Below, in pieces: positions 1-64,000 of a stretch of 64,000 bases of DNA. The translations under genes were made by a program, and so were the position numbers. Numbering within the stretch: position 1 is the stretch's first letter; every line of letters begins with the position of its first letter. The notes beneath the pieces were generated by a model, which had not been told where the DNA came from, ran no database searches, and saw only the letters and a list, made by a program, of their open reading frames with translations. The stretch spans positions 248,001-312,000 of the forward strand of contig NZ_JAGQEE010000003.1 in NCBI RefSeq assembly GCF_018304945.1, in the 5' to 3' direction. Source of the stretch: Collimonas humicola. GTDB taxonomy: Bacteria > Pseudomonadota > Gammaproteobacteria > Burkholderiales > Burkholderiaceae_D.

Positions 1-3000
1 TTCACTGTCAGCATTTCCTGCAGCACGTACGATGCACCGTAAGCTTCCAATGCCCAAACTTCCATCTCACCGAAACGCTGGCCGCCGAACTGTGCTTTAC
101 CGCCCAGTGGCTGCTGTGTAACCAGCGAGTAAGGACCGGTGGAACGTGCATGCATCTTGTCGTCGACCAGATGGTGCAGTTTCAGGTAATGCATGTAGCC
201 GACCGTGACGTTACGCTCGAAGGCTTCGCCGGTACGGCCGTCATACATCGTGACCTGGTTCTTCGAAGGCGTCATGCCTAGCTGCTTGGCGATGGCGTCC
301 GGATAAGCCAGGTCCAGCATGCGACGAATTTCTTCTTCGTGCGCACCGTCGAACACTGGTGTCGCGAACGGCACACCTTGCTTCAGGTTGTCTGCCAGAT
401 GGAAGATTTCCTCGTCGCTCATCGCGTCCAGATCTTCTGTCTTGCCCGATTCGTTGTAGATCGTGTTCAGGAACTTGCGCAGCTCGGCAATCTTGGCTTG
501 CGCCTTCAGCATTTCGCCGATACGCAGGCCCAGACCCTTGGCAGCCCAGCCCAGATGGACTTCCAGAACCTGACCGATGTTCATACGCGATGGCACGCCC
601 AGCGGGTTCAGCACGATGTCTGCCGGCGTACCGTCGGCCATGTGCGGCATGTCTTCAATCGGCAGGATGCGAGAAACCACACCCTTGTTACCGTGGCGGC
701 CCGCCATCTTGTCGCCTGGTTGCAGGCGGCGTTTGACAGCCAGGTAAACCTTGACCATCTTTTGTACGCCAGGCTGCAGCTCGTCGCCCTGAGTCAGCTT
801 CTTGCGCTTTTCTTCAAATGCCAGATCGAACTGGTGACGCTTCTCGGCGATCGACTCCTTGATCGCTTCCAACGCTACCGCTGCATCGTCGTCCGCCGGG
901 CGGATATCGAACCAGTGGTATTTGTCCAGGTCTGCCAGGTATTCCTTGGTCAGCTTGCTGCCCTTGGCCAGCTTCTTAGGACCGCCGTTGACAACCTTGC
1001 CGATCAACATGCGTTCCAGACGCTCGAAGGCATCGCCTTCAACAATCCGCAACTGGTCGTTCAAGTCCAGGCGATAGCGCTGCAGTTCATCGTCGATGAT
1101 CTGCTGTGCGCGCTTGTCGCGCTGGATGCCTTCGCGGGTAAACACTTGCACATCGATCACGGTGCCGACCATGCCTGAAGGCACGCGCAGCGATGTATCT
1201 TTAACGTCAGAAGCTTTTTCACCGAAGATCGCGCGCAGCAGCTTTTCTTCCGGTGTCAGCTGGGTTTCGCCCTTAGGCGTCACCTTACCGACCAGCGTAT
1301 CGCCGGCTTCAACTTCAGCGCCGATGTAGACGATGCCGGATTCATCCAGACGCGCCAGCTGGTTTTCAGCCAGGTTGGAGATGTCGCGGGTGATTTCTTC
1401 AGCGCCCAGCTTGGTGTCGCGTGCAACGACCGACAACTCTTCGATATGGATCGAGGTGTAGCGGTCGTCAGCCACGACTTTTTCGGAGATCAGGATCGAA
1501 TCTTCGAAGTTGTAGCCGTTCCATGGCATAAACGCCACCAGCATGTTCTGACCCAGGGCCAGTTCGCCCAGATCGGTCGATGCGCCATCGGCGATCACGT
1601 CGTGCTTGGCGACGCGGTCGCCAACCTGCACGATTGGCCGCTGGTTGATGTTGGTGTTCTGGTTCGAACGTGTGTACTTGATCAGGTTGTAGATATCGAC
1701 ACCGACTTCGCCGGCAGTCGCTTCTTCGTCATTCACGCGAATCACGACACGACCTGCATCGACGTAATCAACGATACCGCCACGCAGTGCCTGCACGGTG
1801 GTACCCGAGTCAACTGCCACGGTACGTTCAATGCCGGTACCGACCAATGCCTTCTCTGGACGCAGGCAAGGAACTGCCTGACGCTGCATGTTGGCGCCCA
1901 TCAATGCACGGTTCGCGTCATCGTGTTCGAGGAACGGGATCAGCGAAGCAGCAACCGAAACCACCTGGCCTGGCGCCACGTCCATGTACTGGACGCGTTC
2001 TGGCGACACCAGGATGGTTTCGCCGGCTTCACGCGCAGAAACCAGCTCATCCGACAACTTCATCGACTTGTCGATGGTCGCATTCGCCTGGGCGATGATG
2101 TAGCGGCCTTCTTCAATCGCCGACAGATAGTCGATCTGGTCGGTCACCTTGCTGTCTTCAACCTTGCGGTACGGTGTCTCGAGGAAACCGTATTCGTTCA
2201 GGCGAGCATACAAAGCCAGCGAGTTGATCAGACCAATGTTCGGGCCTTCCGGTGTTTCGATCGGGCAGACGCGGCCATAGTGGGTCGGATGCACGTCGCG
2301 GACTTCAAAGCCAGCGCGCTCACGGGTCAGACCGCCCGGTCCAAGTGCCGATACGCGGCGCTTGTGGGTGATTTCCGACAGCGGATTGGTCTGGTCCATA
2401 AACTGCGACAACTGCGACGAACCGAAGAATTCACGGATAGCAGCCGAGATCGGCTTGGAATTGATCAGGTCATGCGGCATCAGGTTGTCCGCTTCGGCTT
2501 GGCCGAGGCGTTCCTTGACAGCGCGCTCGACACGCACCAGGCCGGCGCGGAACTGGTTCTCAGCCAGTTCGCCGACGCAACGCACGCGACGGTTGCCCAA
2601 GTGATCGATATCGTCCACTTCGCCGCGGCCGTTACGCAATTCCACCAGGATTTTGATCACGGCCAGCACGTCGTCGTTCGACAGCGTCATGGCGCCGGTC
2701 AGTTCATCGCGGCCGATGCGGCGGTTGAACTTCATGCGGCCGACAGCCGACAGATCGTAACGATCAGCGTTGTAGAACAGACCGTTGAACAGCGCCTCGA
2801 CCGAGTCTTCGGTTGGCGGTTCGCCTGGACGCATCATGCGATAGATCGCGACGCGGGCAGCCATCTGGTCGTTGGTATCATCGCTGCGCAGAGTTTGCGA
2901 GATGTAGCTACCTTGGTCCAGGTCGTTGGTGTACAGGGTCTGGATGTCGCCGATGTCAGCTTCACGCAGCTTGGCCAGCAATTCTTCGGTCAACTCGTCG

Positions 3001-3959
3001 TTGGCGTTGGCGACAACTTCGCCAGTGTCGCCGTCAACGATGTTGCGCGCCAGGACGCGGCCCAGCAGGTAGTCTTCCGGTACCGAGATATGCTTGATGC
3101 CCGCAGCTTCCACGTCGCGCACGTGCTTGGAATTGATGCGCTTGTCTTTCGCGACCAGGACCTTGCCCGCTTTATCGGTGATGTCGAAACGCGCAACTTC
3201 ACCACGCAGGCGTTCCGCCACGAATTCCATCTCGGCGCCTTCGTTACGCAACGCGAAGTTGTCGAATACGAAGAAGTTGGCCAGGATCTGCTCGACCGAC
3301 ATGCCGATCGCTTTCAGCAGGATCGTGACAGGCATCTTGCGGCGGCGGTCGACGCGGAAGAACAGGATGTCTTTCGGGTCAAACTCAAAGTCCAGCCATG
3401 AACCGCGGTAAGGAATGATACGGGCCGAGAACAGCAGTTTGCCGGACGAGTGCGTCTTGCCGCGGTCATGTTCAAAGAACACGCCTGGCGAACGATGCAG
3501 CTGCGATACGATAACGCGTTCAGTCCCGTTGATGACGAACGAACCGGTAGTCGTCATGAGCGGCAATTCGCCCATGTAGACTTCCTGTTCTTTCATTTCC
3601 TTGACGACCGGCTTGGTCGGCGATTCCTTGTCCAGGATCACCAGACGCACCTTGGCGCGCAATGGCGACGCGAAGGTCAGGCCACGCTGTTGGCATTCCT
3701 TGACGTCGAACGGCGGATCGCCGAGCACGTACGACAGGAATTCGAGACGCGCAAAACCATTGTGCGAAACGATAGGGAAAATAGAGGTGAAAGCCGATTG
3801 CAGGCCCTCATTCTTACGTTGAGACGGTACTTTGTCTTGTTGCAGGAAGCCAAGATACGACTCGAGCTGGGTCGCCAGCAGGAACGGAACGTGGTGAACG
3901 TTAGCGCGTTTCGCAAAAGATTTACGAATACGCTTCTTCTCAGTAAATGAGTAGTGCAT
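1..3959 (-). CDS. rpoB: RNA polymerase beta subunit, 3' end outside window
   Basis: Beta subunit of DNA-dependent RNA polymerase, forming much of the catalytic cleft and the rifampicin pocket. The minus-strand frame opens with [18 protein letters not shown] at 3959 and stays open to the window edge, where it reads LQEMLTVK, a motif about 48 residues before the end of the E. coli protein. About 1,319 codons are therefore visible and only the C-terminal tip is missing. It is the last visible gene of the secE-nusG-rplKAJL-rpoB series; rpoC should follow beyond position 1. A 269-bp gap with a hairpin separates it from rplL, as is usual for partial attenuation between the ribosomal and polymerase genes. 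Confidence 0.97.
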
Positions 3960-4146
3960 TGAACACTCCGTGAGTGACAGGAAGGATAGAGAATTCAGGA
4001 TTCGCTGGATATTTTGGTGAAACTAGACAAAACTAATGGACTAGCTACACTGTCTTAACCAACAATTCCTCAAGTCTCAGCCCTTCGAGCTTGATGGCAA
4101 CGGACGCTTAATAAAACAACAAGCGCTAAACAAAATCAAAAACGAC

Positions 4147-4173
4147 AAAGGAGCCAAAGCCGAACCCTCCTTT
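4147..4173 (-). terminator. Hairpin between rplL and rpoB (attenuator candidate)
   Basis: On the minus strand AAAGGAG and CTCCTTT form a 7-bp stem with a 13-nt loop, followed by a T-rich stretch. It lies after the rplL stop and about 190 nt before rpoB. In E. coli a partial terminator at this place lowers rpoBC expression relative to the ribosomal genes; assigning that role here is inference. Confidence 0.5.
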
Positions 4174-4228
4174 TCGAGAGTTCTGCACTTTGACTCCAGC
4201 GCAATAAATGCGCTCTAAAAAGCTGAAA

Positions 4229-4603
4229 TTACTTGATTTCAGCTTCTGCGCCGGCCTCAACCAATTTCTTGGCTGCTGCATCAGCGTCGGCTTTCGAAAC
4301 GCCTTCTTTAACTGCCTTCGGTGCGCCGTCAACCAGGTCTTTAGCTTCTTTCAAGCCCAGACCGGTGATTTCGCGGACAGCCTTAATCACGCCAACCTTG
4401 TTCGCGCCGATGCCCTTGAGCATGACGGTGAACTCGGTTTGCTCTTCAGCAGCAGCAGCAGCGCCGCCGCCGGAGCCGCCAGCAACTGCAACAGCAGCTG
4501 CGGAAACGCCGAACTTCTCTTCGAATGCCTTAACCAGGTCATTCAATTCCATAACAGTCAGACCATCGATCTGGGTCAGGAATGCATCTTTATCAAAAGC
4601 CAT
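4229..4603 (-). CDS. rplL: 50S ribosomal protein L7/L12
   Basis: Stalk protein of the large ribosomal subunit that recruits translational GTPases. 124 residues, the usual length. The start reads [11 protein letters not shown], followed by an Ala/Gly-rich hinge around residues 38-52 and the conserved C-terminal factor-binding domain ([36 protein letters not shown], quoted here only as a landmark in pieces: [18 protein letters not shown]). It lies 73 bp after rplJ, with which it is co-translated in the L10-L12 complex. High confidence from sequence and context. Confidence 0.97.
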
Positions 4604-4676
4604 GTGAAACTCCTAATTTTTTACAGTAATAACATCTGATTGGTTTTAACGCCAAGAAAGCGCCATGAAACGGCAA

Positions 4677-5174
4677 TTAAGCAGCTTCGGCTTCTTTCTT
4701 TGCTGCCAGAGCAGCCAAACCACGCACAAATCCAGCGATCGGCATCTGCATCATGCCCACAACTTGGGCCAGCAGAACTTCGCGACTTGGAATGTTTGCC
4801 AACGCTTGCACAGCTGCTTTATCAAGCGGCTTGCCAGCGAAGTTACCTGCCTTGACAACCAGTTTGTCGTTGGTTTTTGCAAAGTCGTTGATGACTTTTG
4901 CAGCAGCAACGGCATCCTCGGAGATCGAATAGATCAACGGGCCGGTCATTTGCGAGGCGAGGTCGGCAAACGCGGTACCTTCAACGGCGCGACGTGCCAG
5001 TGTATTTTTCAATACACGCAGGTACACACCCTGGGTACGCGCATTAGCGCGCAGTTGGGTCAAGTGACCAACCTGGATGCCACGATATTCGGCCACAACG
5101 ATAGTCTGTGCATTTGCAACTTTTGCAGAGACTTCGGCGACTACGGCCTTTTTGTCATTCAGATTGAGACTCAA
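4677..5174 (-). CDS. rplJ: 50S ribosomal protein L10 (TTG start)
   Basis: Base of the ribosomal stalk and, in well-studied bacteria, the translational repressor of rplJL. I place the start at a TTG codon at 5174 (reading [12 protein letters not shown]), giving 165 residues. It is preceded at good spacing by GGAGG (5181-5185 on the minus strand). A longer frame opening with MSEHHFW at 5204 would put the Shine-Dalgarno inside the gene and add residues foreign to the family. The protein matches L10 throughout ([27 protein letters not shown]). About 335 bp of leader separate it from rplA. Confidence 0.93.
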
Positions 5175-5509
5175 GATCAACCTCCAAAAATGATGCTCGG
5201 ACAATACACAGCCGCAGATGGCTGCTTACCTTACATCGGTTCGAACACGGCGTCCGAAGTTAGGAGTTCAGAACTTGCGCATGACTCGGAGTGAACCAAC
5301 ACGCAGCGATGAGACTACAAAACTTGTTCGGGTACACCATCTGCGTTGGGTTGCTTGCGCGATTTAACTTTGTGCCGCAATTTAAAAGCAGTTGCGACAC
5401 GCCGCCCAACGGTCTTTGATTGCCTGGACCTGCATCGTTACCGCCAATACAGGTCCAGCCCAAAGATTCGCCCGCCGGCTTTCGCCAACAGGACTTAATT
5501 CAATGCAGC
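5175..5509 (-). promoter_or_regulatory. rplJL leader region
   Basis: Long stretch between rplA and rplJ without a credible gene. In many proteobacteria this interval carries the promoter for rplJL-rpoBC and the mRNA structure bound by the L10-L12 complex. I did not fold it and identify no specific element, apart from the ribosome binding site of rplJ at its downstream end. The role is assigned from position only. Confidence 0.45.
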
Positions 5510-6205
5510 TTAAGCAGCCAGAGTCGATTGATCGACACGGACGCCAGCGCCCATGGTCGAAGACATCGAGATCTTGCGCAGGTATACACCCTTGCTGGTG
5601 GCTGGCTTTGCTTTGCTCAATGCGTCGATCAGTGCCAACAAGTTGGACTTCAGTTCTGCATCGCTAAACGATTTACGGCCGATGGTTGCGTGAACGATAC
5701 CGGCTTTGTCGGTACGGTATTGCACTTGACCGGCTTTTGCGTTCTTGACGGCAGTAGCGACGTCAGGCGTGACAGTACCGACCTTCGGATTAGGCATCAA
5801 ACCGCGTGGGCCCAGGATTTGACCCAGGGTACCAACGATACGCATGGTGTCTGGCGAAGCGATCACGATATCGAAAGGCATGTTGCCGGCTTTGATTTGC
5901 TCAGCCAGGTCTTCCATGCCAACGATGTCGGCGCCGGCAGCTTTAGCTTGCTCGGCTTTTTCGCCGGAAGCAAATACTGCAACGCGAACGGTCTTGCCGG
6001 TGCCGGCTGGCAGCACGACGGAACCGCGAACCACTTGGTCCGATTTCTTTGCATCAACGCCCAATTGGACGGATACGTCGATCGATTCGTTGAATTTTGC
6101 AGTTGCGCATTCCTTGATCAGTGCAACAGCGCTGTCGAATGGATATGCCTTGGTGCGATCAACTTTAGCTTTGATCGCTTTTGCGCGTTTAGTTAACTTA
6201 GCCAT
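5510..6205 (-). CDS. rplA: 50S ribosomal protein L1
   Basis: L1 stalk protein that binds 23S rRNA and takes part in release of E-site tRNA; in E. coli it represses its own operon. 231 residues, full length. Typical L1 sequence includes [13 protein letters not shown] at the N-terminus and the conserved [15 protein letters not shown] segment in the second domain. Its ATG overlaps the rplK stop by one base (TAATG), so the two are translationally coupled. Confidence 0.97.
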
Positions 6206-6636
6206 TACAGACCCTCCACCGTGATGCCCATCGAACGAGCAGAACCAGCGATAGTACGAACGCCGGCTTCCAGATCAGCACCAGTCAAATCGGGCTTCTT
6301 CAAGGTAGCGATTTCTTCTGCTTGCTTACGGGTGATCGAACCGACTTTGTCGGTATGCGGCTTAGCCGAACCCTTGGTGATGCCAGCAGCCTTCTTGATC
6401 AGGATCGTTGCCGGAGGCGTCTTCATCACGAATGTGAAGGACTTGTCAGCGAACGCGGTGATCACGACTGGAATTGGCAGGCCCGGCTCAACACCCTGGG
6501 TCTGGGCATTGAATGCCTTACAGAATTCCATGATGTTCAGACCGCGCTGACCCAGTGCTGGACCAATCGGTGGGGATGGGTTTGCTTTACCAGCTGGGAC
6601 TTGCAGCTTGATAAAACCAATGATTTTCTTTGCCAT
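6205..6636 (-). CDS. rplK: 50S ribosomal protein L11
   Basis: Binds the GTPase-associated region of 23S rRNA and is needed for the stringent response sensor RelA. 143 residues, full length. The signature [20 protein letters not shown] is near the N-terminus and the C-terminal domain ends [12 protein letters not shown]. Preceded by nusG and overlapping rplA by one base. No anomalies. Confidence 0.97.
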
Positions 6637-6788
6637 GATGGCTCCTACGTTAAGTGAGTATTAGCGCCTTTTTGATCCGCCGGTTGAACCGGAGAATTTA
6701 ATAGGGCTCCTCTTACTGCATCGGATTTCGTGGACTTTCGCCCATGACGCTCCGAACGGCGTTTATTCTTAGACTCGCTTGAACCAGC

Positions 6789-7388
6789 TTAGACTTTTTC
6801 GACCTTGTCGAATTCCAGTTCAACCGGCGTAGCGCGGCCGAAAATGGTGACGGTCACGCGTACGCGCGATTTCTCGTAATTCACTTCTTCGACGTTGCCG
6901 TTGAAGTCGGTGAAAGCACCTTCCTTGATACGCACCAGCTCGCCGACTTCGTACAGAACCTTAGGCCGTGGCTTCTCGATGCCGTCTTGCATCTGCTGCA
7001 TGATCTTGTCGACTTCATGCTGCGGAATCGGGGTAGGCTTGTTCGACTTGCCGCCGATGAAACCTGTCACTTTGTTGGTGTTCTTTACCAGATGCCAGGT
7101 TTCGTCCGTCATTTCCATCTCGACCAGGACATAGCCCGGGAAGAAACGACGTTCGGTAACGGCTTTCTGGCCATTCTTGACTTCAATTACTTCTTCAGTC
7201 GGCACCAGGATCTGGCCGAACTGCTCTTGCATTCCAGCGCGGTCAATGCGCTCGGTAAGCGCGCGTTGCACGCTCTTTTCCATACCGGAATAAGCATGCA
7301 CCACATACCAGCGCTTTTTGCCCGCTGGCGCCGAAGGCGTTACAGCAGGCGGCGTTGCTTGCGCATCGTTTTGTGTGCTATCGCTCAT
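6789..7388 (-). CDS. nusG: Transcription elongation/antitermination factor NusG
   Basis: Universal elongation factor that binds RNA polymerase through its N-terminal NGN domain and couples it to Rho or the ribosome through its C-terminal KOW domain. I use the ATG at 7388 (MSDSTQND), giving 199 residues. It overlaps the secE stop (TAATG), which supports coupling. An upstream in-frame TTG at 7400 would add four residues. [17 protein letters not shown] begins the NGN domain after a short Ala/Pro-rich extension. [11 protein letters not shown]-type KOW sequence ([17 protein letters not shown]) lies near residue 150. Confidence 0.96.
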
Positions 7389-7771
7389 TATTGTTTCCAA
7401 CCCAATATCACGTCGTACAACAAGACTTCGAGGATCTTATCGATGCCCCACAGGAAAATCGCCATCACCAGCACAAATGCGAAAACAATGGCAGTAATCT
7501 GCATCGCTTCCTTGCGGGTCGGCCAGACCACCTTTTTTGTCTCACGCACTGCTTCTTTGGCGAAACCAAGGAATTCACGGCCCTGGGTCGAAGTCCATGC
7601 CAGCGCGACTGCCGCCACCAAACCGGCAACCAGTGCACCAGCGCGCACCAGACCAGACTGGCCCGACAAAAAATAAAAGCCGACAACGCCGGCGACGACA
7701 GCCAAAACTGCCAGTATTACTTTGAGCTTGCTGCCGGATTCGCCGACAGTTTGCACAGGGTGGTTAGACAT
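7388..7771 (-). CDS. secE: Preprotein translocase subunit SecE
   Basis: Essential small subunit of the SecYEG inner-membrane channel. 127 residues, as in E. coli, with the three-helix architecture: two hydrophobic segments near residues 18-58, then the conserved amphipathic motif around [21 protein letters not shown] (landmarks [18 protein letters not shown]) and the final membrane helix. It sits between tRNA-Trp and nusG and overlaps nusG by three bases. Confidence 0.95.
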
Positions 7772-7807
7772 ACGCGGTTTACTTTCAGTACCCTACACCT
7801 GAATCGG

Positions 7808-7883
7808 TGGCAGGGGCGGAGGGCATCGAACCCCCAACCTCCGGTTTTGGAGACCGGCGCTCTGCCAATTGAGCTACACCCCT
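7808..7883 (-). tRNA. tRNA-Trp (anticodon CCA)
   Basis: A complete cloverleaf reads on the minus strand: the acceptor strand begins AGGGGTG, the D-loop is GTAGCTCAATTGGCAGAGC, the anticodon loop is CTCCAAA in a CCGGT/ACCGG stem, the T-arm contains GGTTCGATGCC, and CCA is encoded at 7808-7810. The anticodon CCA decodes UGG. Its place between tuf and secE is the same as in many proteobacteria, so the tRNA is probably processed out of the operon transcript. Confidence 0.96.
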
Positions 7884-7943
7884 ACGCTTAAAACACTTCG
7901 CTGACCAGCCGCTTGGCAACTTCTTGTACTGATCAGACATCAA

Positions 7944-7975
7944 CGCCGCGAGACGGGCCTTCCCGGGTCGCGGCG
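7944..7975 (-). terminator. Strong hairpin between tuf and tRNA-Trp
   Basis: CGCCGCGA and TCGCGGCG pair over 8 bp, and inner GC bases extend the stem further. There is no long T-run on either side. It may be a tuf 3' stabiliser, a processing site or a weak terminator; which one cannot be told from sequence. Confidence 0.45.
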
Positions 7976-7991
7976 ATTACTGCTATTTCAA

Positions 7992-9188
<1,197 letters not shown>

Positions 9189-9339
9189 CTTAGACTCCTA
9201 AAGATTTGATGAGAATGTTCAGGCCAGCGCCCGACCGTCTTACAGATTGAAAACTCGAATTGAAAACCCGAATCAATAGTGACATCCAACTTTTACGGCG
9301 CCAGTGCCGGCGCCGCAAATAAAACCGAGATACTAAATC

Positions 9340-9414
<75 letters not shown>

Positions 9415-9495
9415 TATGCTGTATGCGTGCTTCGATTATTAACAACACGCCCAACTTAATGTTCTTGCTTTTTTTGCTGCTTTTGCAAAATCTAC

Positions 9496-9569
9496 TGGAG
9501 CGGGTGAAGGGAATCGAACCCTCGTCATAAGCTTGGAAGGCTTCAGCTCTACCATTGAGCTACACCCGC
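9496..9569 (-). tRNA. tRNA-Gly (anticodon TCC)
   Basis: Acceptor strand GCGGGTG pairs with CACCCGC. The anticodon loop is CTTCCAA, with anticodon TCC. The T-arm has GGTTCGATTCC, and the encoded CCA lies at 9496-9498. Middle gene of the Tyr-Gly-Thr tRNA cluster. Confidence 0.95.
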
Positions 9570-9647
9570 GAGATCATTTCAATTCAGCTCACTTCACTTC
9601 TACCGCCGCAATATCTTTACAGCTGCTGCTTTTACTTCTTCCCAAAA

Positions 9648-9733
9648 TGGTGGAGAGGGCTGGATTCGAACCAGCGTACTCGTAAGAGGGCAGATTTACA
9701 GTCTGCTGCCATTAACCACTCGGCCACCTCTCC
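9648..9733 (-). tRNA. tRNA-Tyr (anticodon GTA)
   Basis: Class II tRNA of 86 nt with a long variable arm (CCCTCTTACGAG). The acceptor strand GGAGAGG pairs with CCTCTCC. The anticodon arm is GCAGACTGTAAATCTGC and the T-arm contains GGTTCGAATCC. CCA is encoded at 9648-9650. First gene after the operon promoter. Confidence 0.96.
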
Positions 9734-9747
9734 GCAGGGAACCCCAG

Positions 9748-9776
9748 ATTATAGTAAAGCACCCTCTGAGTGTCAA
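9748..9776 (-). promoter_or_regulatory. Consensus sigma-70 promoter for tRNA-tuf operon
   Basis: On the minus strand TTGACA (9771-9776) and TATAAT (9748-9753) are separated by exactly 17 bp. Predicted initiation is around 9740, only a few bases before tRNA-Tyr at 9733. Both hexamers match consensus perfectly, as expected for a stable-RNA promoter. A GC-rich discriminator of the kind that responds to ppGpp is not obvious. Confidence 0.88.
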
Positions 9777-9902
9777 CTGTGGAAATCGATTTCTTCTAAA
9801 TATTTCTTAGTTTTTTCAATTTCCCCGTCGCAATGCCATCGGGCCTGGCCGGAATCGGGAAAAAGCGTAAAAACACTTCACCGGCCAAGGCGCGAGATAA
9901 TA

Positions 9903-11003
9903 TCAGAAACGCGTCTCGCGTGCAGCTCTTAAAAATCCATCGAGGATTGGGGTGCAATCAAGCAACTGCGGACCGCCGGCCCGGTGGAACTCCGGATGCC
10001 ATTGCAAACCCATGACAAAAGCTGCCTTGCGGTAACGAATTGCTTCGACGATATTGTCGCTGCCGGAAATCGCTTCCACCGTCAGGTCGCGCCCCAGATC
10101 GCGCACCGCCTGGTGATGGATGGAATTGACCACCCATTCGTTCTGCTCGCTGCCGTGCGTATTGAACAAGGTTGCCAGAGAGGAACCCGGCGGAAACTGG
10201 ATCGCATGGTGCAGCCGGTCGTACTCATCGTTCACATGCTTGATCGAGGTCGGCACATCGGTGGCAATGTCCTGATACAGGGTGCCGCCAAAGGCTACAT
10301 TGATTAATTGACAACCGCGGCAAATCCCCAGCACCGGCTTGCCCGCTTCGATGAATTCATGCAGCAGCTCCAGCTCGTACATGTCGCGCACGCGGTCGCC
10401 GCCCCATTCCGGCCGGGTGGCCGCCTGGGCGTAGCTTTGCGGCGAAACGTCGGCGCCGCCCTGCAGCACCAGGCCGTCCAGGTGCTTGGCGTAATCGCGC
10501 AAGCGGATCGAGCTGGGATGGACCAGACCGTTGGTGTTGACGGTAGGAATCATGAACACCAGCACATTGCGCGACATGACCCACTGCGCGATCGACTCTT
10601 CCAGGTATTGCAGGGTGCGCCCGCGCAGGCCCTTGGCGCCCTCTTCCGGATGGAAGATGCGCGCCGAGATGCCGATCTTCAGGGTCCGCTGCATCATGCG
10701 GCGGCCAGCCTTGTCCGACAGCGCGCGGAAACGCGCGGCGATCAGCTTCCAGGTTTGCGGCCAGGGAGGGGAGTCGTCACCGCCCGGGCCGGCAGCCCTG
10801 AAAACGGCGCCAGGATGCGGCTGGGCTGCAGCCGGTTCTGGCTGAGCAGCGGCAGGTTGCGGCTGAGGAGACTCCTTTGCGGCTGGCGCGACAGGCGCGG
10901 CCGGGCTCGTTTGAGACGCTGCAGCTGGCAGGGGTTCGAACGTTCCCTCTGGAACGGAATTGGCTGGATCGCTGGGCGGATCGCTCGGTTTGGTGTCGGA
11001 CAT
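9903..11003 (-). CDS. Gamma-glutamyl-GABA hydrolase-like class I amidotransferase (peptidase C26)
   Basis: Probable cytoplasmic hydrolase of gamma-glutamyl compounds, related to PuuD of the putrescine pathway. The catalytic domain occupies about residues 105-366. It has GLVLQGGADVSP near 177, the nucleophile elbow GICRGCQ with Cys228, and LQWHPEF with His336 and Glu338, which complete the triad. The first 100 residues are a Pro/Ala/Gln-rich, probably disordered extension absent from typical 250-residue family members. It is a single gene divergent from kefG. The exact substrate is not known; PuuD itself is only the closest well-known relative. Confidence 0.82.
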   Translation of the reverse strand: MSDTKPSDPPSDPANSVPEGTFEPLPAAASQTSPAAPVAPAAKESPQPQPAAAQPEPAAAQPHPGAVFRAAGPGGDDSPPWPQTWKLIAARFRALSDKAGRRMMQRTLKIGISARIFHPEEGAKGLRGRTLQYLEESIAQWVMSRNVLVFMIPTVNTNGLVHPSSIRLRDYAKHLDGLVLQGGADVSPQSYAQAATRPEWGGDRVRDMYELELLHEFIEAGKPVLGICRGCQLINVAFGGTLYQDIATDVPTSIKHVNDEYDRLHHAIQFPPGSSLATLFNTHGSEQNEWVVNSIHHQAVRDLGRDLTVEAISGSDNIVEAIRYRKAAFVMGLQWHPEFHRAGGPQLLDCTPILDGFLRAARETRF

Positions 11004-11226
11004 ATTTATTAGGAATTGTCAGAAGTAAAAATGTTTGCGAAAGTACTGCTAGCATGTGGCTGCGAATAAAACCGTGCAGCACTTTGTCACGCCGATCAAA
11101 AAACTATTTGCCAAAGTATAGGCTCGATTAGCCTGTGAGCATGGTTTTCATGATCGGTTCAGCCAGAATCGGCGGTTTGCCGAATATTTCCCTTTTTGAT
11201 TTGCTTAAATACCCAGCCTTGCCGAC

Positions 11227-11814
11227 ATGTCCAAACCACCGCAAATCCTGATCCTGTACGCGCATCCGACGCCGCACCATTCACGCGTCAACCGCCGCCT
11301 GGCGCAGGCCGCCGCCAAGATGCCGAACGTCAAAGTACACGACCTCTACGAGCTCTTTCCCGATTTCCATATCCCGGTACGGCGCGAGCAGGCGCTGCTG
11401 CACGAAGCGGACCTGATCGTGTTCCAGCATCCGGTGCAGTGGTACAGCATGCCGGCACTGCTGAAACAATGGCTCGATTCGGTCTTCACCCCCGGCTGGG
11501 CTTACGGCCCCGGCGGCACCGCCTTGCACGGCAAGGATTTCTGGCTGGTCGCCACCCTGGGCGGCTCGGAGCGCTCCTATCAGCCGGAGGGCCACAACCA
11601 GCGGCCGTTCTCCGCCTTCCTGCCGCCCTTCCAGCAGACCGCCGAGCTGTGCGGCATGCGCTGGCTCCCGCCGCATCTGCTGTTCGGCGCCCACCAGGTC
11701 AACCAGCAAACCCTGGCGGCCTACATAGATACCTACAAGAAGCGCCTGTCGCACTATCCCAACTGGCCCGAACTGCTGGCAGCCAGCACAACCGAGCCAT
11801 TAACCAGTATCTAA
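11227..11814 (+). CDS. kefG: KefG/KefF-like quinone reductase, ancillary to potassium efflux
   Basis: Flavodoxin-fold NAD(P)H oxidoreductase of 195 residues that in enterobacteria binds and activates a Kef potassium/proton antiporter. The start ILILYAHPTPHHSRVNRRL gives the FMN phosphate-binding loop. FQHPVQWYSMPALLKQWLD around residues 66-85 is the family signature, as is the PGWAYGPGG segment. It ends 16 bp before the kefC start, so the two form an operon. KefF and KefG are hard to separate by eye; the partner gene resembles KefB/KefC generally. Confidence 0.85.
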   Translation: MSKPPQILILYAHPTPHHSRVNRRLAQAAAKMPNVKVHDLYELFPDFHIPVRREQALLHEADLIVFQHPVQWYSMPALLKQWLDSVFTPGWAYGPGGTALHGKDFWLVATLGGSERSYQPEGHNQRPFSAFLPPFQQTAELCGMRWLPPHLLFGAHQVNQQTLAAYIDTYKKRLSHYPNWPELLAASTTEPLTSI

Positions 11815-11830
11815 GCGGTACCTGAACCTC

Positions 11831-13675
11831 ATGGAACAAAGTCTCTTATTCAATGCCTTGATCTACCTGGCGGCAGCGGTCGCTGCAGTGCCGATCGCCA
11901 AGCGCCTCGGCCTGGGCGCGGTGCTGGGCTACCTGCTGGCCGGCATGGCGATCGGCCCCTGGGGCCTGCGCCTGATCGACAATGTCGAAGACATCCTGCA
12001 CTTCTCCGAATTCGGCGTGGTGCTGCTGCTATTCATGATCGGCCTGGAGCTCGAACCGAAACGCCTGTGGTCGCTGCGGCGCTCGATTTTCGGCTGGGGC
12101 ACGGCGCAAGTGATGGCGGTGTCGCTGGCGCTGTTCAGCGCTGCGGCAGCGGTCGGCGTCGACTGGAAAACCGCTCTGATCGCCGCGCTCGGCATGTCGC
12201 TCTCGTCCACCGCGATCGCGCTTGCTACCATCAACGAACGCAAGCTGACCGGCACGCCGGCCGGCCGCGCCGGCTTTGCCATCCTGCTGTTCCAGGATAT
12301 CGCAGCGATCCCCATGATCGCCATCGTGCCGCTGCTCGGCGTCGCTGCCGCACATGGCAGCGGCGAAGGCTGGATCGGCGGCCTGAAAGTGCTGGCGGTG
12401 ATCGCCACCTTGATCGTCGGCGGCCGCTACCTGGTGCGGCCGCTGATGCGCATGATCGCCCGCACCGGGCTGCGCGAAATCTTTACCGCCTTCGCACTAT
12501 TGCTGGTGATCGCCATCGGCCTGCTGATGGAGTCGGTCGGCATGTCGATGGCCCTGGGCAGCTTCCTGGCCGGCGTCCTGCTGGCGGATTCGGAATACCG
12601 GCATGCGCTGGAAACCGACCTGGAGCCGTTCAAGGGTCTGCTGCTGGGACTATTCTTCATCGCCGTCGGCATGTCGGTCGACTTCGGCCTGCTGCTGAGC
12701 CATCCCTGGCTGATCCTGGGCCTGGTGGCCGGCTTCCTGGCGATCAAGCTGGCGGTGCTGTACCTGCTCAGCAAAGTATTCCAGATCGCCCGCGCCCAGC
12801 AATTCCTGTTTGCCGCACTGCTGTCGCAAGGCGGCGAATTCGCCTTCGTGGTGTTTGGCGCAGCCGCCACCGCCCGCGTCTTTTCCGAGGAAACCTCCTC
12901 CATCCTGGTGGTGGTGGTGGCCTTGTCGATGGTGACCACGCCGCTGTTGCTGGTGCTGTACGACAAAGTCATCGCCCCCTATTTCCTGAAGGCGCAAAAA
13001 CGGCCGGACGACGACATCGACGACAACGAAAACCCGGTCATCATCGCCGGCTTCGGCCGCTTCGGCCAGATCATCGGCCGCCTGCTGCACGCCAACAAGA
13101 TAGGCTTGACCGTGCTCGATCACGACCCGGACCAGATCGACCTGCTGCGCAAATTCGGCTTCAAGGTGTTCTACGGCGACGCCACCCGCATCGACCTGAT
13201 GCATGCCGCCGGCATCGCCAAGGCGCGCCTGCTGGTGGTGGCGCTGGACGATATCGAAGGCAGCCTGAAGCTGGTGGCGGCGGTGCGCCATGAATTTCCC
13301 GACCTGCAGATCATCGCCCGCGCCCGCAACGTCACCCATTATTTCGACCTGATGGACCTGGGCGTGACCGTGATCGAGCGCGAAACCTTCGAATCGGCGC
13401 TGCTGCTGGGCCGCGAAGCCTTGCGCAGGCTCGGCTTCGGCGCCTACCGGGCGCGCCAGGCGGCGATGAAATTCCGCGCCCACAACCTGCAAACCCTGCA
13501 CGATATGTATCCGCACCAGAAAGACCAGCAGCAGATCGTCTCGATTGCCAAGCAGGCGCGCGAAGAACTGGAAGAAATGTTTGCGCATGACCGCATCCTG
13601 CGCGAGGATATGCCCGCCAGCGGCTGGGACGATGAAGTCGTGCCGCTAGATGAGACTACACAGGAATCTAAATAA
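11831..13675 (+). CDS. kefC: Glutathione-regulated potassium-efflux antiporter KefB/KefC-like
   Basis: CPA2-family K+/H+ antiporter of the inner membrane, normally gated by glutathione adducts to protect against electrophiles by cytoplasmic acidification. 614 residues. About twelve hydrophobic segments lie between residues 5 and 380, with the FQDIAAIP motif near 154 typical of CPA2 ion-binding helices. Then a linker and an RCK/TrkA-N domain from about 400 (GFGRFGQIIG with the nucleotide-binding glycines 407, 409 and 412), plus an acidic C-terminal tail. Lies between kefG and arsC without gaps. Confidence 0.9.
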   Translation: MEQSLLFNALIYLAAAVAAVPIAKRLGLGAVLGYLLAGMAIGPWGLRLIDNVEDILHFSEFGVVLLLFMIGLELEPKRLWSLRRSIFGWGTAQVMAVSLALFSAAAAVGVDWKTALIAALGMSLSSTAIALATINERKLTGTPAGRAGFAILLFQDIAAIPMIAIVPLLGVAAAHGSGEGWIGGLKVLAVIATLIVGGRYLVRPLMRMIARTGLREIFTAFALLLVIAIGLLMESVGMSMALGSFLAGVLLADSEYRHALETDLEPFKGLLLGLFFIAVGMSVDFGLLLSHPWLILGLVAGFLAIKLAVLYLLSKVFQIARAQQFLFAALLSQGGEFAFVVFGAAATARVFSEETSSILVVVVALSMVTTPLLLVLYDKVIAPYFLKAQKRPDDDIDDNENPVIIAGFGRFGQIIGRLLHANKIGLTVLDHDPDQIDLLRKFGFKVFYGDATRIDLMHAAGIAKARLLVVALDDIEGSLKLVAAVRHEFPDLQIIARARNVTHYFDLMDLGVTVIERETFESALLLGREALRRLGFGAYRARQAAMKFRAHNLQTLHDMYPHQKDQQQIVSIAKQAREELEEMFAHDRILREDMPASGWDDEVVPLDETTQESK

Positions 13676-14032
13676 ATGATCACGATCTATCACAATCCGC
13701 GCTGCTCGAAATCGCGCGAAGCCTTGGCCATAGCTGAGCAGTTCAGCAATGAACACAAACTCAAGCTGGAAATCGTCGACTACCAGAAGACGCCGCTAAC
13801 GCTAGCGCAGCTGAAGGATCTGCACTGGACCCTGGGCGGCCCGGTCAGCGCCATGCTGCGCGACAATGAACCGGAATACGCAGCGCTCGGCCTGGCGCAA
13901 GCCGACGATGCCGCCTTGCTGGAGGCACTGGCGGCGCATCCGAAACTGCTGCAGCGGCCTATCGTGGTTTACCGCAAGCGTGCCGTGATTGCACGGCCGC
14001 CGCAGCTGCTCAACGAATTTTTCGGGAATTGA
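13676..14032 (+). CDS. arsC: ArsC-family glutaredoxin-dependent arsenate reductase
   Basis: Thioredoxin-fold protein of 118 residues, the usual ArsC length. The catalytic motif HNPRCSKSREAL has the nucleophilic Cys at residue 10. The C-terminal LLQRPIVVYRKRAVIARPP supplies the arginines that bind oxyanion. The gene starts directly after the kefC stop codon (TAA immediately followed by ATG), so it is co-transcribed with kefGC. No ars regulator or pump is nearby. A role in general thiol stress alongside Kef is an inference; arsenate reduction is the family function. Confidence 0.88.
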   Translation: MITIYHNPRCSKSREALAIAEQFSNEHKLKLEIVDYQKTPLTLAQLKDLHWTLGGPVSAMLRDNEPEYAALGLAQADDAALLEALAAHPKLLQRPIVVYRKRAVIARPPQLLNEFFGN

Positions 14033-14058
14033 ACCTAGGGTGGGCACGGATGCGCGCC

Positions 14059-14253
14059 CTACAGTATCCGCACCAGCAGGAAGATCACGGTCGACAGCAG
14101 GACGGTCGAGGCGAACGGCAGTGAGAAATTCTTGCCGAACAAGGTGAAGCGCACATCACCGGGCAGGCGGCCGAGGCCGAGTTTTTCCAGCCAGGGCAAG
14201 GCGCTGGAAAACACAATCACGGCAACGAAAATCACCAGCATCCAGCGGATCAT
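14059..14253 (-). CDS. DUF2905 small membrane protein
   Basis: 64 residues with two hydrophobic helices (about 3-22 and 45-64) joined by a short loop rich in Gly and charged residues, KLGLGRLPGDVRF, the recognisable DUF2905 pattern. Function unknown in the family. It lies 31 bp downstream of the MidA-type methyltransferase on the same strand, so probably in one transcript. Confidence 0.8.
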   Translation of the reverse strand: MIRWMLVIFVAVIVFSSALPWLEKLGLGRLPGDVRFTLFGKNFSLPFASTVLLSTVIFLLVRIL

Positions 14254-14283
14254 GTTGCGCTTTCAAGGAACAAAGTCATGGGG

Positions 14284-15459
14284 CTACAGGCGATGGCTGC
14301 GGTCATGGCGGCTGAAACGCTCGGGCAATTCAGCGCCGACGCCTACCGCCAGCACCTTGAACAGCTCGCCCATTTCGGCCGGCGACACCAGTTTCTGCAA
14401 GGCGTTGGCCTGCGGCAGATACTGTAAGGCATTCTCGGGCGGCGTGCGCAGCAGCAGCTGGCCGATGCCCGCCTCCAGCAAAAAGGAAGCCTGGCTGGTG
14501 TAACCCAGCAGATCCAGGCCGGAATCCAGCGCAGCCCTTGCCATGGCGGTGAAATCGACGTGAGCGGTCACATCCTGCAAACCCGGCAGATAAAAAGGGT
14601 CGGGATGGGCGTGATGGCGGTAATGGCACATCAGCGTGCCCTGGTCGCGCTGCTGCAGATAGTATTCCGCCGCCGGGAAGCCGTAGTCGAAGAACAGGGC
14701 GACCGCGCCCTGCCCGGCTTTCAGCATGGCTGCCAGCGAATGCATGAAGCCGATGGCGACCGGGTGCACTTCAGTCAGGTGGCCGGGAGCCAGCGTATCG
14801 GCATCGGGAATCTGCGCGATCAGCGCCGGATCGGCCGGGCGGTCGATGTAGACAAATTGTTCATTTTCGTCGCTCAGGCCGACGCCGCGCTGCTGCCAGC
14901 CCTGCCCGCGTTCGCCCAGCACCACCAGTTCGACCGGCATCGCATCAAGCACCTCGTTGCCGAGCACCACGCCGGAAAATGCCTCCGGCAAGCGATCCAG
15001 CCACTGCACTTGCGAGAAATCGCGCAGCTTCAGCTGCTGGCGGGCACGCAGTTCGGCCGACAGTTCGACGATGTAATAGGCTTGCAGCGGCCGCTCTGCG
15101 TCGCCGTGGGCGGCGAGTTCCGTCAGGATATCGAAAGCCAGCTGGCCGCTGCCGGCGCCGAATTCGAGGATTTGCGGCTGCAGCGCCGGGGAAGCAGCGC
15201 GCAACTCTGTTGCCAATTGCGCCAAAGTTGCGCCAAAAAGCGGCGTAATCTCGGGCGCGGTTGTAAAATCACCGTCTTTGCCCAATTTTTCTGCACCGCC
15301 GCTGTAATAACCGAGGTCCGGCGCATACAGCAGCAGTTCCATGTAACGTGCGAACGAAATCCAGCCCTGCTGCAGGCGGATTTCGGTGGCGATCAGATTG
15401 TGTAACAGGCGCGATGCGCGCTGTGCTTCGACCGAAGCTTCAGGTAATTGCAGTTGCAT
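14284..15459 (-). CDS. MidA/NDUFAF7-family SAM-dependent methyltransferase
   Basis: COG1565 protein, related to the mitochondrial complex I assembly factor NDUFAF7 that methylates an arginine. I take the ATG at 15459 (MQLQLPEASVEAQR), giving 391 residues. A longer frame to 15630 would overlap the divergent SDR gene and adds no family sequence. The SAM-binding motif ILEFGAGSGQLAFD follows the family hallmark MELLLYAPDLGYYSGG...GDFTTAPEITPLFG. VLGNEVLDAMPVE is also typical. Its bacterial substrate is unknown. Confidence 0.85.
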   Translation of the reverse strand: MQLQLPEASVEAQRASRLLHNLIATEIRLQQGWISFARYMELLLYAPDLGYYSGGAEKLGKDGDFTTAPEITPLFGATLAQLATELRAASPALQPQILEFGAGSGQLAFDILTELAAHGDAERPLQAYYIVELSAELRARQQLKLRDFSQVQWLDRLPEAFSGVVLGNEVLDAMPVELVVLGERGQGWQQRGVGLSDENEQFVYIDRPADPALIAQIPDADTLAPGHLTEVHPVAIGFMHSLAAMLKAGQGAVALFFDYGFPAAEYYLQQRDQGTLMCHYRHHAHPDPFYLPGLQDVTAHVDFTAMARAALDSGLDLLGYTSQASFLLEAGIGQLLLRTPPENALQYLPQANALQKLVSPAEMGELFKVLAVGVGAELPERFSRHDRSHRL

Positions 15460-15556
15460 GGCGCTATTGTAGGAGATAACGCGCGCGCTCAGCGCAAAAC
15501 CAGTCCGGTTCGACCAAAAGTAGTCCATTAGTAAATCACCAAGCCAGTTTGCCATT

Positions 15557-16318
15557 ATGCCAACCAGAAACGCTCCAGACCACGCCGTAGCCCTGATCAC
15601 CGACGCCGCCAGCGCGGTCGGCCGCGCCATTGCGCTGGCGCTGGCGCGGCAGGGCTGGCGGCTGGCGCTGCATCATCAGAAAGAGCAGGCGCCGGCGGCG
15701 CTCACGGCGCTGCTGCAGGAGTGCGAGGCGCTGGGCGTCAAGGCGGCGGCCGTGCGCTGCCGCCTTGATGATGAAAAAGACATCGCCGCCTTGCTGCCGG
15801 CAGTCGCCGCGGCGCTGGGCGCGGTCCGTTGCCTGGTCAACAACGCCAGCCATATCGAGCACGATACCGCGGCGGCGTTTTCGCCGGCCGGCCTGGCGCG
15901 CCACATGCAAGCCAACCTGGCGGCGCCGCTGCAGCTGGCGCAGGAACTGCATGCAGCCACACTCAAACGCCCGGGTGCGCAGGCGGTGGTGATCAACCTG
16001 CTGGACCAGAAGCTGTTCAATCCGCAGCCGGATTTTTTATCCTATACTTTGTCCAAAGCCGCGCTGCACAGCGCCACCACCTTGCTGGCGCAGGCCTTTG
16101 CGCCGCAAGTGCGGGTGGCCGGCATCGCACCGGCGCTGCCGGCGGCCGGCTCTGCCATCGACTCTGCCGCTTTAGAAGATATCGCGGCGACAGTCTGTTT
16201 TGTCGCCGCTTCCTCCGCCATTACCGGCAGCACGCTGCTGGTCGATGGCGGCCGACATTTGCATCCTCACTCACGGGACAAGAGCGCCGCCACGGGCCCG
16301 CTGTTCCAACCTCACTGA
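15557..16318 (+). CDS. SDR-family oxidoreductase, probably pterin reductase-like
   Basis: Short-chain dehydrogenase of 253 residues. The N-terminal cofactor motif is degenerate (ALITDAASAVGRAIA instead of TGxxxGxG). LVNNASHIEH is in place, and the catalytic Tyr-Lys pair appears in LSYTLSKAAL. The C-terminus keeps ITGSTLLVDGGRHL. Directly followed by folB (7 bp), which suggests a role in pterin or folate reduction, like FolM or PTR1, whose glycine motifs are also atypical. The function is inferred from context; only the SDR family is certain. Confidence 0.75.
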   Translation: MPTRNAPDHAVALITDAASAVGRAIALALARQGWRLALHHQKEQAPAALTALLQECEALGVKAAAVRCRLDDEKDIAALLPAVAAALGAVRCLVNNASHIEHDTAAAFSPAGLARHMQANLAAPLQLAQELHAATLKRPGAQAVVINLLDQKLFNPQPDFLSYTLSKAALHSATTLLAQAFAPQVRVAGIAPALPAAGSAIDSAALEDIAATVCFVAASSAITGSTLLVDGGRHLHPHSRDKSAATGPLFQPH

Positions 16319-16325
16319 AAAAGCC

Positions 16326-16724
16326 ATGCTCTCCGCACTCATCCATCCCGACCTTAGCGATTGCCGTCGCCTGTTTCTGCGCGACTACGAAGTGCAGATC
16401 AATATCGGCGTCTACGAATCTGAAAAACAAGGCACGCAGCGCGCGCTGATCAACGTCGACCTGTTCGTGCCGCTGGCTTTGTCGACGCCGACCAAAGACC
16501 ATGTGGATGACGTGCTGGACTACAATTTCATGCGCAATACCGTGGCCAAGCGCATGGCCCAGGGCCATATCCATCTGCAGGAAACCCTGTGCGACGACCT
16601 GGTCAACGCACTGCTGCTGCATCCGCGCGTGCGCGCAGTGCGGGTATCCTCGGAAAAACCGGACGCCTATCCCGACTGCCGTTCAGTCGGCGTCGAAGTA
16701 TTCCGCATCAAGCCGAAAGCCTGA
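16326..16724 (+). CDS. folB: Dihydroneopterin aldolase
   Basis: Converts 7,8-dihydroneopterin to 6-hydroxymethyl-dihydropterin and glycolaldehyde in folate synthesis. 132 residues from the ATG at 16326. The upstream part of the open frame overlaps the SDR gene and is not family sequence. [22 protein letters not shown] carries the conserved YxxxIGVYxxEK region (landmark [10 protein letters not shown]), with the catalytic Tyr and Glu. [11 protein letters not shown] and [17 protein letters not shown] complete the tunnelling-fold match. Confidence 0.88.
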
Positions 16725-16785
16725 GCCCCGCAGCGCAAAGCAACGCAGAACCGCCATGAATCATCTATTGAAGCAGGAAGTCCTT

Positions 16786-17847
16786 ATGCAAGACCAAACA
16801 TCCGCAGCAAGCCAGCCGTCCTTGCCGGCGCACGACGCCGCCAGCGCGCCCAGCCACAAGAGCGCTGAAAAGATCGCTCACGAAAACAACAAGCTGCACA
16901 AGCGCCTGTGCCGCCAGGTCGGCCAGGCGATAGGCGATTTCAACATGATCGAAGACGGCGACAAGGTGATGGTCTGCCTCTCCGGCGGCAAGGATAGCTA
17001 CGCCCTGCTGGACATCCTGATGACGCTGCGCGAACGGGCGCCGATCAATTTTGAAATCGTTGCCGTCAACCTCGACCAGAAGCAGCCGAACTTCCCCGAC
17101 CATATCCTGCCGGCCTACCTCGACAAGCTGGGGGTCGCCTATCACATCGAAAACCAGGATACCTACAGCATCGTCAAGCGCCTGATCCCGGAAGGCAAAA
17201 CCACCTGCTCGCTGTGCTCGCGCCTGCGGCGCGGCATCCTGTACCGCGTCGCCAGCGAGCTGGGCGCGACCAAGGTCGCTCTCGGCCATCACCGCGACGA
17301 CATCATGGAAACCTTTTTCCTCAACATGTTCTTCGGCGGCAAACTGAAGAGCATGCCGGCCAAGCTGCAGTCGGACGACGGCAAGCAGATCGTGATCCGG
17401 CCGCTGGCCTACGTCAAGGAAGCCGACCTGATCCGCTACGCCGAGGTCAAGCAGTTTCCGATCATTCCTTGCGACCTGTGCGGCAGCCAGGAAAACCTGC
17501 AGCGCAAGCAGATCAAGGGCATGCTGCGCGAATGGGAAAAGAAATTTCCTGGCCGGGTCGACAATGTTTTTGCTTCATTGTCGACGGTGGCCCCGTCGCA
17601 CCTGATGGACCGCAACCTGTTCGGCTTCACCGGCCTGAAAGCCAGCGGCATCGCCGACCCCAACGGCGACATCGCGTTCGACGACGATCCTTGTTCGACG
17701 CCCACCGGCGCCACGGTCTCCAGCATCATTCCGCTGCAGGCAGTCGTGCAGTCAGGTGCACAGTTGGGCGCACGGTTGGACGCGCAGTTGGACGCGCAGT
17801 TGGACGCGGGGTTGGACGCGCAGTTGGACGCGGGGTTGGACGATTAA
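16786..17847 (+). CDS. ttcA: tRNA 2-thiocytidine(32) synthetase TtcA with repeat tail
   Basis: Iron-sulfur enzyme that thiolates C32 of certain tRNAs using ATP. The ATG at 16786 has AGGAAG at good spacing; another ATG at 16756 is possible. 353 residues. The PP-loop [10 protein letters not shown] is at residue 66, the CSLC cysteines at 141 and 144, and PCDLC around 229-232, supplying the cluster ligands. After the family domain the protein ends in a low-complexity tail with repeated LDAQ/LDAG tetrapeptides, encoded by a 12-bp tandem repeat at about 17772-17844. The tail is not part of the family. Confidence 0.93.
17772..17844 (+). repeat. 12-bp tandem repeat in the 3' end of ttcA
   Basis: About six copies of a unit close to CAGTTGGACGCG, some with GGG in place of CAG, in frame and encoding LDAQ or LDAG. 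Copies are near identical, so replication slippage is probably recent and the copy number may vary between strains. Confidence 0.85.
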
Positions 17848-17952
17848 GCAACAGTATTGCATTCACCGCCAGAGCTATATAATCAAAGCGGACGAGCGGC
17901 GCAGGCAGCTATTTCGTCGCCGCTTCGTCTGCAACCCATCAGGAGAAGCTCA

Positions 17953-18285
17953 ATGGCAGGGTCCTACGTACTCAAGAAGTCTGTGGATGGACAGTTTTAT
18001 TTCCTGCTCTACTCCGACAACGGCGAAGTCGTGCTCAACAGCGAGATGTATGTCGCCAAGGCATCCGCCGAAAACGGCATCGCCTCGGTACAGATCAACA
18101 GCACCCAGGACGATCGCTATAGCCGCAACCAGGCTTCCAACGGCCGGTTCTATTTCAACCTGAAGGCCGCCAATCACCAGGTCATCGGCAGCAGCCAGAT
18201 GTACAGCACCACCAGCGCGCGCGACGCCGGTATCCACGCCGTCAAGAAAAACGGCCCCAACACCAATATCAAAGACGAAGCCTGA
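17953..18285 (+). CDS. YegP-family (DUF1508) protein
   Basis: 110 residues made of two copies of the DUF1508 motif: GSYVLKKSVDGQFYFLLYSDNGEVVLNSEMY and, after the Arg-Asn-rich middle, NGRFYFNLKAANHQVIGSSQMY (landmarks FYFLLYSDNGEVV and FYFNLKAANHQVI). AGGAGAAGCTCA precedes the ATG, a good binding site. Family members are small, soluble and of unknown function. Stands alone between ttcA and a lipoprotein gene. Confidence 0.85.
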   Translation: MAGSYVLKKSVDGQFYFLLYSDNGEVVLNSEMYVAKASAENGIASVQINSTQDDRYSRNQASNGRFYFNLKAANHQVIGSSQMYSTTSARDAGIHAVKKNGPNTNIKDEA

Positions 18286-18440
18286 AGCTGTAGCCAGCGG
18301 CGCCAGAAACGTTCCGGAACGCCTTGCCGGGCCAGCCTGGCCGGCCTGCGCGCGGGTAAATTGCAAGCATTTGTAATGCCTGTATTCATTCCACACGGCA
18401 AAACGTTCTAATACGCGGGATCTTTATTTTGGAGACATAA

Positions 18441-19031
18441 ATGAACCGCCGTCGTTTTCAACGTTATCTGGTATTGTCCGCCGTCGCAGCCGCAACGGCG
18501 TCGCTGGCCGGCTGCGTGGTCGAACCGCCGCGCACCCGCGTCGAATACCGCGAAATCAAGGTAGTACAGGCGCCGCCGGCGCCGCTGGTGGAAGTGGTGC
18601 CGCCTGCGCCCTACCCCGATTCCTACTGGATCGGCGGCCACTGGAAGTGGGAGGGCAACCGCTACGTCTGGAACAACGGCCATTGGGAGCAGTCGCGCCC
18701 GAACATGGTTTTCCAGCACGCTTACTGGAGCAATGACGGCGGCCAATGGAATTTCCATCCTGGCCGCTGGGTGCAGATCAACAATACCTACAGTACCGCT
18801 CCGATCGTGATCAACGTCGCGCCGCCGCCGCCGCGGGTGGAAATCATGACGCCGGCGCCTAGCCCCGACCACGTCTGGATCGGCGGATACTGGCGCTGGA
18901 ACAATGGCCGCCACGACTGGGTCAACGGCCACTGGGAAGCGCGCCGCGACGGTTATTTCTGGGCGCCCGGCCACTGGGTCCGCAACGGCAACGGCTGGGC
19001 CTTCTCGGGCGGTTTCTGGCAGCACTATTAA
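18441..19031 (+). CDS. Secreted YXWGXW-repeat-like lipoprotein
   Basis: 196 residues with a twin-Arg-rich N-terminus, hydrophobic segment and lipobox SLAGC with Cys25, so an outer-membrane or periplasmic lipoprotein. The mature part has repeats of the type YWIGGHWKWEGNRYVWNNGHWE and VWIGGYWRWNNGRHDWVNGHWE (landmarks WIGGHWKW, WIGGYWRW), separated by Pro-rich linkers. These Trp/Gly repeats resemble the YXWGXW family of Burkholderiales. Function unknown. Confidence 0.78.
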   Translation: MNRRRFQRYLVLSAVAAATASLAGCVVEPPRTRVEYREIKVVQAPPAPLVEVVPPAPYPDSYWIGGHWKWEGNRYVWNNGHWEQSRPNMVFQHAYWSNDGGQWNFHPGRWVQINNTYSTAPIVINVAPPPPRVEIMTPAPSPDHVWIGGYWRWNNGRHDWVNGHWEARRDGYFWAPGHWVRNGNGWAFSGGFWQHY

Positions 19032-19213
19032 TCCGCCTCGCCAGTAAAAGCGCAAACCCCGCATCGCCCCAATGCCCTCCGGTCCTGGGGCGATGTGGTT
19101 TCCAGCCAACCGTCCGTCCCGGCTTCAGCGGATTGCCATGCAATCCGCACCTGCGCTGATTCCGGCAGCATCGGCCGTGCTAAAATTTCCCACCTTTTCT
19201 TTCTATATTGACT

Positions 19214-20572
19214 ATGAACGTTGTCATTCTCGCTGCCGGCATGGGCAAGCGCATGCAGTCCGCACTCCCCAAGGTACTGCATCCCCTGGCGGGCCAGCCG
19301 TTGCTGTCGCATGTGATTGCCGCGGCGCGCGCCTTGTCGCCAACCACTCTGTGCGTCATCTACGGTCATGGCGGCGATGCCGTGCCGCGCTCGCTGGCGG
19401 CTGCCGACCTGGTTTTTGCCAAGCAGGAGCCGCAGCTCGGCACCGGCCATGCGGTGGCGCAAGCAGCCGCACACCTGGATGACAAGGTGCCGACGCTGGT
19501 GCTGTATGGCGATGTACCGCTGATCGCCAGCGCTACGCTGCAACGGCTGATCGACAGCGCCGGCGCCGACAAGCTGGCCGTGCTGACCGTCGATATGGAA
19601 GATCCCACCGGCTACGGCCGCATCGTCCGCGCGCAAGGCAAGATTGTCAGCATCGTCGAGCAAAAGGACGCCACGCCGGAACAGCGCGCCATCCGCGAAT
19701 GCAACACCGGCATCATGGTGGCGCCGACCGTGCAGCTGAAAAAATGGCTGGCCGGCCTCTCCAACAATAACGCCCAGGGCGAATACTATCTGACCGACAT
19801 CGTCGCCAGCGCCGTCGCCGACGGCACCACGGTGGTTTCGGCGCAGCCCGATGCGGTCGCGGAAACTCTGGGTGTGAACAGCAAAGTGCAGCTGGCCGAA
19901 CTGGAGCGCATCCACCAGCGCAATATCGCCAACCGCCTGCTGGAACAGGGCGTTACCCTGCTCGATCCGGCGCGGCTGGATGTGCGCGGCGCACTCAGCT
20001 GCGGCCGCGACGTCAGCATCGATATCGGCTGCATCTTCGAGGGCGATGTCGTCATCGAAGACGGCGCCGTGATCGGCGCCCATTGCGTCATCAAGAATGC
20101 CCGCATCGGCCGCGACGCCAACATCAAGCCGTTCTGCCATATCGAAGACGCCGTGGTCGGCGCCGCTTCGCAGATCGGCCCGTATGCGCGCCTGCGTCCG
20201 GGCACGGAATTGGGCGAAGACGTCCACATCGGCAATTTCGTCGAAGTCAAGAACAGCCAAGTCGCCGCGCACAGCAAGGCCAATCACCTGGCCTATGTCG
20301 GCGATGCCACGGTGGGCTCGCGCGTCAACATCGGCGCCGGCACCATCACCTGCAACTACGACGGCGCCAACAAATTCCGCACCATCATCGAAGACGACGC
20401 CTTCATCGGCAGCGACAGCCAGCTGGTGGCGCCGGTGCGCGTCGGCAAGGGCGCCACGCTCGGCGCCGGCACCACGCTGACCAAGGATGCGCCGGAAGGC
20501 AAGCTGACCGTTTCGCGTTCGCGCCAGGTCACCATCGACAGCTGGCAGCGGCCGGTGAAGATCAAGAAGTAA
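19214..20572 (+). CDS. glmU: Bifunctional UDP-GlcNAc pyrophosphorylase/GlcN-1-P acetyltransferase
   Basis: Makes UDP-N-acetylglucosamine for peptidoglycan and LPS. 452 residues from the ATG at 19214 (an in-frame TTG lies six bases earlier). The N-terminal uridylyltransferase begins [20 protein letters not shown]. The C-terminal left-handed beta helix with hexapeptide repeats ends in the acetyltransferase residues around [14 protein letters not shown] and [11 protein letters not shown]. It lies in the same orientation as glmS two kilobases on, so both last steps of UDP-GlcNAc synthesis are neighbours. Confidence 0.96.
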
Positions 20573-20600
20573 AACAAAAACCGCAGTAGACCGGCAATCC

Positions 20601-20641
20601 ATGGATAGTCCCGGCTACGGCCGGCGCTATCCATTTTTTTA
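20601..20641 (+). terminator. Rho-independent terminator after glmU
   Basis: ATGGATAG (20601-20608) pairs with CTATCCAT (20627-20634) around a GC-rich inner hairpin, followed by seven or eight T. It lies between the convergent ends of glmU and the Lrp-family gene and could stop glmU transcripts. Confidence 0.85.
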
Positions 20642-21103
20642 CACCGACAGCCGGGTCTCGAACTTGCTGCGGTGGATAGAGAAATAAGTGCGCACGTTGC
20701 GCACATTCTTTTGCGCGGCAAACAGCTGGTGCGCCAGCGCATGGTAGGCCGCCATGTCCGCCACTTGCACCACCAGCACGAAATCCGGCCCGGGCGAGAC
20801 CCGGTAGCATTGCAGCAGCATCGGCTCGGCCGCCACCAGCGCTTCAAATTCCACCAGCCGCTCATCGGCCTGGTTGTCGAGCGTAACTTCGACGATCGCG
20901 GTCAGCCCGGCGCCGACCTTGTCCGGCGCCACGATCGCCACCTGCCGCAGGATGATGCCGGCATCGGTCAGGCGCTTGACGCGCCGCAAGCACGTCGGCG
21001 CCGAGGCGTGCACCAGCTGCGCCAACTGATGATTGGTTTGCGCGGCATCGGCCTGCAAGGCATTCAGAATCCGCTTGTCCAGCTCGTCGAGGGTGATTTC
21101 CAT
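20639..21103 (-). CDS. Lrp/AsnC-family transcriptional regulator
   Basis: 154 residues. The N-terminal winged helix is LDELDKRILNALQADAAQTNHQLAQLVHASAPTCLRRVKRL (landmarks LDKRILNALQ, CLRRVKRL). The C-terminal RAM ligand-binding domain has VSPGPDFVLVVQVADMAAYHAL. Such proteins bind DNA as octamers and respond to amino acids. Divergent from glmS across a 171-bp, very AT-rich interval with repeated ATGAAATA-like motifs, which makes self-regulation and glmS regulation plausible. The ligand is unknown. Confidence 0.88.
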   Translation of the reverse strand: MEITLDELDKRILNALQADAAQTNHQLAQLVHASAPTCLRRVKRLTDAGIILRQVAIVAPDKVGAGLTAIVEVTLDNQADERLVEFEALVAAEPMLLQCYRVSPGPDFVLVVQVADMAAYHALAHQLFAAQKNVRNVRTYFSIHRSKFETRLSV

Positions 21104-21141
21104 ATCGCAATATGCAATTTATAAGATAAATACAAATATAT

Positions 21142-21217
21142 ATGAAATATTATTTCATTGTTTTTATACGATGAAATAATTCATGAAATTATCAATCATA
21201 TAGATACATTATTTCAT
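21142..21217. promoter_or_regulatory. Candidate Lrp-family operators between lrp-like gene and glmS
   Basis: ATGAAATA-T-TATTTCAT at 21142-21158 is a perfect 17-bp inverted repeat. ATGAAATAATTCATGAAAT starts at 21171 and ATTATTTCAT lies at 21208-21217. The same half-site recurs at least four times in 76 bp within the divergent promoter region. This fits binding of the adjacent regulator, but that is inference. Confidence 0.55.
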
Positions 21218-21274
21218 AAGAGCTCGCCTAAGATACCCATATTCTTGAATTTCACCTTCAATGAGGAAAAGACC

Positions 21275-23092
21275 ATGTGCGGTATCGTCGCAGCAGTTGC
21301 TCAAATTAATGTCACCCCCATCCTGCTGGAAGGGCTGAAACGGCTCGAGTACCGCGGCTACGATTCCTGCGGCGTCGCCTTGCATATCGATGGCAAACTG
21401 CAGCGTTCGCGCAGCACATCGCGCGTGGCCGACCTCGAAAGCCAGATGGAAAAGGCCCAGTTGTCCGGCTTTACCGGCATCGCCCACACCCGCTGGGCCA
21501 CCCACGGCGCGCCGGCAACCCACAACGCCCATCCGCATTTTTCGCGCGACCGCATCGCCCTGGTCCACAACGGCATCATCGAAAACCACGACGAACTGCG
21601 CGCCGAACTGCAAGCGGCCGGTTACCAGTTTGAAAGCCAGACCGACACCGAAGTCATCGCCCACCTGGTCGACCACATGTACAGCGGCGACCTGTTCGCC
21701 ACCGTGCAGCAAGCAGTAAAGCGCCTGACCGGCGCCTATGCGATTGCCGTGTTCTGCGTCGATGAACCGCACCGTGTGGTCGCCGCGCGCCAGGGTTCGC
21801 CGCTGATCGTCGGCGTCGGCCAGGGCCAGAACTTCGTCGCCTCCGACGCCATGGCGCTGGCCGGCACCACCGACCAGATCATCTACCTGGAAGAAGGCGA
21901 CGTGGTCGACCTGCAACTGCAGCGCGTCTGGATCGTCGACGCCGCCGGCAAGGCGGTCGAGCGCGAAGTGAAAACCGTGCATGCCTACAGCAGCGCAGTC
22001 GAGCTCGGCCCCTACCAGCACTACATGCAAAAGGAAATTTTCGAACAGCCGCGGGCGATCGCCGACACCCTCGAAGGCGTCACCGGCATCATGCCGGAAC
22101 TGTTCGGCGACGGCGCCTTCAATGTCTTCAAGCAGATCGACTCGGTCCTGATCCTGGCCTGCGGCACCAGCTACTACGCCGGCCTGACAGCAAAATACTG
22201 GATCGAATCGGTCGCCAAGATCCCGGTCAACGTCGAGATCGCCAGCGAATACCGCTACCGCGACAGCGTGCCGAATCCGAACTCGCTGGTAGTGACCATC
22301 TCGCAAAGCGGTGAAACCGCCGACACCCTGGCCGCGCTCAAGCACGCGCGTTCACTCGGCATGCTGCACACGCTGACCATCTGCAACGTCGCCACCAGCG
22401 CCATGGTGCGCGAATGCGCGCTGGCCTACATCACCCGCGCCGGCGTCGAAGTCGGCGTCGCCTCGACCAAAGCCTTCACCACCCAGCTGGCCGCGCTGTT
22501 CCTGCTGACCCTGGCGCTGGCGCAAAGCAAGGGCCGCCTCAGCGACGAAGAAGAGGCCGCCCACCTGAAAGCCATGCGCCACCTGCCTGCCGCGCTGCAA
22601 AGCGTGCTGGCGCTGGAACCGCATATCGTGGCCTGGGCCGAAGCCTTCGCCCGCAAGGAAAACGCCCTGTTCCTGGGCCGCGGCATCCACTACCCGATTG
22701 CCCTGGAAGGCGCCTTGAAACTCAAGGAAATCACCTACATCCACGCCGAAGCCTACGCCGCCGGCGAACTCAAGCACGGCCCGCTGGCGCTGGTGACGGA
22801 GGAGATGCCGGTGGTGACCGTGGCGCCTAACGATGCGCTGATCGAAAAGCTGAAATCGAACATGCAGGAAGTACGCGCGCGCGGCGGCCAGCTCTATGTG
22901 TTCGCCGATGCCGATTCGCACATCAAGTCGAGCGAAGGCGTGCATGTGATCCGGCTGCCGGAGAACTATGGCTTGCTGTCACCGATTCTGCATGTGGTGC
23001 CGTTGCAGCTGCTGTCATATCACACGGCGCTGGCGCGCGGGACGGACGTGGATAAGCCGCGGAATTTGGCTAAGTCGGTGACTGTTGAATAG
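21275..23092 (+). CDS. glmS: Glutamine-fructose-6-phosphate aminotransferase (isomerizing)
   Basis: First step of hexosamine synthesis. The start at 21275 exposes the nucleophile as MCGIV, with Cys2 after Met removal. 605 residues. The N-terminal glutaminase has HTRWATHG. Two SIS sugar-isomerase domains follow, with [10 protein letters not shown] and SQSGETADT in the first. The C-terminus [13 protein letters not shown] is the conserved end encoded by the DNA that TnsD-type proteins recognise. AGGAAAAG precedes the ATG. A Tn7-like island begins 23 bp after the stop. Confidence 0.97.
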
Positions 23093-23115
23093 GCTATCTT
23101 CACTGACGTAATCTT

Positions 23116-23186
23116 TGATAATGACTAATAAAGTCTGTCACGCGACAATAAAGTCTGTCACGAGGGGCTACAAATCCGTGACAGAC
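23116..23186 (+). repeat. Left end: TnsB-like sites
   Basis: The core AATAAAGTCTGTCACG occurs at 23127-23142 and 23147-23162, two direct copies with a 20-bp period. A third, inverted CGTGACAGAC lies at 23177-23186. The outermost copy belongs to the 24-bp terminal inverted repeat that starts TGATAATG at 23116. Confidence 0.82.
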
Positions 23187-24001
23187 CAAAATGACTGAAA
23201 TTGTCCGTAAATTGGGAGGACAGATATTAGTGGAATGGATAACTGCGCAGGTATGCGTTGCGCACGAGCGGAAATTCCCTCCGCAATTAACTCCTCCGGC
23301 GCCCAATGTCCCCACTGTTTGAAGTGAAACGGCACATTGGCCTCATGGCATTGGTCCCTGAGACTTTCCGGCTAGGCTGGATTCATGGATCTGGAATCGG
23401 GTCCGCTTTCCCCGCCAGCAATGACCCAATTAATCCCTGCCACAGACGACCCCGGCGTTTGCAAATACGGCTGCAGATTCATATGCCCCAAAAGCGGTTC
23501 CGCTGACACAAAGCGTACCACCACATCGTGCTCTAGCAAATGGTCAATTCGCTTGTCGAGCCAAAGTTGATTTTCTGTGCTGGTGCCGAGCCAAATATTG
23601 TGCGGCCACTTGCCGCTCCACGGCACCAGCTTTCGAACGTGGCGGATCCGCTTTGTGAGGAGCAACCAATCCAGATTGGGCGTAGCCTCAATAAGCGCCC
23701 AAAGCCGCTCTCGCGCGTCGTTGAGGTCAGTGCGATCCTCAAATACGTCAGCCATAGAGGCGCAAAACACGCGTCGCCGCTCGCCGGCCAGCGCCGCCTC
23801 TTTGTCCCACTTTAACGGCTCGCGCCAATGGGCGTCCGTGAAGAAGCGCCTCGGTGCCTCTTTACCCCACAGGTCGTTCATGCCCACGCGTTTGGCCCAG
23901 GTTTCGGCATAACAGTGCTTGCATGCCGGCGATATGCGTACGCATCCCCACCACGGATTGAAAGTGTGATGAGTCCATTCGATTTTGCTGTTGGCGCCCA
24001 T
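23168..24001 (-). pseudogene. DUF5131 (phage Gp37/Gp68-like) gene with internal amber stop
   Basis: The frame starts at 24001 with MGANSKIEWTHHTFNPWWGC and has the family's Cys cluster (GCVRISPACKHCYAE, a radical-SAM-like pattern). It then runs through FCASMADVFEDR, LLTKRI and WVIAGGESGPDSR to MNPA, where TAG at 23372-23374 interrupts it. The same frame continues after the stop as PESLRDQCHEANVPF-HFKQWGHWAP, the expected C-terminus of the family, and ends at 23168 inside the left transposon end. The stop probably replaced a Trp codon. These proteins are often paired with three-Cys-motif partners in defence islands; no partner is here. The truncated 209-residue product is likely inactive. Confidence 0.85.
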
Positions 24002-24070
24002 TTTCTATTCCCCACGTTCACGAATGCTGTATAAGCACACAGTATATCGACTGTGGATTAGTTCGCAATT

Positions 24071-24295
24071 CTATTCATCGAGATTGACATCCTGCCTACC
24101 GATGGCCTGCATGCATTGCAGAAAAAAAACGAATGAAAAACTGCCACGGCTGAGTTTGTTGGCGATCCCAGCGTATGTCTCGATCACTCCAATTTCCTTC
24201 AACTTCGAAACGAGGTCGCCATACGACAAGCCAGAGCGGGTCAGCTCCGACCTGAGGATGTTTGCTGCCTTGTCGTTCCAATGATTAGGTTGCAC
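24071..24295 (-). CDS. DUF6471 small protein
   Basis: 74 residues if translation starts at the GTG at 24295 (VQPNHWNDKAANILR). The frame stays open to 24445, but the added part crosses a perfect palindrome and looks non-coding. NILRSELTRSGLSYGDLVSKLKEIGV-ETYAGIANKLSRG-FSFVFFLQCMQAIG matches the DUF6471 pattern, which looks like a helix-turn-helix (landmarks LSYGDLVSKL, IANKLSRGSF). Function unknown; often in accessory regions. Start uncertain. Confidence 0.7.
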   Translation of the reverse strand: MQPNHWNDKAANILRSELTRSGLSYGDLVSKLKEIGVIETYAGIANKLSRGSFSFVFFLQCMQAIGRQDVNLDE

Positions 24296-24323
24296 AGTGA
24301 TGCCGATTGCCCAAATATTGTAA

Positions 24324-24339
24324 TTATCATATATGATAA
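24324..24339. promoter_or_regulatory. Perfect 16-bp palindrome upstream of DUF6471 gene
   Basis: TTATCATATATGATAA reads the same on both strands. It lies 29 bp upstream of the likely DUF6471 start and about 185 bp before the first zinc-ribbon gene on the other strand, in an AT-rich divergent promoter region. A candidate operator, possibly for the HTH-like DUF6471 protein. Confidence 0.5.
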
Positions 24340-24524
24340 CAATGTATCGATCCAAGGTGGTGCGCATTTTATTCGATCCCTGTTTCGTGACCGCAAGCAC
24401 TGGCATGAAGGGCCTTGTGACCATATTGGAGCTTTCGGGCGGCAATGGCAGTCCGTCACCAGCTTGATTTCCAGGACCATTGAGTTCAAATCCGCTCTAT
24501 CACATATCACTACTAAATATTCAG

Positions 24525-25667
24525 ATGTTCTATTCGAGAAAACTCAACCGAGAAACTGGCCAGGTCGAAGTGTGGGAATGTGAGTGGTCCAATCCTGGTA
24601 CAGGAATGGCGAAGAAGGAATTCCTCCACAAGTTGGGCAATGAGGATGACCTGTCGCCTGAAGCTGGCCAAGAGAAGTACTCCGCGGCGTCTGCTATCTG
24701 CTGGGCTCCCGGCAGAACCATTGGAAACATTGCTGTTAGCTCGGAAGAGGTATTTGGACATTTCGAGGGAAAAGCCGGCGCCGATGCGCTCTTGCCCTGC
24801 CATATAGTTCCTTGCGGAAAATTTCGCAACGGTGCCAAGCGCTGGTATTGCAAAACCCACCAAATTCATTGGGGCACCAATGCTGATATTGCGGCACTCC
24901 CCGAAACTGGAGAAGTGCTTTGTAGCAATCACGCTATGCAAATGAGTTATGTCGTTGATCCTCTTCAGGTGGAGTTCAACGACTATGAGGAAATTGGGGT
25001 CTGGTGTTCTCTGCCGCCGGCCCTATCAAGCCGTCCCATCGTCAAGCGCCCGCCTAAGATACACGTGCATAAACGCTTTACCGGCAAGGAAAGAAAGGAG
25101 CTCGATCAAGACTATGATGCCATCGTGTGTTCCTATAATCAGGATGCCGGCTTATTCGCTAACACCGACATTACATTGATCCAGGTTACTCCACCTGCCG
25201 CTTTTGAATTTGTTCGATCCCTCGAATCTGGAGCCCACACTGATTGCGTCACGTGCAAAAAGTGCGGCTACCCGCACCTAGATTTAGGGAGTTTTGCTCG
25301 ACATCCTCATTCCAAACATTTCTGTGGAAATTGCGGAAACGATAGCGTCATCAGTTCAGGCAAGATCGTCTCAACCCCTCTTAAGCCGCTGCACGATCAG
25401 TTCAACAACAGTAATACGTATGTAACGCCTGACCGGGCTCTCAACCTTGACGAGTTTGAAGGTAAGCATTTCGAACTGTGGCCAACTACTCCAGCCGTTT
25501 TATGGACGGCCAACCGACCGCAAGAACAAGGGATACACGTTCATGTATTCGAAGGTGACGGCATTCGCCGAATCGTCGATGATACATTCGGAGAAGTTAT
25601 ATATCGAAGAAATAAGTTAAATCGTAAAATTCTTTGGCAAAACATGACGGACAACACGATCTATTGA
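24525..25667 (+). CDS. Unrecognised zinc-ribbon protein, paralogue A
   Basis: I do not recognise this family. From the ATG at 24525 it has 380 residues; an in-frame TTG at 24480 is less likely because its extension is not shared with the paralogue. Conserved between the two copies: ICWxxGRTxGNIAV, RWYCKTHQIHWG, a CxxH, then CKKCGYPHLDLGSFARHPH and HFCGNCGND (four Cys, a probable zinc ribbon), TPLKPLHD, and near the end GIHVHVFEG and IVDDTFGEVIY. The next gene, its paralogue, is convergent 56 bp away. No membrane segment or signal peptide. Conserved His and Asp near the C-terminus could be catalytic, but that is speculation. Confidence 0.75.
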   Translation: MFYSRKLNRETGQVEVWECEWSNPGTGMAKKEFLHKLGNEDDLSPEAGQEKYSAASAICWAPGRTIGNIAVSSEEVFGHFEGKAGADALLPCHIVPCGKFRNGAKRWYCKTHQIHWGTNADIAALPETGEVLCSNHAMQMSYVVDPLQVEFNDYEEIGVWCSLPPALSSRPIVKRPPKIHVHKRFTGKERKELDQDYDAIVCSYNQDAGLFANTDITLIQVTPPAAFEFVRSLESGAHTDCVTCKKCGYPHLDLGSFARHPHSKHFCGNCGNDSVISSGKIVSTPLKPLHDQFNNSNTYVTPDRALNLDEFEGKHFELWPTTPAVLWTANRPQEQGIHVHVFEGDGIRRIVDDTFGEVIYRRNKLNRKILWQNMTDNTIY

Positions 25668-25723
25668 TCGTCTCCTTCCAAAAGGCTACGCGCCAACCCA
25701 ATCTGGATCAGATAGAGTCGAAT

Positions 25724-26845
25724 TCAGTCCATTGTGTTGGCGATCATCTGAGCCAGAAGCAGCTGTCGGTTGAGCTCCTGTCCGTGATAAATCACCGTGC
25801 CAAACGTATCATCGATCATTCGCCTGCCATTAACACTCAGATGGACATGGATGCCCCTCTCTTGTGGGCGTTGAGCCGTCCATACTATTGCCGGAGTTGA
25901 GGCCCAAAGCGCAAAAGTCGCTCCGGGGTGTTCGTCAATGTTGAGCACCTTGGCGACGTCAACGTATTGCCACGCTGCGCTAAATGCATCGTGAAGCGGT
26001 TTCAGTGGTGTAGATGTCATCGGCACAGGCGTCCACGTGTGATCTCGCCCGCAATTCCCACACAGATGTTTGCGATGCGATCTACGAGCAAAGTCACCGA
26101 GGTCCAGATGAGGAAACCGGCAGTGGGTGCACTGCACACATCCCATAGGTGTTCCGTTTTCTAGGGATAGTACAAACTCTTTTGCAGCTGGTGGCGTCAC
26201 ATGCACAGTATCGATACCAGTGTTTGGGAACAATGCCATCGGGGGGGCAAATTGAAGTGCCAGAGCATCAAAGTCTTGATCAACGATCTTTGGTCCATTA
26301 GGGACGTCACGTAGGTGCACATGAATTTTGGGTCGCCGCTGAGGCGGCTCGCCATTGCTAGTGAATGCAGCAGGAAGAGAGCACCAGATACCTACTTCGG
26401 CATAGTCGTGCAGGTAAATACGCGGTGGATTAACCACATAGGACATAGGCGAACCGTGTTGCGCGCAACGCATAGCTCCATCACGATCAGATGCTGCCCT
26501 GTCTGCGACGCGCCCCCAGTGAGATTGGTGTGTACGGCACCACCAACGGTCAGTGCCATTCTGCCAGCGCCCGGCAGGTACTATTTCGCAGTTGAGAAGA
26601 GCATCGTCACCTTTAAGCCCGGGAAAGGCACCAATCACGTCGTGATTAAATACGGCGATGTTGCCCAAGGTTCTACCGTAGGACCAGCAAATTGCTTCCA
26701 TAGTGTTCATCGGGCCAACCATAACTGGTTGCTCAATAGTCAGGAATCGTCGATTGCGCTTCATTGGAGGATTACTGGTTAGATCCCAGTCATATCCCCA
26801 GAGTTGGATTGTTCCATCGTCAGCTTCTACTCGCTCGACTTCCAT
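25724..26845 (-). CDS. Unrecognised zinc-ribbon protein, paralogue B
   Basis: 373 residues starting MEVERVEADDGTIQLWGYDW. It aligns with paralogue A over nearly the full length, with perhaps half the positions identical by eye. It shares ICWSYGRTLGNIAVF, RWWCRTHQSHWG, CTHCRFPHLDLGDFARRSH, HLCGNCGRDH, VTPPAAKEFVLSLENG, TPLKPLHDAF, RPQERGIHVHL and MIDDTFGTVIY. The N-terminal region before ICW is the most divergent. A small Cys-rich gene lies 30 bp upstream on the same strand. Function unknown. Confidence 0.78.
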   Translation of the reverse strand: MEVERVEADDGTIQLWGYDWDLTSNPPMKRNRRFLTIEQPVMVGPMNTMEAICWSYGRTLGNIAVFNHDVIGAFPGLKGDDALLNCEIVPAGRWQNGTDRWWCRTHQSHWGRVADRAASDRDGAMRCAQHGSPMSYVVNPPRIYLHDYAEVGIWCSLPAAFTSNGEPPQRRPKIHVHLRDVPNGPKIVDQDFDALALQFAPPMALFPNTGIDTVHVTPPAAKEFVLSLENGTPMGCVQCTHCRFPHLDLGDFARRSHRKHLCGNCGRDHTWTPVPMTSTPLKPLHDAFSAAWQYVDVAKVLNIDEHPGATFALWASTPAIVWTAQRPQERGIHVHLSVNGRRMIDDTFGTVIYHGQELNRQLLLAQMIANTMD

Positions 26846-26875
26846 GCCTCCCCCCGACTCTTCATTATTATTTGT

Positions 26876-27079
26876 CTAGTTATCGTACTTGAAGCCGATA
26901 TTCTTCGCACGACATACAGAAATCGCGTTCAGCGGTAGCAGCGCTCCAATTTCTTCTGCCGTGAGTGTATTACGTTCCATGCCGCCGCAAATATTGTATG
27001 GAATTCGGGAGCCATGAGTTTCAACTTGCTTAGAGAAATGCTCTTCTTCGGCACAGTTACTGCAAAGTGCGCAAGACAT
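26876..27079 (-). CDS. Small Cys-rich hypothetical protein
   Basis: 67 residues beginning MSCALCSNCAEEEHF, with C-x2-C-x2-C at the start and two more Cys later (YNICGG, SVCRAK), suggesting metal binding. NTLTAEEIGALLPLNAIS is a plausible helix pair. It lies just upstream of paralogue B on the same strand with a 30-bp gap, so they may be co-expressed. No family recognised; its reality rests on context and composition. Confidence 0.5.
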   Translation of the reverse strand: MSCALCSNCAEEEHFSKQVETHGSRIPYNICGGMERNTLTAEEIGALLPLNAISVCRAKNIGFKYDN

Positions 27080-27153
27080 CGCTTCCCCGTCTTAGTCCGA
27101 CGTGGTTAAAATTTGGGGCAGTACATTTACAGGCCATTTTGGGCTGTCGCTTG

Positions 27154-27690
27154 TCATAGATCTAAGCATTCCTTCAGCGATGCAGAAGGCAGTGTCATGT
27201 CGCCCTTGGTCGGGTTAAAAATTCCTCTGACACTTAGTTCGCGAAGCAATTTTGTCTTCCGAGCATTCCATAGACCCGGATTCGATTGGAGTGCCCTAGC
27301 AATTAACCAATCTTCCAAGAAATCCACCGCTGGCATTTTGCCACCTTTCTGAACGGGCGATCTACCCCGTCCTTGTAGCGTAACCGCCGGCACAAAGTAT
27401 AGTGCGGGACGTCCTCGCTTATATTCATCCAATATTTCATTGTAAAGCTGTAAGTGGGATCCGTTTGTCGACTCCTTTAAGACGGATTGTCTCTCAGCCT
27501 TACCTACATACCAAGGCACCACCCGTGCGGAGCCGGAGGATTTGACACCGAACACGTAACATCCTGGCCCACTTAGCAGGCTTGCTCCGAAGGGATCCTC
27601 CAGCGCGGTGGCCTTAAGTTTTTTTATATGGTCAGCCTTTATGATGGTTCGTGTTGGGAAGTAATACGGACCAAGAACCTCAAATTTCAT
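27154..27690 (-). CDS. GIY-YIG-like protein
   Basis: 178 residues. PGCYVFGVK (about residues 42-50) and PWYVGKAER (59-67) match the two beta strands of a GIY-YIG nuclease with variant letters (CYV...YVG). FLEDWLIARALQ near 123 could provide the metal-binding Glu. This predicts an endonuclease-fold protein of the defence cargo, but the catalytic set is incomplete by eye and no known subfamily fits. Confidence 0.55.
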   Translation of the reverse strand: MKFEVLGPYYFPTRTIIKADHIKKLKATALEDPFGASLLSGPGCYVFGVKSSGSARVVPWYVGKAERQSVLKESTNGSHLQLYNEILDEYKRGRPALYFVPAVTLQGRGRSPVQKGGKMPAVDFLEDWLIARALQSNPGLWNARKTKLLRELSVRGIFNPTKGDMTLPSASLKECLDL

Positions 27691-28024
27691 GTTATCTCCC
27701 TCAATCTTATTATTATGGCGACGTTCGGCGGAATTATGTCATCGCTCGGCAGTGCTGCAAAATTCAGCTCCAGAAAGTCTGCAGTAGACTGTTGGGATGC
27801 GTTTTAATGTGCTGGTAGTGGCCAATTTTCAATCCCTTGATCCGACTCGACTCTTTCAATTCAGCACTGAGCATGACTTTTGGCGACACGAAGAAAGTAA
27901 TTTAGATCTTGGCGAGGCCAGTGTCAGGGGGTGGGCTATCAGCCCGATCTTATTGTTGGTCGAAATGAAAGACAATTCCATCTGAAAGCCTTCGCGCACG
28001 GCAACTTCTTGCAGATGGTGCCAT
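27691..28024. other. 334-bp stretch without a confident gene
   Basis: Lies between the Shedu gene's 3' end and the start of the GIY-YIG-like gene, both on the minus strand. It must contain the promoter of the latter. A 62-codon plus-strand frame at 27797 is unlike any protein I know and lacks a convincing ribosome binding site. Confidence 0.5.
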
Positions 28025-29185
28025 TTATGCATTGTGATTGACAATATAGCTCGCTCGTTCATAGAGTTCGTCGAATGTAATGATTTCGGGCCAGGCGGTG
28101 TTGCGACGATACAGTTCGAACGAGCGATATTGCTCGGCGTTCACCCCATGCTCCCCCATAAACTCGCCCAGGCTGCCAATTACCAAAAATGAGCGGGGCT
28201 GGAAGTTGAGCGCCTCCTCGCCCGTCGGAGCCCCGTTTTCATCCTTGCCGATGAATTTATTGCCAATTTGCTCGACAGCTCCCTGCACGGTCCCTTGTAC
28301 CTGCGCCACTGCTCCCACGAGCTCCGACGACGGAGCCCAGCACCCTGCCCGATACGGTTTGTTCGACAGCAGTTTGGTGGTATGGATTTTGATCTCCACA
28401 AAGCAGAGACTCGAAATCAAGCCGCGCGTCTTCATCAACGCATCCGCCCGTTTCCCGTGCGAGGTTACCGAGTGTCCTTGGACGACGTTTTCCAATTTTT
28501 TGTCATCGAGCGAGGACAGGAAAAGATAGCCGAGCCCGTAGCCGAAAAACCAGGTGTTCTTTTCAAAGAATTTCTGCCACAAAGCTTCGCCAGTACGTTC
28601 CTTTATTTCTTCAGCATGGGCGAAGTATTCAGGTTCATTCAACAGGCGTGCATACGCCGCCAGCTGCTCTCGGCGATAGGCTATGGCGACAATGTCTTCC
28701 TTAGTGATTTTCGTGCGAAGCACCTCAGCAAGAATGTCCGGATTGTCAGTGAGCAGCTTGGCGGCTTGGCGTTCCGAGAGGATGAATTTCCGAAGCTCCT
28801 CGTCTGTTATGTTGACCTCATGATCATGATGAAAAACGTATTCCTGAATGTGCTTGGCAAACTCCAGGAATTTGGCGATCTCATCGCCGATCAAAGCGAA
28901 ATTTGATTTGTGTGGCACCCCGGAGGCTTCTGTATAAGCCTGGAGATTCAGCACACTGACAGAGCGCGAATCCTCAAAGAACGTCGCCTTGACTATGCGC
29001 TTTCCTCCCTCCTTTTGCCGCAGCACGAGTTCGTCCTTGACTGTCGCAAAAATCAATTCATTCGACGCATTGAAGGCCTTCGTCGCGATTCTGACCTTTC
29101 GTTCCTTGTCGAAAAATCCCGGCAAACTCTTGCTCATGTAGGTCTTATCAGGGCGTTTGTTGAAATCGTAATCTGAGTCTTCCAT
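28025..29185 (-). CDS. sduA: Shedu anti-phage nuclease (DUF4263)
   Basis: Single-gene phage defence protein. The ATG at 29185 (MEDSDYDFNKRP) is preceded by AGGAAAATCG and gives 386 residues; a longer frame to 29239 lacks such a site. The C-terminal DUF4263 nuclease domain starts around residue 195 (EALWQKFFEKNTWFFGYGLGY, landmark KNTWFFGYG). Its PD-(D/E)xK active site is Asp248 in GKRADALM and Glu264 and Lys266 in FVEIK. QVQGTVQGAVEQI follows, as in the family. The N-terminal half would sense the invader. Divergent from the jet operon across 420 bp. Confidence 0.88.
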   Translation of the reverse strand: MEDSDYDFNKRPDKTYMSKSLPGFFDKERKVRIATKAFNASNELIFATVKDELVLRQKEGGKRIVKATFFEDSRSVSVLNLQAYTEASGVPHKSNFALIGDEIAKFLEFAKHIQEYVFHHDHEVNITDEELRKFILSERQAAKLLTDNPDILAEVLRTKITKEDIVAIAYRREQLAAYARLLNEPEYFAHAEEIKERTGEALWQKFFEKNTWFFGYGLGYLFLSSLDDKKLENVVQGHSVTSHGKRADALMKTRGLISSLCFVEIKIHTTKLLSNKPYRAGCWAPSSELVGAVAQVQGTVQGAVEQIGNKFIGKDENGAPTGEEALNFQPRSFLVIGSLGEFMGEHGVNAEQYRSFELYRRNTAWPEIITFDELYERASYIVNHNA

Positions 29186-29605
29186 CGATTTTCCTGTATG
29201 TCGATGCGTTTCCACCGCCTTGGGCCGCATTGTCAGCACATTTGTAATAAAAAGCGGCAGGCGGGCGTCTTATCCAGAGCCGTGCTTCAATCAACGTATT
29301 TGTACCATGAGCAGCAAACACGCAGACATCGCTCCAGCAACTTCGACGCTTTTCTCGATAAAGCCTTCGACCACGTTCAAGCAGCGTATACACCTATGCG
29401 GTAGTTCTGCCTTTCTTCGTTATGGTTGCCATGCCGTGATTGTGCCATCGCAAAATTAGATTAGTTGCCTTTATGTACTAGTTGCTTTTATGTATATACT
29501 CTCAATATACATAGGAGGCCTAATGTCATTGTGCCGGTCGAAACGTGCGAATCCCACCTCCAGCGGTTATTGCGTACTGGGTGTGCATTGCCTTGGGGTT
29601 CGTTT
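29186..29605. promoter_or_regulatory. Divergent promoter region between Shedu and jetA
   Basis: 420 bp serving two oppositely directed defence units. The jet-proximal part is AT-rich and carries the direct repeats and leader ORF described separately. I see no conserved protein in the remaining frames. Confidence 0.5.
29462..29494 (+). repeat. Tandem 16-bp direct repeat upstream of jetA
   Basis: TAGTTGCCTTTATGTA (29462-29477) and TAGTTGCTTTTATGTA (29479-29494) differ at one base and have a 17-bp period. They lie just upstream of a TATACT hexamer and AGGAGG and are a candidate operator pair controlling the Wadjet-like operon. Confidence 0.55.
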
Positions 29606-29609
29606 ATGA
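29523..29609 (+). CDS. Candidate 28-residue leader ORF coupled to jetA
   Basis: ATG at 29523 follows AGGAGG (29513-29518) at short spacing, the strongest ribosome binding site in this interval. It reads MSLCRSKRANPTSSGYCVLG... and its stop TGA overlaps the jetA ATG (ATGA). The peptide resembles nothing known. Alternatively this site serves an upstream GTG (29531) in the jetA frame. Confidence 0.35.
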   Translation: MSLCRSKRANPTSSGYCVLGVHCLGVRL

Positions 29610-31084
29610 GCGACGAAGCCTTTGGTTCCCCTCTGTCCGTTTCCCTTACGAAATCAGCCAATTCGCCCCTCCTGGATCTGTCCAGACAACAACGTAACCT
29701 CCTACTGTTGCGGCCCGTGTTCCAGCTCGAGCGTGACAAAATGCGACTCGGGGACGAAGGGAGTACTGAGCACACTCTCTTCCAAGGAGTAGATACTCAT
29801 TATCTGGCACTTTCGGCGCTGGACCTGATGATGGAAGCGACTACCATTTCCAGTGGAAGCACGTCGACTGAGGTGCTCATGCAGTTAGCTGAGGTGGCCA
29901 TGCAGATGAAGCCGTCGCTGTCCGCTTCCCAAAGCCGGCGTGTCGCGGAGGTAGTACTCGATGCATTAGACAACAAAGCCAACAATCACCGCGAGTTCAG
30001 TTTCGACTACTTTGATGCACCGACTTGCAGCACCAAGAGCGTCCGCTTTCGCTTGGTGAGATTCGAACCAGACTCGGAAGACGTGTACCGATACCGGCCC
30101 ACGGCAGAAGGCTACCTCGTATATCTCGGCATGCTAGACCTGTCGCCAGAGGATTCCCAAGAGCTGATGGAGAAGATGCTGGACCTCCTGGTTCAGCGCG
30201 GCCGCTTCGAGGCGGCTCTGGAAATCGCCCGACGAGCCCGCAAGCTCTCCATCGAATATCGTCAGCTCATCCGGGACAGGCTCTATCAGGCCTATCGCGC
30301 TCCTGGGAGCGTCAACTGGAGCCGAGACATGTCAGGCCGCCTCGACGCGGCGAGGGTGCACGTACGCCAGCGTCAAGCGGAGGACACGCGGATGGAGGAG
30401 GCTGTCGGCGAAGCGCTGATCGAAGCTGACGAGGTACGCACCCGCCAGAGCCTCATTCAACTAAGGGAAACGCTGCAGAGCGCCAGCCTGCTTCGTTTGC
30501 AACTCGTCACTGACATTACCGAGTCAAACGAGCGATTTATCGCAGCCCAGCGAGCAGTTTTCCGCGCTCGGAAACCTACAGGACTGCCAGACCTCGAGCC
30601 GCAGCTCCTGCCACAGTTAGTGAATCTACTCATCCAGACCCTGGCCACCGAAGGCGACACCTTCGTCAGCGCACTGTATCCCCCGGTGTGGCCGAAGGTA
30701 TATGACCTCAACTCAGTGTTTACAGTGCTCCTAGAGCAGCGCGCAGAAGATGCTGTGCCGGAAGAGGACGATGGCGAATTGACGGAGTTCGTACCAATGA
30801 CGGACCAGTTCCCCAAGGAGCTTGTTCAACAAGCCAACGAATGGCTCGGATCGAAGTTCGCGATGGGAGTGCCCCTACGGGTTGACCAAATTCTGGAAGC
30901 CGCCGAAGACGCGGGATTGAATCGCCCGCTGCGTCGATGTCTATTGCTCATTCTGTTCCGTAGCTTTGCACAGTCGGAAAACGAATTCAAGGATGTACTT
31001 GCTCAACTGACCGGTACAGAGTTCATGCTGGACATCGCACAAGGGGATAACTTGGAATTCGTCCAACAGGGAGAAAAACAATGA
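29606..31084 (+). CDS. jetA: JetA-like (MukF/kleisin-like) subunit of a Wadjet-type system
   Basis: 492 residues from the ATG at 29606 (MSDEAFGSPLSV). Largely helical: an N-terminal part with LLDLSRQQRNLLLLRPVF, a middle helical region around LMEKMLDLLVQRGRFEAALEIARRARKL, and an acidic stretch (VPEEDDGELTEF) before a C-terminal winged-helix-like end. In Wadjet/MksBEFG systems the first gene encodes the kleisin that bridges the SMC heads. It does not look like the type I JetA (DUF3375), so the role comes from gene order and size. Its stop overlaps jetB by four bases. Confidence 0.68.
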   Translation: MSDEAFGSPLSVSLTKSANSPLLDLSRQQRNLLLLRPVFQLERDKMRLGDEGSTEHTLFQGVDTHYLALSALDLMMEATTISSGSTSTEVLMQLAEVAMQMKPSLSASQSRRVAEVVLDALDNKANNHREFSFDYFDAPTCSTKSVRFRLVRFEPDSEDVYRYRPTAEGYLVYLGMLDLSPEDSQELMEKMLDLLVQRGRFEAALEIARRARKLSIEYRQLIRDRLYQAYRAPGSVNWSRDMSGRLDAARVHVRQRQAEDTRMEEAVGEALIEADEVRTRQSLIQLRETLQSASLLRLQLVTDITESNERFIAAQRAVFRARKPTGLPDLEPQLLPQLVNLLIQTLATEGDTFVSALYPPVWPKVYDLNSVFTVLLEQRAEDAVPEEDDGELTEFVPMTDQFPKELVQQANEWLGSKFAMGVPLRVDQILEAAEDAGLNRPLRRCLLLILFRSFAQSENEFKDVLAQLTGTEFMLDIAQGDNLEFVQQGEKQ

Positions 31085-31815
31085 ACACGCCTGAACCAAC
31101 AGTTCGCAATGCCGCGCGCCTGACGTACAAGGCGCTCCACACTTCGCTATCTCCCATCAACGATAGCGAGTACCGGGAACTGCTGGCCCTGTATCGTGCG
31201 GACCCAATGTTCTACCGGCACGTCCAAGACGTCGCGCTAGGCATGGAACTCAATATTCTGGACGCGAGTGAGCAACGTGGCCTCATCGTTGTTCCTGCGT
31301 CGCGCGAAAGCAAGTTTGCCGTTCGGTTGACCGACATTCGTAGCGGTATGAACCTGGACCAGAAGGCCTCTCTGGTTTTGGCACACGTGGCAGTCGCGGC
31401 GGTCTTCTTCCCGACCACCGATGGCCTGGACGACGACAACTACTCCCCGCCCCCAGCCTCGGTTGGGACGTGCCGCGACACTCTCTATGCCCTGTCGCGG
31501 CGACTCAAAGAGACCTCCGACTTGCCCTCGGACATCCCGCCGGAGCTGACGCCGGGCTGGGAGGCCATCTCGGCGATGCCGGTCGCCATTCCCGCCGGTC
31601 AGCGCGCTTCGGTGGCGTCAGTGGTCGGCGTGGTCAAGCTGGCCTTGAACCAGATGGCCCAAAACGGGTTAGTCAGGCTGGACCGGGAGGCCGATGAAGA
31701 TACCGCGGTCACCTACACGGCGACGCACCGACTTCGCGTGCAGCTGCGCGAACTTGCGCTGCGACGACTCTACGAGATGGCGCAGCTGGCTGTGACGCTG
31801 CGTAAGGTGGGCTGA
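31081..31815 (+). CDS. jetB: JetB-like (MukE/MksE-like) subunit
   Basis: 244 residues, overlapping jetA by ATGA. Winged-helix-like composition, with RLTYKALHTSLSPINDSEYRELL at the N-terminus and a helical C-terminus (LRVQLRELALRRLYEMAQL). Position between the kleisin and the SMC gene, and size, are those of JetB or MksE, which binds the kleisin. Direct sequence similarity to a named JetB subtype is not evident to me. Confidence 0.65.
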   Translation: MNTPEPTVRNAARLTYKALHTSLSPINDSEYRELLALYRADPMFYRHVQDVALGMELNILDASEQRGLIVVPASRESKFAVRLTDIRSGMNLDQKASLVLAHVAVAAVFFPTTDGLDDDNYSPPPASVGTCRDTLYALSRRLKETSDLPSDIPPELTPGWEAISAMPVAIPAGQRASVASVVGVVKLALNQMAQNGLVRLDREADEDTAVTYTATHRLRVQLRELALRRLYEMAQLAVTLRKVG

Positions 31816-31816
31816 C

Positions 31817-34800
31817 ATGCAGAAGATTTCACGCATCCATTTGGCCAACTGCGGCTTCCGAACAGCATGGTACGAGGCGGTTACCTTCAATCTCACTGAA
31901 CCTGGCACGGGCCTTCCGACCGATACCATCATCAATCTCGAAAACGGCGGCGGCAAGACAACGCTGATTGGCCTGGTATTCTCGTGCTTCGAAACATCGC
32001 AGGAGCGGTTTCTCAAGCACATTCAGAGCAAGCACAGCAGCTTCTCCCAATATTTTACCCACGACGGTGTACCTGGGTTCATCGTCATCGAATGGCTGAT
32101 GCCCGCTCGGTCCGTAGGTGGGCATCCGTACAAGCTGGTTACAGGCCAGGTCGTCTCCGTGCGAAACACGACGGAGACGGAGGTCGACCGAATGTTCTTC
32201 AGCTTCGAGGAGCGTGCCGACCTTCGATTGGAAGATATCCCAGCGCCTGGACTGTCAGGCGCATCGGCCACCTCGATGAACGAATTTTCTCGCTGGATTC
32301 ATGACAACCAGAAGAAGCACTCCGGCAACGTCTTCATAAGTCACAACCGCCAGGCCGAATGGCAGCGGCACCTGAAGGATGAGCGACTCATTGACCTCGA
32401 CATGCTGCGCATGCAGGTCAATTTCTCGGCTCAGGAGGGTGGCTTCGACACCGGCTTCCTTGATTTCAAGACCGAGAGCGAGTTCCTGCGTAAATTCCTT
32501 TTCCTGACCAGTGACACTGGCAAGGCTGAAGAAGCCCGAAGGTCCGTGGTGTCCGTCTGTGAACTCCACCGCCGCAAACCGCAGTTGCAGCGGCGCCGCG
32601 ACCATCTCAAGAAGTTCCGCATCTCGTTGACTACATTCGCCGATGCTGCCCGCCATTACATGGAGGCAGTGAGCACACAGCGGACCATGCTTATTCATGG
32701 TGCTCAGCTTGTTCAATCACTACAGGCTCGTGCCGTCAACCATCGAAAGACGCAAGCGGTGGAGGCGACCTTCGAGAAGGAGCAGCGCAACCAGGCTAGC
32801 GTTGCCGCTAAGAACGCGGCGCTGTTCGCAATCGAGTGGATAACTGGAACCTGGGTCTGGCACCAGAAGCGCGTCGCCCAGACGAAGAAACTTAAAGACG
32901 ATACCGACACGTTAGTATTAGGCCTGGAGACGCGGTCGAAGCTGCTGAAGGCGGCGCGACTGCAGCAAGAAATCCTGAGCATGGACGAGCGCATCAAGGA
33001 ACTTGATGCGCTCGCTGAAGCCGAAAGGGCTGAGCTGAAACCGGCCCGGGACCATGTGGAAATCCAGGGTGCTCTGCTCCGGCGAGCACTGTTCATCGAG
33101 GAAAGTCGCCTGAAGGATGCGCTGGCCACGCTGGATGATAGATCGAAGCAGCGCGAGCAACGTAAAACGGCGCTTCGCAGCCAGAAAGTGAAGGCGGATG
33201 CCGACGAACTTCGCCTGACGCGCGAGCAAACTGGATTGCAGACGACAGAGAATCTGCGAAATGCTCGACGTCTGGTGCTGGAGCGGGATGGGGTGTTCGT
33301 CAACACCGATGAATCAGCAGATGGGGCTATCGTGCGACACGAAGCTGCGTCCAGATCCCACCACCACGAACGAGATCTTCATCTAGCGACAAGGGATGCT
33401 GCTCGTACTCAGGCAAGGCAACATCGGATCGACGCGAACGAAGAGCGCGTCAAAGGAGCCAGCATAGGTCAACAGGCCAAAGGGCTGCAGACCTACATTG
33501 CGAAAGGGGAAGCGGAGCTGGAGCGGCTTGGTCAGCTTCCTGCCCTTTTGGGAGCTGTTGAGACCGACCGTGTTGATCCTCAGTCGCCAGCCCTGCTGCC
33601 GCGCCTTCAGGATGTCATCGCTGACTCCAACTGGCAGAAGTCGTTGTCCGACGTGCGACTGGCCGAATTACGTGCTACGCGTCAGGCCATTGAAGACACC
33701 GGCGTCGCCGGCTACAGCCACGATGTCGCACTCGTTGTGCAGGGGCTTCACGCTGTCGGCGTACGCTCGGCAATACCCTTTAACGAATACATTGCCCGCG
33801 CGGTCGATGACGCCACTAAGGCGCAAGCGCTCATACTGAGCGACCCGGCGCGGTACTCCGGTGTATGCGTCGCGCAGGCTGAATTCGCCAAGGTCGCTGA
33901 GATGTCGTGGATTGCCCGCAAACCGAGTCGCCCTGTAATGGTCTCCGTCGCGGCACTCGATACGGCTACGGTACCCGAGGACCGTCTGGTCGTCCCGCCG
34001 GAAGATGCATCAGCATTCAATATTGTGGCTGCAACCCGCTTAGCCGAGAGTTTGGATAGTCGGCTGCAAGAAGAAGATCAGCGGCGCGCCGCCTACGAGC
34101 TGCGATATACGCAGGCGATCAAGGCGGTTCAAGAACTCGAAACCTTCACAGGCGCCTACGGCAATGGGCAACTGGCCGAAGCTGCGGTGAAACAGGCAAC
34201 GCTAGAGGGAGATGCCTCCGCTGCACGGAGCCGCGCAGCAAATCTCGAGGCTGAAGCTGCATCTCTCGATACTCAGGCTGAACAACATGACAAGACCGCG
34301 GCAGAGGCAGAATCGCGGCGCTCAGAGTCTGTTCAAGCGACGCAGGCGGCCCGCCAGTTCCAGACTGAACACGAATCCGGCCGTGAGGGGTGTCTGGCGC
34401 GCCTCGCTGAAATAAGCCTTGAGTTAACGGAGACGCAAGAGCGCAAGGTCGAGATCGACTCCGCGTCAGAAAAGCTTCAAGAGGTACATGATGCCGACCA
34501 AACACAACGGGCCGACGCTAACGCGGAGCTGCGCCAGGTTGGTGAAGAGCGCGGGCGCATCGCTTACTACAACAGGGAGTACCCGGCGCAAGAGCGGCTC
34601 CAGCAACATCCGCGTCCCTTGACGACGCTGCGCCAGCTCTACGAGGACGCCCAGGCGAATTACCTGACGGAAGAAAAGGCCCGTCTGGGCTCCTTAAGTG
34701 AGCGTATTCAAGGCGTGAAGGAACAGCGACTCGGCAAGACCAAGGAGTTCACACGCGACTTCAGTGGGGTGAACATGGCTGACCTAAAGCCTTATCTTTC

Positions 34801-36214
34801 CCTGAACCATGAAGCGGAACTGTCTAAAACGGAGTGGCAGCTTGTCGAAGCTCGCAAGGAACAGGTGGAGGCATCCGGGAAGCATCAATCCCTCAGTACC
34901 GAATCCCGCACGTGGCATGCCTCGAACAAGCAAAGCATCGGCACGGCCACCTCTGAGTTCGAGCGATATACTGCTGAAGAGCTTGGCCTACTTCTCGAGG
35001 ACTTGAAACAAAAGATTGACAAGGAAAACGACCGCATGCGTGTCGCTACCGAGGAGGCCAATCGTGCATCCAGTCGTGCCCAGGAAAAACTTCGTGAGGC
35101 CGAGTCAGACGAACAGAATGAATCCATCCTTCGTAGCGGAATGGGGCTTCCAGACCAGCCCGACCCGGCTCTCATCGCGGCCGAGATTGGCGCATTGATG
35201 GGAGAGACTCCCGAGGTCCCGGATCCGACATCTGTGCTCCTGGAGCTCAACTCAGGCAAGCAGGTGAGTGCGCTGCTCGCCGAGTATAACGGTAAGAATG
35301 CTGGAGTTTCCAAGCTGCAGACGGGTGCGCGTACTTCGTTCGATGAGCTTAAGAGTGCTGCAGGCGACCCTACTTTCCGGGAGGTAGACCCCGATGTCGC
35401 GTTGCAAATGCTGCAGAACGACTTCACGGCAGCGTGCACAGACGCGTCGCGGTTGCTTGAGCATCTCGATGACCGCATCTCCACAACCGAGTCAACGCTG
35501 ACGGGTATGCAGGCTGACTTTGATACCTGCGTGGAAGAGGTTCTGGGCGTGGTGCGGGGAGCCATTAACACGTTGAACAAGGCTTGCAGTCAAGAAAAAT
35601 GCATTCCGGTAACCGCTCCATACGTTGGTGGCAAGCAAGTATTGAAGATGCGAGCAAACTTTGCCGCGGTTACGCTGGACATGCGCCGCGCGGCTATGCG
35701 TAACTACCTCGACGTGCTGGCGGACACTCTCGCAATCCCTGCCAAGGGCACGGACCTCATTGCGGACGCTGTTGCTCGTATCTATGGCAAGCCGCTCGGA
35801 CTGCACGTGCTGAAGATGTCGATAGAAGAGTCCGAGCAGTACGTTCCCGTTGAGAAGATTTCCAACTCCGGTGGCGAAGGCGTAGTGATGGCCATGTTCC
35901 TCTATCTGGTCATCAATCAGTTGCGTGCTGAGAACCACGCCCAGGTGCAGAGGAACGCAGGCGGACCGCTCATCCTTGACAACCCGTTCGCCAAAGCCAC
36001 GACCGCCGCGCTGTGGCGCGCGCAGAGGTTGCTGGCCTCTGCTATGAACGTACAACTCATCTTCGCGACTGCACTTCAGGATTTCAACTCCATCGGGGAG
36101 TTCCAGCGTTTCATTCGTCTGCGCAAGGCCGGTCAGAATACGAAAACCAAGCGATGGCACCTCGAGGTGGCCAATCTGCAATTAAACGAAGCCGCCGATG
36201 AGGCAGCTGCGTGA
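31817..36214 (+). CDS. jetC: JetC-like SMC ATPase
   Basis: 1,465 residues, the motor of the system. The N-terminal head has Walker A ENGGGKTTLIG (Lys47), close to the start as in MukB/JetC. Long coiled coil from about 230 to 1,150, rich in Glu, Ala, Arg and Gln, with a hinge-like globular part near 580-680. The C-terminal head has the ABC signature SNSGGEGVV (residues 1349-1357) and Walker B PLILDNPFA (from about 1384). Starts two bases after jetB and overlaps jetD. Known Wadjet systems extrude DNA loops and cut small circular plasmids. Confidence 0.88.
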   Translation: MQKISRIHLANCGFRTAWYEAVTFNLTEPGTGLPTDTIINLENGGGKTTLIGLVFSCFETSQERFLKHIQSKHSSFSQYFTHDGVPGFIVIEWLMPARSVGGHPYKLVTGQVVSVRNTTETEVDRMFFSFEERADLRLEDIPAPGLSGASATSMNEFSRWIHDNQKKHSGNVFISHNRQAEWQRHLKDERLIDLDMLRMQVNFSAQEGGFDTGFLDFKTESEFLRKFLFLTSDTGKAEEARRSVVSVCELHRRKPQLQRRRDHLKKFRISLTTFADAARHYMEAVSTQRTMLIHGAQLVQSLQARAVNHRKTQAVEATFEKEQRNQASVAAKNAALFAIEWITGTWVWHQKRVAQTKKLKDDTDTLVLGLETRSKLLKAARLQQEILSMDERIKELDALAEAERAELKPARDHVEIQGALLRRALFIEESRLKDALATLDDRSKQREQRKTALRSQKVKADADELRLTREQTGLQTTENLRNARRLVLERDGVFVNTDESADGAIVRHEAASRSHHHERDLHLATRDAARTQARQHRIDANEERVKGASIGQQAKGLQTYIAKGEAELERLGQLPALLGAVETDRVDPQSPALLPRLQDVIADSNWQKSLSDVRLAELRATRQAIEDTGVAGYSHDVALVVQGLHAVGVRSAIPFNEYIARAVDDATKAQALILSDPARYSGVCVAQAEFAKVAEMSWIARKPSRPVMVSVAALDTATVPEDRLVVPPEDASAFNIVAATRLAESLDSRLQEEDQRRAAYELRYTQAIKAVQELETFTGAYGNGQLAEAAVKQATLEGDASAARSRAANLEAEAASLDTQAEQHDKTAAEAESRRSESVQATQAARQFQTEHESGREGCLARLAEISLELTETQERKVEIDSASEKLQEVHDADQTQRADANAELRQVGEERGRIAYYNREYPAQERLQQHPRPLTTLRQLYEDAQANYLTEEKARLGSLSERIQGVKEQRLGKTKEFTRDFSGVNMADLKPYLSLNHEAELSKTEWQLVEARKEQVEASGKHQSLSTESRTWHASNKQSIGTATSEFERYTAEELGLLLEDLKQKIDKENDRMRVATEEANRASSRAQEKLREAESDEQNESILRSGMGLPDQPDPALIAAEIGALMGETPEVPDPTSVLLELNSGKQVSALLAEYNGKNAGVSKLQTGARTSFDELKSAAGDPTFREVDPDVALQMLQNDFTAACTDASRLLEHLDDRISTTESTLTGMQADFDTCVEEVLGVVRGAINTLNKACSQEKCIPVTAPYVGGKQVLKMRANFAAVTLDMRRAAMRNYLDVLADTLAIPAKGTDLIADAVARIYGKPLGLHVLKMSIEESEQYVPVEKISNSGGEGVVMAMFLYLVINQLRAENHAQVQRNAGGPLILDNPFAKATTAALWRAQRLLASAMNVQLIFATALQDFNSIGEFQRFIRLRKAGQNTKTKRWHLEVANLQLNEAADEAAA

Positions 36215-37209
36215 AGGAGTTTCTCGAAATGCTGCGGCGAGGAACGCGTAAGCGAGTAATGCTGACGGAGCTTCGCCAGCACTTCTTCTCCTTATACCCA
36301 GACGTCCAGAACAGCCCTGACCGGGGCGCCCTCCTACTGGAAGCCCTGCGTCAGCTAGAGGCTGCAGGCGCGCTGTCGCTCCCGGCGGCGGCAAGCTGGG
36401 AGAAGATCGGCGTTCCTCCACTTCCGCAATGGGTGCTATTGACGCGCGAACCCAAGGCAGTTTCGAGCAGAGATCTTCGCGGCGTCACCTGGGCACCTGA
36501 ACTCGGGTTCTGGCCAGACTTGCGGCCGGGTCAACTTGAGGCAATGCTACCCATCAACGAGTTTCTGCTCCGCCGCCGCGGTAGTCTCATGGTCGTTCCC
36601 ATCAAGGAGCGATCGCTCGAAATCTACGGTGACGAGAAACGGCTCGATGGCATGTGCACTGGTGACAGCCTGTTCGGCGGGCGTCTGCAGTTGAGCACTC
36701 TCGGATGCTTCCGAGTGCCGCAGCCTCTTCCCTACCGAATGGCTGACGCTCCCGGCAAGCCTGTGCTCGTGGTCGAGAATCACAACAGCTTCTGGAGCTT
36801 CGGCGAATGGAACCAGCAAGCCAGATGCTATTCGGCCATCGTGTACGGTTCCGGCGAGGCATTTCGGCTAACCGGTCGTGCACTCCAGCAGGTGCTGTAT
36901 CAAGTGGCTGGCAGTGGCGCTGAGTACCTGGGAGATCTCGATCCGAAGGGGGTTCGTATTCCCGACGAGTTCAACCGTTCGGCAGAAGCCGGCTCGCCGC
37001 AAGTTCGTCCAGCGCTGATCTTTTATCAGTGGCTTTTGACACACGGCGTGCGACGTCACCGGCCCGAATGCGCTTCCTTCGAGTCTGACAGCGTGGCTGA
37101 ATGGTTCGGCGCGGAATTGGCTGCACAGGTAGTCGAACTCTGGCAGAGCGAACATTGGATCCCCCAGGAGTCATTAGGCTTCGAACAACTGTCGGTGGGA
37201 GTGCTGTGA
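36211..37209 (+). CDS. jetD: JetD-like Toprim nuclease subunit (DUF2220)
   Basis: 332 residues starting at GTG, overlapping the jetC stop (GTGA). The C-terminal Toprim-like domain has VLVVENHNSFWSF (Glu189), AIVYGSGEAF and YLGDLDPKGVRI (Asp242 and Asp244), the metal-binding acidic residues of the Wadjet nuclease. The N-terminal half is a winged-helix region (RGTRKRVMLTELRQHFF). It is the last gene before the right transposon end, 12 bp before the first CGTGACAGAC. Probably cleaves DNA that the SMC part has extruded. Confidence 0.85.
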   Translation: MKEFLEMLRRGTRKRVMLTELRQHFFSLYPDVQNSPDRGALLLEALRQLEAAGALSLPAAASWEKIGVPPLPQWVLLTREPKAVSSRDLRGVTWAPELGFWPDLRPGQLEAMLPINEFLLRRRGSLMVVPIKERSLEIYGDEKRLDGMCTGDSLFGGRLQLSTLGCFRVPQPLPYRMADAPGKPVLVVENHNSFWSFGEWNQQARCYSAIVYGSGEAFRLTGRALQQVLYQVAGSGAEYLGDLDPKGVRIPDEFNRSAEAGSPQVRPALIFYQWLLTHGVRRHRPECASFESDSVAEWFGAELAAQVVELWQSEHWIPQESLGFEQLSVGVL

Positions 37210-37220
37210 TCTTTTCAACG

Positions 37221-37369
37221 CGTGACAGACTATATTCTCTAACCGCAATCCAAAGTGCTTCTTTAAGAGGGGTGTGACAGACGTTAGAGAGATATACTCA
37301 GAGGAAATATCTTAACAAATATAAGCCTTTTCAGCCACCGACCGCGACAGACTTTATTAGTCATTATCA
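37221..37369 (-). repeat. Right end: TnsB-like sites
   Basis: CGTGACAGAC at 37221-37230, TGTGACAGAC at 37273-37282 and CGCGACAGACTTTATTAGTC at 37343-37362. The last belongs to the 24-bp terminal inverted repeat that ends CATTATCA at 37369. Orientation is opposite to that of the left end, as expected for transposon termini. Confidence 0.82.
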
Positions 37370-37434
37370 TCTTCGAGCTGCTCTGGTAGCAGGATGCTCT
37401 GCGTGCGATCCATTCCCTGAACAAAGCGTTTCAT
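37370..37434 (-). pseudogene. IS1182-like transposase, N-terminal remnant
   Basis: From the ATG at 37434 the minus strand reads MKRFVQGMDRTQSILLPEQLED, close to the conserved start of IS1182-family transposases (MKRFxxGxxRTQxxLLPExL). After about 21 codons the frame runs into the right end of the Tn7-like element and stops at 37357. Only the beginning of the gene survives; no further IS sequence is recognised on either flank. Confidence 0.72.
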
Positions 37435-37642
37435 CGAAACCTCGGTCAAATATGCAATATCGATTTGACGCTTGCATCGAAAAGTAGCTGACTAGCTCGC
37501 TGTGTTTGCACACAGTCTCGACCGATAGCAGATTTCTTCTTCCCGTTAGCTTGAGAGCCAATCACTCAGTCTTTACTGCGTTGGGGGCTCTTTTTACTGC
37601 AAAACAAATGATGAAGTAAAATGGCTTTTTCTTAGAAAAACA
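37435..37642. other. Non-coding stretch upstream of the IS remnant and metR
   Basis: AT-rich interval holding the upstream side of the IS remnant and the metR promoter. A 64-codon minus-strand frame overlaps it in another register and looks accidental. The MetR box at its end is listed separately. Confidence 0.45.
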
Positions 37643-37655
37643 TGAATTTTACTCA
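37643..37655. promoter_or_regulatory. Putative MetR box upstream of metR
   Basis: TGAATTTTACTCA matches the E. coli MetR consensus TGAANNTNNTTCA at all but one defined position. It ends 6 bp before the metR start, suggesting autoregulation. An almost identical box lies at 38575. Confidence 0.65.
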
Positions 37656-37661
37656 TTTATC

Positions 37662-38552
37662 ATGCTTGATCGCATTCATTTATCCATCGTGCAAGAGGTG
37701 GAAAAGCAAGGTTCGCTGACCGCGGCTGCCGGCGTACTGCACGTGACGCAGTCGGCTTTAAGCCACAGCATGAAGAAGCTGGAGCAGCAGCTGGGCACCG
37801 ACATCTGGCTGCGCGAAGGCCGCAGCCTGCGCCTGACCCAGGCCGGGCAATACCTGCTGGCCGTGGCCAACCGGGTGCTGCCGCAGTTGGCATTGGCGGA
37901 AGAACGCCTACGCCAGTTCGCTCAGGGCGAGCGTGGCGCGCTGCGCATTGGCATGGAGTGCCACCCTTGTTACCAGTGGTTGCTGAAGGTGGTGTCGCCT
38001 TACCTGGCGGCGTGGCCGGATGTGGACGTGGACGTGAAGCAGAAATTCCAGTTTGGCGGCATCGGCGCCTTGTTCGGGTATGAAATCGACTTGCTGGTCA
38101 CACCCGATCCGCTGGACAAGCCCGGCCTGGTGTTCGAGCCGGTGTTCGACTACGAGCAAGTGTTGGTCGTGGCTGGCAGCCACAAGCTCGCCAAGGAAGA
38201 GTACGTCAAGCCCAAACAGTTGACCAACGAGGTACTCGTGACTTACCCAGTGCCGCTGGATCGTCTTGATATCTACACCATGTTCCTCACGCCAGCCGGC
38301 ATCACGCCCAAGCGCCATAAAGCCATCGAGACCACCGACATCATGTTGCAGATGGTCGCCAGCGGACGCGGCGTGGCAGCGCTGCCGCGCTGGCTGGTGC
38401 AGGAATACGCGGACACGATGGATGTGGTTCCGGTTCGGCTCGGCAAGAACGGCATTGCCAAGAACATCTACCTGGGTGCGCGCGAGGCTGATGTGAGCAT
38501 CGATTATCTGCGGGCTTTCATCGAACAGGCGAAGAGGCCCGTCGTCGCTTGA
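37662..38552 (+). CDS. metR: LysR-family regulator MetR
   Basis: 296 residues. The N-terminal helix-turn-helix is MLDRIHLSIVQEVEKQGSLTAAAGVLHVTQSALSHSMKKLE (landmarks GSLTAAAGVLHVTQSALSH). The effector domain contains GALRIGMECHPCYQWLLKVV, a hallmark of MetR, whose co-inducer is homocysteine. Controls methionine synthase genes in other bacteria. The adjacent genes for methyl transfer and folate-like reduction and the two MetR boxes make the same role likely here. Confidence 0.9.
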   Translation: MLDRIHLSIVQEVEKQGSLTAAAGVLHVTQSALSHSMKKLEQQLGTDIWLREGRSLRLTQAGQYLLAVANRVLPQLALAEERLRQFAQGERGALRIGMECHPCYQWLLKVVSPYLAAWPDVDVDVKQKFQFGGIGALFGYEIDLLVTPDPLDKPGLVFEPVFDYEQVLVVAGSHKLAKEEYVKPKQLTNEVLVTYPVPLDRLDIYTMFLTPAGITPKRHKAIETTDIMLQMVASGRGVAALPRWLVQEYADTMDVVPVRLGKNGIAKNIYLGAREADVSIDYLRAFIEQAKRPVVA

Positions 38553-38574
38553 TCCGTCCTGGTGACAAGCTCTA

Positions 38575-38587
38575 TGAATATTACTCA
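38575..38587. promoter_or_regulatory. Putative MetR box between metR and queH
   Basis: TGAATATTACTCA fits TGAANNTNNTTCA with one mismatch and is identical to the box before metR except one base. A further inverted repeat ATGAAAA/TTTTCAT lies at 38595-38616. It suggests that the genes downstream belong to the methionine regulon. Confidence 0.6.
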
Positions 38588-38689
38588 TAAAACCATGAAA
38601 ACATATCCATTTTCATGAGGCCAAACCGCGGGCGATAATGCTGGGTTACATAGTCCGGCGAGGGCGGGCGCATTTCATGGAGAGTTCTC

Positions 38690-39361
38690 ATGGCATCCAC
38701 AACCGAACGCAAGCCGCTGGCCTTGCCCGGCGGGCACAAGAAGGTGCTGCTGCATTCCTGCTGCGCTCCCTGTTCGGGCGAAGTGATGGAAGCCATTCAG
38801 GCGTCCGGCATCGACTTCGCGATCTTCTTTTACAACCCCAACATCCATCCGCTGAAGGAATACGAACTGCGCAAGCAGGAAAACATCCGCTTTGCTGAAG
38901 AATTTGGCATTCCCTTCATCGATGCCGATTATGATCGCGACAATTGGTTTGAACGCGCCAAAGGCATGGAAAATGAACCGGAGCGCGGTATCCGCTGCAC
39001 CATGTGCTTCGACATGCGTTTCGAGCGCACGGCGCTGTATGCCCATGAACATGGTTTCCCGGTTATCACCAGCTCGCTGGGTATCTCGCGCTGGAAGAAC
39101 ATGCAGCAGATTAACGATTGCGGCGTGCGTGCAGCTTCGCACTATCCGGACATGCTTTACTGGGAATACAACTGGCGCAAAGGCGGCGGGTCGGCGCGCA
39201 TGATCGAGATCAGCAAGCGCGAGAACTTCTATCAACAGGAATATTGCGGTTGCGTCTACTCTTTGCGCGACACCAATCGGCACCGCCTGGAAAGCGGTCG
39301 TGAACGCATCCAGCTGGGCGTGAAGTTTTACGGCGATGAAGATGCTGCGGCCGAAGACTGA
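38690..39361 (+). CDS. queH: Epoxyqueuosine reductase QueH
   Basis: Final step of queuosine synthesis in tRNA, reducing epoxyqueuosine without cobalamin. 223 residues. HSCCAPCSG places Cys24, Cys25 and Cys28; CTMCFDMR and [10 protein letters not shown] supply the other cysteines that bind the iron-sulfur cluster and metal centre. [15 protein letters not shown] is also typical. It is a non-homologous replacement of QueG, which needs B12-type cofactors in some organisms. Following metR and a MetR box is unusual company for this gene. Confidence 0.93.
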
Positions 39362-39370
39362 GTTTCGGCC

Positions 39371-39625
39371 ATGTCTTCAGGAAACGCCTGCGTAGTCGAG
39401 ATGGATTTGCTACCCGCGCAGCCTCCGGAAATCATTCAGCGGGTCAAAATTACGCGCTACAGCATTGCACGTCGCTATGGGCGTGTCCGTACTGCGAGCT
39501 CCCGCGCTGAGATGGAGGCAGGCCCGCAGCTGCCCCTCTTCTATGCCGCCAGCCTGCTGCTGGCTATCATCGCCGTCGTTGCTCGGTACCGTCGCCAAGA
39601 GGCCGCGGCAACGACGCCCCTCTGA
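39371..39625 (+). CDS. Hypothetical small protein with one membrane segment
   Basis: 84 residues, 10 bp after queH. The only visible structure is a hydrophobic stretch LFYAASLLLAIIAVVARYR near the C-terminus. No family recognised, and the ribosome binding site is weak. It may not be a real gene; apart from it the interval between queH and the MetF-like gene is empty. Confidence 0.3.
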   Translation: MSSGNACVVEMDLLPAQPPEIIQRVKITRYSIARRYGRVRTASSRAEMEAGPQLPLFYAASLLLAIIAVVARYRRQEAAATTPL

Positions 39626-39646
39626 TTTACAAGGTATCGAGCTGTC

Positions 39647-41101
39647 TTGAGTAAATTAAAACAGGCGCTGAACGAAAGACGCTTCGTCTGCGTGCTAGAG
39701 GTCGTGCCTCAACAGTCCCCTGCGCGCTTGGTCGCGCTTGAGCAAATCGTGCGACGCGGGCACCTGGCAGGCTGGCCGTTACTGCCAGCCTTCGCCGATC
39801 GTGTCGGCCCGCATTCGGACTTGAGCCCCTTGGAAGGCGCCGGGGCATTCGGGGATCCAGCCTCATCCTTGCTGCACTTTTCAGGCAAGGATCGCGAGCG
39901 CGCAGACTTGCTGCTCCAGATGGAGTCGATGAAGGCTCGTGGCCTGGAGCAATTGTTGCTGCTCAGTGGCGATCGCTTGCCAGGCCACCATCCTGATCAG
40001 GCGCCAGTGCGCTATCTGGAGTCGGTGCCCGCGCTGCAGATCGCCCGTGAGCACTGCCCCGACTGGCTGTTGGGCGCCGCATTGAACCCGTTCAAGTACC
40101 GCGAAGAAGAAGGCGGCGCACAATATCTGAAGGGGCAGAAAAAACTTCTGGCCGGCGCTGATTTCTTTACCCTGCAACTAGGTTTCGACGCCGCCAAACA
40201 TATTGAAGCCCAGACCTGGATGCGCACTCAGGTACGAATGAAACCCATGCTGGCCTGTGTGACGCGCCTGAGCGACAAGCGCGCGGCCGTTCTGCAGGCC
40301 GTGCCCGGCATCGTCATCACCGAATCCATGCGCGAGCTGCTGGGCAGGGAGCAGCAGGTATCCCAGGCCTACGCCAGCGCACGAAGCCTCGAGCGCATGG
40401 CCCTGCAGATAGTGGGCCTGCAATTGATGGGCTATGCCGGCGTTCATGTGTGCGGGGTGCATACGCTGGACGAACTGCTGTCGCTGGAGCATGCGATCGC
40501 TGAGCAGCGGGACAGCATGACCTCACTGACCGATTGGATCGAACGATGGCATGCAAGTTGGCAGATGCCTGGGGCGCCCCAGGTATGCTTCGTCCCCGCA
40601 ATCGGCGCCTGGGAAATGGGGCAATCCGATGTCGCCGCCACGCCCCGGGAGCGCCTGCGATACGCGCTGCTCTCTATGGTACATGGCCAGCTCTTCAGTC
40701 GCACGGGATGGTTCAGCAGAGCTTTGGGCTGGAGCATGAGGCGCCCGATCTGGAAGGTCGGCGTGGCTGCGGATGCGCTACATGCTGTCGAACGGACGGT
40801 CAAACGGCCGCTGGTCGGCTGTGATACCTGCGGCAGCTGCCGCTTGCAGGAGACCCTCTACGTGTGCCCCGAGACATGCCCTAAAGGCCTGGCGAACGGC
40901 CCCTGTGGCGGCACCCGGCTCAACCGTTGCGAATTTGCCGACCGCGAGTGCGTGCACAGTGTCAAATACCGGATTGCCAAATCTGCCAATCAGTTACCTG
41001 TGCTGGCGCAGACCTTGATTCCTTGCATCGAAGCGGGCAACAGGCACCGCAGTTCCTGGCCTGAATGGTTCGAGCCGGAAGATTCGACGCCAGGGCGCTG
41101 A
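39647..41101 (+). CDS. MetF-like methylenetetrahydrofolate reductase with C-terminal Cys-rich domain
   Basis: 484 residues, TTG start. The first 290 resemble the (beta-alpha)8 barrel of 5,10-methylenetetrahydrofolate reductases (FVCVLEVVP near the N-terminus, LLLSGDR, QLGFDAAKH, CGVHTLDE). The C-terminal part from about 390 has CDTCGSCRLQETLYVCPETCPKGLANGPCGG, a Cys-rich domain found in MetV-like partners (landmarks CGSCRLQ, CPKGLANGPCGG). The fusion suggests a self-contained reductase with its own cluster. Its place between metR and mesD indicates a role in methyl-group supply; the exact electron donor is unknown. Confidence 0.75.
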   Translation: MSKLKQALNERRFVCVLEVVPQQSPARLVALEQIVRRGHLAGWPLLPAFADRVGPHSDLSPLEGAGAFGDPASSLLHFSGKDRERADLLLQMESMKARGLEQLLLLSGDRLPGHHPDQAPVRYLESVPALQIAREHCPDWLLGAALNPFKYREEEGGAQYLKGQKKLLAGADFFTLQLGFDAAKHIEAQTWMRTQVRMKPMLACVTRLSDKRAAVLQAVPGIVITESMRELLGREQQVSQAYASARSLERMALQIVGLQLMGYAGVHVCGVHTLDELLSLEHAIAEQRDSMTSLTDWIERWHASWQMPGAPQVCFVPAIGAWEMGQSDVAATPRERLRYALLSMVHGQLFSRTGWFSRALGWSMRRPIWKVGVAADALHAVERTVKRPLVGCDTCGSCRLQETLYVCPETCPKGLANGPCGGTRLNRCEFADRECVHSVKYRIAKSANQLPVLAQTLIPCIEAGNRHRSSWPEWFEPEDSTPGR

Positions 41102-41311
41102 ATCGAACCTCAGAGCATGATAGCCGGCCAGGTAGCAATGGGCCCCGCCGGGTAGCCCGGACTGATAAATAAGGCCGTCGGCAAACCAAGGGTGATCGCC
41201 ATCCCGTCCCACTTAGATAGTGCCACTTCGGCTCCGGCGCCAGGAGCATTCGGGGAGATGGCAAGGCTCTCGATTGATTGCGGCGTAAAAGAGGGCCGCG
41301 GAGGTCAACGC

Positions 41312-41821
41312 TCAAACCGGACTATGCGCGGCGAGGTTGCAGTATTGTCCTTTGTAATACAGCAATGGCTGCGTAGCAGCAGCTTCTTGCAGGTTTAATG
41401 CTTTCACTTCACCAATCACGATCAGGTGATCGCCTGCGGCGTGTTCGGCATGAATTTCGCAATCAAGCCAGTGCAGGCTGCCGACAATGATCGGATTCCC
41501 CAGCGGCGATTCCTGCCATTCGATTCCGAGCCACTTGTCCGTGCCTCGCCGAGCGAATTGGTTGGAAATCCTGGCTTGCTCATCTGACAGGATATTCACT
41601 GCGAATCGACCTGCCTGGCGAATTTTTGGATAGCTGGCCGAACTGGTCATTACGCTAAATGACACCAGCGGCGGACTCATCGACACGCTATGGAACGACT
41701 GGCAGGTGAAGCCAATCGGCTCGCCATCCATGTGTGACGTAATCACCGTGATACCGGATGCGTAGTGCCCCAGCGCTTCGCGAAAGCGCAATGGCTCGAT
41801 AGCAGAACTGGAAAGTGGCAT
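41312..41821 (-). CDS. Flavin reductase family protein
   Basis: 169 residues. FREALGHYASGITVITS and GFTCQSFHSVSMSPPLVSFSV (landmarks ASGITVIT, MSPPLVSFSV) are the FMN-binding pattern of the HpaC/DIM6 family of NAD(P)H:flavin reductases, and HLIVIGEV near the end fits too. Such enzymes supply reduced flavin to partner oxygenases. Located downstream of mesD on the same strand, with 191 bp between. It could feed the oxygen-dependent MesD/MesX methionine synthase; that is inference. Confidence 0.82.
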   Translation of the reverse strand: MPLSSSAIEPLRFREALGHYASGITVITSHMDGEPIGFTCQSFHSVSMSPPLVSFSVMTSSASYPKIRQAGRFAVNILSDEQARISNQFARRGTDKWLGIEWQESPLGNPIIVGSLHWLDCEIHAEHAAGDHLIVIGEVKALNLQEAAATQPLLYYKGQYCNLAAHSPV

Positions 41822-42012
41822 AGTAGGTACTAAATACTGAGTGCAGCTCGAAAGTGTTAAGGAAGGCCTGAAGTAGTCCGGTAGTTTTGGCTGACTTCAG
41901 CCCTGGCCAATGTTGAAAGCGAGCCATCGATCAAAGCCGGCCAAATCGCCCACGCCATTCTCCGCGTTTGGCCGTCGCGAGCAGCTCACGACGGCCATGT
42001 CCCGCCTCAGAA

Positions 42013-43041
42013 TTAGTTCGAGAGTTCTCTGCGGACGATTTCTGCACCGGCACTTAAAGCATTTAGCTTGCCTCTTGCCACTCGACGGGATAAGGGGGCC
42101 ATGCCACAGTTGGTGCAAGGATAGAGCTTGTCGGCATCGACAAACTGAAGTGCTTTTCTTAGGGTATTGGCCACTTCCTCGGGTGTTTCAACGGTGTCGT
42201 TTGCCACATCGATGGCCCCTACCATCACTTTTTTACCTCGAATGAGTTCAATCAGATCCATTGGAACATGAGAGTTGTGACATTCCAGTGAGACGATATC
42301 GATACTGGATTTTTGCAGCTTGGGAAAAGCTTCTTCATACTGTCGCCACTCTGACCCCAGCGTCTTTTTCCAATCAGTATTGGCTTTGATTCCATAGCCA
42401 TAGCAAATATGGACAGCAGTTTCACACTTCAGTCCTTCAATGGCCCTTTCTAATGTGGCCACACCCCAATCATTCACCTCGTCAAAGAACACATTGAATG
42501 CGGGCTCATCAAATTGGATGATATCGACACCAGCAGCCTCCAACTCGCGGGCTTCTTGATTGAGGATTTTGGCGAATTCCCAAGCCAGTTTTTCGCGACT
42601 TTTATAATGGCTGTCATAAAGCGTATCGATCATCGTCATGGGCCCCGGCAAAGCCCATTTGATGGGCTGCTTGGTTTGCTGGCGTAAGAACTTGGCATCT
42701 TCAACAAAGACCGGCTTTTGGCGAGCAACAGCACCAACGACCGTCGGTACGCTCGCATCATAGCGATCACGAATTCTGACGGTCTCACGCTTCTCGAAAT
42801 CAACGCCGCTGAGGTGTTCAATAAACGTAGTAACAAAATGCTGGCGCGATTGTTCGCCATCACTGACGATATCAATACCTGCGTGTTGCTGTTCCTGCAG
42901 TGACAAACGCAAAGCATCTTGTTTGCCCTCGATCAATCCCTCATCTTGCAATTTCCAAGGTGACCAAAGTGTCTCGGGTTGTGCAAGCCAAGAGGGTTTC
43001 GGCAAGCTGCCGGCAGTTGATGTGGGTAACAATTTTTTCAC
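42013..43041 (-). CDS. mesD: Core methionine synthase MesD
   Basis: 342-residue protein corresponding only to the C-terminal catalytic barrel of cobalamin-independent MetE, without the N-terminal folate-binding half. The zinc site is visible: HICYG (His211, Cys213), LECHNS around 252-257, and CTNCGMAPLSRR (Cys309). WALPGPMT and IIQFDEPAFN also match. Pairing with a DUF1852 gene identifies the MesD family, which in other bacteria makes methionine without folate and needs oxygen and MesX. The methyl donor is not known. Confidence 0.88.
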   Translation of the reverse strand: MKKLLPTSTAGSLPKPSWLAQPETLWSPWKLQDEGLIEGKQDALRLSLQEQQHAGIDIVSDGEQSRQHFVTTFIEHLSGVDFEKRETVRIRDRYDASVPTVVGAVARQKPVFVEDAKFLRQQTKQPIKWALPGPMTMIDTLYDSHYKSREKLAWEFAKILNQEARELEAAGVDIIQFDEPAFNVFFDEVNDWGVATLERAIEGLKCETAVHICYGYGIKANTDWKKTLGSEWRQYEEAFPKLQKSSIDIVSLECHNSHVPMDLIELIRGKKVMVGAIDVANDTVETPEEVANTLRKALQFVDADKLYPCTNCGMAPLSRRVARGKLNALSAGAEIVRRELSN

Positions 43042-43068
43042 AGTAGATGACCTTATGTTTTTGATTCT

Positions 43069-44052
43069 TCAAAGAGCGCAATTAACGGACCACTGCTCAA
43101 GACTAGCTTGGTATGGTTTGATAAAGTTCTCCTCAACAAACCTTCCCTGCTCAATCGCCAGCCGGCTACGCTCTTCCCGATCATAGACAATGCGAGTTAA
43201 TGAATAATCCTGGTGCTTCAAACTTGGTCGATAGGATTTTCCTGCTGGAGAATTCGCGTTGTAAATTTCAGGCCGGTAAATCTTTTGGAAGGTATCCATC
43301 GTGCTGATGGTGCTGATAAGCTCAAGATTGGTGTAATCACCCAGCAAATCACCAGCAAAATAAAAAGCCAAGGGCGCGGCGCTATTCGGAGGCATGAAGT
43401 AGCGAACCTTCAGCCCCATTTTTTTGAAATATTCGTCAGTTAAAGAATATTCATCTTGCTGGTATTCAACGCCCAATATAGGATGCCGATTTTCAGTCCG
43501 ATGATAAGTCTTGCTACTCGAAACACTCAGACATATCACGGGCGGCTTATTGAAATGATCTTTGTAAGTGTCTGAATTCACGAAGCACTTGAACAGCTTT
43601 CCATGCAGGCTTCCAAAATTATCTGGCGTGCTGAATTCGGGCTGATTCTTGGAGTGCTCCAGCAACAGCACGCTAAAGTCATAATCTCGCACGTAAGAGG
43701 AAAAATTATTCCCTACGATGCCATCAATGCGTTCGTTGGTTTTTCGATCAACAATATTCGTCTTCAATATTTCAATCAAAGGAAGGGCATTGCCACTGCT
43801 TTCACCATCAATATTCATCTCAACGGAAATGATTTCAAGTTTGACGGTATAGCGATCGCCATTGGGATTATCCCAATGCGCCAAGGCATTGAAACGATTG
43901 TCAATCATCCTGAAGGTGTTGCACAAGTTCTCTTGGCGACTCTCTCCCCTCGCCAAATTAGCAAAGTTGGTTGTGATACGCGTATTGTCTGAAGGACGAT
44001 AGTCTTCATCGAAACAAATGCTCTTGATGGCAAATGTGAACTCTTTACTCAT
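43069..44052 (-). CDS. mesX: MesX (DUF1852), partner of MesD
   Basis: 327 residues beginning MSKEFTFAIKSICFDEDYRPSDNTRITTNFANLARG (landmarks FDEDYRPSDNTRITTNFANL), the distinctive DUF1852 start. It is required for MesD activity in bacteria where the pair has been studied. It lies 27 bp upstream of mesD on the same strand, so they form an operon. The reaction it performs is unknown; no cofactor motif is visible. Confidence 0.88.
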   Translation of the reverse strand: MSKEFTFAIKSICFDEDYRPSDNTRITTNFANLARGESRQENLCNTFRMIDNRFNALAHWDNPNGDRYTVKLEIISVEMNIDGESSGNALPLIEILKTNIVDRKTNERIDGIVGNNFSSYVRDYDFSVLLLEHSKNQPEFSTPDNFGSLHGKLFKCFVNSDTYKDHFNKPPVICLSVSSSKTYHRTENRHPILGVEYQQDEYSLTDEYFKKMGLKVRYFMPPNSAAPLAFYFAGDLLGDYTNLELISTISTMDTFQKIYRPEIYNANSPAGKSYRPSLKHQDYSLTRIVYDREERSRLAIEQGRFVEENFIKPYQASLEQWSVNCAL

Positions 44053-44853
44053 TGTGATCTGGCGCCCTAATTTCTGAGATAAAACCTGCGGTTATTTCTT
44101 GCTTTTTTCAGTACTTGCCAGCGTTTTTGTCTGGTTTTTTGATTCAGCAGTCTTGACATCGTCGAGAGCGGAGACGAATTTTATGCTGCGCCATCGATGA
44201 ATAAAAATGATTTGATCTCATAGAATCATTAGCTATGCTCATAATTCAATGTGCGGTCGACTGCAGAAATCTCTGTCCCGCAGGATTCTCTGAATCTCCT
44301 GGCTGTCGTGAAGGCCGCTTCATTCAAGAGCAGCTATCTTCATCTTCAAGTGTGGCCTATCTCCAAGACGGTTACGTGTCAGTGGCAACAAACAGAAGCG
44401 ACGGCTATGTTTTCTCGACAGTGAAATGTCACAACTAATGCTTGAAAATATGGTGTTACTTCAAAGTGCTCTCGGTCTGATTAGGTCGTGTCAGATTTCT
44501 CTCGGACACTCACGGTGTTCTGCTTGGAGTGCTTAGGCAGCCCGCTTAGCCTGCGCGGTATGGAAGTTGTTGCTGCTGTGGAGGTTACAGATCGAGTTCG
44601 TCGACGCGCAGCGCTATATAACCGACGACGATACCAACGCCCGCTGCGCATTGATCATCCGGTGTGAGTAATGCGAGAACCTCTAAACAATCATCCCGCA
44701 TATAAGGGGGCTGAACGTTCAGCCTTGGGCGCTGAAGGTTCAGAGAATATTTTTCAATTTGGCGACATTTTTCTTCGTCGGCAGGGCCCCCATGCATTGT
44801 CGGACGTCCGCTTATTGCCCTCAATGGTCATGCTCCGCGCCGTCAGTGTCAGG
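44053..44853. other. 800-bp interval with no confident gene
   Basis: Holds the mesX promoter (AT-rich, 44053-44240) and a region at about 44480-44720 that looks like a scar of lost DNA: short coding-like fragments in several frames (for example CAAGVGIVVGYIALRVDEL on the minus strand) but no complete gene or clear IS end. Frames at 44235 and 44671 have no recognisable product. Confidence 0.45.
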
Positions 44854-46116
44854 TCAATTAGACGCGATCTGCGCGCGATCCAATATTGCGTGCAACAAGA
44901 CATTGCAACCAGCCTCGAGATGCTCTGGCTTGGCATCTTCGATTTCGTTATGGCTGATCCCGTCTTTGCAAGGCACAAAGATCATGCCAGAGGCTGCCAA
45001 CCGGGCGACATAGATTGCATCGTGACCAGCGCCGGAGACCACGTCCATCGTGGAATAACCAAGCTCGGAGGCCGCTTGCCGCACGGCAGCAACGCAATCT
45101 GGATGAAATGGGCAGGGAGGATAATGTGATACGCGCTTAATCTTGATCTCAAGTCCGGTTTCTTTACGCAGTTTCTCGATAAACGACAACATCTCGTCGT
45201 GCATTTTATTTAGCAAAACTTCGCTGACATTGCGCAAATCGACGCTGAACTTGACCTGCCCTGGAATCACATTGCGGCTGTTCGGAAAATTCTCGATGAA
45301 GCCTACAGTGCCGCGTCCGTAGGGCGGATAACGATGCGCAATATTTACTGTTTCCTGCATGATCTTTATAGCTGCTTGCAAAGCATCCTTGCGCAGTGGC
45401 ATCGGGGTCGGGCCTGCGTGCGCCTCCATCCCCGTGACTTCGCAGTCGTACCAGGAAAGGCCAAGCACCGCAGGAACCACACCGATCACTTTACCGGCAT
45501 TTTCCAATACTGGCCCTTGTTCGATATGCGCTTCGAAATAAGCCCCAACCGGATGTTGCCCTGGTTGCTCGTCGCCGATATAGCCAATACGCTCAAGTTC
45601 GTCATGTACACTCTTGCCTTCAGTATCCCTGGCCGCGTACGCATGTTCCAAAGTGAAAGCGCCACAGAACACGCCTGAGCCCATCATCACGGGAACAAAG
45701 CGCGATCCCTCTTCATTGGTCCAAATCGCGACTTCAATCGCCGCCTGTGTTTGGATGTTTTTTTCATTCAGTGTACGAACTACCTCCAGAGCCGCCAGCA
45801 CACCATAATTGCCATCGAATTTTCCACCTGTGGGCTGAGTGTCGATATGACTACCTGACATGATCGGCGGCAACGTCTTGTTGAGACCGTCCCGCCGCAT
45901 GAACACGTTTCCGATTTTGTCGATGGTGATATGCAAACCGGCTTCCCTGCCCCACGAAATGACCAAGTCGCGGCCTTGTTTGTCCAGATCGGTCAAAGCC
46001 AGACGTTTAACGCCGCCTTTTGCTGTCGCCCCGATCTCGGCGAGTGCCAGTAGGGAGTACCACAGGCGCTCACCGTTTATTGTCAATGTGTCGGTATCCA
46101 TTCTTTGCAATCCCAT
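44854..46116 (-). CDS. N-carbamoyl-amino-acid / N-carbamoyl-beta-alanine amidohydrolase (M20 family)
   Basis: Zinc- or manganese-dependent hydrolase of 420 residues that opens the carbamoyl group left by hydantoinase, releasing an amino acid or beta-alanine, CO2 and ammonia. Metal ligands are visible in SGSHIDTQPTGGKFDGNYG, in TNEEGSRF, and in HIEQGPVLE; GHDAIYVA near the end supplies the last His. A start six codons on, at 46101, is also possible. Third gene of the transporter-hydantoinase operon. Whether the natural substrate is a pyrimidine or a hydantoin product cannot be told. Confidence 0.88.
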   Translation of the reverse strand: MGLQRMDTDTLTINGERLWYSLLALAEIGATAKGGVKRLALTDLDKQGRDLVISWGREAGLHITIDKIGNVFMRRDGLNKTLPPIMSGSHIDTQPTGGKFDGNYGVLAALEVVRTLNEKNIQTQAAIEVAIWTNEEGSRFVPVMMGSGVFCGAFTLEHAYAARDTEGKSVHDELERIGYIGDEQPGQHPVGAYFEAHIEQGPVLENAGKVIGVVPAVLGLSWYDCEVTGMEAHAGPTPMPLRKDALQAAIKIMQETVNIAHRYPPYGRGTVGFIENFPNSRNVIPGQVKFSVDLRNVSEVLLNKMHDEMLSFIEKLRKETGLEIKIKRVSHYPPCPFHPDCVAAVRQAASELGYSTMDVVSGAGHDAIYVARLAASGMIFVPCKDGISHNEIEDAKPEHLEAGCNVLLHAILDRAQIASN

Positions 46117-46210
46117 CTTTTAACTTCATCTACGCAGGCGTTGTGCCTGCTATTTATGTATTAAATGCACGTCATCACGGAAAAGGGATCGAGATAGACC
46201 TCTTGGCCAG

Positions 46211-49125
<2,915 letters not shown>

Positions 49126-49355
49126 AATGATGATGAAAATTGTTTTTGTGAATTTGCAATTTTTTTCAACATTTAGCAATTGGACGCGTCTTAAAAAAAT
49201 ATCCGAGTAAAACCATGCCGCTATATCTATTGCAATATGCAAAAAATATCCCGCATTTTTAAGAAGCATCAAGTTGGCTCACTGACTCGCCACTGGCCTG
49301 CTCCCCAACATGAGCTTCATAACGCAGTAGGGGCCGATTCGCAAAAGAACGGACG
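49126..49355. promoter_or_regulatory. Promoter region of the hydantoin operon
   Basis: 230 bp upstream of the NCS1 transporter, AT-rich in its first 130 bp. It should contain the operon promoter. No regulator gene sits next to it, and no clear operator is seen. Confidence 0.4.
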
Positions 49356-49797
49356 ATGAAGAAGCGACTTGCTAAAGAACAGATCATTGAATTTTTGAAG
49401 GAAGCCAATACCGCTTTATCGATAAAGGAGCTGTGCCGCAAGCACGTCTTCTCGGAGACATCGTATTAATCATGCTTGCCGGGGGGCGGCGTTTCGGTTG
49501 CCGGCGGACTCATACCTTGTTGCAACGAGAAGGCTGGGCCATCAATGTCAAACGCGTCTACAGGCTTTATTGCAAAGCTGGCTAAGCGGTAAGAAAGCGT
49601 CGCTGCATACAGATCATATTTACGCAACTCGGTAAGGCAACCCAGAACGCGTAAATCGAAATTTTTAGTCGACGGTTTCGTGAAGAATTCCTCAATGATC
49701 AATGGTTCTCGACGCTGAACGAGGTGGCCGCTTTCATTGAAATGTGGCGACAGGATTTCCACCGGCGTCAGCGCTCGCGCAGACTGTTTCCTGAACA
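49356..49797 (+). pseudogene. Degenerate IS3-family transposase
   Basis: Starts MKKRLAKEQIIEFLKEANTALSIKELCRKH (landmarks EQIIEFLKEA, IKELCRKH), the classic OrfA helix-turn-helix, and hits a stop at 49467-49469. Further on RRFGCRRTHTLLQREGWAIN-VKRVYRLY and EEFLNDQWFSTLNEVAAFIEMWR are pieces of the OrfB integrase core in shifting frames. Large parts of OrfB, including most catalytic residues, are missing. It is therefore a dead copy between the hydantoin operon and the T6SS locus. Confidence 0.82.
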
Positions 49798-50383
49798 CCG
49801 GCATGATTCAGCGGTGCGTTTTAACTATTGCATGTATCGGCGACGCATGCTTGCCCAGCGAGCGACCGATATCGCTTAGCGACTGGCCATCTTTGCGTCT
49901 CTACCACAACAACAAATCAGACAATTGACTCTTGAGTCATTCGCTTTTTATGCAATTCACATGTGACCAGGACCCTAAGCGCTGCGTGCAATTAGTGAAA
50001 AATTTCGAGCTGAACATCATTGTTCGCATCGTTCGCTTTCATTTTCTCGAATGTGTTTCGACCAAAAATAACACGTCGAAAAACGCACTTGATGAACAAT
50101 GACATTGCTTAACATTTCATGACTTTTGCTCGATAAAAATATTTGCAAACAATAGTGAAATCGAGACTTGTCTTATCGCTAATTTGATTTGACTGTGGAA
50201 TTATCTGCTGGCATATCTAGTGAGAAATAATTTGAGAAAAAAAAGAGATTAATCATTTTTGAAATTCGATGAAGAGCCGTGAAATGCACACGGCGTTAGC
50301 AAAAATTCTTCTCGTTATTCGGCACAATTTCCGTCCCCACTGCGGTGCCACGCAGAAAAACAAAACAAAGCAGGTCCCTCACG
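49798..50383. promoter_or_regulatory. AT-rich region upstream of the T6SS genes
   Basis: About 590 bp without a credible gene. TGACTC-TT-GAGTCA at 49926-49939 is a perfect 14-bp palindrome. TTTCGAC (50056-50062) and GTCGAAA (50075-50081) form an inverted repeat with a 12-bp spacer. Both are candidate regulator sites for tssH onward. No sigma-54 type promoter was found. Confidence 0.45.
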
Positions 50384-53077
50384 ATGAGCCTTTCCCGTCA
50401 TATTCTTTTCGGCAAACTCGATACCACGCTTTTTAAGGCGGTCGAATCTGCAACCGCCTTTTGCAAGCTGCGCGGCAATCCCTATGTCGAGTTGGTGCAT
50501 TGGCTGAACCAGTTGCATCAACTTCCCGATGGCGATTGGCAGCGGGTACTGCGGCATTTTCAAATTGATGCCGCGACGTTGGACCGAGACTTGGCATCTG
50601 CCTTGGCGGCGCTGCCAGCGGGGGCGACTTCCATCAGCGATTTTTCTCATCATATCGAAACCGCGATTGAACGCGCATGGGTGACAGCCACTTTACTGGC
50701 GGGTGACTATCGCATCCGTGGTGCATGGTTGCTGTGCGCGCTGATTGAAACACCGGAATTGCGACGCGTACTGCTGGGTATCTCTCCTGCGTTTTCCAAA
50801 ATCCCGTCGCAAGACCTTGCCGACCTTCTACCTGCAATTGTGCTTGAATCGCCAGAAAATCACGAATCATCACACGATGGTTCCGGTTTGTCTGCCGCCG
50901 TGCCGGGGGAAGCTAGTCGCGCAATGGCGAACCCGGTGTCGGATAAATCGCCGCTGGCGCAGTATTGCACCGACCTGACAGAAAGCGCCCGTACCGGCCG
51001 CATTGACCCGGTTATCGGTCGCGAGCATGAAATTCGCACCATGGTCGACATTTTGCTGCGCAGGCGTCAAAACAATCCCTTGCTTACCGGGGAAGCCGGC
51101 GTCGGTAAAACGGCCGTCGTCGAGGGCCTGGCGATTGCGATTGCCAAACAGGAAGTGCCTCCTGCATTGCGCGAAGTCCGTCTACTGAGCCTGGATGTCG
51201 GCGCATTGCTGGCCGGCGCTAGCATGAAGGGTGAATTCGAGTCGCGCCTAAAGGGATTGCTTGAAGAAGCGACACGCTCCCCGGCGCCGGTCATTTTGTT
51301 CATTGATGAAATTCACACCTTGATTGGCGCCGGCGGGCAAGCCGGTACCGGCGATGCGGCGAATCTGTTGAAGCCGGCCCTGGCGCGCGGCACGCTGCGC
51401 ACGGTCGGCGCCACCACATGGAGCGAATACAAACGCCATATCGAAAAGGACCCGGCGTTGACGCGTCGCTTCCAGGTGCTGCAAGTGATGGAGCCAGAAG
51501 AAGTCGCAGCAATCAACATGGTGCGCGGACTGGTCAGCACTTTTACCGAGCACCATAAGGTCTGGATTATGGACGATGCGGTACGCGCTGCCGTCACCTT
51601 GTCCCACCGCTACATACCTGCGAGTCAGTTGCCGGATAAAGCGATTAGTCTGCTCGATACCGCGTGCGCGCGGGTAGCCATGTCGTTGCATACTCCGCCT
51701 GCGCGCGTGGAATATCTTCGTCAAGGTCTGGCAGCGGCACAACTTGAACGAGAACTGATTGTTCGTGAAGCCAGCGTCGGCCATGCCAACACGCAGCGCC
51801 TGTCAGAGGTTGAAGTTTGGCTGTCTACTCTTCAACAAGAACTATCCGAACTCGAAGCGCGCTGGCATGAAGAGAGGGCGCTCGTCGAAGAAATCATTCA
51901 TAAACGCAGCGCACTGCTTGCTGCACAAGATGCAGCCGAGGATAAGAACGATAGCGCATCGCTTCCGACACTATCGGAGCTGAGTGAGTTGGAAATGAAA
52001 CTTACGGCACTACAGCAAGATACGCCGCTTATCACCCCGCATGTCGGTGAAGCCGTCGTTGCTGCGATTGTGTCGGATTGGACCGGAATACCCCTGGGTA
52101 GAATGGTCAAGGACGAAATCAGCGCGGTGCTGGAGTTACCCCAGACACTAGAGCAGCGCGTCATTGGGCAGCCGCACGCGCTGGCAATGTTGGGTGAGCG
52201 CATTTTGACTTCCAAGGCACGTCTCACTGACCCGAATAAGCCGGTCGGTGTATTCCTGCTGGTCGGACCTTCCGGTGTCGGTAAGACCGAAACGGCACTG
52301 GCACTGGCTGAGACGCTCTACGGCGGCGAACAGAATCTCATCACCGTGAATATGAGTGAGTATCAGGAAGCGCACACGGTCTCCACGCTGAAAGGCTCAC
52401 CGCCGGGGTATGTCGGCTATGGCGAGGGAGGAGTATTGACTGAAGCCGTACGTCGTCGGCCCTACAGCGTTGTATTGCTCGACGAAATCGAAAAAGCCCA
52501 TCCCGATGTACATGAAATGTTCTTTCAAGTCTTCGACAAAGGCTGGATGGCGGATGGAGAAGGAAAATTCATCGATTTCAAAAACACAGTCATTCTTTTA
52601 ACCAGCAACTCCGGTTCGGAATTGATTTCTGCTTTGTGTGAGGACCCGGACACGGCGCCTACCGCGGAGGTGCTTGCGACAGCCTTGCAACCTGAGCTGC
52701 GCAAAGTCTTTCCCGCAGCCTTCCTAGGCCGTCTCGCTGTGGTGCCATATTTGCCGCTGGACGACGCATCTCTCGTTCGCATTGTTCGACTGCATCTGGA
52801 TAAAGTCATTGCGCGCATGCGCACACAACACCACGTTGTTCTGGAAATCAGCGACGCGGTGGTTGCGCACATCGTTGACCAATGCGGTACTTCCGAATCC
52901 GGCGCACGGTTGCTGGTCAGTTTCATTGAACAGCGCATTTTGCCCAAGCTGTCGCGGCTCTGGTTTGCCTCGTTGGAAGAAAACCGCAATACACATCGCA
53001 GCATTACCCGTATTCATCTCGACTTTGCCCCCCAGCACGCAGATGGAGGGCTTCGCTACGAGACCAGTTACGACTAA
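50384..53077 (+). CDS. tssH: T6SS ATPase ClpV/TssH
   Basis: AAA+ unfoldase that disassembles the contracted TssBC sheath in the cytoplasm. 897 residues from the ATG at 50384 (MSLSRHILFGKLD). N-terminal domain, then the first ATPase module with GEAGVGKT and VILFIDEIHTLIGAGG, a middle coiled coil around 480-560, and the second module with GPSGVGKTETALALAE and VVLLDEIEKAHPDV. The N-terminal peptide-binding region distinguishes it from ClpB. First visible gene of this locus. Confidence 0.93.
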   Translation: MSLSRHILFGKLDTTLFKAVESATAFCKLRGNPYVELVHWLNQLHQLPDGDWQRVLRHFQIDAATLDRDLASALAALPAGATSISDFSHHIETAIERAWVTATLLAGDYRIRGAWLLCALIETPELRRVLLGISPAFSKIPSQDLADLLPAIVLESPENHESSHDGSGLSAAVPGEASRAMANPVSDKSPLAQYCTDLTESARTGRIDPVIGREHEIRTMVDILLRRRQNNPLLTGEAGVGKTAVVEGLAIAIAKQEVPPALREVRLLSLDVGALLAGASMKGEFESRLKGLLEEATRSPAPVILFIDEIHTLIGAGGQAGTGDAANLLKPALARGTLRTVGATTWSEYKRHIEKDPALTRRFQVLQVMEPEEVAAINMVRGLVSTFTEHHKVWIMDDAVRAAVTLSHRYIPASQLPDKAISLLDTACARVAMSLHTPPARVEYLRQGLAAAQLERELIVREASVGHANTQRLSEVEVWLSTLQQELSELEARWHEERALVEEIIHKRSALLAAQDAAEDKNDSASLPTLSELSELEMKLTALQQDTPLITPHVGEAVVAAIVSDWTGIPLGRMVKDEISAVLELPQTLEQRVIGQPHALAMLGERILTSKARLTDPNKPVGVFLLVGPSGVGKTETALALAETLYGGEQNLITVNMSEYQEAHTVSTLKGSPPGYVGYGEGGVLTEAVRRRPYSVVLLDEIEKAHPDVHEMFFQVFDKGWMADGEGKFIDFKNTVILLTSNSGSELISALCEDPDTAPTAEVLATALQPELRKVFPAAFLGRLAVVPYLPLDDASLVRIVRLHLDKVIARMRTQHHVVLEISDAVVAHIVDQCGTSESGARLLVSFIEQRILPKLSRLWFASLEENRNTHRSITRIHLDFAPQHADGGLRYETSYD

Positions 53078-53128
53078 GCCCATCACCACAATCGCATCAT
53101 CGCCCCACCTTACTTGAAGGGAGTTTTT

Positions 53129-53656
53129 ATGAGCAGCAGCAATAATTCGCAAAAATTCATCGCCCGCAATCGCGCGCCCCGCGTACAGATTGAATACGAC
53201 GTTGAAATCTACGGCGCCGAAAAGAAAATCGAACTGCCATTTGTCATGGGCGTACTGGCCGATTTATCAGGCAAGCCGGTCGCGCCGCTGCCAGCGGTTG
53301 CAGATCGCAAATTTCTTGAAATCGATATCGACAATTTCGATGAGCGCATGAAAGCGATTGCCCCACGCGTCGCTTTCTCGGTGCCGAATACTTTGTCTGG
53401 CGACGGACATCTGATGGTCGACATCACCTTCGAGAGCATGGACGATTTCTCGCCGGCGGCAGTCGCCAGCAAAGTCGATGCGCTGAACCAGCTGCTGCAA
53501 GCGCGCACACAGCTCTCCAATCTGCAAACCTACATGGACGGCAAGTCCGGTGCGGAAGGCCTGGTCAACAAGCTGTTGCAAGACCCCGCCTTGATGCAGG
53601 CACTGGCTGCGACACCCAAGCCGAATGGTGCCGACACTGCAACCAAGCTGAACTAA
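53129..53656 (+). CDS. tssB: T6SS sheath small subunit TssB
   Basis: 175 residues from the ATG at 53129, preceded by GAAGGGAG. Typical TssB/VipA sequence: RAPRVQIEYDVEIYGAEKKIELPFVMGVLADLSG (landmarks RVQIEYDVE, LPFVMGVLADLSG), RKFLEIDIDNFDERMKAIAP and the C-terminal helical part LNQLLQARTQLSNL. Together with TssC it forms the contractile sheath. 15 bp upstream of tssC. Confidence 0.95.
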   Translation: MSSSNNSQKFIARNRAPRVQIEYDVEIYGAEKKIELPFVMGVLADLSGKPVAPLPAVADRKFLEIDIDNFDERMKAIAPRVAFSVPNTLSGDGHLMVDITFESMDDFSPAAVASKVDALNQLLQARTQLSNLQTYMDGKSGAEGLVNKLLQDPALMQALAATPKPNGADTATKLN

Positions 53657-53671
53657 GAGAGAAAGAACATC

Positions 53672-55183
53672 ATGAGCGTCCAAAAAACGAATGCTGCCAG
53701 CGCAACTGCGAAATCAACTGCCGTCCAATTCGCTACTCCCGATGAATTCTCGGCCTTACTTGACCGAGAATTCAAGCCAAAAACCGACCAGGCGCGCGGC
53801 GCGGTCGAAGCTGCCGTGCGTACCCTGGCGCAGCAAGCGCTGGCCAATACGCAAACCATCAGCGACGACGCCTATTCGGCTATCGAATCTGTCATCGCTG
53901 AGATTGACCGTAAGTTGTCCGAGCAAATCAATCTGATTCTGCACAAAGAAGAATTCCAGCAACTGGAGTCGGCCTGGCGTGGCCTGAGTCACTTGGTCAC
54001 CAATACGGAAACGGATGAGCAACTTAAAATCCGCGTGATGGATGTCTCCAAGGACGAATTGCGCCGCACCATGCGCCGTCATAAGGGCATTGCGTGGGAC
54101 CAAAGCCCAGTCTTCAAGCGCATCTACGAAGAAGAGTTTGGCCAACTCGGTGGTGAGCCATACGGCTGCCTGGTTGCCGATTACTATTTCGACCACACAC
54201 CGCCTGACGTGGAACTGCTGAGCGCGATTGCCAAAATCTCCGCGGCGGCACACGCTCCGTTCATTGCGGGCGGCTCGCCATCTTCTTTGCAAATGGAAAG
54301 TTGGCAGGAATTGGCCAACCCACGCGATTTGGCCAAGATTACCTCGAATCTGGAACACGCCGCCTGGAATTCGTTGCGCGATACCGACGACGCTCGCTAC
54401 ATCGGCCTGGCCATGCCGCGCTTCCTGTCGCGCCTGCCGTATGGCGCAAAGACCAACCCGGTTGACGAATTCAATTTTGAAGAGCAAACCGACGGCGCCG
54501 ACCACAAGAAGTACATCTGGAGCAATGCTGCCTACGCGATGGCGGTCAATATCAACCGCAGCTTCAAGAACTACGGCTGGTGCACCATGATTCGCGGCGT
54601 CGAATCCGGCGGTACTGTCGAAAACCTGCCATGCCATACCTTCCCGACAGATGACGGTGGTATCGACATGAAATGTCCGACAGAAATCGCCATTTCCGAC
54701 CGTCGCGAAGCCGAGTTGGCGCGCGCCGGCTATATCCCGCTGGTGCATCGCAAGAACACCGACCATGCAACCTTCATCGGCGCCCAGTCTCTGCAAAAGC
54801 CGCAGGAATATCACGATGCCGATGCAACGGCCAACGCCAATCTGTCGGCGCGCCTGCCGTACCTGTTTGCGAGCTCACGCTTTGCGCACTACCTGAAATG
54901 CATCGTGCGCGACAAAATCGGCGCCTTCAAGGAGCGCGAAGATATGCAGCGCTGGTTGAATGAATGGATTATGCATTACGTCGATGCTGACCCAGCTAAT
55001 TCTTCTCAAGAAACCAAAGCCAAGCGTCCGTTGGCTGCGGCCGAAGTTGTGGTGGAAGAAATCGAAGGCAACCCTGGCTTCTACAGCGCGAAGTTCTTCC
55101 TGCGTCCTCATTTCCAACTGGAAGGTTTGACTGTTTCGCTGCGACTCGTCGCCAAGCTGCCGTCCATTAAGCAAGCTGCTTGA
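53672..55183 (+). CDS. tssC: T6SS sheath large subunit TssC
   Basis: 503 residues. The family signatures ESAWRGLSHLVTNTETDEQLKIRVMDVSKDEL (landmarks WRGLSHLV, VMDVSKDEL), GQLGGEPYGCLVADYYFDH, and FARFLxRLPYG-type MPRFLSRLPYGAKT are all present, as is the C-terminal FFLRPHFQLEGLTVSLRLVA. It polymerises with TssB around the Hcp tube. Followed at once by a hairpin. Confidence 0.96.
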   Translation: MSVQKTNAASATAKSTAVQFATPDEFSALLDREFKPKTDQARGAVEAAVRTLAQQALANTQTISDDAYSAIESVIAEIDRKLSEQINLILHKEEFQQLESAWRGLSHLVTNTETDEQLKIRVMDVSKDELRRTMRRHKGIAWDQSPVFKRIYEEEFGQLGGEPYGCLVADYYFDHTPPDVELLSAIAKISAAAHAPFIAGGSPSSLQMESWQELANPRDLAKITSNLEHAAWNSLRDTDDARYIGLAMPRFLSRLPYGAKTNPVDEFNFEEQTDGADHKKYIWSNAAYAMAVNINRSFKNYGWCTMIRGVESGGTVENLPCHTFPTDDGGIDMKCPTEIAISDRREAELARAGYIPLVHRKNTDHATFIGAQSLQKPQEYHDADATANANLSARLPYLFASSRFAHYLKCIVRDKIGAFKEREDMQRWLNEWIMHYVDADPANSSQETKAKRPLAAAEVVVEEIEGNPGFYSAKFFLRPHFQLEGLTVSLRLVAKLPSIKQAA

Positions 55184-55188
55184 TGAAA

Positions 55189-55216
55189 CATGAGGCGTTG
55201 TAATCGTCGCCTCATG
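55189..55216 (+). terminator. Hairpin after tssC
   Basis: CATGAGGCG (55189-55197) pairs perfectly with CGCCTCATG (55208-55216) directly after the tssC stop; a short T-run follows some 15 bases later. It probably reduces readthrough from tssBC into hcp or protects the 3' end. Confidence 0.6.
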
Positions 55217-55332
55217 TTGCGGCTGTAGTTTTATCAAAGGGTGGTTGCAGTCGGCAGAAGGAACATGAATACCGCAAGTTCATCTGCTTTTTTAGGTAGT
55301 ACCTTTTCAACGTTAATAGAAGGAATATGACT

Positions 55333-55815
55333 ATGGCACAAGATATTTTTATCAAAATCGCTGGCATCGAAGGTGAATCTGGCGACGACAAGCACAAGAA
55401 CGAAATCGAAGTCAGCAACTGGAGCTGGGAAATTCGCCAGGATACCAATATGCATTCCGGCAGCGGCGGCGGCGCAGGCAAGGCGACAGTCGAAGACCTG
55501 ACATTCGAGCATTTCGTTGACCGCTCCAGCCCTAACCTGATGAAGTACTGCCTGAGTGGCAAGCACATCGATACCGCAGTGCTCGTGGTGCGTAAAGCCG
55601 GCGGCAATCCGTTGGAATACCTGAAACTGACCATGAGTGATGTCATCGTGACGATGGTCAAGCCTTCAGGCAGCAGCAAGGACGAGCGGATTTCCGAACA
55701 CGTACGCCTGTCGTTCGCCAAAGTCATGCAAGAGTACATGGTGCAGAACGCGCAAGGCGGTAGCGGCGGTGCAGTGACCGCCAGCTACGACATCAAGGCC
55801 AACAAAGAAGGCTAA
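55333..55815 (+). CDS. hcp: T6SS tube protein Hcp (TssD)
   Basis: 160 residues. The second of two in-frame ATG codons, 55333, is chosen because AGAAGGA lies 8 bases upstream of it but only 2 before the first. MAQDIFIKIAGIEGESGDDKHKNEIEVSNWSWEI (landmarks IFIKIAGIEGES, IEVSNWSW) and TVEDLTFEHFVDRSSPNL are Hcp hallmarks. Hcp stacks as hexamers inside the sheath and carries some effectors. Flanked on both sides by hairpins, so probably strongly and separately expressed. Confidence 0.95.
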   Translation: MAQDIFIKIAGIEGESGDDKHKNEIEVSNWSWEIRQDTNMHSGSGGGAGKATVEDLTFEHFVDRSSPNLMKYCLSGKHIDTAVLVVRKAGGNPLEYLKLTMSDVIVTMVKPSGSSKDERISEHVRLSFAKVMQEYMVQNAQGGSGGAVTASYDIKANKEG

Positions 55816-55835
55816 CTGCAGCTGTATTACCCCGT

Positions 55836-55873
55836 CTGGGACTGGGTACGCCTGTGTGCGTATCCGGTCCCAG
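55836..55873 (+). terminator. Hairpin after hcp
   Basis: CTGGGAC (55836-55842) pairs with GTCCCAG (55867-55873), with an inner TACGC/GCGTA stem. It lies 21 bp after the hcp stop and before tssJ. Only a few T follow. Likely attenuator that makes Hcp more abundant than the downstream proteins. Confidence 0.6.
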
Positions 55874-55919
55874 TATTTAGTTAGACCAGAGTTGTCCTCG
55901 AGAATGACCAGATAATTTC

Positions 55920-56453
55920 ATGAACTCTCTTCGAACACATTTCCGTCGCTGGTGTCTTGCAGTTCTGTCGAGCCTGATGCTCCAGCTGCTCGTCATTCCG
56001 GCGATTGGTCAGGCCCAGGTGGTCAAGGAGCCGACCAAACTCGACATCACGATTCACGCCGCCGACAACGTCAATCCGACTGACCAGGGACAAGCCGCGC
56101 CTATCATGGTGCGCGTCTATGAATTGAAGTCGGACGAGGCATTCAAGCAAGCCGATTTTTTTACGTTACAGAATACCGACAAAGCCGTGCTAGGCGCCGA
56201 CATGCTGGTCAAGGACGAATTCATCCTACGACCCGGCGACAGTAAAACCATTCGCCGTGCATCCTACGCCGACACCGCCGTCATCGGTGTGCTGGCCGCG
56301 TATCGCGATTTACCCAATGCCACCTGGCGCGAAGTCTACAAACTGTCCGACGCTCCGGAAGCCGCCTGGTATCGCAGCATATTACCTTCGCCCAAGGCCA
56401 AGCTGAATATTGAGCTGCGAACCAAAGACATCAACATCACCGAGATCAAGTAG
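55920..56453 (+). CDS. tssJ: T6SS protein TssJ lacking a lipobox
   Basis: 177 residues. The N-terminal signal is MNSLRTHFRRWCLAVLSSLM followed by LQLLVIPAIGQAQ, and then the TssJ beta-sandwich: LDITIHAADNVNPTDQGQAAPIMVRVYELKS, DFFTLQNTDKAVLG and FILRPGDSKTI (landmarks INPTDQG-like VNPTDQG, VRVYELKS). Known TssJ is an outer-membrane lipoprotein that anchors TssM. Here no Cys occurs around the cleavage region; the only early Cys is residue 12, before the hydrophobic core. The protein may be periplasmic, or anchored otherwise. Confidence 0.87.
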   Translation: MNSLRTHFRRWCLAVLSSLMLQLLVIPAIGQAQVVKEPTKLDITIHAADNVNPTDQGQAAPIMVRVYELKSDEAFKQADFFTLQNTDKAVLGADMLVKDEFILRPGDSKTIRRASYADTAVIGVLAAYRDLPNATWREVYKLSDAPEAAWYRSILPSPKAKLNIELRTKDINITEIK

Positions 56454-56467
56454 AAAGCGCGCATTTC

Positions 56468-57817
56468 ATGAGCTGGCATAACAAAGTCATCTGGACCGAA
56501 GGGTTGTTCCTACGGCCCCAACTCTTTCAGCAGCAAGAGCGCTATCTGGAAAGCTACGCGCATTTGCGCGCGGCGTCATCGACCCCGTTCTACTGGGGGT
56601 TTCATCGTTATGCCATTGACATTGGCTCACTCTCGCTTGGCAAACTGGTGATTTCCAGCGCCGCTGGCGTTTTTACCGATGGCACCCCGTTCCAGATGCC
56701 GGCACAAACGCCGCCACCTCCGCCGTTGACCATTCAACCGGAACACATTGACCAGCTGATTTACCTGGCAGTGCCGATTCGCACGCCGAATGCTGAAGAA
56801 GCTACTTTCGATGAAGGTAGTGGCGGGTCGCTGGCGCGCTACGCAGTAATAGATGAAGAACTGCGCGATGCCAACTCGATTGGCCAGGGTCCCAAGCTGG
56901 TGCAGCTGGCACAGTTGCGCTTGCGTCTGCTGCCGCACAAGGAATTGACGGACGCCTGGATTGGACTGCCGATTGCCAAGGTCACCGCGCTGCATTCGGA
57001 TGGCAGCGCCGAACTGGACTTCAATCTGATTCCGCCGGTGACGGGTATTGGCACGAATACACTATTGTCCAGTTGGGTGACAAAAATCCAAGGCTTGACC
57101 CATCTGCGCGGGAACACGCTGGCATCGCGCCTGACCGGCGCCGACGGTAAGGCGTCGGACGCCGCCGAGGTCTCCGATTATCTACTCCTGCAAATCCTCA
57201 ACCGCTACGAGCCATTGCTCAACCATATGCTTACGGTGCAGGAAACTTCACCCGAAGCCCTATATACATTGTTGTGCAGCTTCGGAGGCGAACTGTCGAC
57301 GTTTGTGCGGACCACCACCCGTCGTCCAAAGAAGTGGCCGGCTTACCAGCACGTCAATCCCTACGTCACCTTCAAGGATTTGACCGACGACGTGCATGCG
57401 ATGCTGAACGAAGTGCTAGTGCGCAGTGCGCAACGCATCGACTTCGAAGTCCGGCCACACGGCATGCGTCTGGCGTCGATTGACCCGGCCACACTGCAAA
57501 GTTTCGGCAACGTCGTGCTCGCGGTCGCTGCGCAGATGCCACCGGATTTGCTGGTCACGCAGTTCGCCGCGCAAAGCAAGGTCGGTCCATCCGACCGCCT
57601 GCCGGAGCTGATTCGCTCGCATCTGCCCGGCATCAGCATGTCGCCATTGCCAGTGCCGCCGCGACAAATTCCATTTAACGCTGGTTTCGTCTATTACGAG
57701 CTCGGCAATAGCGGCCCGATGTGGGAACACATTCTCAAGCACGGTGGCCTGGCGATGCATATCGCCGGCGATTTCCCTGGATTACGCCTGGAACTATGGG
57801 GCGTGCGGGAAAAATAA
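56468..57817 (+). CDS. tssK: T6SS baseplate protein TssK
   Basis: 449 residues. The start MSWHNKVIWTEGLFLRPQLFQQQERYLE (landmarks KVIWTEGLFLRPQ, HFQQ-like LFQQQERY) is the TssK signature. PLPVPPRQIPFNAGFVYYEL near the C-terminus also matches. It links the baseplate to the TssLM membrane complex. Starts 15 bp after tssJ, so co-transcribed. The other baseplate genes tssEFG and tssA, tssL, tssM are not in the window. Confidence 0.94.
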   Translation: MSWHNKVIWTEGLFLRPQLFQQQERYLESYAHLRAASSTPFYWGFHRYAIDIGSLSLGKLVISSAAGVFTDGTPFQMPAQTPPPPPLTIQPEHIDQLIYLAVPIRTPNAEEATFDEGSGGSLARYAVIDEELRDANSIGQGPKLVQLAQLRLRLLPHKELTDAWIGLPIAKVTALHSDGSAELDFNLIPPVTGIGTNTLLSSWVTKIQGLTHLRGNTLASRLTGADGKASDAAEVSDYLLLQILNRYEPLLNHMLTVQETSPEALYTLLCSFGGELSTFVRTTTRRPKKWPAYQHVNPYVTFKDLTDDVHAMLNEVLVRSAQRIDFEVRPHGMRLASIDPATLQSFGNVVLAVAAQMPPDLLVTQFAAQSKVGPSDRLPELIRSHLPGISMSPLPVPPRQIPFNAGFVYYELGNSGPMWEHILKHGGLAMHIAGDFPGLRLELWGVREK

Positions 57818-57866
57818 CCGCAGCATACCGTCGCGAAATGAACAAACAGCTAAAGGATGACCGAAC

Positions 57867-60569
57867 ATGACTTCCCCATTTGACAAATTCTCCAGCCGCA
57901 CGCTCAGCGTGAGCAGTTCCGTGATTCCGGTGCTCATGGGAGAGCCGGCATTAGTGGCGGTATCGATGATCGGCACAGAGGGCGTGGACAGTCTATTCGA
58001 CTATCAGGTCATCCTGAAGACTCCAGATGCCTTAAACCACCTGATTAGCCAGACTGCGGACTTCAAGACACAGGAATGGCTGGGGCAGGAAATGTCGGTG
58101 CAAATCCAATTGGAGGGCAGCGGCAGTTTCGTTGCCGGACAAATGGGTATGAGCGGGATGGGCAATGTCGGCGCTGGCGTACGCGAAATCAACGGTATCA
58201 TTGACGATGCCAGGTTCTTGCGTGTAGAGGGGCGATACGCGTTCTATGAAGTTCGGCTAAAGCCTTGGCTGGCTATGGCCACCCTTATCACCGACTGCAC
58301 GATTTTTCAGGACAAGACGGTCAAGGAAGTCATCGATGAATCGCTGTCCGGCCTGAACTATTCGATTGAATGGCGTTTAATCGACACCTATCCAAAGCGC
58401 GACTACACCACCCAGTTCAACGAAAGCACTTTTCATTTTGTAAGCCGGTTGTGCGAAACATGGGGAATTTCCTATTTCTTTGAGCATAGCGAGGGCAAAC
58501 ACCGTCTCATTTTTACCGACTACATGGGCGGTTATCGGCCCAATGCCAGTGAAGCGTATCAAACGGTCCTGTTTCACACGCCGAACGCCAAGATTGACGA
58601 AGAGTATATCCACGCCTTCGTCCCGGCAAATAAGCTCGCATCCGGTATTTTTACGACCAGGGATTTTGATTACACCAGACCGCGCGCTGACCTGACCGTC
58701 ACCCAGGAAGACCCAATTAAGGATGCCGGCCACAATCAGCACGAAGTGTATGAGTGGCACAAACCAAGCAGCGGACATAGCCATTACGTACAACCCAAAG
58801 CCGGCCCGAACCAGGCGACCAATGTGCCGTTGGATGAGGGCCAATTCCTGGCCCGTATTCGCATGGAGCAGCTGCATTGCAAGGCTTATCGTGCCTACGG
58901 CAGTGGTCATCTCAAGGGCATGCAGCCAGGCCACAGTTTCAAGCTCAGCGGTCACCCGCGCAACACCGCCAATATTGACTACCTGATTCTCAGCACCAAG
59001 CTGACCATCCGGGAAGTCGCCCAAGAAACCCAAAGCCCGGGTAATCCGAACGCGCAACGCCACGAAGTGGAAGTCGATTTTGATGTCTATCCATTGCGCG
59101 GCGCCGGAGGTTACCGTCCCGCCAGCAAGACACCGGTGCCGAAGATGTACGGCGTGGAATCCGCCATCGTAGTGGGTCCAGAAAATCAGGACCTTTGGAC
59201 TGACGATCTGGGGCGTATCAAGATACAGTTTCACTGGGACCGCTTGGGGAAAAACGACCAGAACAGCTGCTGCTGGGTCCGCGTTTCTTCGCCATGGGCG
59301 GGTAATCAGCTGGGTGGCGTGCATATCCCGCGTATGGGACAGGAAGTTCTCATCGGCTTCATCAGCGGCAATCCGGATTTGCCAATCTGCACGGGCCGCG
59401 TCCATAACCAGAGCAATTTACCACCATGGCAGCTACCTAGCCAGCAAGCGTTGTCAGGCTTTCGGTCCAGGGAGCTCACGCCGGGCGGGGGTAACGCTGC
59501 AGGAGGGAGAAGCAACCACCTGGTGATGGACGATAGTGAGGGCAAGATTCAGGCGCAGCTGAAATCGGACCACCTGCACAGTCAGCTGAGTTTAGGGTAC
59601 ATCACCCGTATTGAGGATAATCAGGGTCGCAAGGATCCGCGCGGGGAAGGATTTTCTCTCGAAACAGAAGGGGCTGGTGCGATACGCAGCAGTAAAGGTT
59701 TGTTGCTGTCCACGGATGGCCGTGCTAAGGCAATAGGCGGCACCTTAAGCCGTGACGAATTGGTGGTATGCCTGGAGCATGCCTTGGCGATTGCGAAGGA
59801 CCTCGGTAAGGCCGCAGTTGATTGCCAGGGTGGCCAGCGCGACCTGCAACCGCAGCGAGATTTAAGTCAAGCAGTTGATGCCATGGGACATGGTACCAAT
59901 GATGAAGTCGACGCCAAAGGCAAAGCCATCGGTGGTCAAGCCATCATCGCCATCAGCGGCGCTGCCGGCATTGCCAGCGCGACCCCCAAAGACCATACCC
60001 AGTACGCTGGGCAGAATATCGACACCATCGCCGAACGCAATCAGCAGCATTACGCTGAGCAGTCGATTATGCACAGCGCCGGCCAGGACATCGAACAATA
60101 CGCGCGCCATGGCGAGGTCCGCACGATTGCCAATCAGGGAAAAATTATCCAACAGGCGCAGAACAATAATATCGAATTGACTGCGGAAAAGCTCTTCACT
60201 GTGACATCAACTAAGGACGGCATTGTGCTCCACGCAAAGTCCAACATCACATTGGCGTTGGCAGATGGCACCTATATGAAATTGGAAGGCGGTGGCGTCA
60301 CCTTTGGCATGAGCGGTCAGTTTGTAGTGAAGTCAGGCGGCCGTTCGTTTGTCGGACCGGCCGGCGTTGCAATCGACATGCCGCAGTTCAATCGCGTCGA
60401 TCTGGCACAGCAGTTGCAGACACATTACACAGGCAACCGAGGGTTGAATGCGCCGGTCCATGATTATGAAATCACCCATGCCGCCGGCAATATAGTTTCC
60501 AACAAAACCGGTAATGATGCGCTGTCAGCGCTGGCGAAGAAAAAACCATTCGGTATTTTCCGGCAATAA
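57867..60569 (+). CDS. vgrG: T6SS spike protein VgrG (TssI) with DUF2345
   Basis: 900 residues. The gp27-like part (about 30-400) includes FNESTFHFVSRLCETWGISYFFEH (landmarks ESTFHFVSRL, EWGISYFFEH-like). The gp5 OB-fold part near 440-530 has LGRIKIQFHWDRLGKNDQNSCCWVRVSSPWAG. A long DUF2345 extension follows from about 600, with HYAEQSIMHSAGQDIEQYA and QNNNIELTAEKLFTVTS. It forms the trimer tip that carries effectors, and is followed by an effector/immunity array as usual. Confidence 0.94.
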   Translation: MTSPFDKFSSRTLSVSSSVIPVLMGEPALVAVSMIGTEGVDSLFDYQVILKTPDALNHLISQTADFKTQEWLGQEMSVQIQLEGSGSFVAGQMGMSGMGNVGAGVREINGIIDDARFLRVEGRYAFYEVRLKPWLAMATLITDCTIFQDKTVKEVIDESLSGLNYSIEWRLIDTYPKRDYTTQFNESTFHFVSRLCETWGISYFFEHSEGKHRLIFTDYMGGYRPNASEAYQTVLFHTPNAKIDEEYIHAFVPANKLASGIFTTRDFDYTRPRADLTVTQEDPIKDAGHNQHEVYEWHKPSSGHSHYVQPKAGPNQATNVPLDEGQFLARIRMEQLHCKAYRAYGSGHLKGMQPGHSFKLSGHPRNTANIDYLILSTKLTIREVAQETQSPGNPNAQRHEVEVDFDVYPLRGAGGYRPASKTPVPKMYGVESAIVVGPENQDLWTDDLGRIKIQFHWDRLGKNDQNSCCWVRVSSPWAGNQLGGVHIPRMGQEVLIGFISGNPDLPICTGRVHNQSNLPPWQLPSQQALSGFRSRELTPGGGNAAGGRSNHLVMDDSEGKIQAQLKSDHLHSQLSLGYITRIEDNQGRKDPRGEGFSLETEGAGAIRSSKGLLLSTDGRAKAIGGTLSRDELVVCLEHALAIAKDLGKAAVDCQGGQRDLQPQRDLSQAVDAMGHGTNDEVDAKGKAIGGQAIIAISGAAGIASATPKDHTQYAGQNIDTIAERNQQHYAEQSIMHSAGQDIEQYARHGEVRTIANQGKIIQQAQNNNIELTAEKLFTVTSTKDGIVLHAKSNITLALADGTYMKLEGGGVTFGMSGQFVVKSGGRSFVGPAGVAIDMPQFNRVDLAQQLQTHYTGNRGLNAPVHDYEITHAAGNIVSNKTGNDALSALAKKKPFGIFRQ

Positions 60570-60822
60570 AAATTGATACAGGCCTTGCAGCCGGTTTGGG
60601 GAAAGGCCATCCAATGATGCAAGCACAATGTGGCGATCTGAAACAGATGGCGTTGCCTAGGATTGTTCGGAGTAATCAGGAGCTTCAAGCGGTCGGACTT
60701 GCCGACATCGTGATAGCAGCCCTTCGAAATAGTTCCGGTTTCGACTGGGATTCGTGTTGCTCAAATAGGAGGCGGAAGATGCAAAATTATTTTTCTATTT
60801 ATTCTCTTTTTATTTAGGAGTG
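60570..60822. other. Interval between vgrG and the effector array
   Basis: 253 bp without a recognised gene. A 74-codon frame at 60596 has no similarity I can name. AGGAG just before 60823 serves the truncated lipoprotein gene. Confidence 0.4.
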
Positions 60823-60996
60823 ATGACCATAAAACGTAGAAAAATTCTCTGTATTGGCTTGGCATTCGGCGCGTTGGCTTTGCAGGGATGCACCACACCG
60901 TTAACCAGTGCTCTTCATAAAGACGCGAACTACTCTGAAAGTGCAGATGCCATTTATATTTCACAGGACAAGAAAACGCTGCTTACGCCACCTTAA
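60823..60996 (+). pseudogene. Truncated vgrG-associated lipoprotein
   Basis: ATG at 60823 has AGGAG upstream and encodes MTIKRRKILCIGLAFGALALQGC, a signal peptide with lipobox and Cys23, then TTPLTSALHKDANYSESADAIYISQDKK. From about 60976 the DNA is the same as that at 62481, which is the 3' end of an effector gene in another frame, and the frame ends LLTPP. The gene therefore lost its 3' part in a recombination event. The start resembles lipoproteins found behind vgrG in related bacteria. Confidence 0.75.
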
Positions 60997-61431
60997 ATTC
61001 ACAGGCCGCCGCATGACCCATTCATCAAAAACATTGACCTGCGCAGCCATGCTTCTCGCCGGCGTTCTACTCAGTGCCTGCGCCTTGCACAGAACCTCCG
61101 GCAGCGAACCGCCTTACAGCGGGCCGGTGGCACAGCCGCAGGTGGCGTACCGGATAGACGAACAACGCTTTTTTGAGATTGTGCCGCTGCGGGCGGAAGC
61201 CTGTTCCAGTGCCGATCTGTATTACACGGATACCGCTCACAATATCCGCAGTCGGGTTTCCTATTTTATGGCCGGTTATAACCTGCGTACCGACTTCATC
61301 ATCGACGCGGCCAACGACCAGTATCTCGTCGCACCGATTGTGCGCGGCAATATCGATTGCGAATCAGGTGGCAATGGGTGCAGTGGATCACGGTTGCCGT
61401 ACTCGACGGATGGGGGGAGGACTTGGAAGGC
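60976..61431 (+). repeat. Duplicated block, copy 1
   Basis: 456 bp nearly identical to 62481-62936 (offset 1,505, no indels). It contains the last codons of an effector gene and the first two thirds of the immunity gene. The sharp left edge at 60976 marks the recombination junction; on the right, identity stops in the middle of the immunity gene. Confidence 0.85.
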
Positions 61432-61645
61432 GGTTGAAACGCGGTTTAACAATGGGCCAATTCGTCTAATTAATTCAAATTTTTATATAGAAACCAACGA
61501 TGAGGCAGAGACTTTGGATATTTCTAAAGATGGTCAAGGCTGGAAGGATTGGCGACGTGGAATGATACGTAACATGGGTATTTCCAATCCCCAAAGAAGG
61601 CCTATCGATAGCAAATTTCACTGCACTCCAAATGGAAGGGAATGA
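61013..61645 (+). CDS. T6SS immunity lipoprotein, Tli3-like, copy 1
   Basis: 210 residues from the ATG at 61013. Signal peptide with lipobox LLSAC (Cys23), so a periplasmic lipoprotein. The conserved part reads YSGPVAQPQVAYRIDEQRFFEIVPLRAEACSSADLYYTD (landmarks AYRIDEQRFFEI, ADLYYTD) and YSTDGGRTWKA. From TWKA on the sequence differs from copy 2, but both end PIDxKFHC. Lies 3 bp upstream of its effector. Binds and neutralises a Tle3-type phospholipase in related systems. Confidence 0.78.
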   Translation: MTHSSKTLTCAAMLLAGVLLSACALHRTSGSEPPYSGPVAQPQVAYRIDEQRFFEIVPLRAEACSSADLYYTDTAHNIRSRVSYFMAGYNLRTDFIIDAANDQYLVAPIVRGNIDCESGGNGCSGSRLPYSTDGGRTWKAVETRFNNGPIRLINSNFYIETNDEAETLDISKDGQGWKDWRRGMIRNMGISNPQRRPIDSKFHCTPNGRE

Positions 61646-61648
61646 AGC

Positions 61649-62521
61649 ATGAGCAACGATCTCAGTCATATTCCAGTGGTCAAACATGATTACGGCCTGT
61701 CGCAGTGGTGCGAAGGGAAATGTACCGGCATCGCACAGGATATAGCAGTACGGACCCATACGTTTGACGTTGGGTCGTTAATGCCCGGTACAGTTATCTT
61801 TGTGCATGGCGTGAATAGCCAGGGAGAATGGTACAAGGATGCGGCTGCGCAATTTGCTGCTGGATTAAAAGTGCGTCTGGGTAGAACCGACTTAGAGGAA
61901 CTTGTTCCTGATCCGGTGGATAAACACCGCTTCATGCGAAAGAAAGATGGTGTTCACTACCATTCCCCCGTCATTCCGTTCTACTGGGGCTACAGCGTCG
62001 CCCACGAGAACCTCTACAAAGTCCTGATCGACCATGACGTGCACCCTGCCCGCGATGAGCCTGACAGTGGCTTTCTCGACCGTTTCGGTAATTACCTGGG
62101 GGACGATTTTGCCTGGGCCGGCGGCCCATTCCAGAACGGCACGAACAATCTGCTGCAATTCTGGAAAGGCGGCTTCCAGCGTAAGATCCTCGGCGGGCTA
62201 GTCGATCTGAAGGATAGCGGCCCGCTGGGGCGGCAACTCAATGATTGCCCGGACCGGATGTACTTCGTCCACGCCGCGCGCCGGCTGGCGCATCTGGTCG
62301 ACACCATCCGCACCGATGTGGTCAATGAGCCGATCAACATCGTCGCCCACAGCCAGGGCACGATGATTGCCTTGTGCGCGATGCTGTACCTCAAGACCCG
62401 CGGACCCGATACGCTGATCCTCAACAGCGCGCCGTTGGCCTTCGACACCAAGTTTCTCACCGACTACCGCGCCGCCAACGACGCTGCTTACGCCACCTTA
62501 AATTCACAGGCCACCGCATGA
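61649..62521 (+). pseudogene. T6SS phospholipase effector (Tle3-like), C-terminally truncated
   Basis: 290 residues starting MSNDLSHIPVVKHDYGLSQW. The alpha/beta-hydrolase start is GTVIFVHGVNSQGEWY and the nucleophile elbow is NIVAHSQGTMIA. After FDTKFLTDYRAAN it jumps to DAAYATLNSQATA and stops, overlapping the next ATG (ATGA). Full family members continue for several hundred residues, and the copy that follows goes on in a different way at the same point. The catalytic Ser is present but later triad residues and the C-terminal domain are absent, so it is probably inactive. Confidence 0.78.
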
Positions 62522-62936
62522 CCCACTCATCAAAAACATTGACCTGCGCAGCCATGCTTCTCGCCGGCGTTCTACTCAGTGCCTGCGCCTTGCACAGAAC
62601 CTCCGGCAGCGAACCGCCTTACAGCGGGCCGGTGGCACAGCCGCAGGTGGCGTACCGGATAGACGAACAACGCTTTTTTGAGATTGTGCCGCTGCGGGCG
62701 GAAGCCTGTTCCAGTGCCGATCTGTATTACACGGATACCGCTCACAATATCCGCAGTCGGGTTTCCTATTTTATGGCCGGTTATAACCTGCGTACCGACT
62801 TCATCATCGACGCCGCCAACGACCAGTATCTCGTCGCACCGATTGTGCGCGGCAATATCGACTGTGAATCAGGTGGCAATGGATGCAGCGGATCACGGTT
62901 GCCGTACTCGACGGATGGGGGGAGAACTTGGAAGGC
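62481..62936 (+). repeat. Duplicated block, copy 2
   Basis: Second copy of the 456-bp block at 60976. It begins in the last codons of the truncated effector and ends in immunity copy 2. Confidence 0.85.
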
Positions 62937-63144
62937 CGCATCACCGGTAATCATCGGGAAGAATGACCTCTATTTGACGGAGGGTACCGTGTTCTACTCC
63001 GGGCAAAAAGCCAAACTATCAGAGTTATCTAGCGGTGACGATGCCTGGAAACAGTACTACCTTGCCGGAAAAAATGTATTGCCACCGTTACGGCGCCCAC
63101 CTATCGACACCAAATTTCACTGCACGTCAAATGGAAAGGAATAA
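62518..63144 (+). CDS. T6SS immunity lipoprotein, Tli3-like, copy 2
   Basis: 208 residues, lipobox LLSAC with Cys23. Nearly identical to copy 1 up to YSTDGGRTWKA (about residue 139), then different: SPVIIGKNDLYLTEGTVFYSG..., rejoining at PIDTKFHC. The start overlaps the preceding effector stop. It precedes effector copy 2 by 3 bp and should be its cognate immunity protein. The divergent C-terminal third is presumably the surface that decides specificity. Confidence 0.78.
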   Translation: MTHSSKTLTCAAMLLAGVLLSACALHRTSGSEPPYSGPVAQPQVAYRIDEQRFFEIVPLRAEACSSADLYYTDTAHNIRSRVSYFMAGYNLRTDFIIDAANDQYLVAPIVRGNIDCESGGNGCSGSRLPYSTDGGRTWKAASPVIIGKNDLYLTEGTVFYSGQKAKLSELSSGDDAWKQYYLAGKNVLPPLRRPPIDTKFHCTSNGKE

Positions 63145-63147
63145 GCA

Positions 63148-64000
63148 ATGAGCGCCGATCTCAGCCACATTCCCGTAGTTAAACATGATTACGGCTTATC
63201 GCAGTGGTGCGAAGGGAAATGCACCGGCATCGCACCCAATATAGCGGTACGGCCCCATACGTTTGACATAGGTTCGCTGATGCCCGGTACAGTTATCTTT
63301 GTGCATGGCGTGAATAGCCAGGGAGAGTGGTACAAAGATGCGTCGGATCAGTTTTCAGAAGGATTGAAGAAACGACTGGGTAGAACCGATTTAATGGGCT
63401 CAACTTATAACAAACATACCAAGCGATTTACTGGATTAGACGACAACGGCGATCGTGCGCGCTCCCCCATCATCCCCTTCTACTGGGGCTACAGCGTCGC
63501 CCACGAGAACCTCTACAAAGTCATGATCGACCATGACGTGCGCCCTGCCCGCGATGAGCCTGACAGTGGCTTTCTCGACCGTTTCGGTAACTATCTGGGT
63601 GACGACTTTGCCTGGGGCGGCGGCCCGTTCCAGAACGGCACGAACAATCTGCTGCAATTCTGGAAAGGCGGCTTCCAGCGTAAGATCCTCGGCGGACTAG
63701 TCGATCTGAAGGATAGCGGCCCGCTGGGGCGGCAACTCAATGATTGCCCGGACCGGATGTACTTCGTCCACGCCGCGCGCCGGCTGGCGCATCTGGTCGA
63801 CACTATCCGCACCGATGTAGTCAATGAGCCGATCAACATCGTCGCCCACAGCCAGGGCACGATGATTGCCTTGTGCGCGATGCTGTACCTCAAGACCCGC
63901 GGACCCGATACGCTGATACTCAACAGTTCGCCACTGGCCTTCGACAGCAAGTTTCTGACCGATTACTTCGCCGCCAAAGACGGCCTGGCCAGCATCCAGA
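63148..64000 (+). CDS. T6SS phospholipase effector (Tle3-like), copy 2, incomplete at window edge
   Basis: ATG at 63148, 3 bp after the immunity stop, open to the end of the window (284 codons). MSADLSHIPVVKHDYGLSQWCEG, GTVIFVHGVNSQGEWY and NIVAHSQGTMIA show the same alpha/beta-hydrolase as the copy before it. It differs strongly from that copy around residues 65-107 and continues past FLTDYFAAKDG, where the first copy is cut. It is probably the intact effector of the array, delivered by the VgrG upstream into the periplasm of rivals. Confidence 0.82.
   Translation, partial: MSADLSHIPVVKHDYGLSQWCEGKCTGIAPNIAVRPHTFDIGSLMPGTVIFVHGVNSQGEWYKDASDQFSEGLKKRLGRTDLMGSTYNKHTKRFTGLDDNGDRARSPIIPFYWGYSVAHENLYKVMIDHDVRPARDEPDSGFLDRFGNYLGDDFAWGGGPFQNGTNNLLQFWKGGFQRKILGGLVDLKDSGPLGRQLNDCPDRMYFVHAARRLAHLVDTIRTDVVNEPINIVAHSQGTMIALCAMLYLKTRGPDTLILNSSPLAFDSKFLTDYFAAKDGLASIQ

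Follow-up and report, generated by a model that had tools for sequence, protein, structure and literature searches.

A cargo-only Tn7-like element behind glmS

The 14,254-bp island that follows glmS in the Collimonas genome studied here (G000; 5.6 Mb in 24 contigs) is best explained, with a probability that we put at roughly three in four, as a satellite of a Tn7-like lineage whose insertion was carried out in trans by a helper (TnsABC+TniQ) that the genome no longer contains. The window, that is, the whole 64,000-nucleotide stretch that was analysed, corresponds to positions 248001-312000 of contig C18. Within it, the cargo-only Tn7-like element occupies positions 23116-37369, as delimited by its inverted repeat, a target duplication and uninterrupted copies of the target. 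The attachment-site gene, glmS, lies immediately upstream on the plus strand (21275-23092, with the MCGIVAAV start at 21275 within the ORF 21158-23092) and was matched in all 15 Collimonas genomes. Its stop codon (23090-23092) is separated from the first base of the element by a 23-bp spacer. An earlier note on this DNA had correctly placed the left end 23 bp past the stop; the start that it gave, 23093, takes in the spacer and had to be moved to 23116.

The element is bounded by a terminal inverted repeat of 27 nt with one mismatch (23116-23142 and 37343-37369), of which the outer 24 nt are identical. These 24 nt are also the longest exact match between the two 400-bp end regions, while 2000 single-base shuffles produced at most 14 nt, so that the perfect 24-bp repeat described in the note stands far above chance. 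The internal core copies that it had reported at both ends were also recovered. The core AATAAAGTCTGTCACG is present exactly at 23127 and again 20 bp further on, at 23147, and with one mismatch each at 37221 and 37343 (minus strand); four matches with up to 3 mismatches were thus observed against 0.38 expected, and none of 100 shuffles reached four. Weaker copies were seen at 23177 (reversed) and 37276. The glmS-proximal end (23116-23246, plus strand) is tight, with sites at offsets 12 and 32 and the reversed partial site near 23177; the distal end (37220-37369, minus strand) is spaced, and counted from the terminus its sites have offsets of 12, 82 and 134. Such asymmetric ends with repeated, predicted TnsB-type sites are those of a Tn7-like lineage.

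Defence cargo and absence of tns genes

The cargo includes two defence systems, as the earlier note had claimed and as PADLOC detects. The Shedu protein is encoded by sduA (28025-29239, minus strand; PADLOC SduA E=9e-161), whose product contains the DUF4263 domain (PF14082, E=6.6e-30). It is followed on the plus strand by a type III Wadjet operon composed of jetA (29465-31084; JetA3, E=1.6e-236), jetB (31081-31815), jetC (31817-36214; JetC3, E=0, 1883 bits) and jetD (36211-37209; JetD3, E=2.2e-103; PF09983, E=1.6e-6). Three of these matches are strong; the JetB3 match is weak (E=2.9e-5), and the gene is in the right operon position. We take the jetC product to be an SMC-like ATPase and the jetD product to be a nuclease subunit. 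From these genes, the Wadjet system is predicted to restrict plasmids. No match to the island was found among plasmids by megablast.

The glmS-proximal part of the cargo starts with a DUF5131 gene on the minus strand (23372-24001; PF07505, E=2.9e-62; phrog_2045), presumably phage Gp37/Gp68-like. A three-frame reading showed that it is ended early by a single in-frame TAG, beyond which the same frame is open. It is followed by a gene for a 124-aa DUF6471 protein (24071-24445, minus strand; PF20075, E=3e-25) and by two convergent genes encoding proteins of 395 aa (24480-25667, plus strand) and 373 aa (25724-26845, minus strand). Pairwise comparison identified these proteins as paralogues (46.7% identical) with conserved Cys/His residues; in Pfam, NCBIfam and PADLOC they had no family match at E<=0.001, and in PHROGs none that was convincing. 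A single homologue of the 373-aa protein (31% identical) was found in 72,556 plasmid records, on an Azospirillum plasmid where it lies near an ImmA/IrrE gene. A 178-aa ORF (27154-27690, minus strand) looks GIY-YIG-like on inspection by eye only and matched no family in the Pfam, NCBIfam, PADLOC or PHROGs scans. The remaining cargo consists of small ORFs.

No transposase was found among the cargo. Nineteen Tns, TniQ and XRE queries detected neither a tns gene nor a remnant in the island (tblastn, E<=0.01), in agreement with the claim that the element is all cargo and carries no TnsABCD(E). It therefore lacks the tnsABC and tniQ genes of an autonomous Tn7-like transposon.

Relatives with ends of the same family

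We searched 392 Oxalobacteraceae genomes for ends like those of the island. A 23-mer allowing up to 3 mismatches matched in 11 genomes, eight of them belonging to Collimonas (of 15). A wider end pattern with up to 1 mismatch matched in 22, against 1 match of the backward-pattern control; some of the single matches may be due to chance. Four viral contigs with the end pattern were set aside by eye as chance matches inside phage-like coding genes. The tight-end module aligns over 113-132 bp with G005, G006, G007 and G008, and only in part with G010, where the tight end (C1:289524) is without one of the two 20-bp repeats; beyond this similar module, the cargo of the Collimonas elements diverges. 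Relatives of the spaced end were found in G003 and G014.

Eight complete elements, with both ends found, were assembled: one each in G000, G008, G190, G279, G151 and G120, and two in G361. G120 lies outside the 22 end-pattern genomes and came from a TnsB search. Six of the eight, including the island, are tns-free by the same 19 queries at E<=0.01, and among the seven found via their ends alone tns genes are present in one (G151). This tns-free majority had not been foreseen in the earlier note. The tns-free elements are located behind glmS, between exbB-like and xseA genes, and at the ammonium transporter gene amt, and one of them is only 880 bp long. Inspected by eye, their cargo is defence in G000, porin, transport and metabolic in G008, transport and metal in G190, metabolic in G279 and the second G361 element, and an IS remnant in the first G361 element. 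In G008, the complete tns-free element (C1:4039168-4055302) is followed 4 bp on by the end of a second element, from 4055307, whose far end was not found; the pair sits between MotA/ExbB-family and xseA genes, and this genome gave no TniQ match at E<=0.001.

The two tns-bearing elements both belong to genera other than Collimonas. In G151 (793460-825985), the tight end encloses five genes, which encode TniQ (PF06527, 1.3e-17), an XRE protein, a TnsA-like protein, TnsB and, where TnsC would be expected, an AAA+ protein; the far end has sites at 12, 82 and 134, the layout of the island's spaced end. The TnsB matches the solved Tn7 TnsB (7pik) at E=2e-9, while TnsA and TnsC are named by position and weak matches (E=7e-4 for TnsA; AAA_22 below its cut-off), and no solved relative of TnsA was found. 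Full-length TnsB detected homologues in 7 of the 392 genomes. The one nearest to G151, in G120, is 64% identical and is accompanied by AATAAAGTCTGTC ends and by homologues of all five G151 genes. The other five loci (33-38% identical) showed no AATAAAGTCTGTC array in the stretches fetched (for G205 and G235, 5.4 kb and 20 kb were read). Ends of this family thus enclose TnsB and TniQ in G151 and G120, not in the island itself. Because relatives with such ends carry TniQ, TnsB and TnsA/TnsC-like genes, the island ends are, as judged from sequence, Tn7-like. The G151 element is inserted 177 bp upstream of groES and the G120 element at the 3' end of amt. In G120, G190, G279 and G361, the amt 3' end is used as an insertion site of the lineage, 0-4 bp past the stop, and PF00909 was detected in all four cases.

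The main competitor to movement in trans is decay: a complete Tn7-like transposon of this lineage would have entered the glmS site and been stripped of its tns genes by later deletion, while selection kept the ends and the defence cargo. The existence of full tns-bearing relatives fits such a history, and the premature stop in the DUF5131 gene indicates that some decay took place. We nevertheless regard it as unlikely, at something like one third of the weight of the satellite reading, since not a tns fragment was detected at E<=0.01, both ends are intact to the last base, and six of eight complete elements are tns-free at several sites, so that movement in trans requires fewer assumptions than a series of clean losses.

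Insertion at attTn7 in Collimonas

Insertion of these elements at attTn7 is specific for position and orientation in four genomes, one of them by inference: the distance after the glmS stop is 23 bp in G000, 25 bp in G005, 25 bp in G007 and 24 bp in G006, this last value being inferred because the end has been displaced by a later insertion. The tight end points towards glmS in all five cases (G000, G005, G007, G006 and G010).

In all 15 Collimonas genomes, Tn7-like repeat ends of at least five families (by eye) were seen past the glmS stop; the first clear end lies within about 60 bp in 14 of them and beyond 100 bp in G011. Several ends are stacked as stubs, 100-300 bp apart. In G005, 87 kb of mostly metabolic cargo (by eye) with several stacked ends separate glmS from a LysR gene (C1:386.7k-473.3k), and this region gave no tns match at E<=1e-4. 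G006 carries at glmS a Tn7-like element of about 48 kb (C1:~2740095-2788090; termini by eye) whose tns operon occupies the tip away from glmS; a 9.1-kb part of this element is 98.7% identical in G002 (C29).

The DNA into which the island was inserted could be reconstructed. The target ...ACTGACGTAATCTTCGAGC... is uninterrupted elsewhere in Collimonas, and in G000 it is split with TCTT doubled (23112-23115 and 37370-37373). The left piece (23095-23115) is the 5' end of a transposase gene, which we take to be IS1182-like, and has uninterrupted copies in G005, G002 and G014; the right piece (37370-37527, minus strand) is also repeated elsewhere in Collimonas. In six of the seven repeat loci read, the target is uninterrupted, three times exactly as TATCTTCACTGACGTAATCTTCGAGCTGCTCTGG (once in G005, twice in G014) and three times as a one-base variant (twice in G002, once in G005); at the seventh, in G007, the left part of TATCTTCACTGACGTAATCTTCGAGCTGCTCTGG is absent. 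In G000, the first half of TATCTTCACTGACGTAATCTTCGAGCTGCTCTGG lies directly behind glmS and the second half to the right of the island. Both boundaries are therefore exact, and the search for empty sites that the earlier note had suggested fixes them at 23116 and 37369. By its sequence, the DNA at the insertion point appears to have been an IS fragment, yet its 23 bp to the glmS stop is the attTn7 distance.

This arrangement also bears on the idea that cargo was swapped by recombination between old attTn7 end modules, the unit itself never having transposed. Such exchange could account for the tight-end module of about 140 bp that G000, G005, G007 and G010 have in common ahead of differing cargo, and the stacks of end remnants at Collimonas attTn7 would offer substrates for it. 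We consider it very improbable as an origin of the island, whose left and right flanks together make up a single repeat, divided at a 4-bp duplication, as expected when a whole unit transposes and not when cargo is exchanged between old ends.

A 4-bp target duplication

The target duplication of the island seems, from the flanking sequences, to be 4 bp and not the 5 bp of Tn7, which had not been anticipated. At the same boundaries, identical 4-bp flanks were found in seven of the eight complete elements and identical 5-bp flanks in none. When register shifts of up to 2 bases per end were allowed, the unshifted 4-bp reading still fitted seven elements and the best 5-bp register three. With equal base odds assumed, the chance of at least seven identical 4-bp flanks in eight is about 1e-16. 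The G120 element is flanked by TCAC on both sides; the GGGG match of G151 falls within a run of G and counts for little; the exception is the second element of G361, without a duplication. Two loosely paired candidates, in G028 (13855/24153) and G043 (18849/23005), also have no duplication; they were not counted among the eight, as it is uncertain that their ends form pairs. The accessible text of a review gives a 5-bp duplication as characteristic of Tn7 and all its relatives; judged by their flanks, the elements of the island's lineage appear to depart from this rule.

The ends might instead be those of another transposon class that makes 4-bp duplications, such as IS21 (istAB), in which case the position behind glmS would be a hotspot effect; an IstA-like ORF (by eye) is present inside the 880-bp G361 element. 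However, this ORF is preceded by different repeats, GAAAATTGACCCAC, and similar ORFs occur in 127 of the 392 genomes, so that it looks like a nested, separate IS; in addition, two genomes have tns genes inside island-type ends, the sites agree with Tn7 in sequence and offset, and the Pfam, PADLOC and NCBIfam scans found neither istA nor istB in the island. An IS21 origin of the ends is thus extremely improbable and was dropped.

Search for a helper and proposed mechanism

The satellite reading calls for a source of transposase. The host does contain a tns set, as the earlier note had proposed to look for, on contig C24 (L007:4193-13024), with TnsA-, TnsB- and TnsC-like proteins and two TniQ proteins. 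It does not match the island. At its one visible end (the contig stops before the other) it has the repeats AATAAAAACTTGAATG, which differ from the island ends, and blastp of its TnsB gave no match to the G151 TnsB at E<=10 and E=7.5 with that of G120. On these two grounds the set was rejected as helper, and the island is at present probably immobile unless a helper enters. A matching TnsB was found in none of the 15 Collimonas genomes, one per species, with the full-length protein as query (E<=1e-20); a search with its N-terminal 258 aa was also empty, and the full-length protein was used instead of this weak query.

Two other candidates were discarded. The tns unit beside the tight end in G006 lies outside that end; its termini are its own, and its duplication, AATGT, is 5 bp long (by eye). 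A second tight end borders directly on the tns-bearing element of G120, an arrangement that could have represented a helper and a satellite side by side, and no second far end was found within 30 kb. That the island is a mobilisable satellite is what we infer; no helper for its ends was detected in G000 or in the 14 other Collimonas genomes.

According to the mechanism that we propose, two end modules of about 130-150 bp each would frame exchangeable cargo, here Wadjet III and Shedu, and a TnsABC transposase with a TniQ/TnsD-type selector would be supplied in trans. The selector would read the 3' end of glmS and direct insertion to a point about 23 bp further downstream, irrespective of the DNA present there, while TnsB would bind the AATAAAGTCTGTC sites, cut at the TGA...TCA ends and join them with a 4-bp stagger. 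Proteins of the G120/G151 type, together with a TnsD-like selector, would be those acting on the island. Several observations weigh against this explanation: the 15 Collimonas genomes hold no matching TnsB, the 4-bp duplication is unusual for Tn7, and the G120 and G151 elements lie at other genes, so that no glmS-reading TniQ of the lineage was seen.

More tentatively, and with the chances close to even, these elements could form a distinct Oxalobacteraceae Tn7-like lineage that makes 4-bp duplications and exists mainly as cargo-only satellites. Ends of about 130-150 bp would suffice for its movement, defence and metabolic cargo would be freely exchanged, and rare TnsABC+TniQ helpers would provide transposition and direct it to safe sites, for example behind glmS or amt. 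If, as we suppose, surveys of Tn7-like cargo take tns genes as their starting point, they would overlook cargo-only elements and arrive at too low a proportion of defence and metabolic genes mobilised by Tn7-like ends. Such short natural ends, which surround 14-16 kb without a linked transposase, may also interest developers of insertion tools.

Comparison with known systems

Alignment of the ends to those of a known Tn7-like element supported the relationship. An end on plasmid R721, TGTGGGCGGAC-AATAAAGTCT, which we take to be Tn7's right end, and the island end, TGATAATGACT-AATAAAGTCT, share the same decamer at the same offset of 12; on R721 an annotated TnsA gene begins 134 bp inward of that end. 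Tn7 itself has one tight and one spaced end, as does the island. The likeness thus concerns the AATAAAGTCT site at offset 12 and insertion about 20-25 bp past the glmS stop whatever the local sequence. In contrast to Tn7, the island is without tns genes, its termini are TGA...TCA and not TGT, the duplication is 4 bp instead of 5 bp, and other bases follow the decamer. For Tn7, the available text of Mitra et al. (PMC2918618) describes insertion about 20 bp past the glmS stop without a requirement for the local sequence.

Defence cargo is known in Tn7-like transposons, Wadjet included, with 34 JetD in the accessible portion of Benler et al. 2021 (PMC8649781). The elements in that portion are discussed with their tns genes, whereas the island has none. 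The Collimonas Tn7-like sets (C24 of G000 and those at attTn7 in G006 and G002) resemble the lineage by TniQ, and the G006/G002 kind is also found at glmS; they differ by a TnsB weakly or not related to that of the lineage, by other end repeats and, in G006, by the 5-bp AATGT duplication (by eye). In the titles and abstract openings searched, which cover few subscription journals, neither natural Tn7-like elements devoid of tns genes nor 4-bp Tn7-like duplications were described.

The closest parallels in organisation are mobile insertion cassettes and laboratory mini-Tn7, in which transposon ends also surround cargo without a transposase. Mobile insertion cassettes are IS-derived and mini-Tn7 is man-made, whereas the island is natural, Tn7-like and loaded with a large defence cargo.
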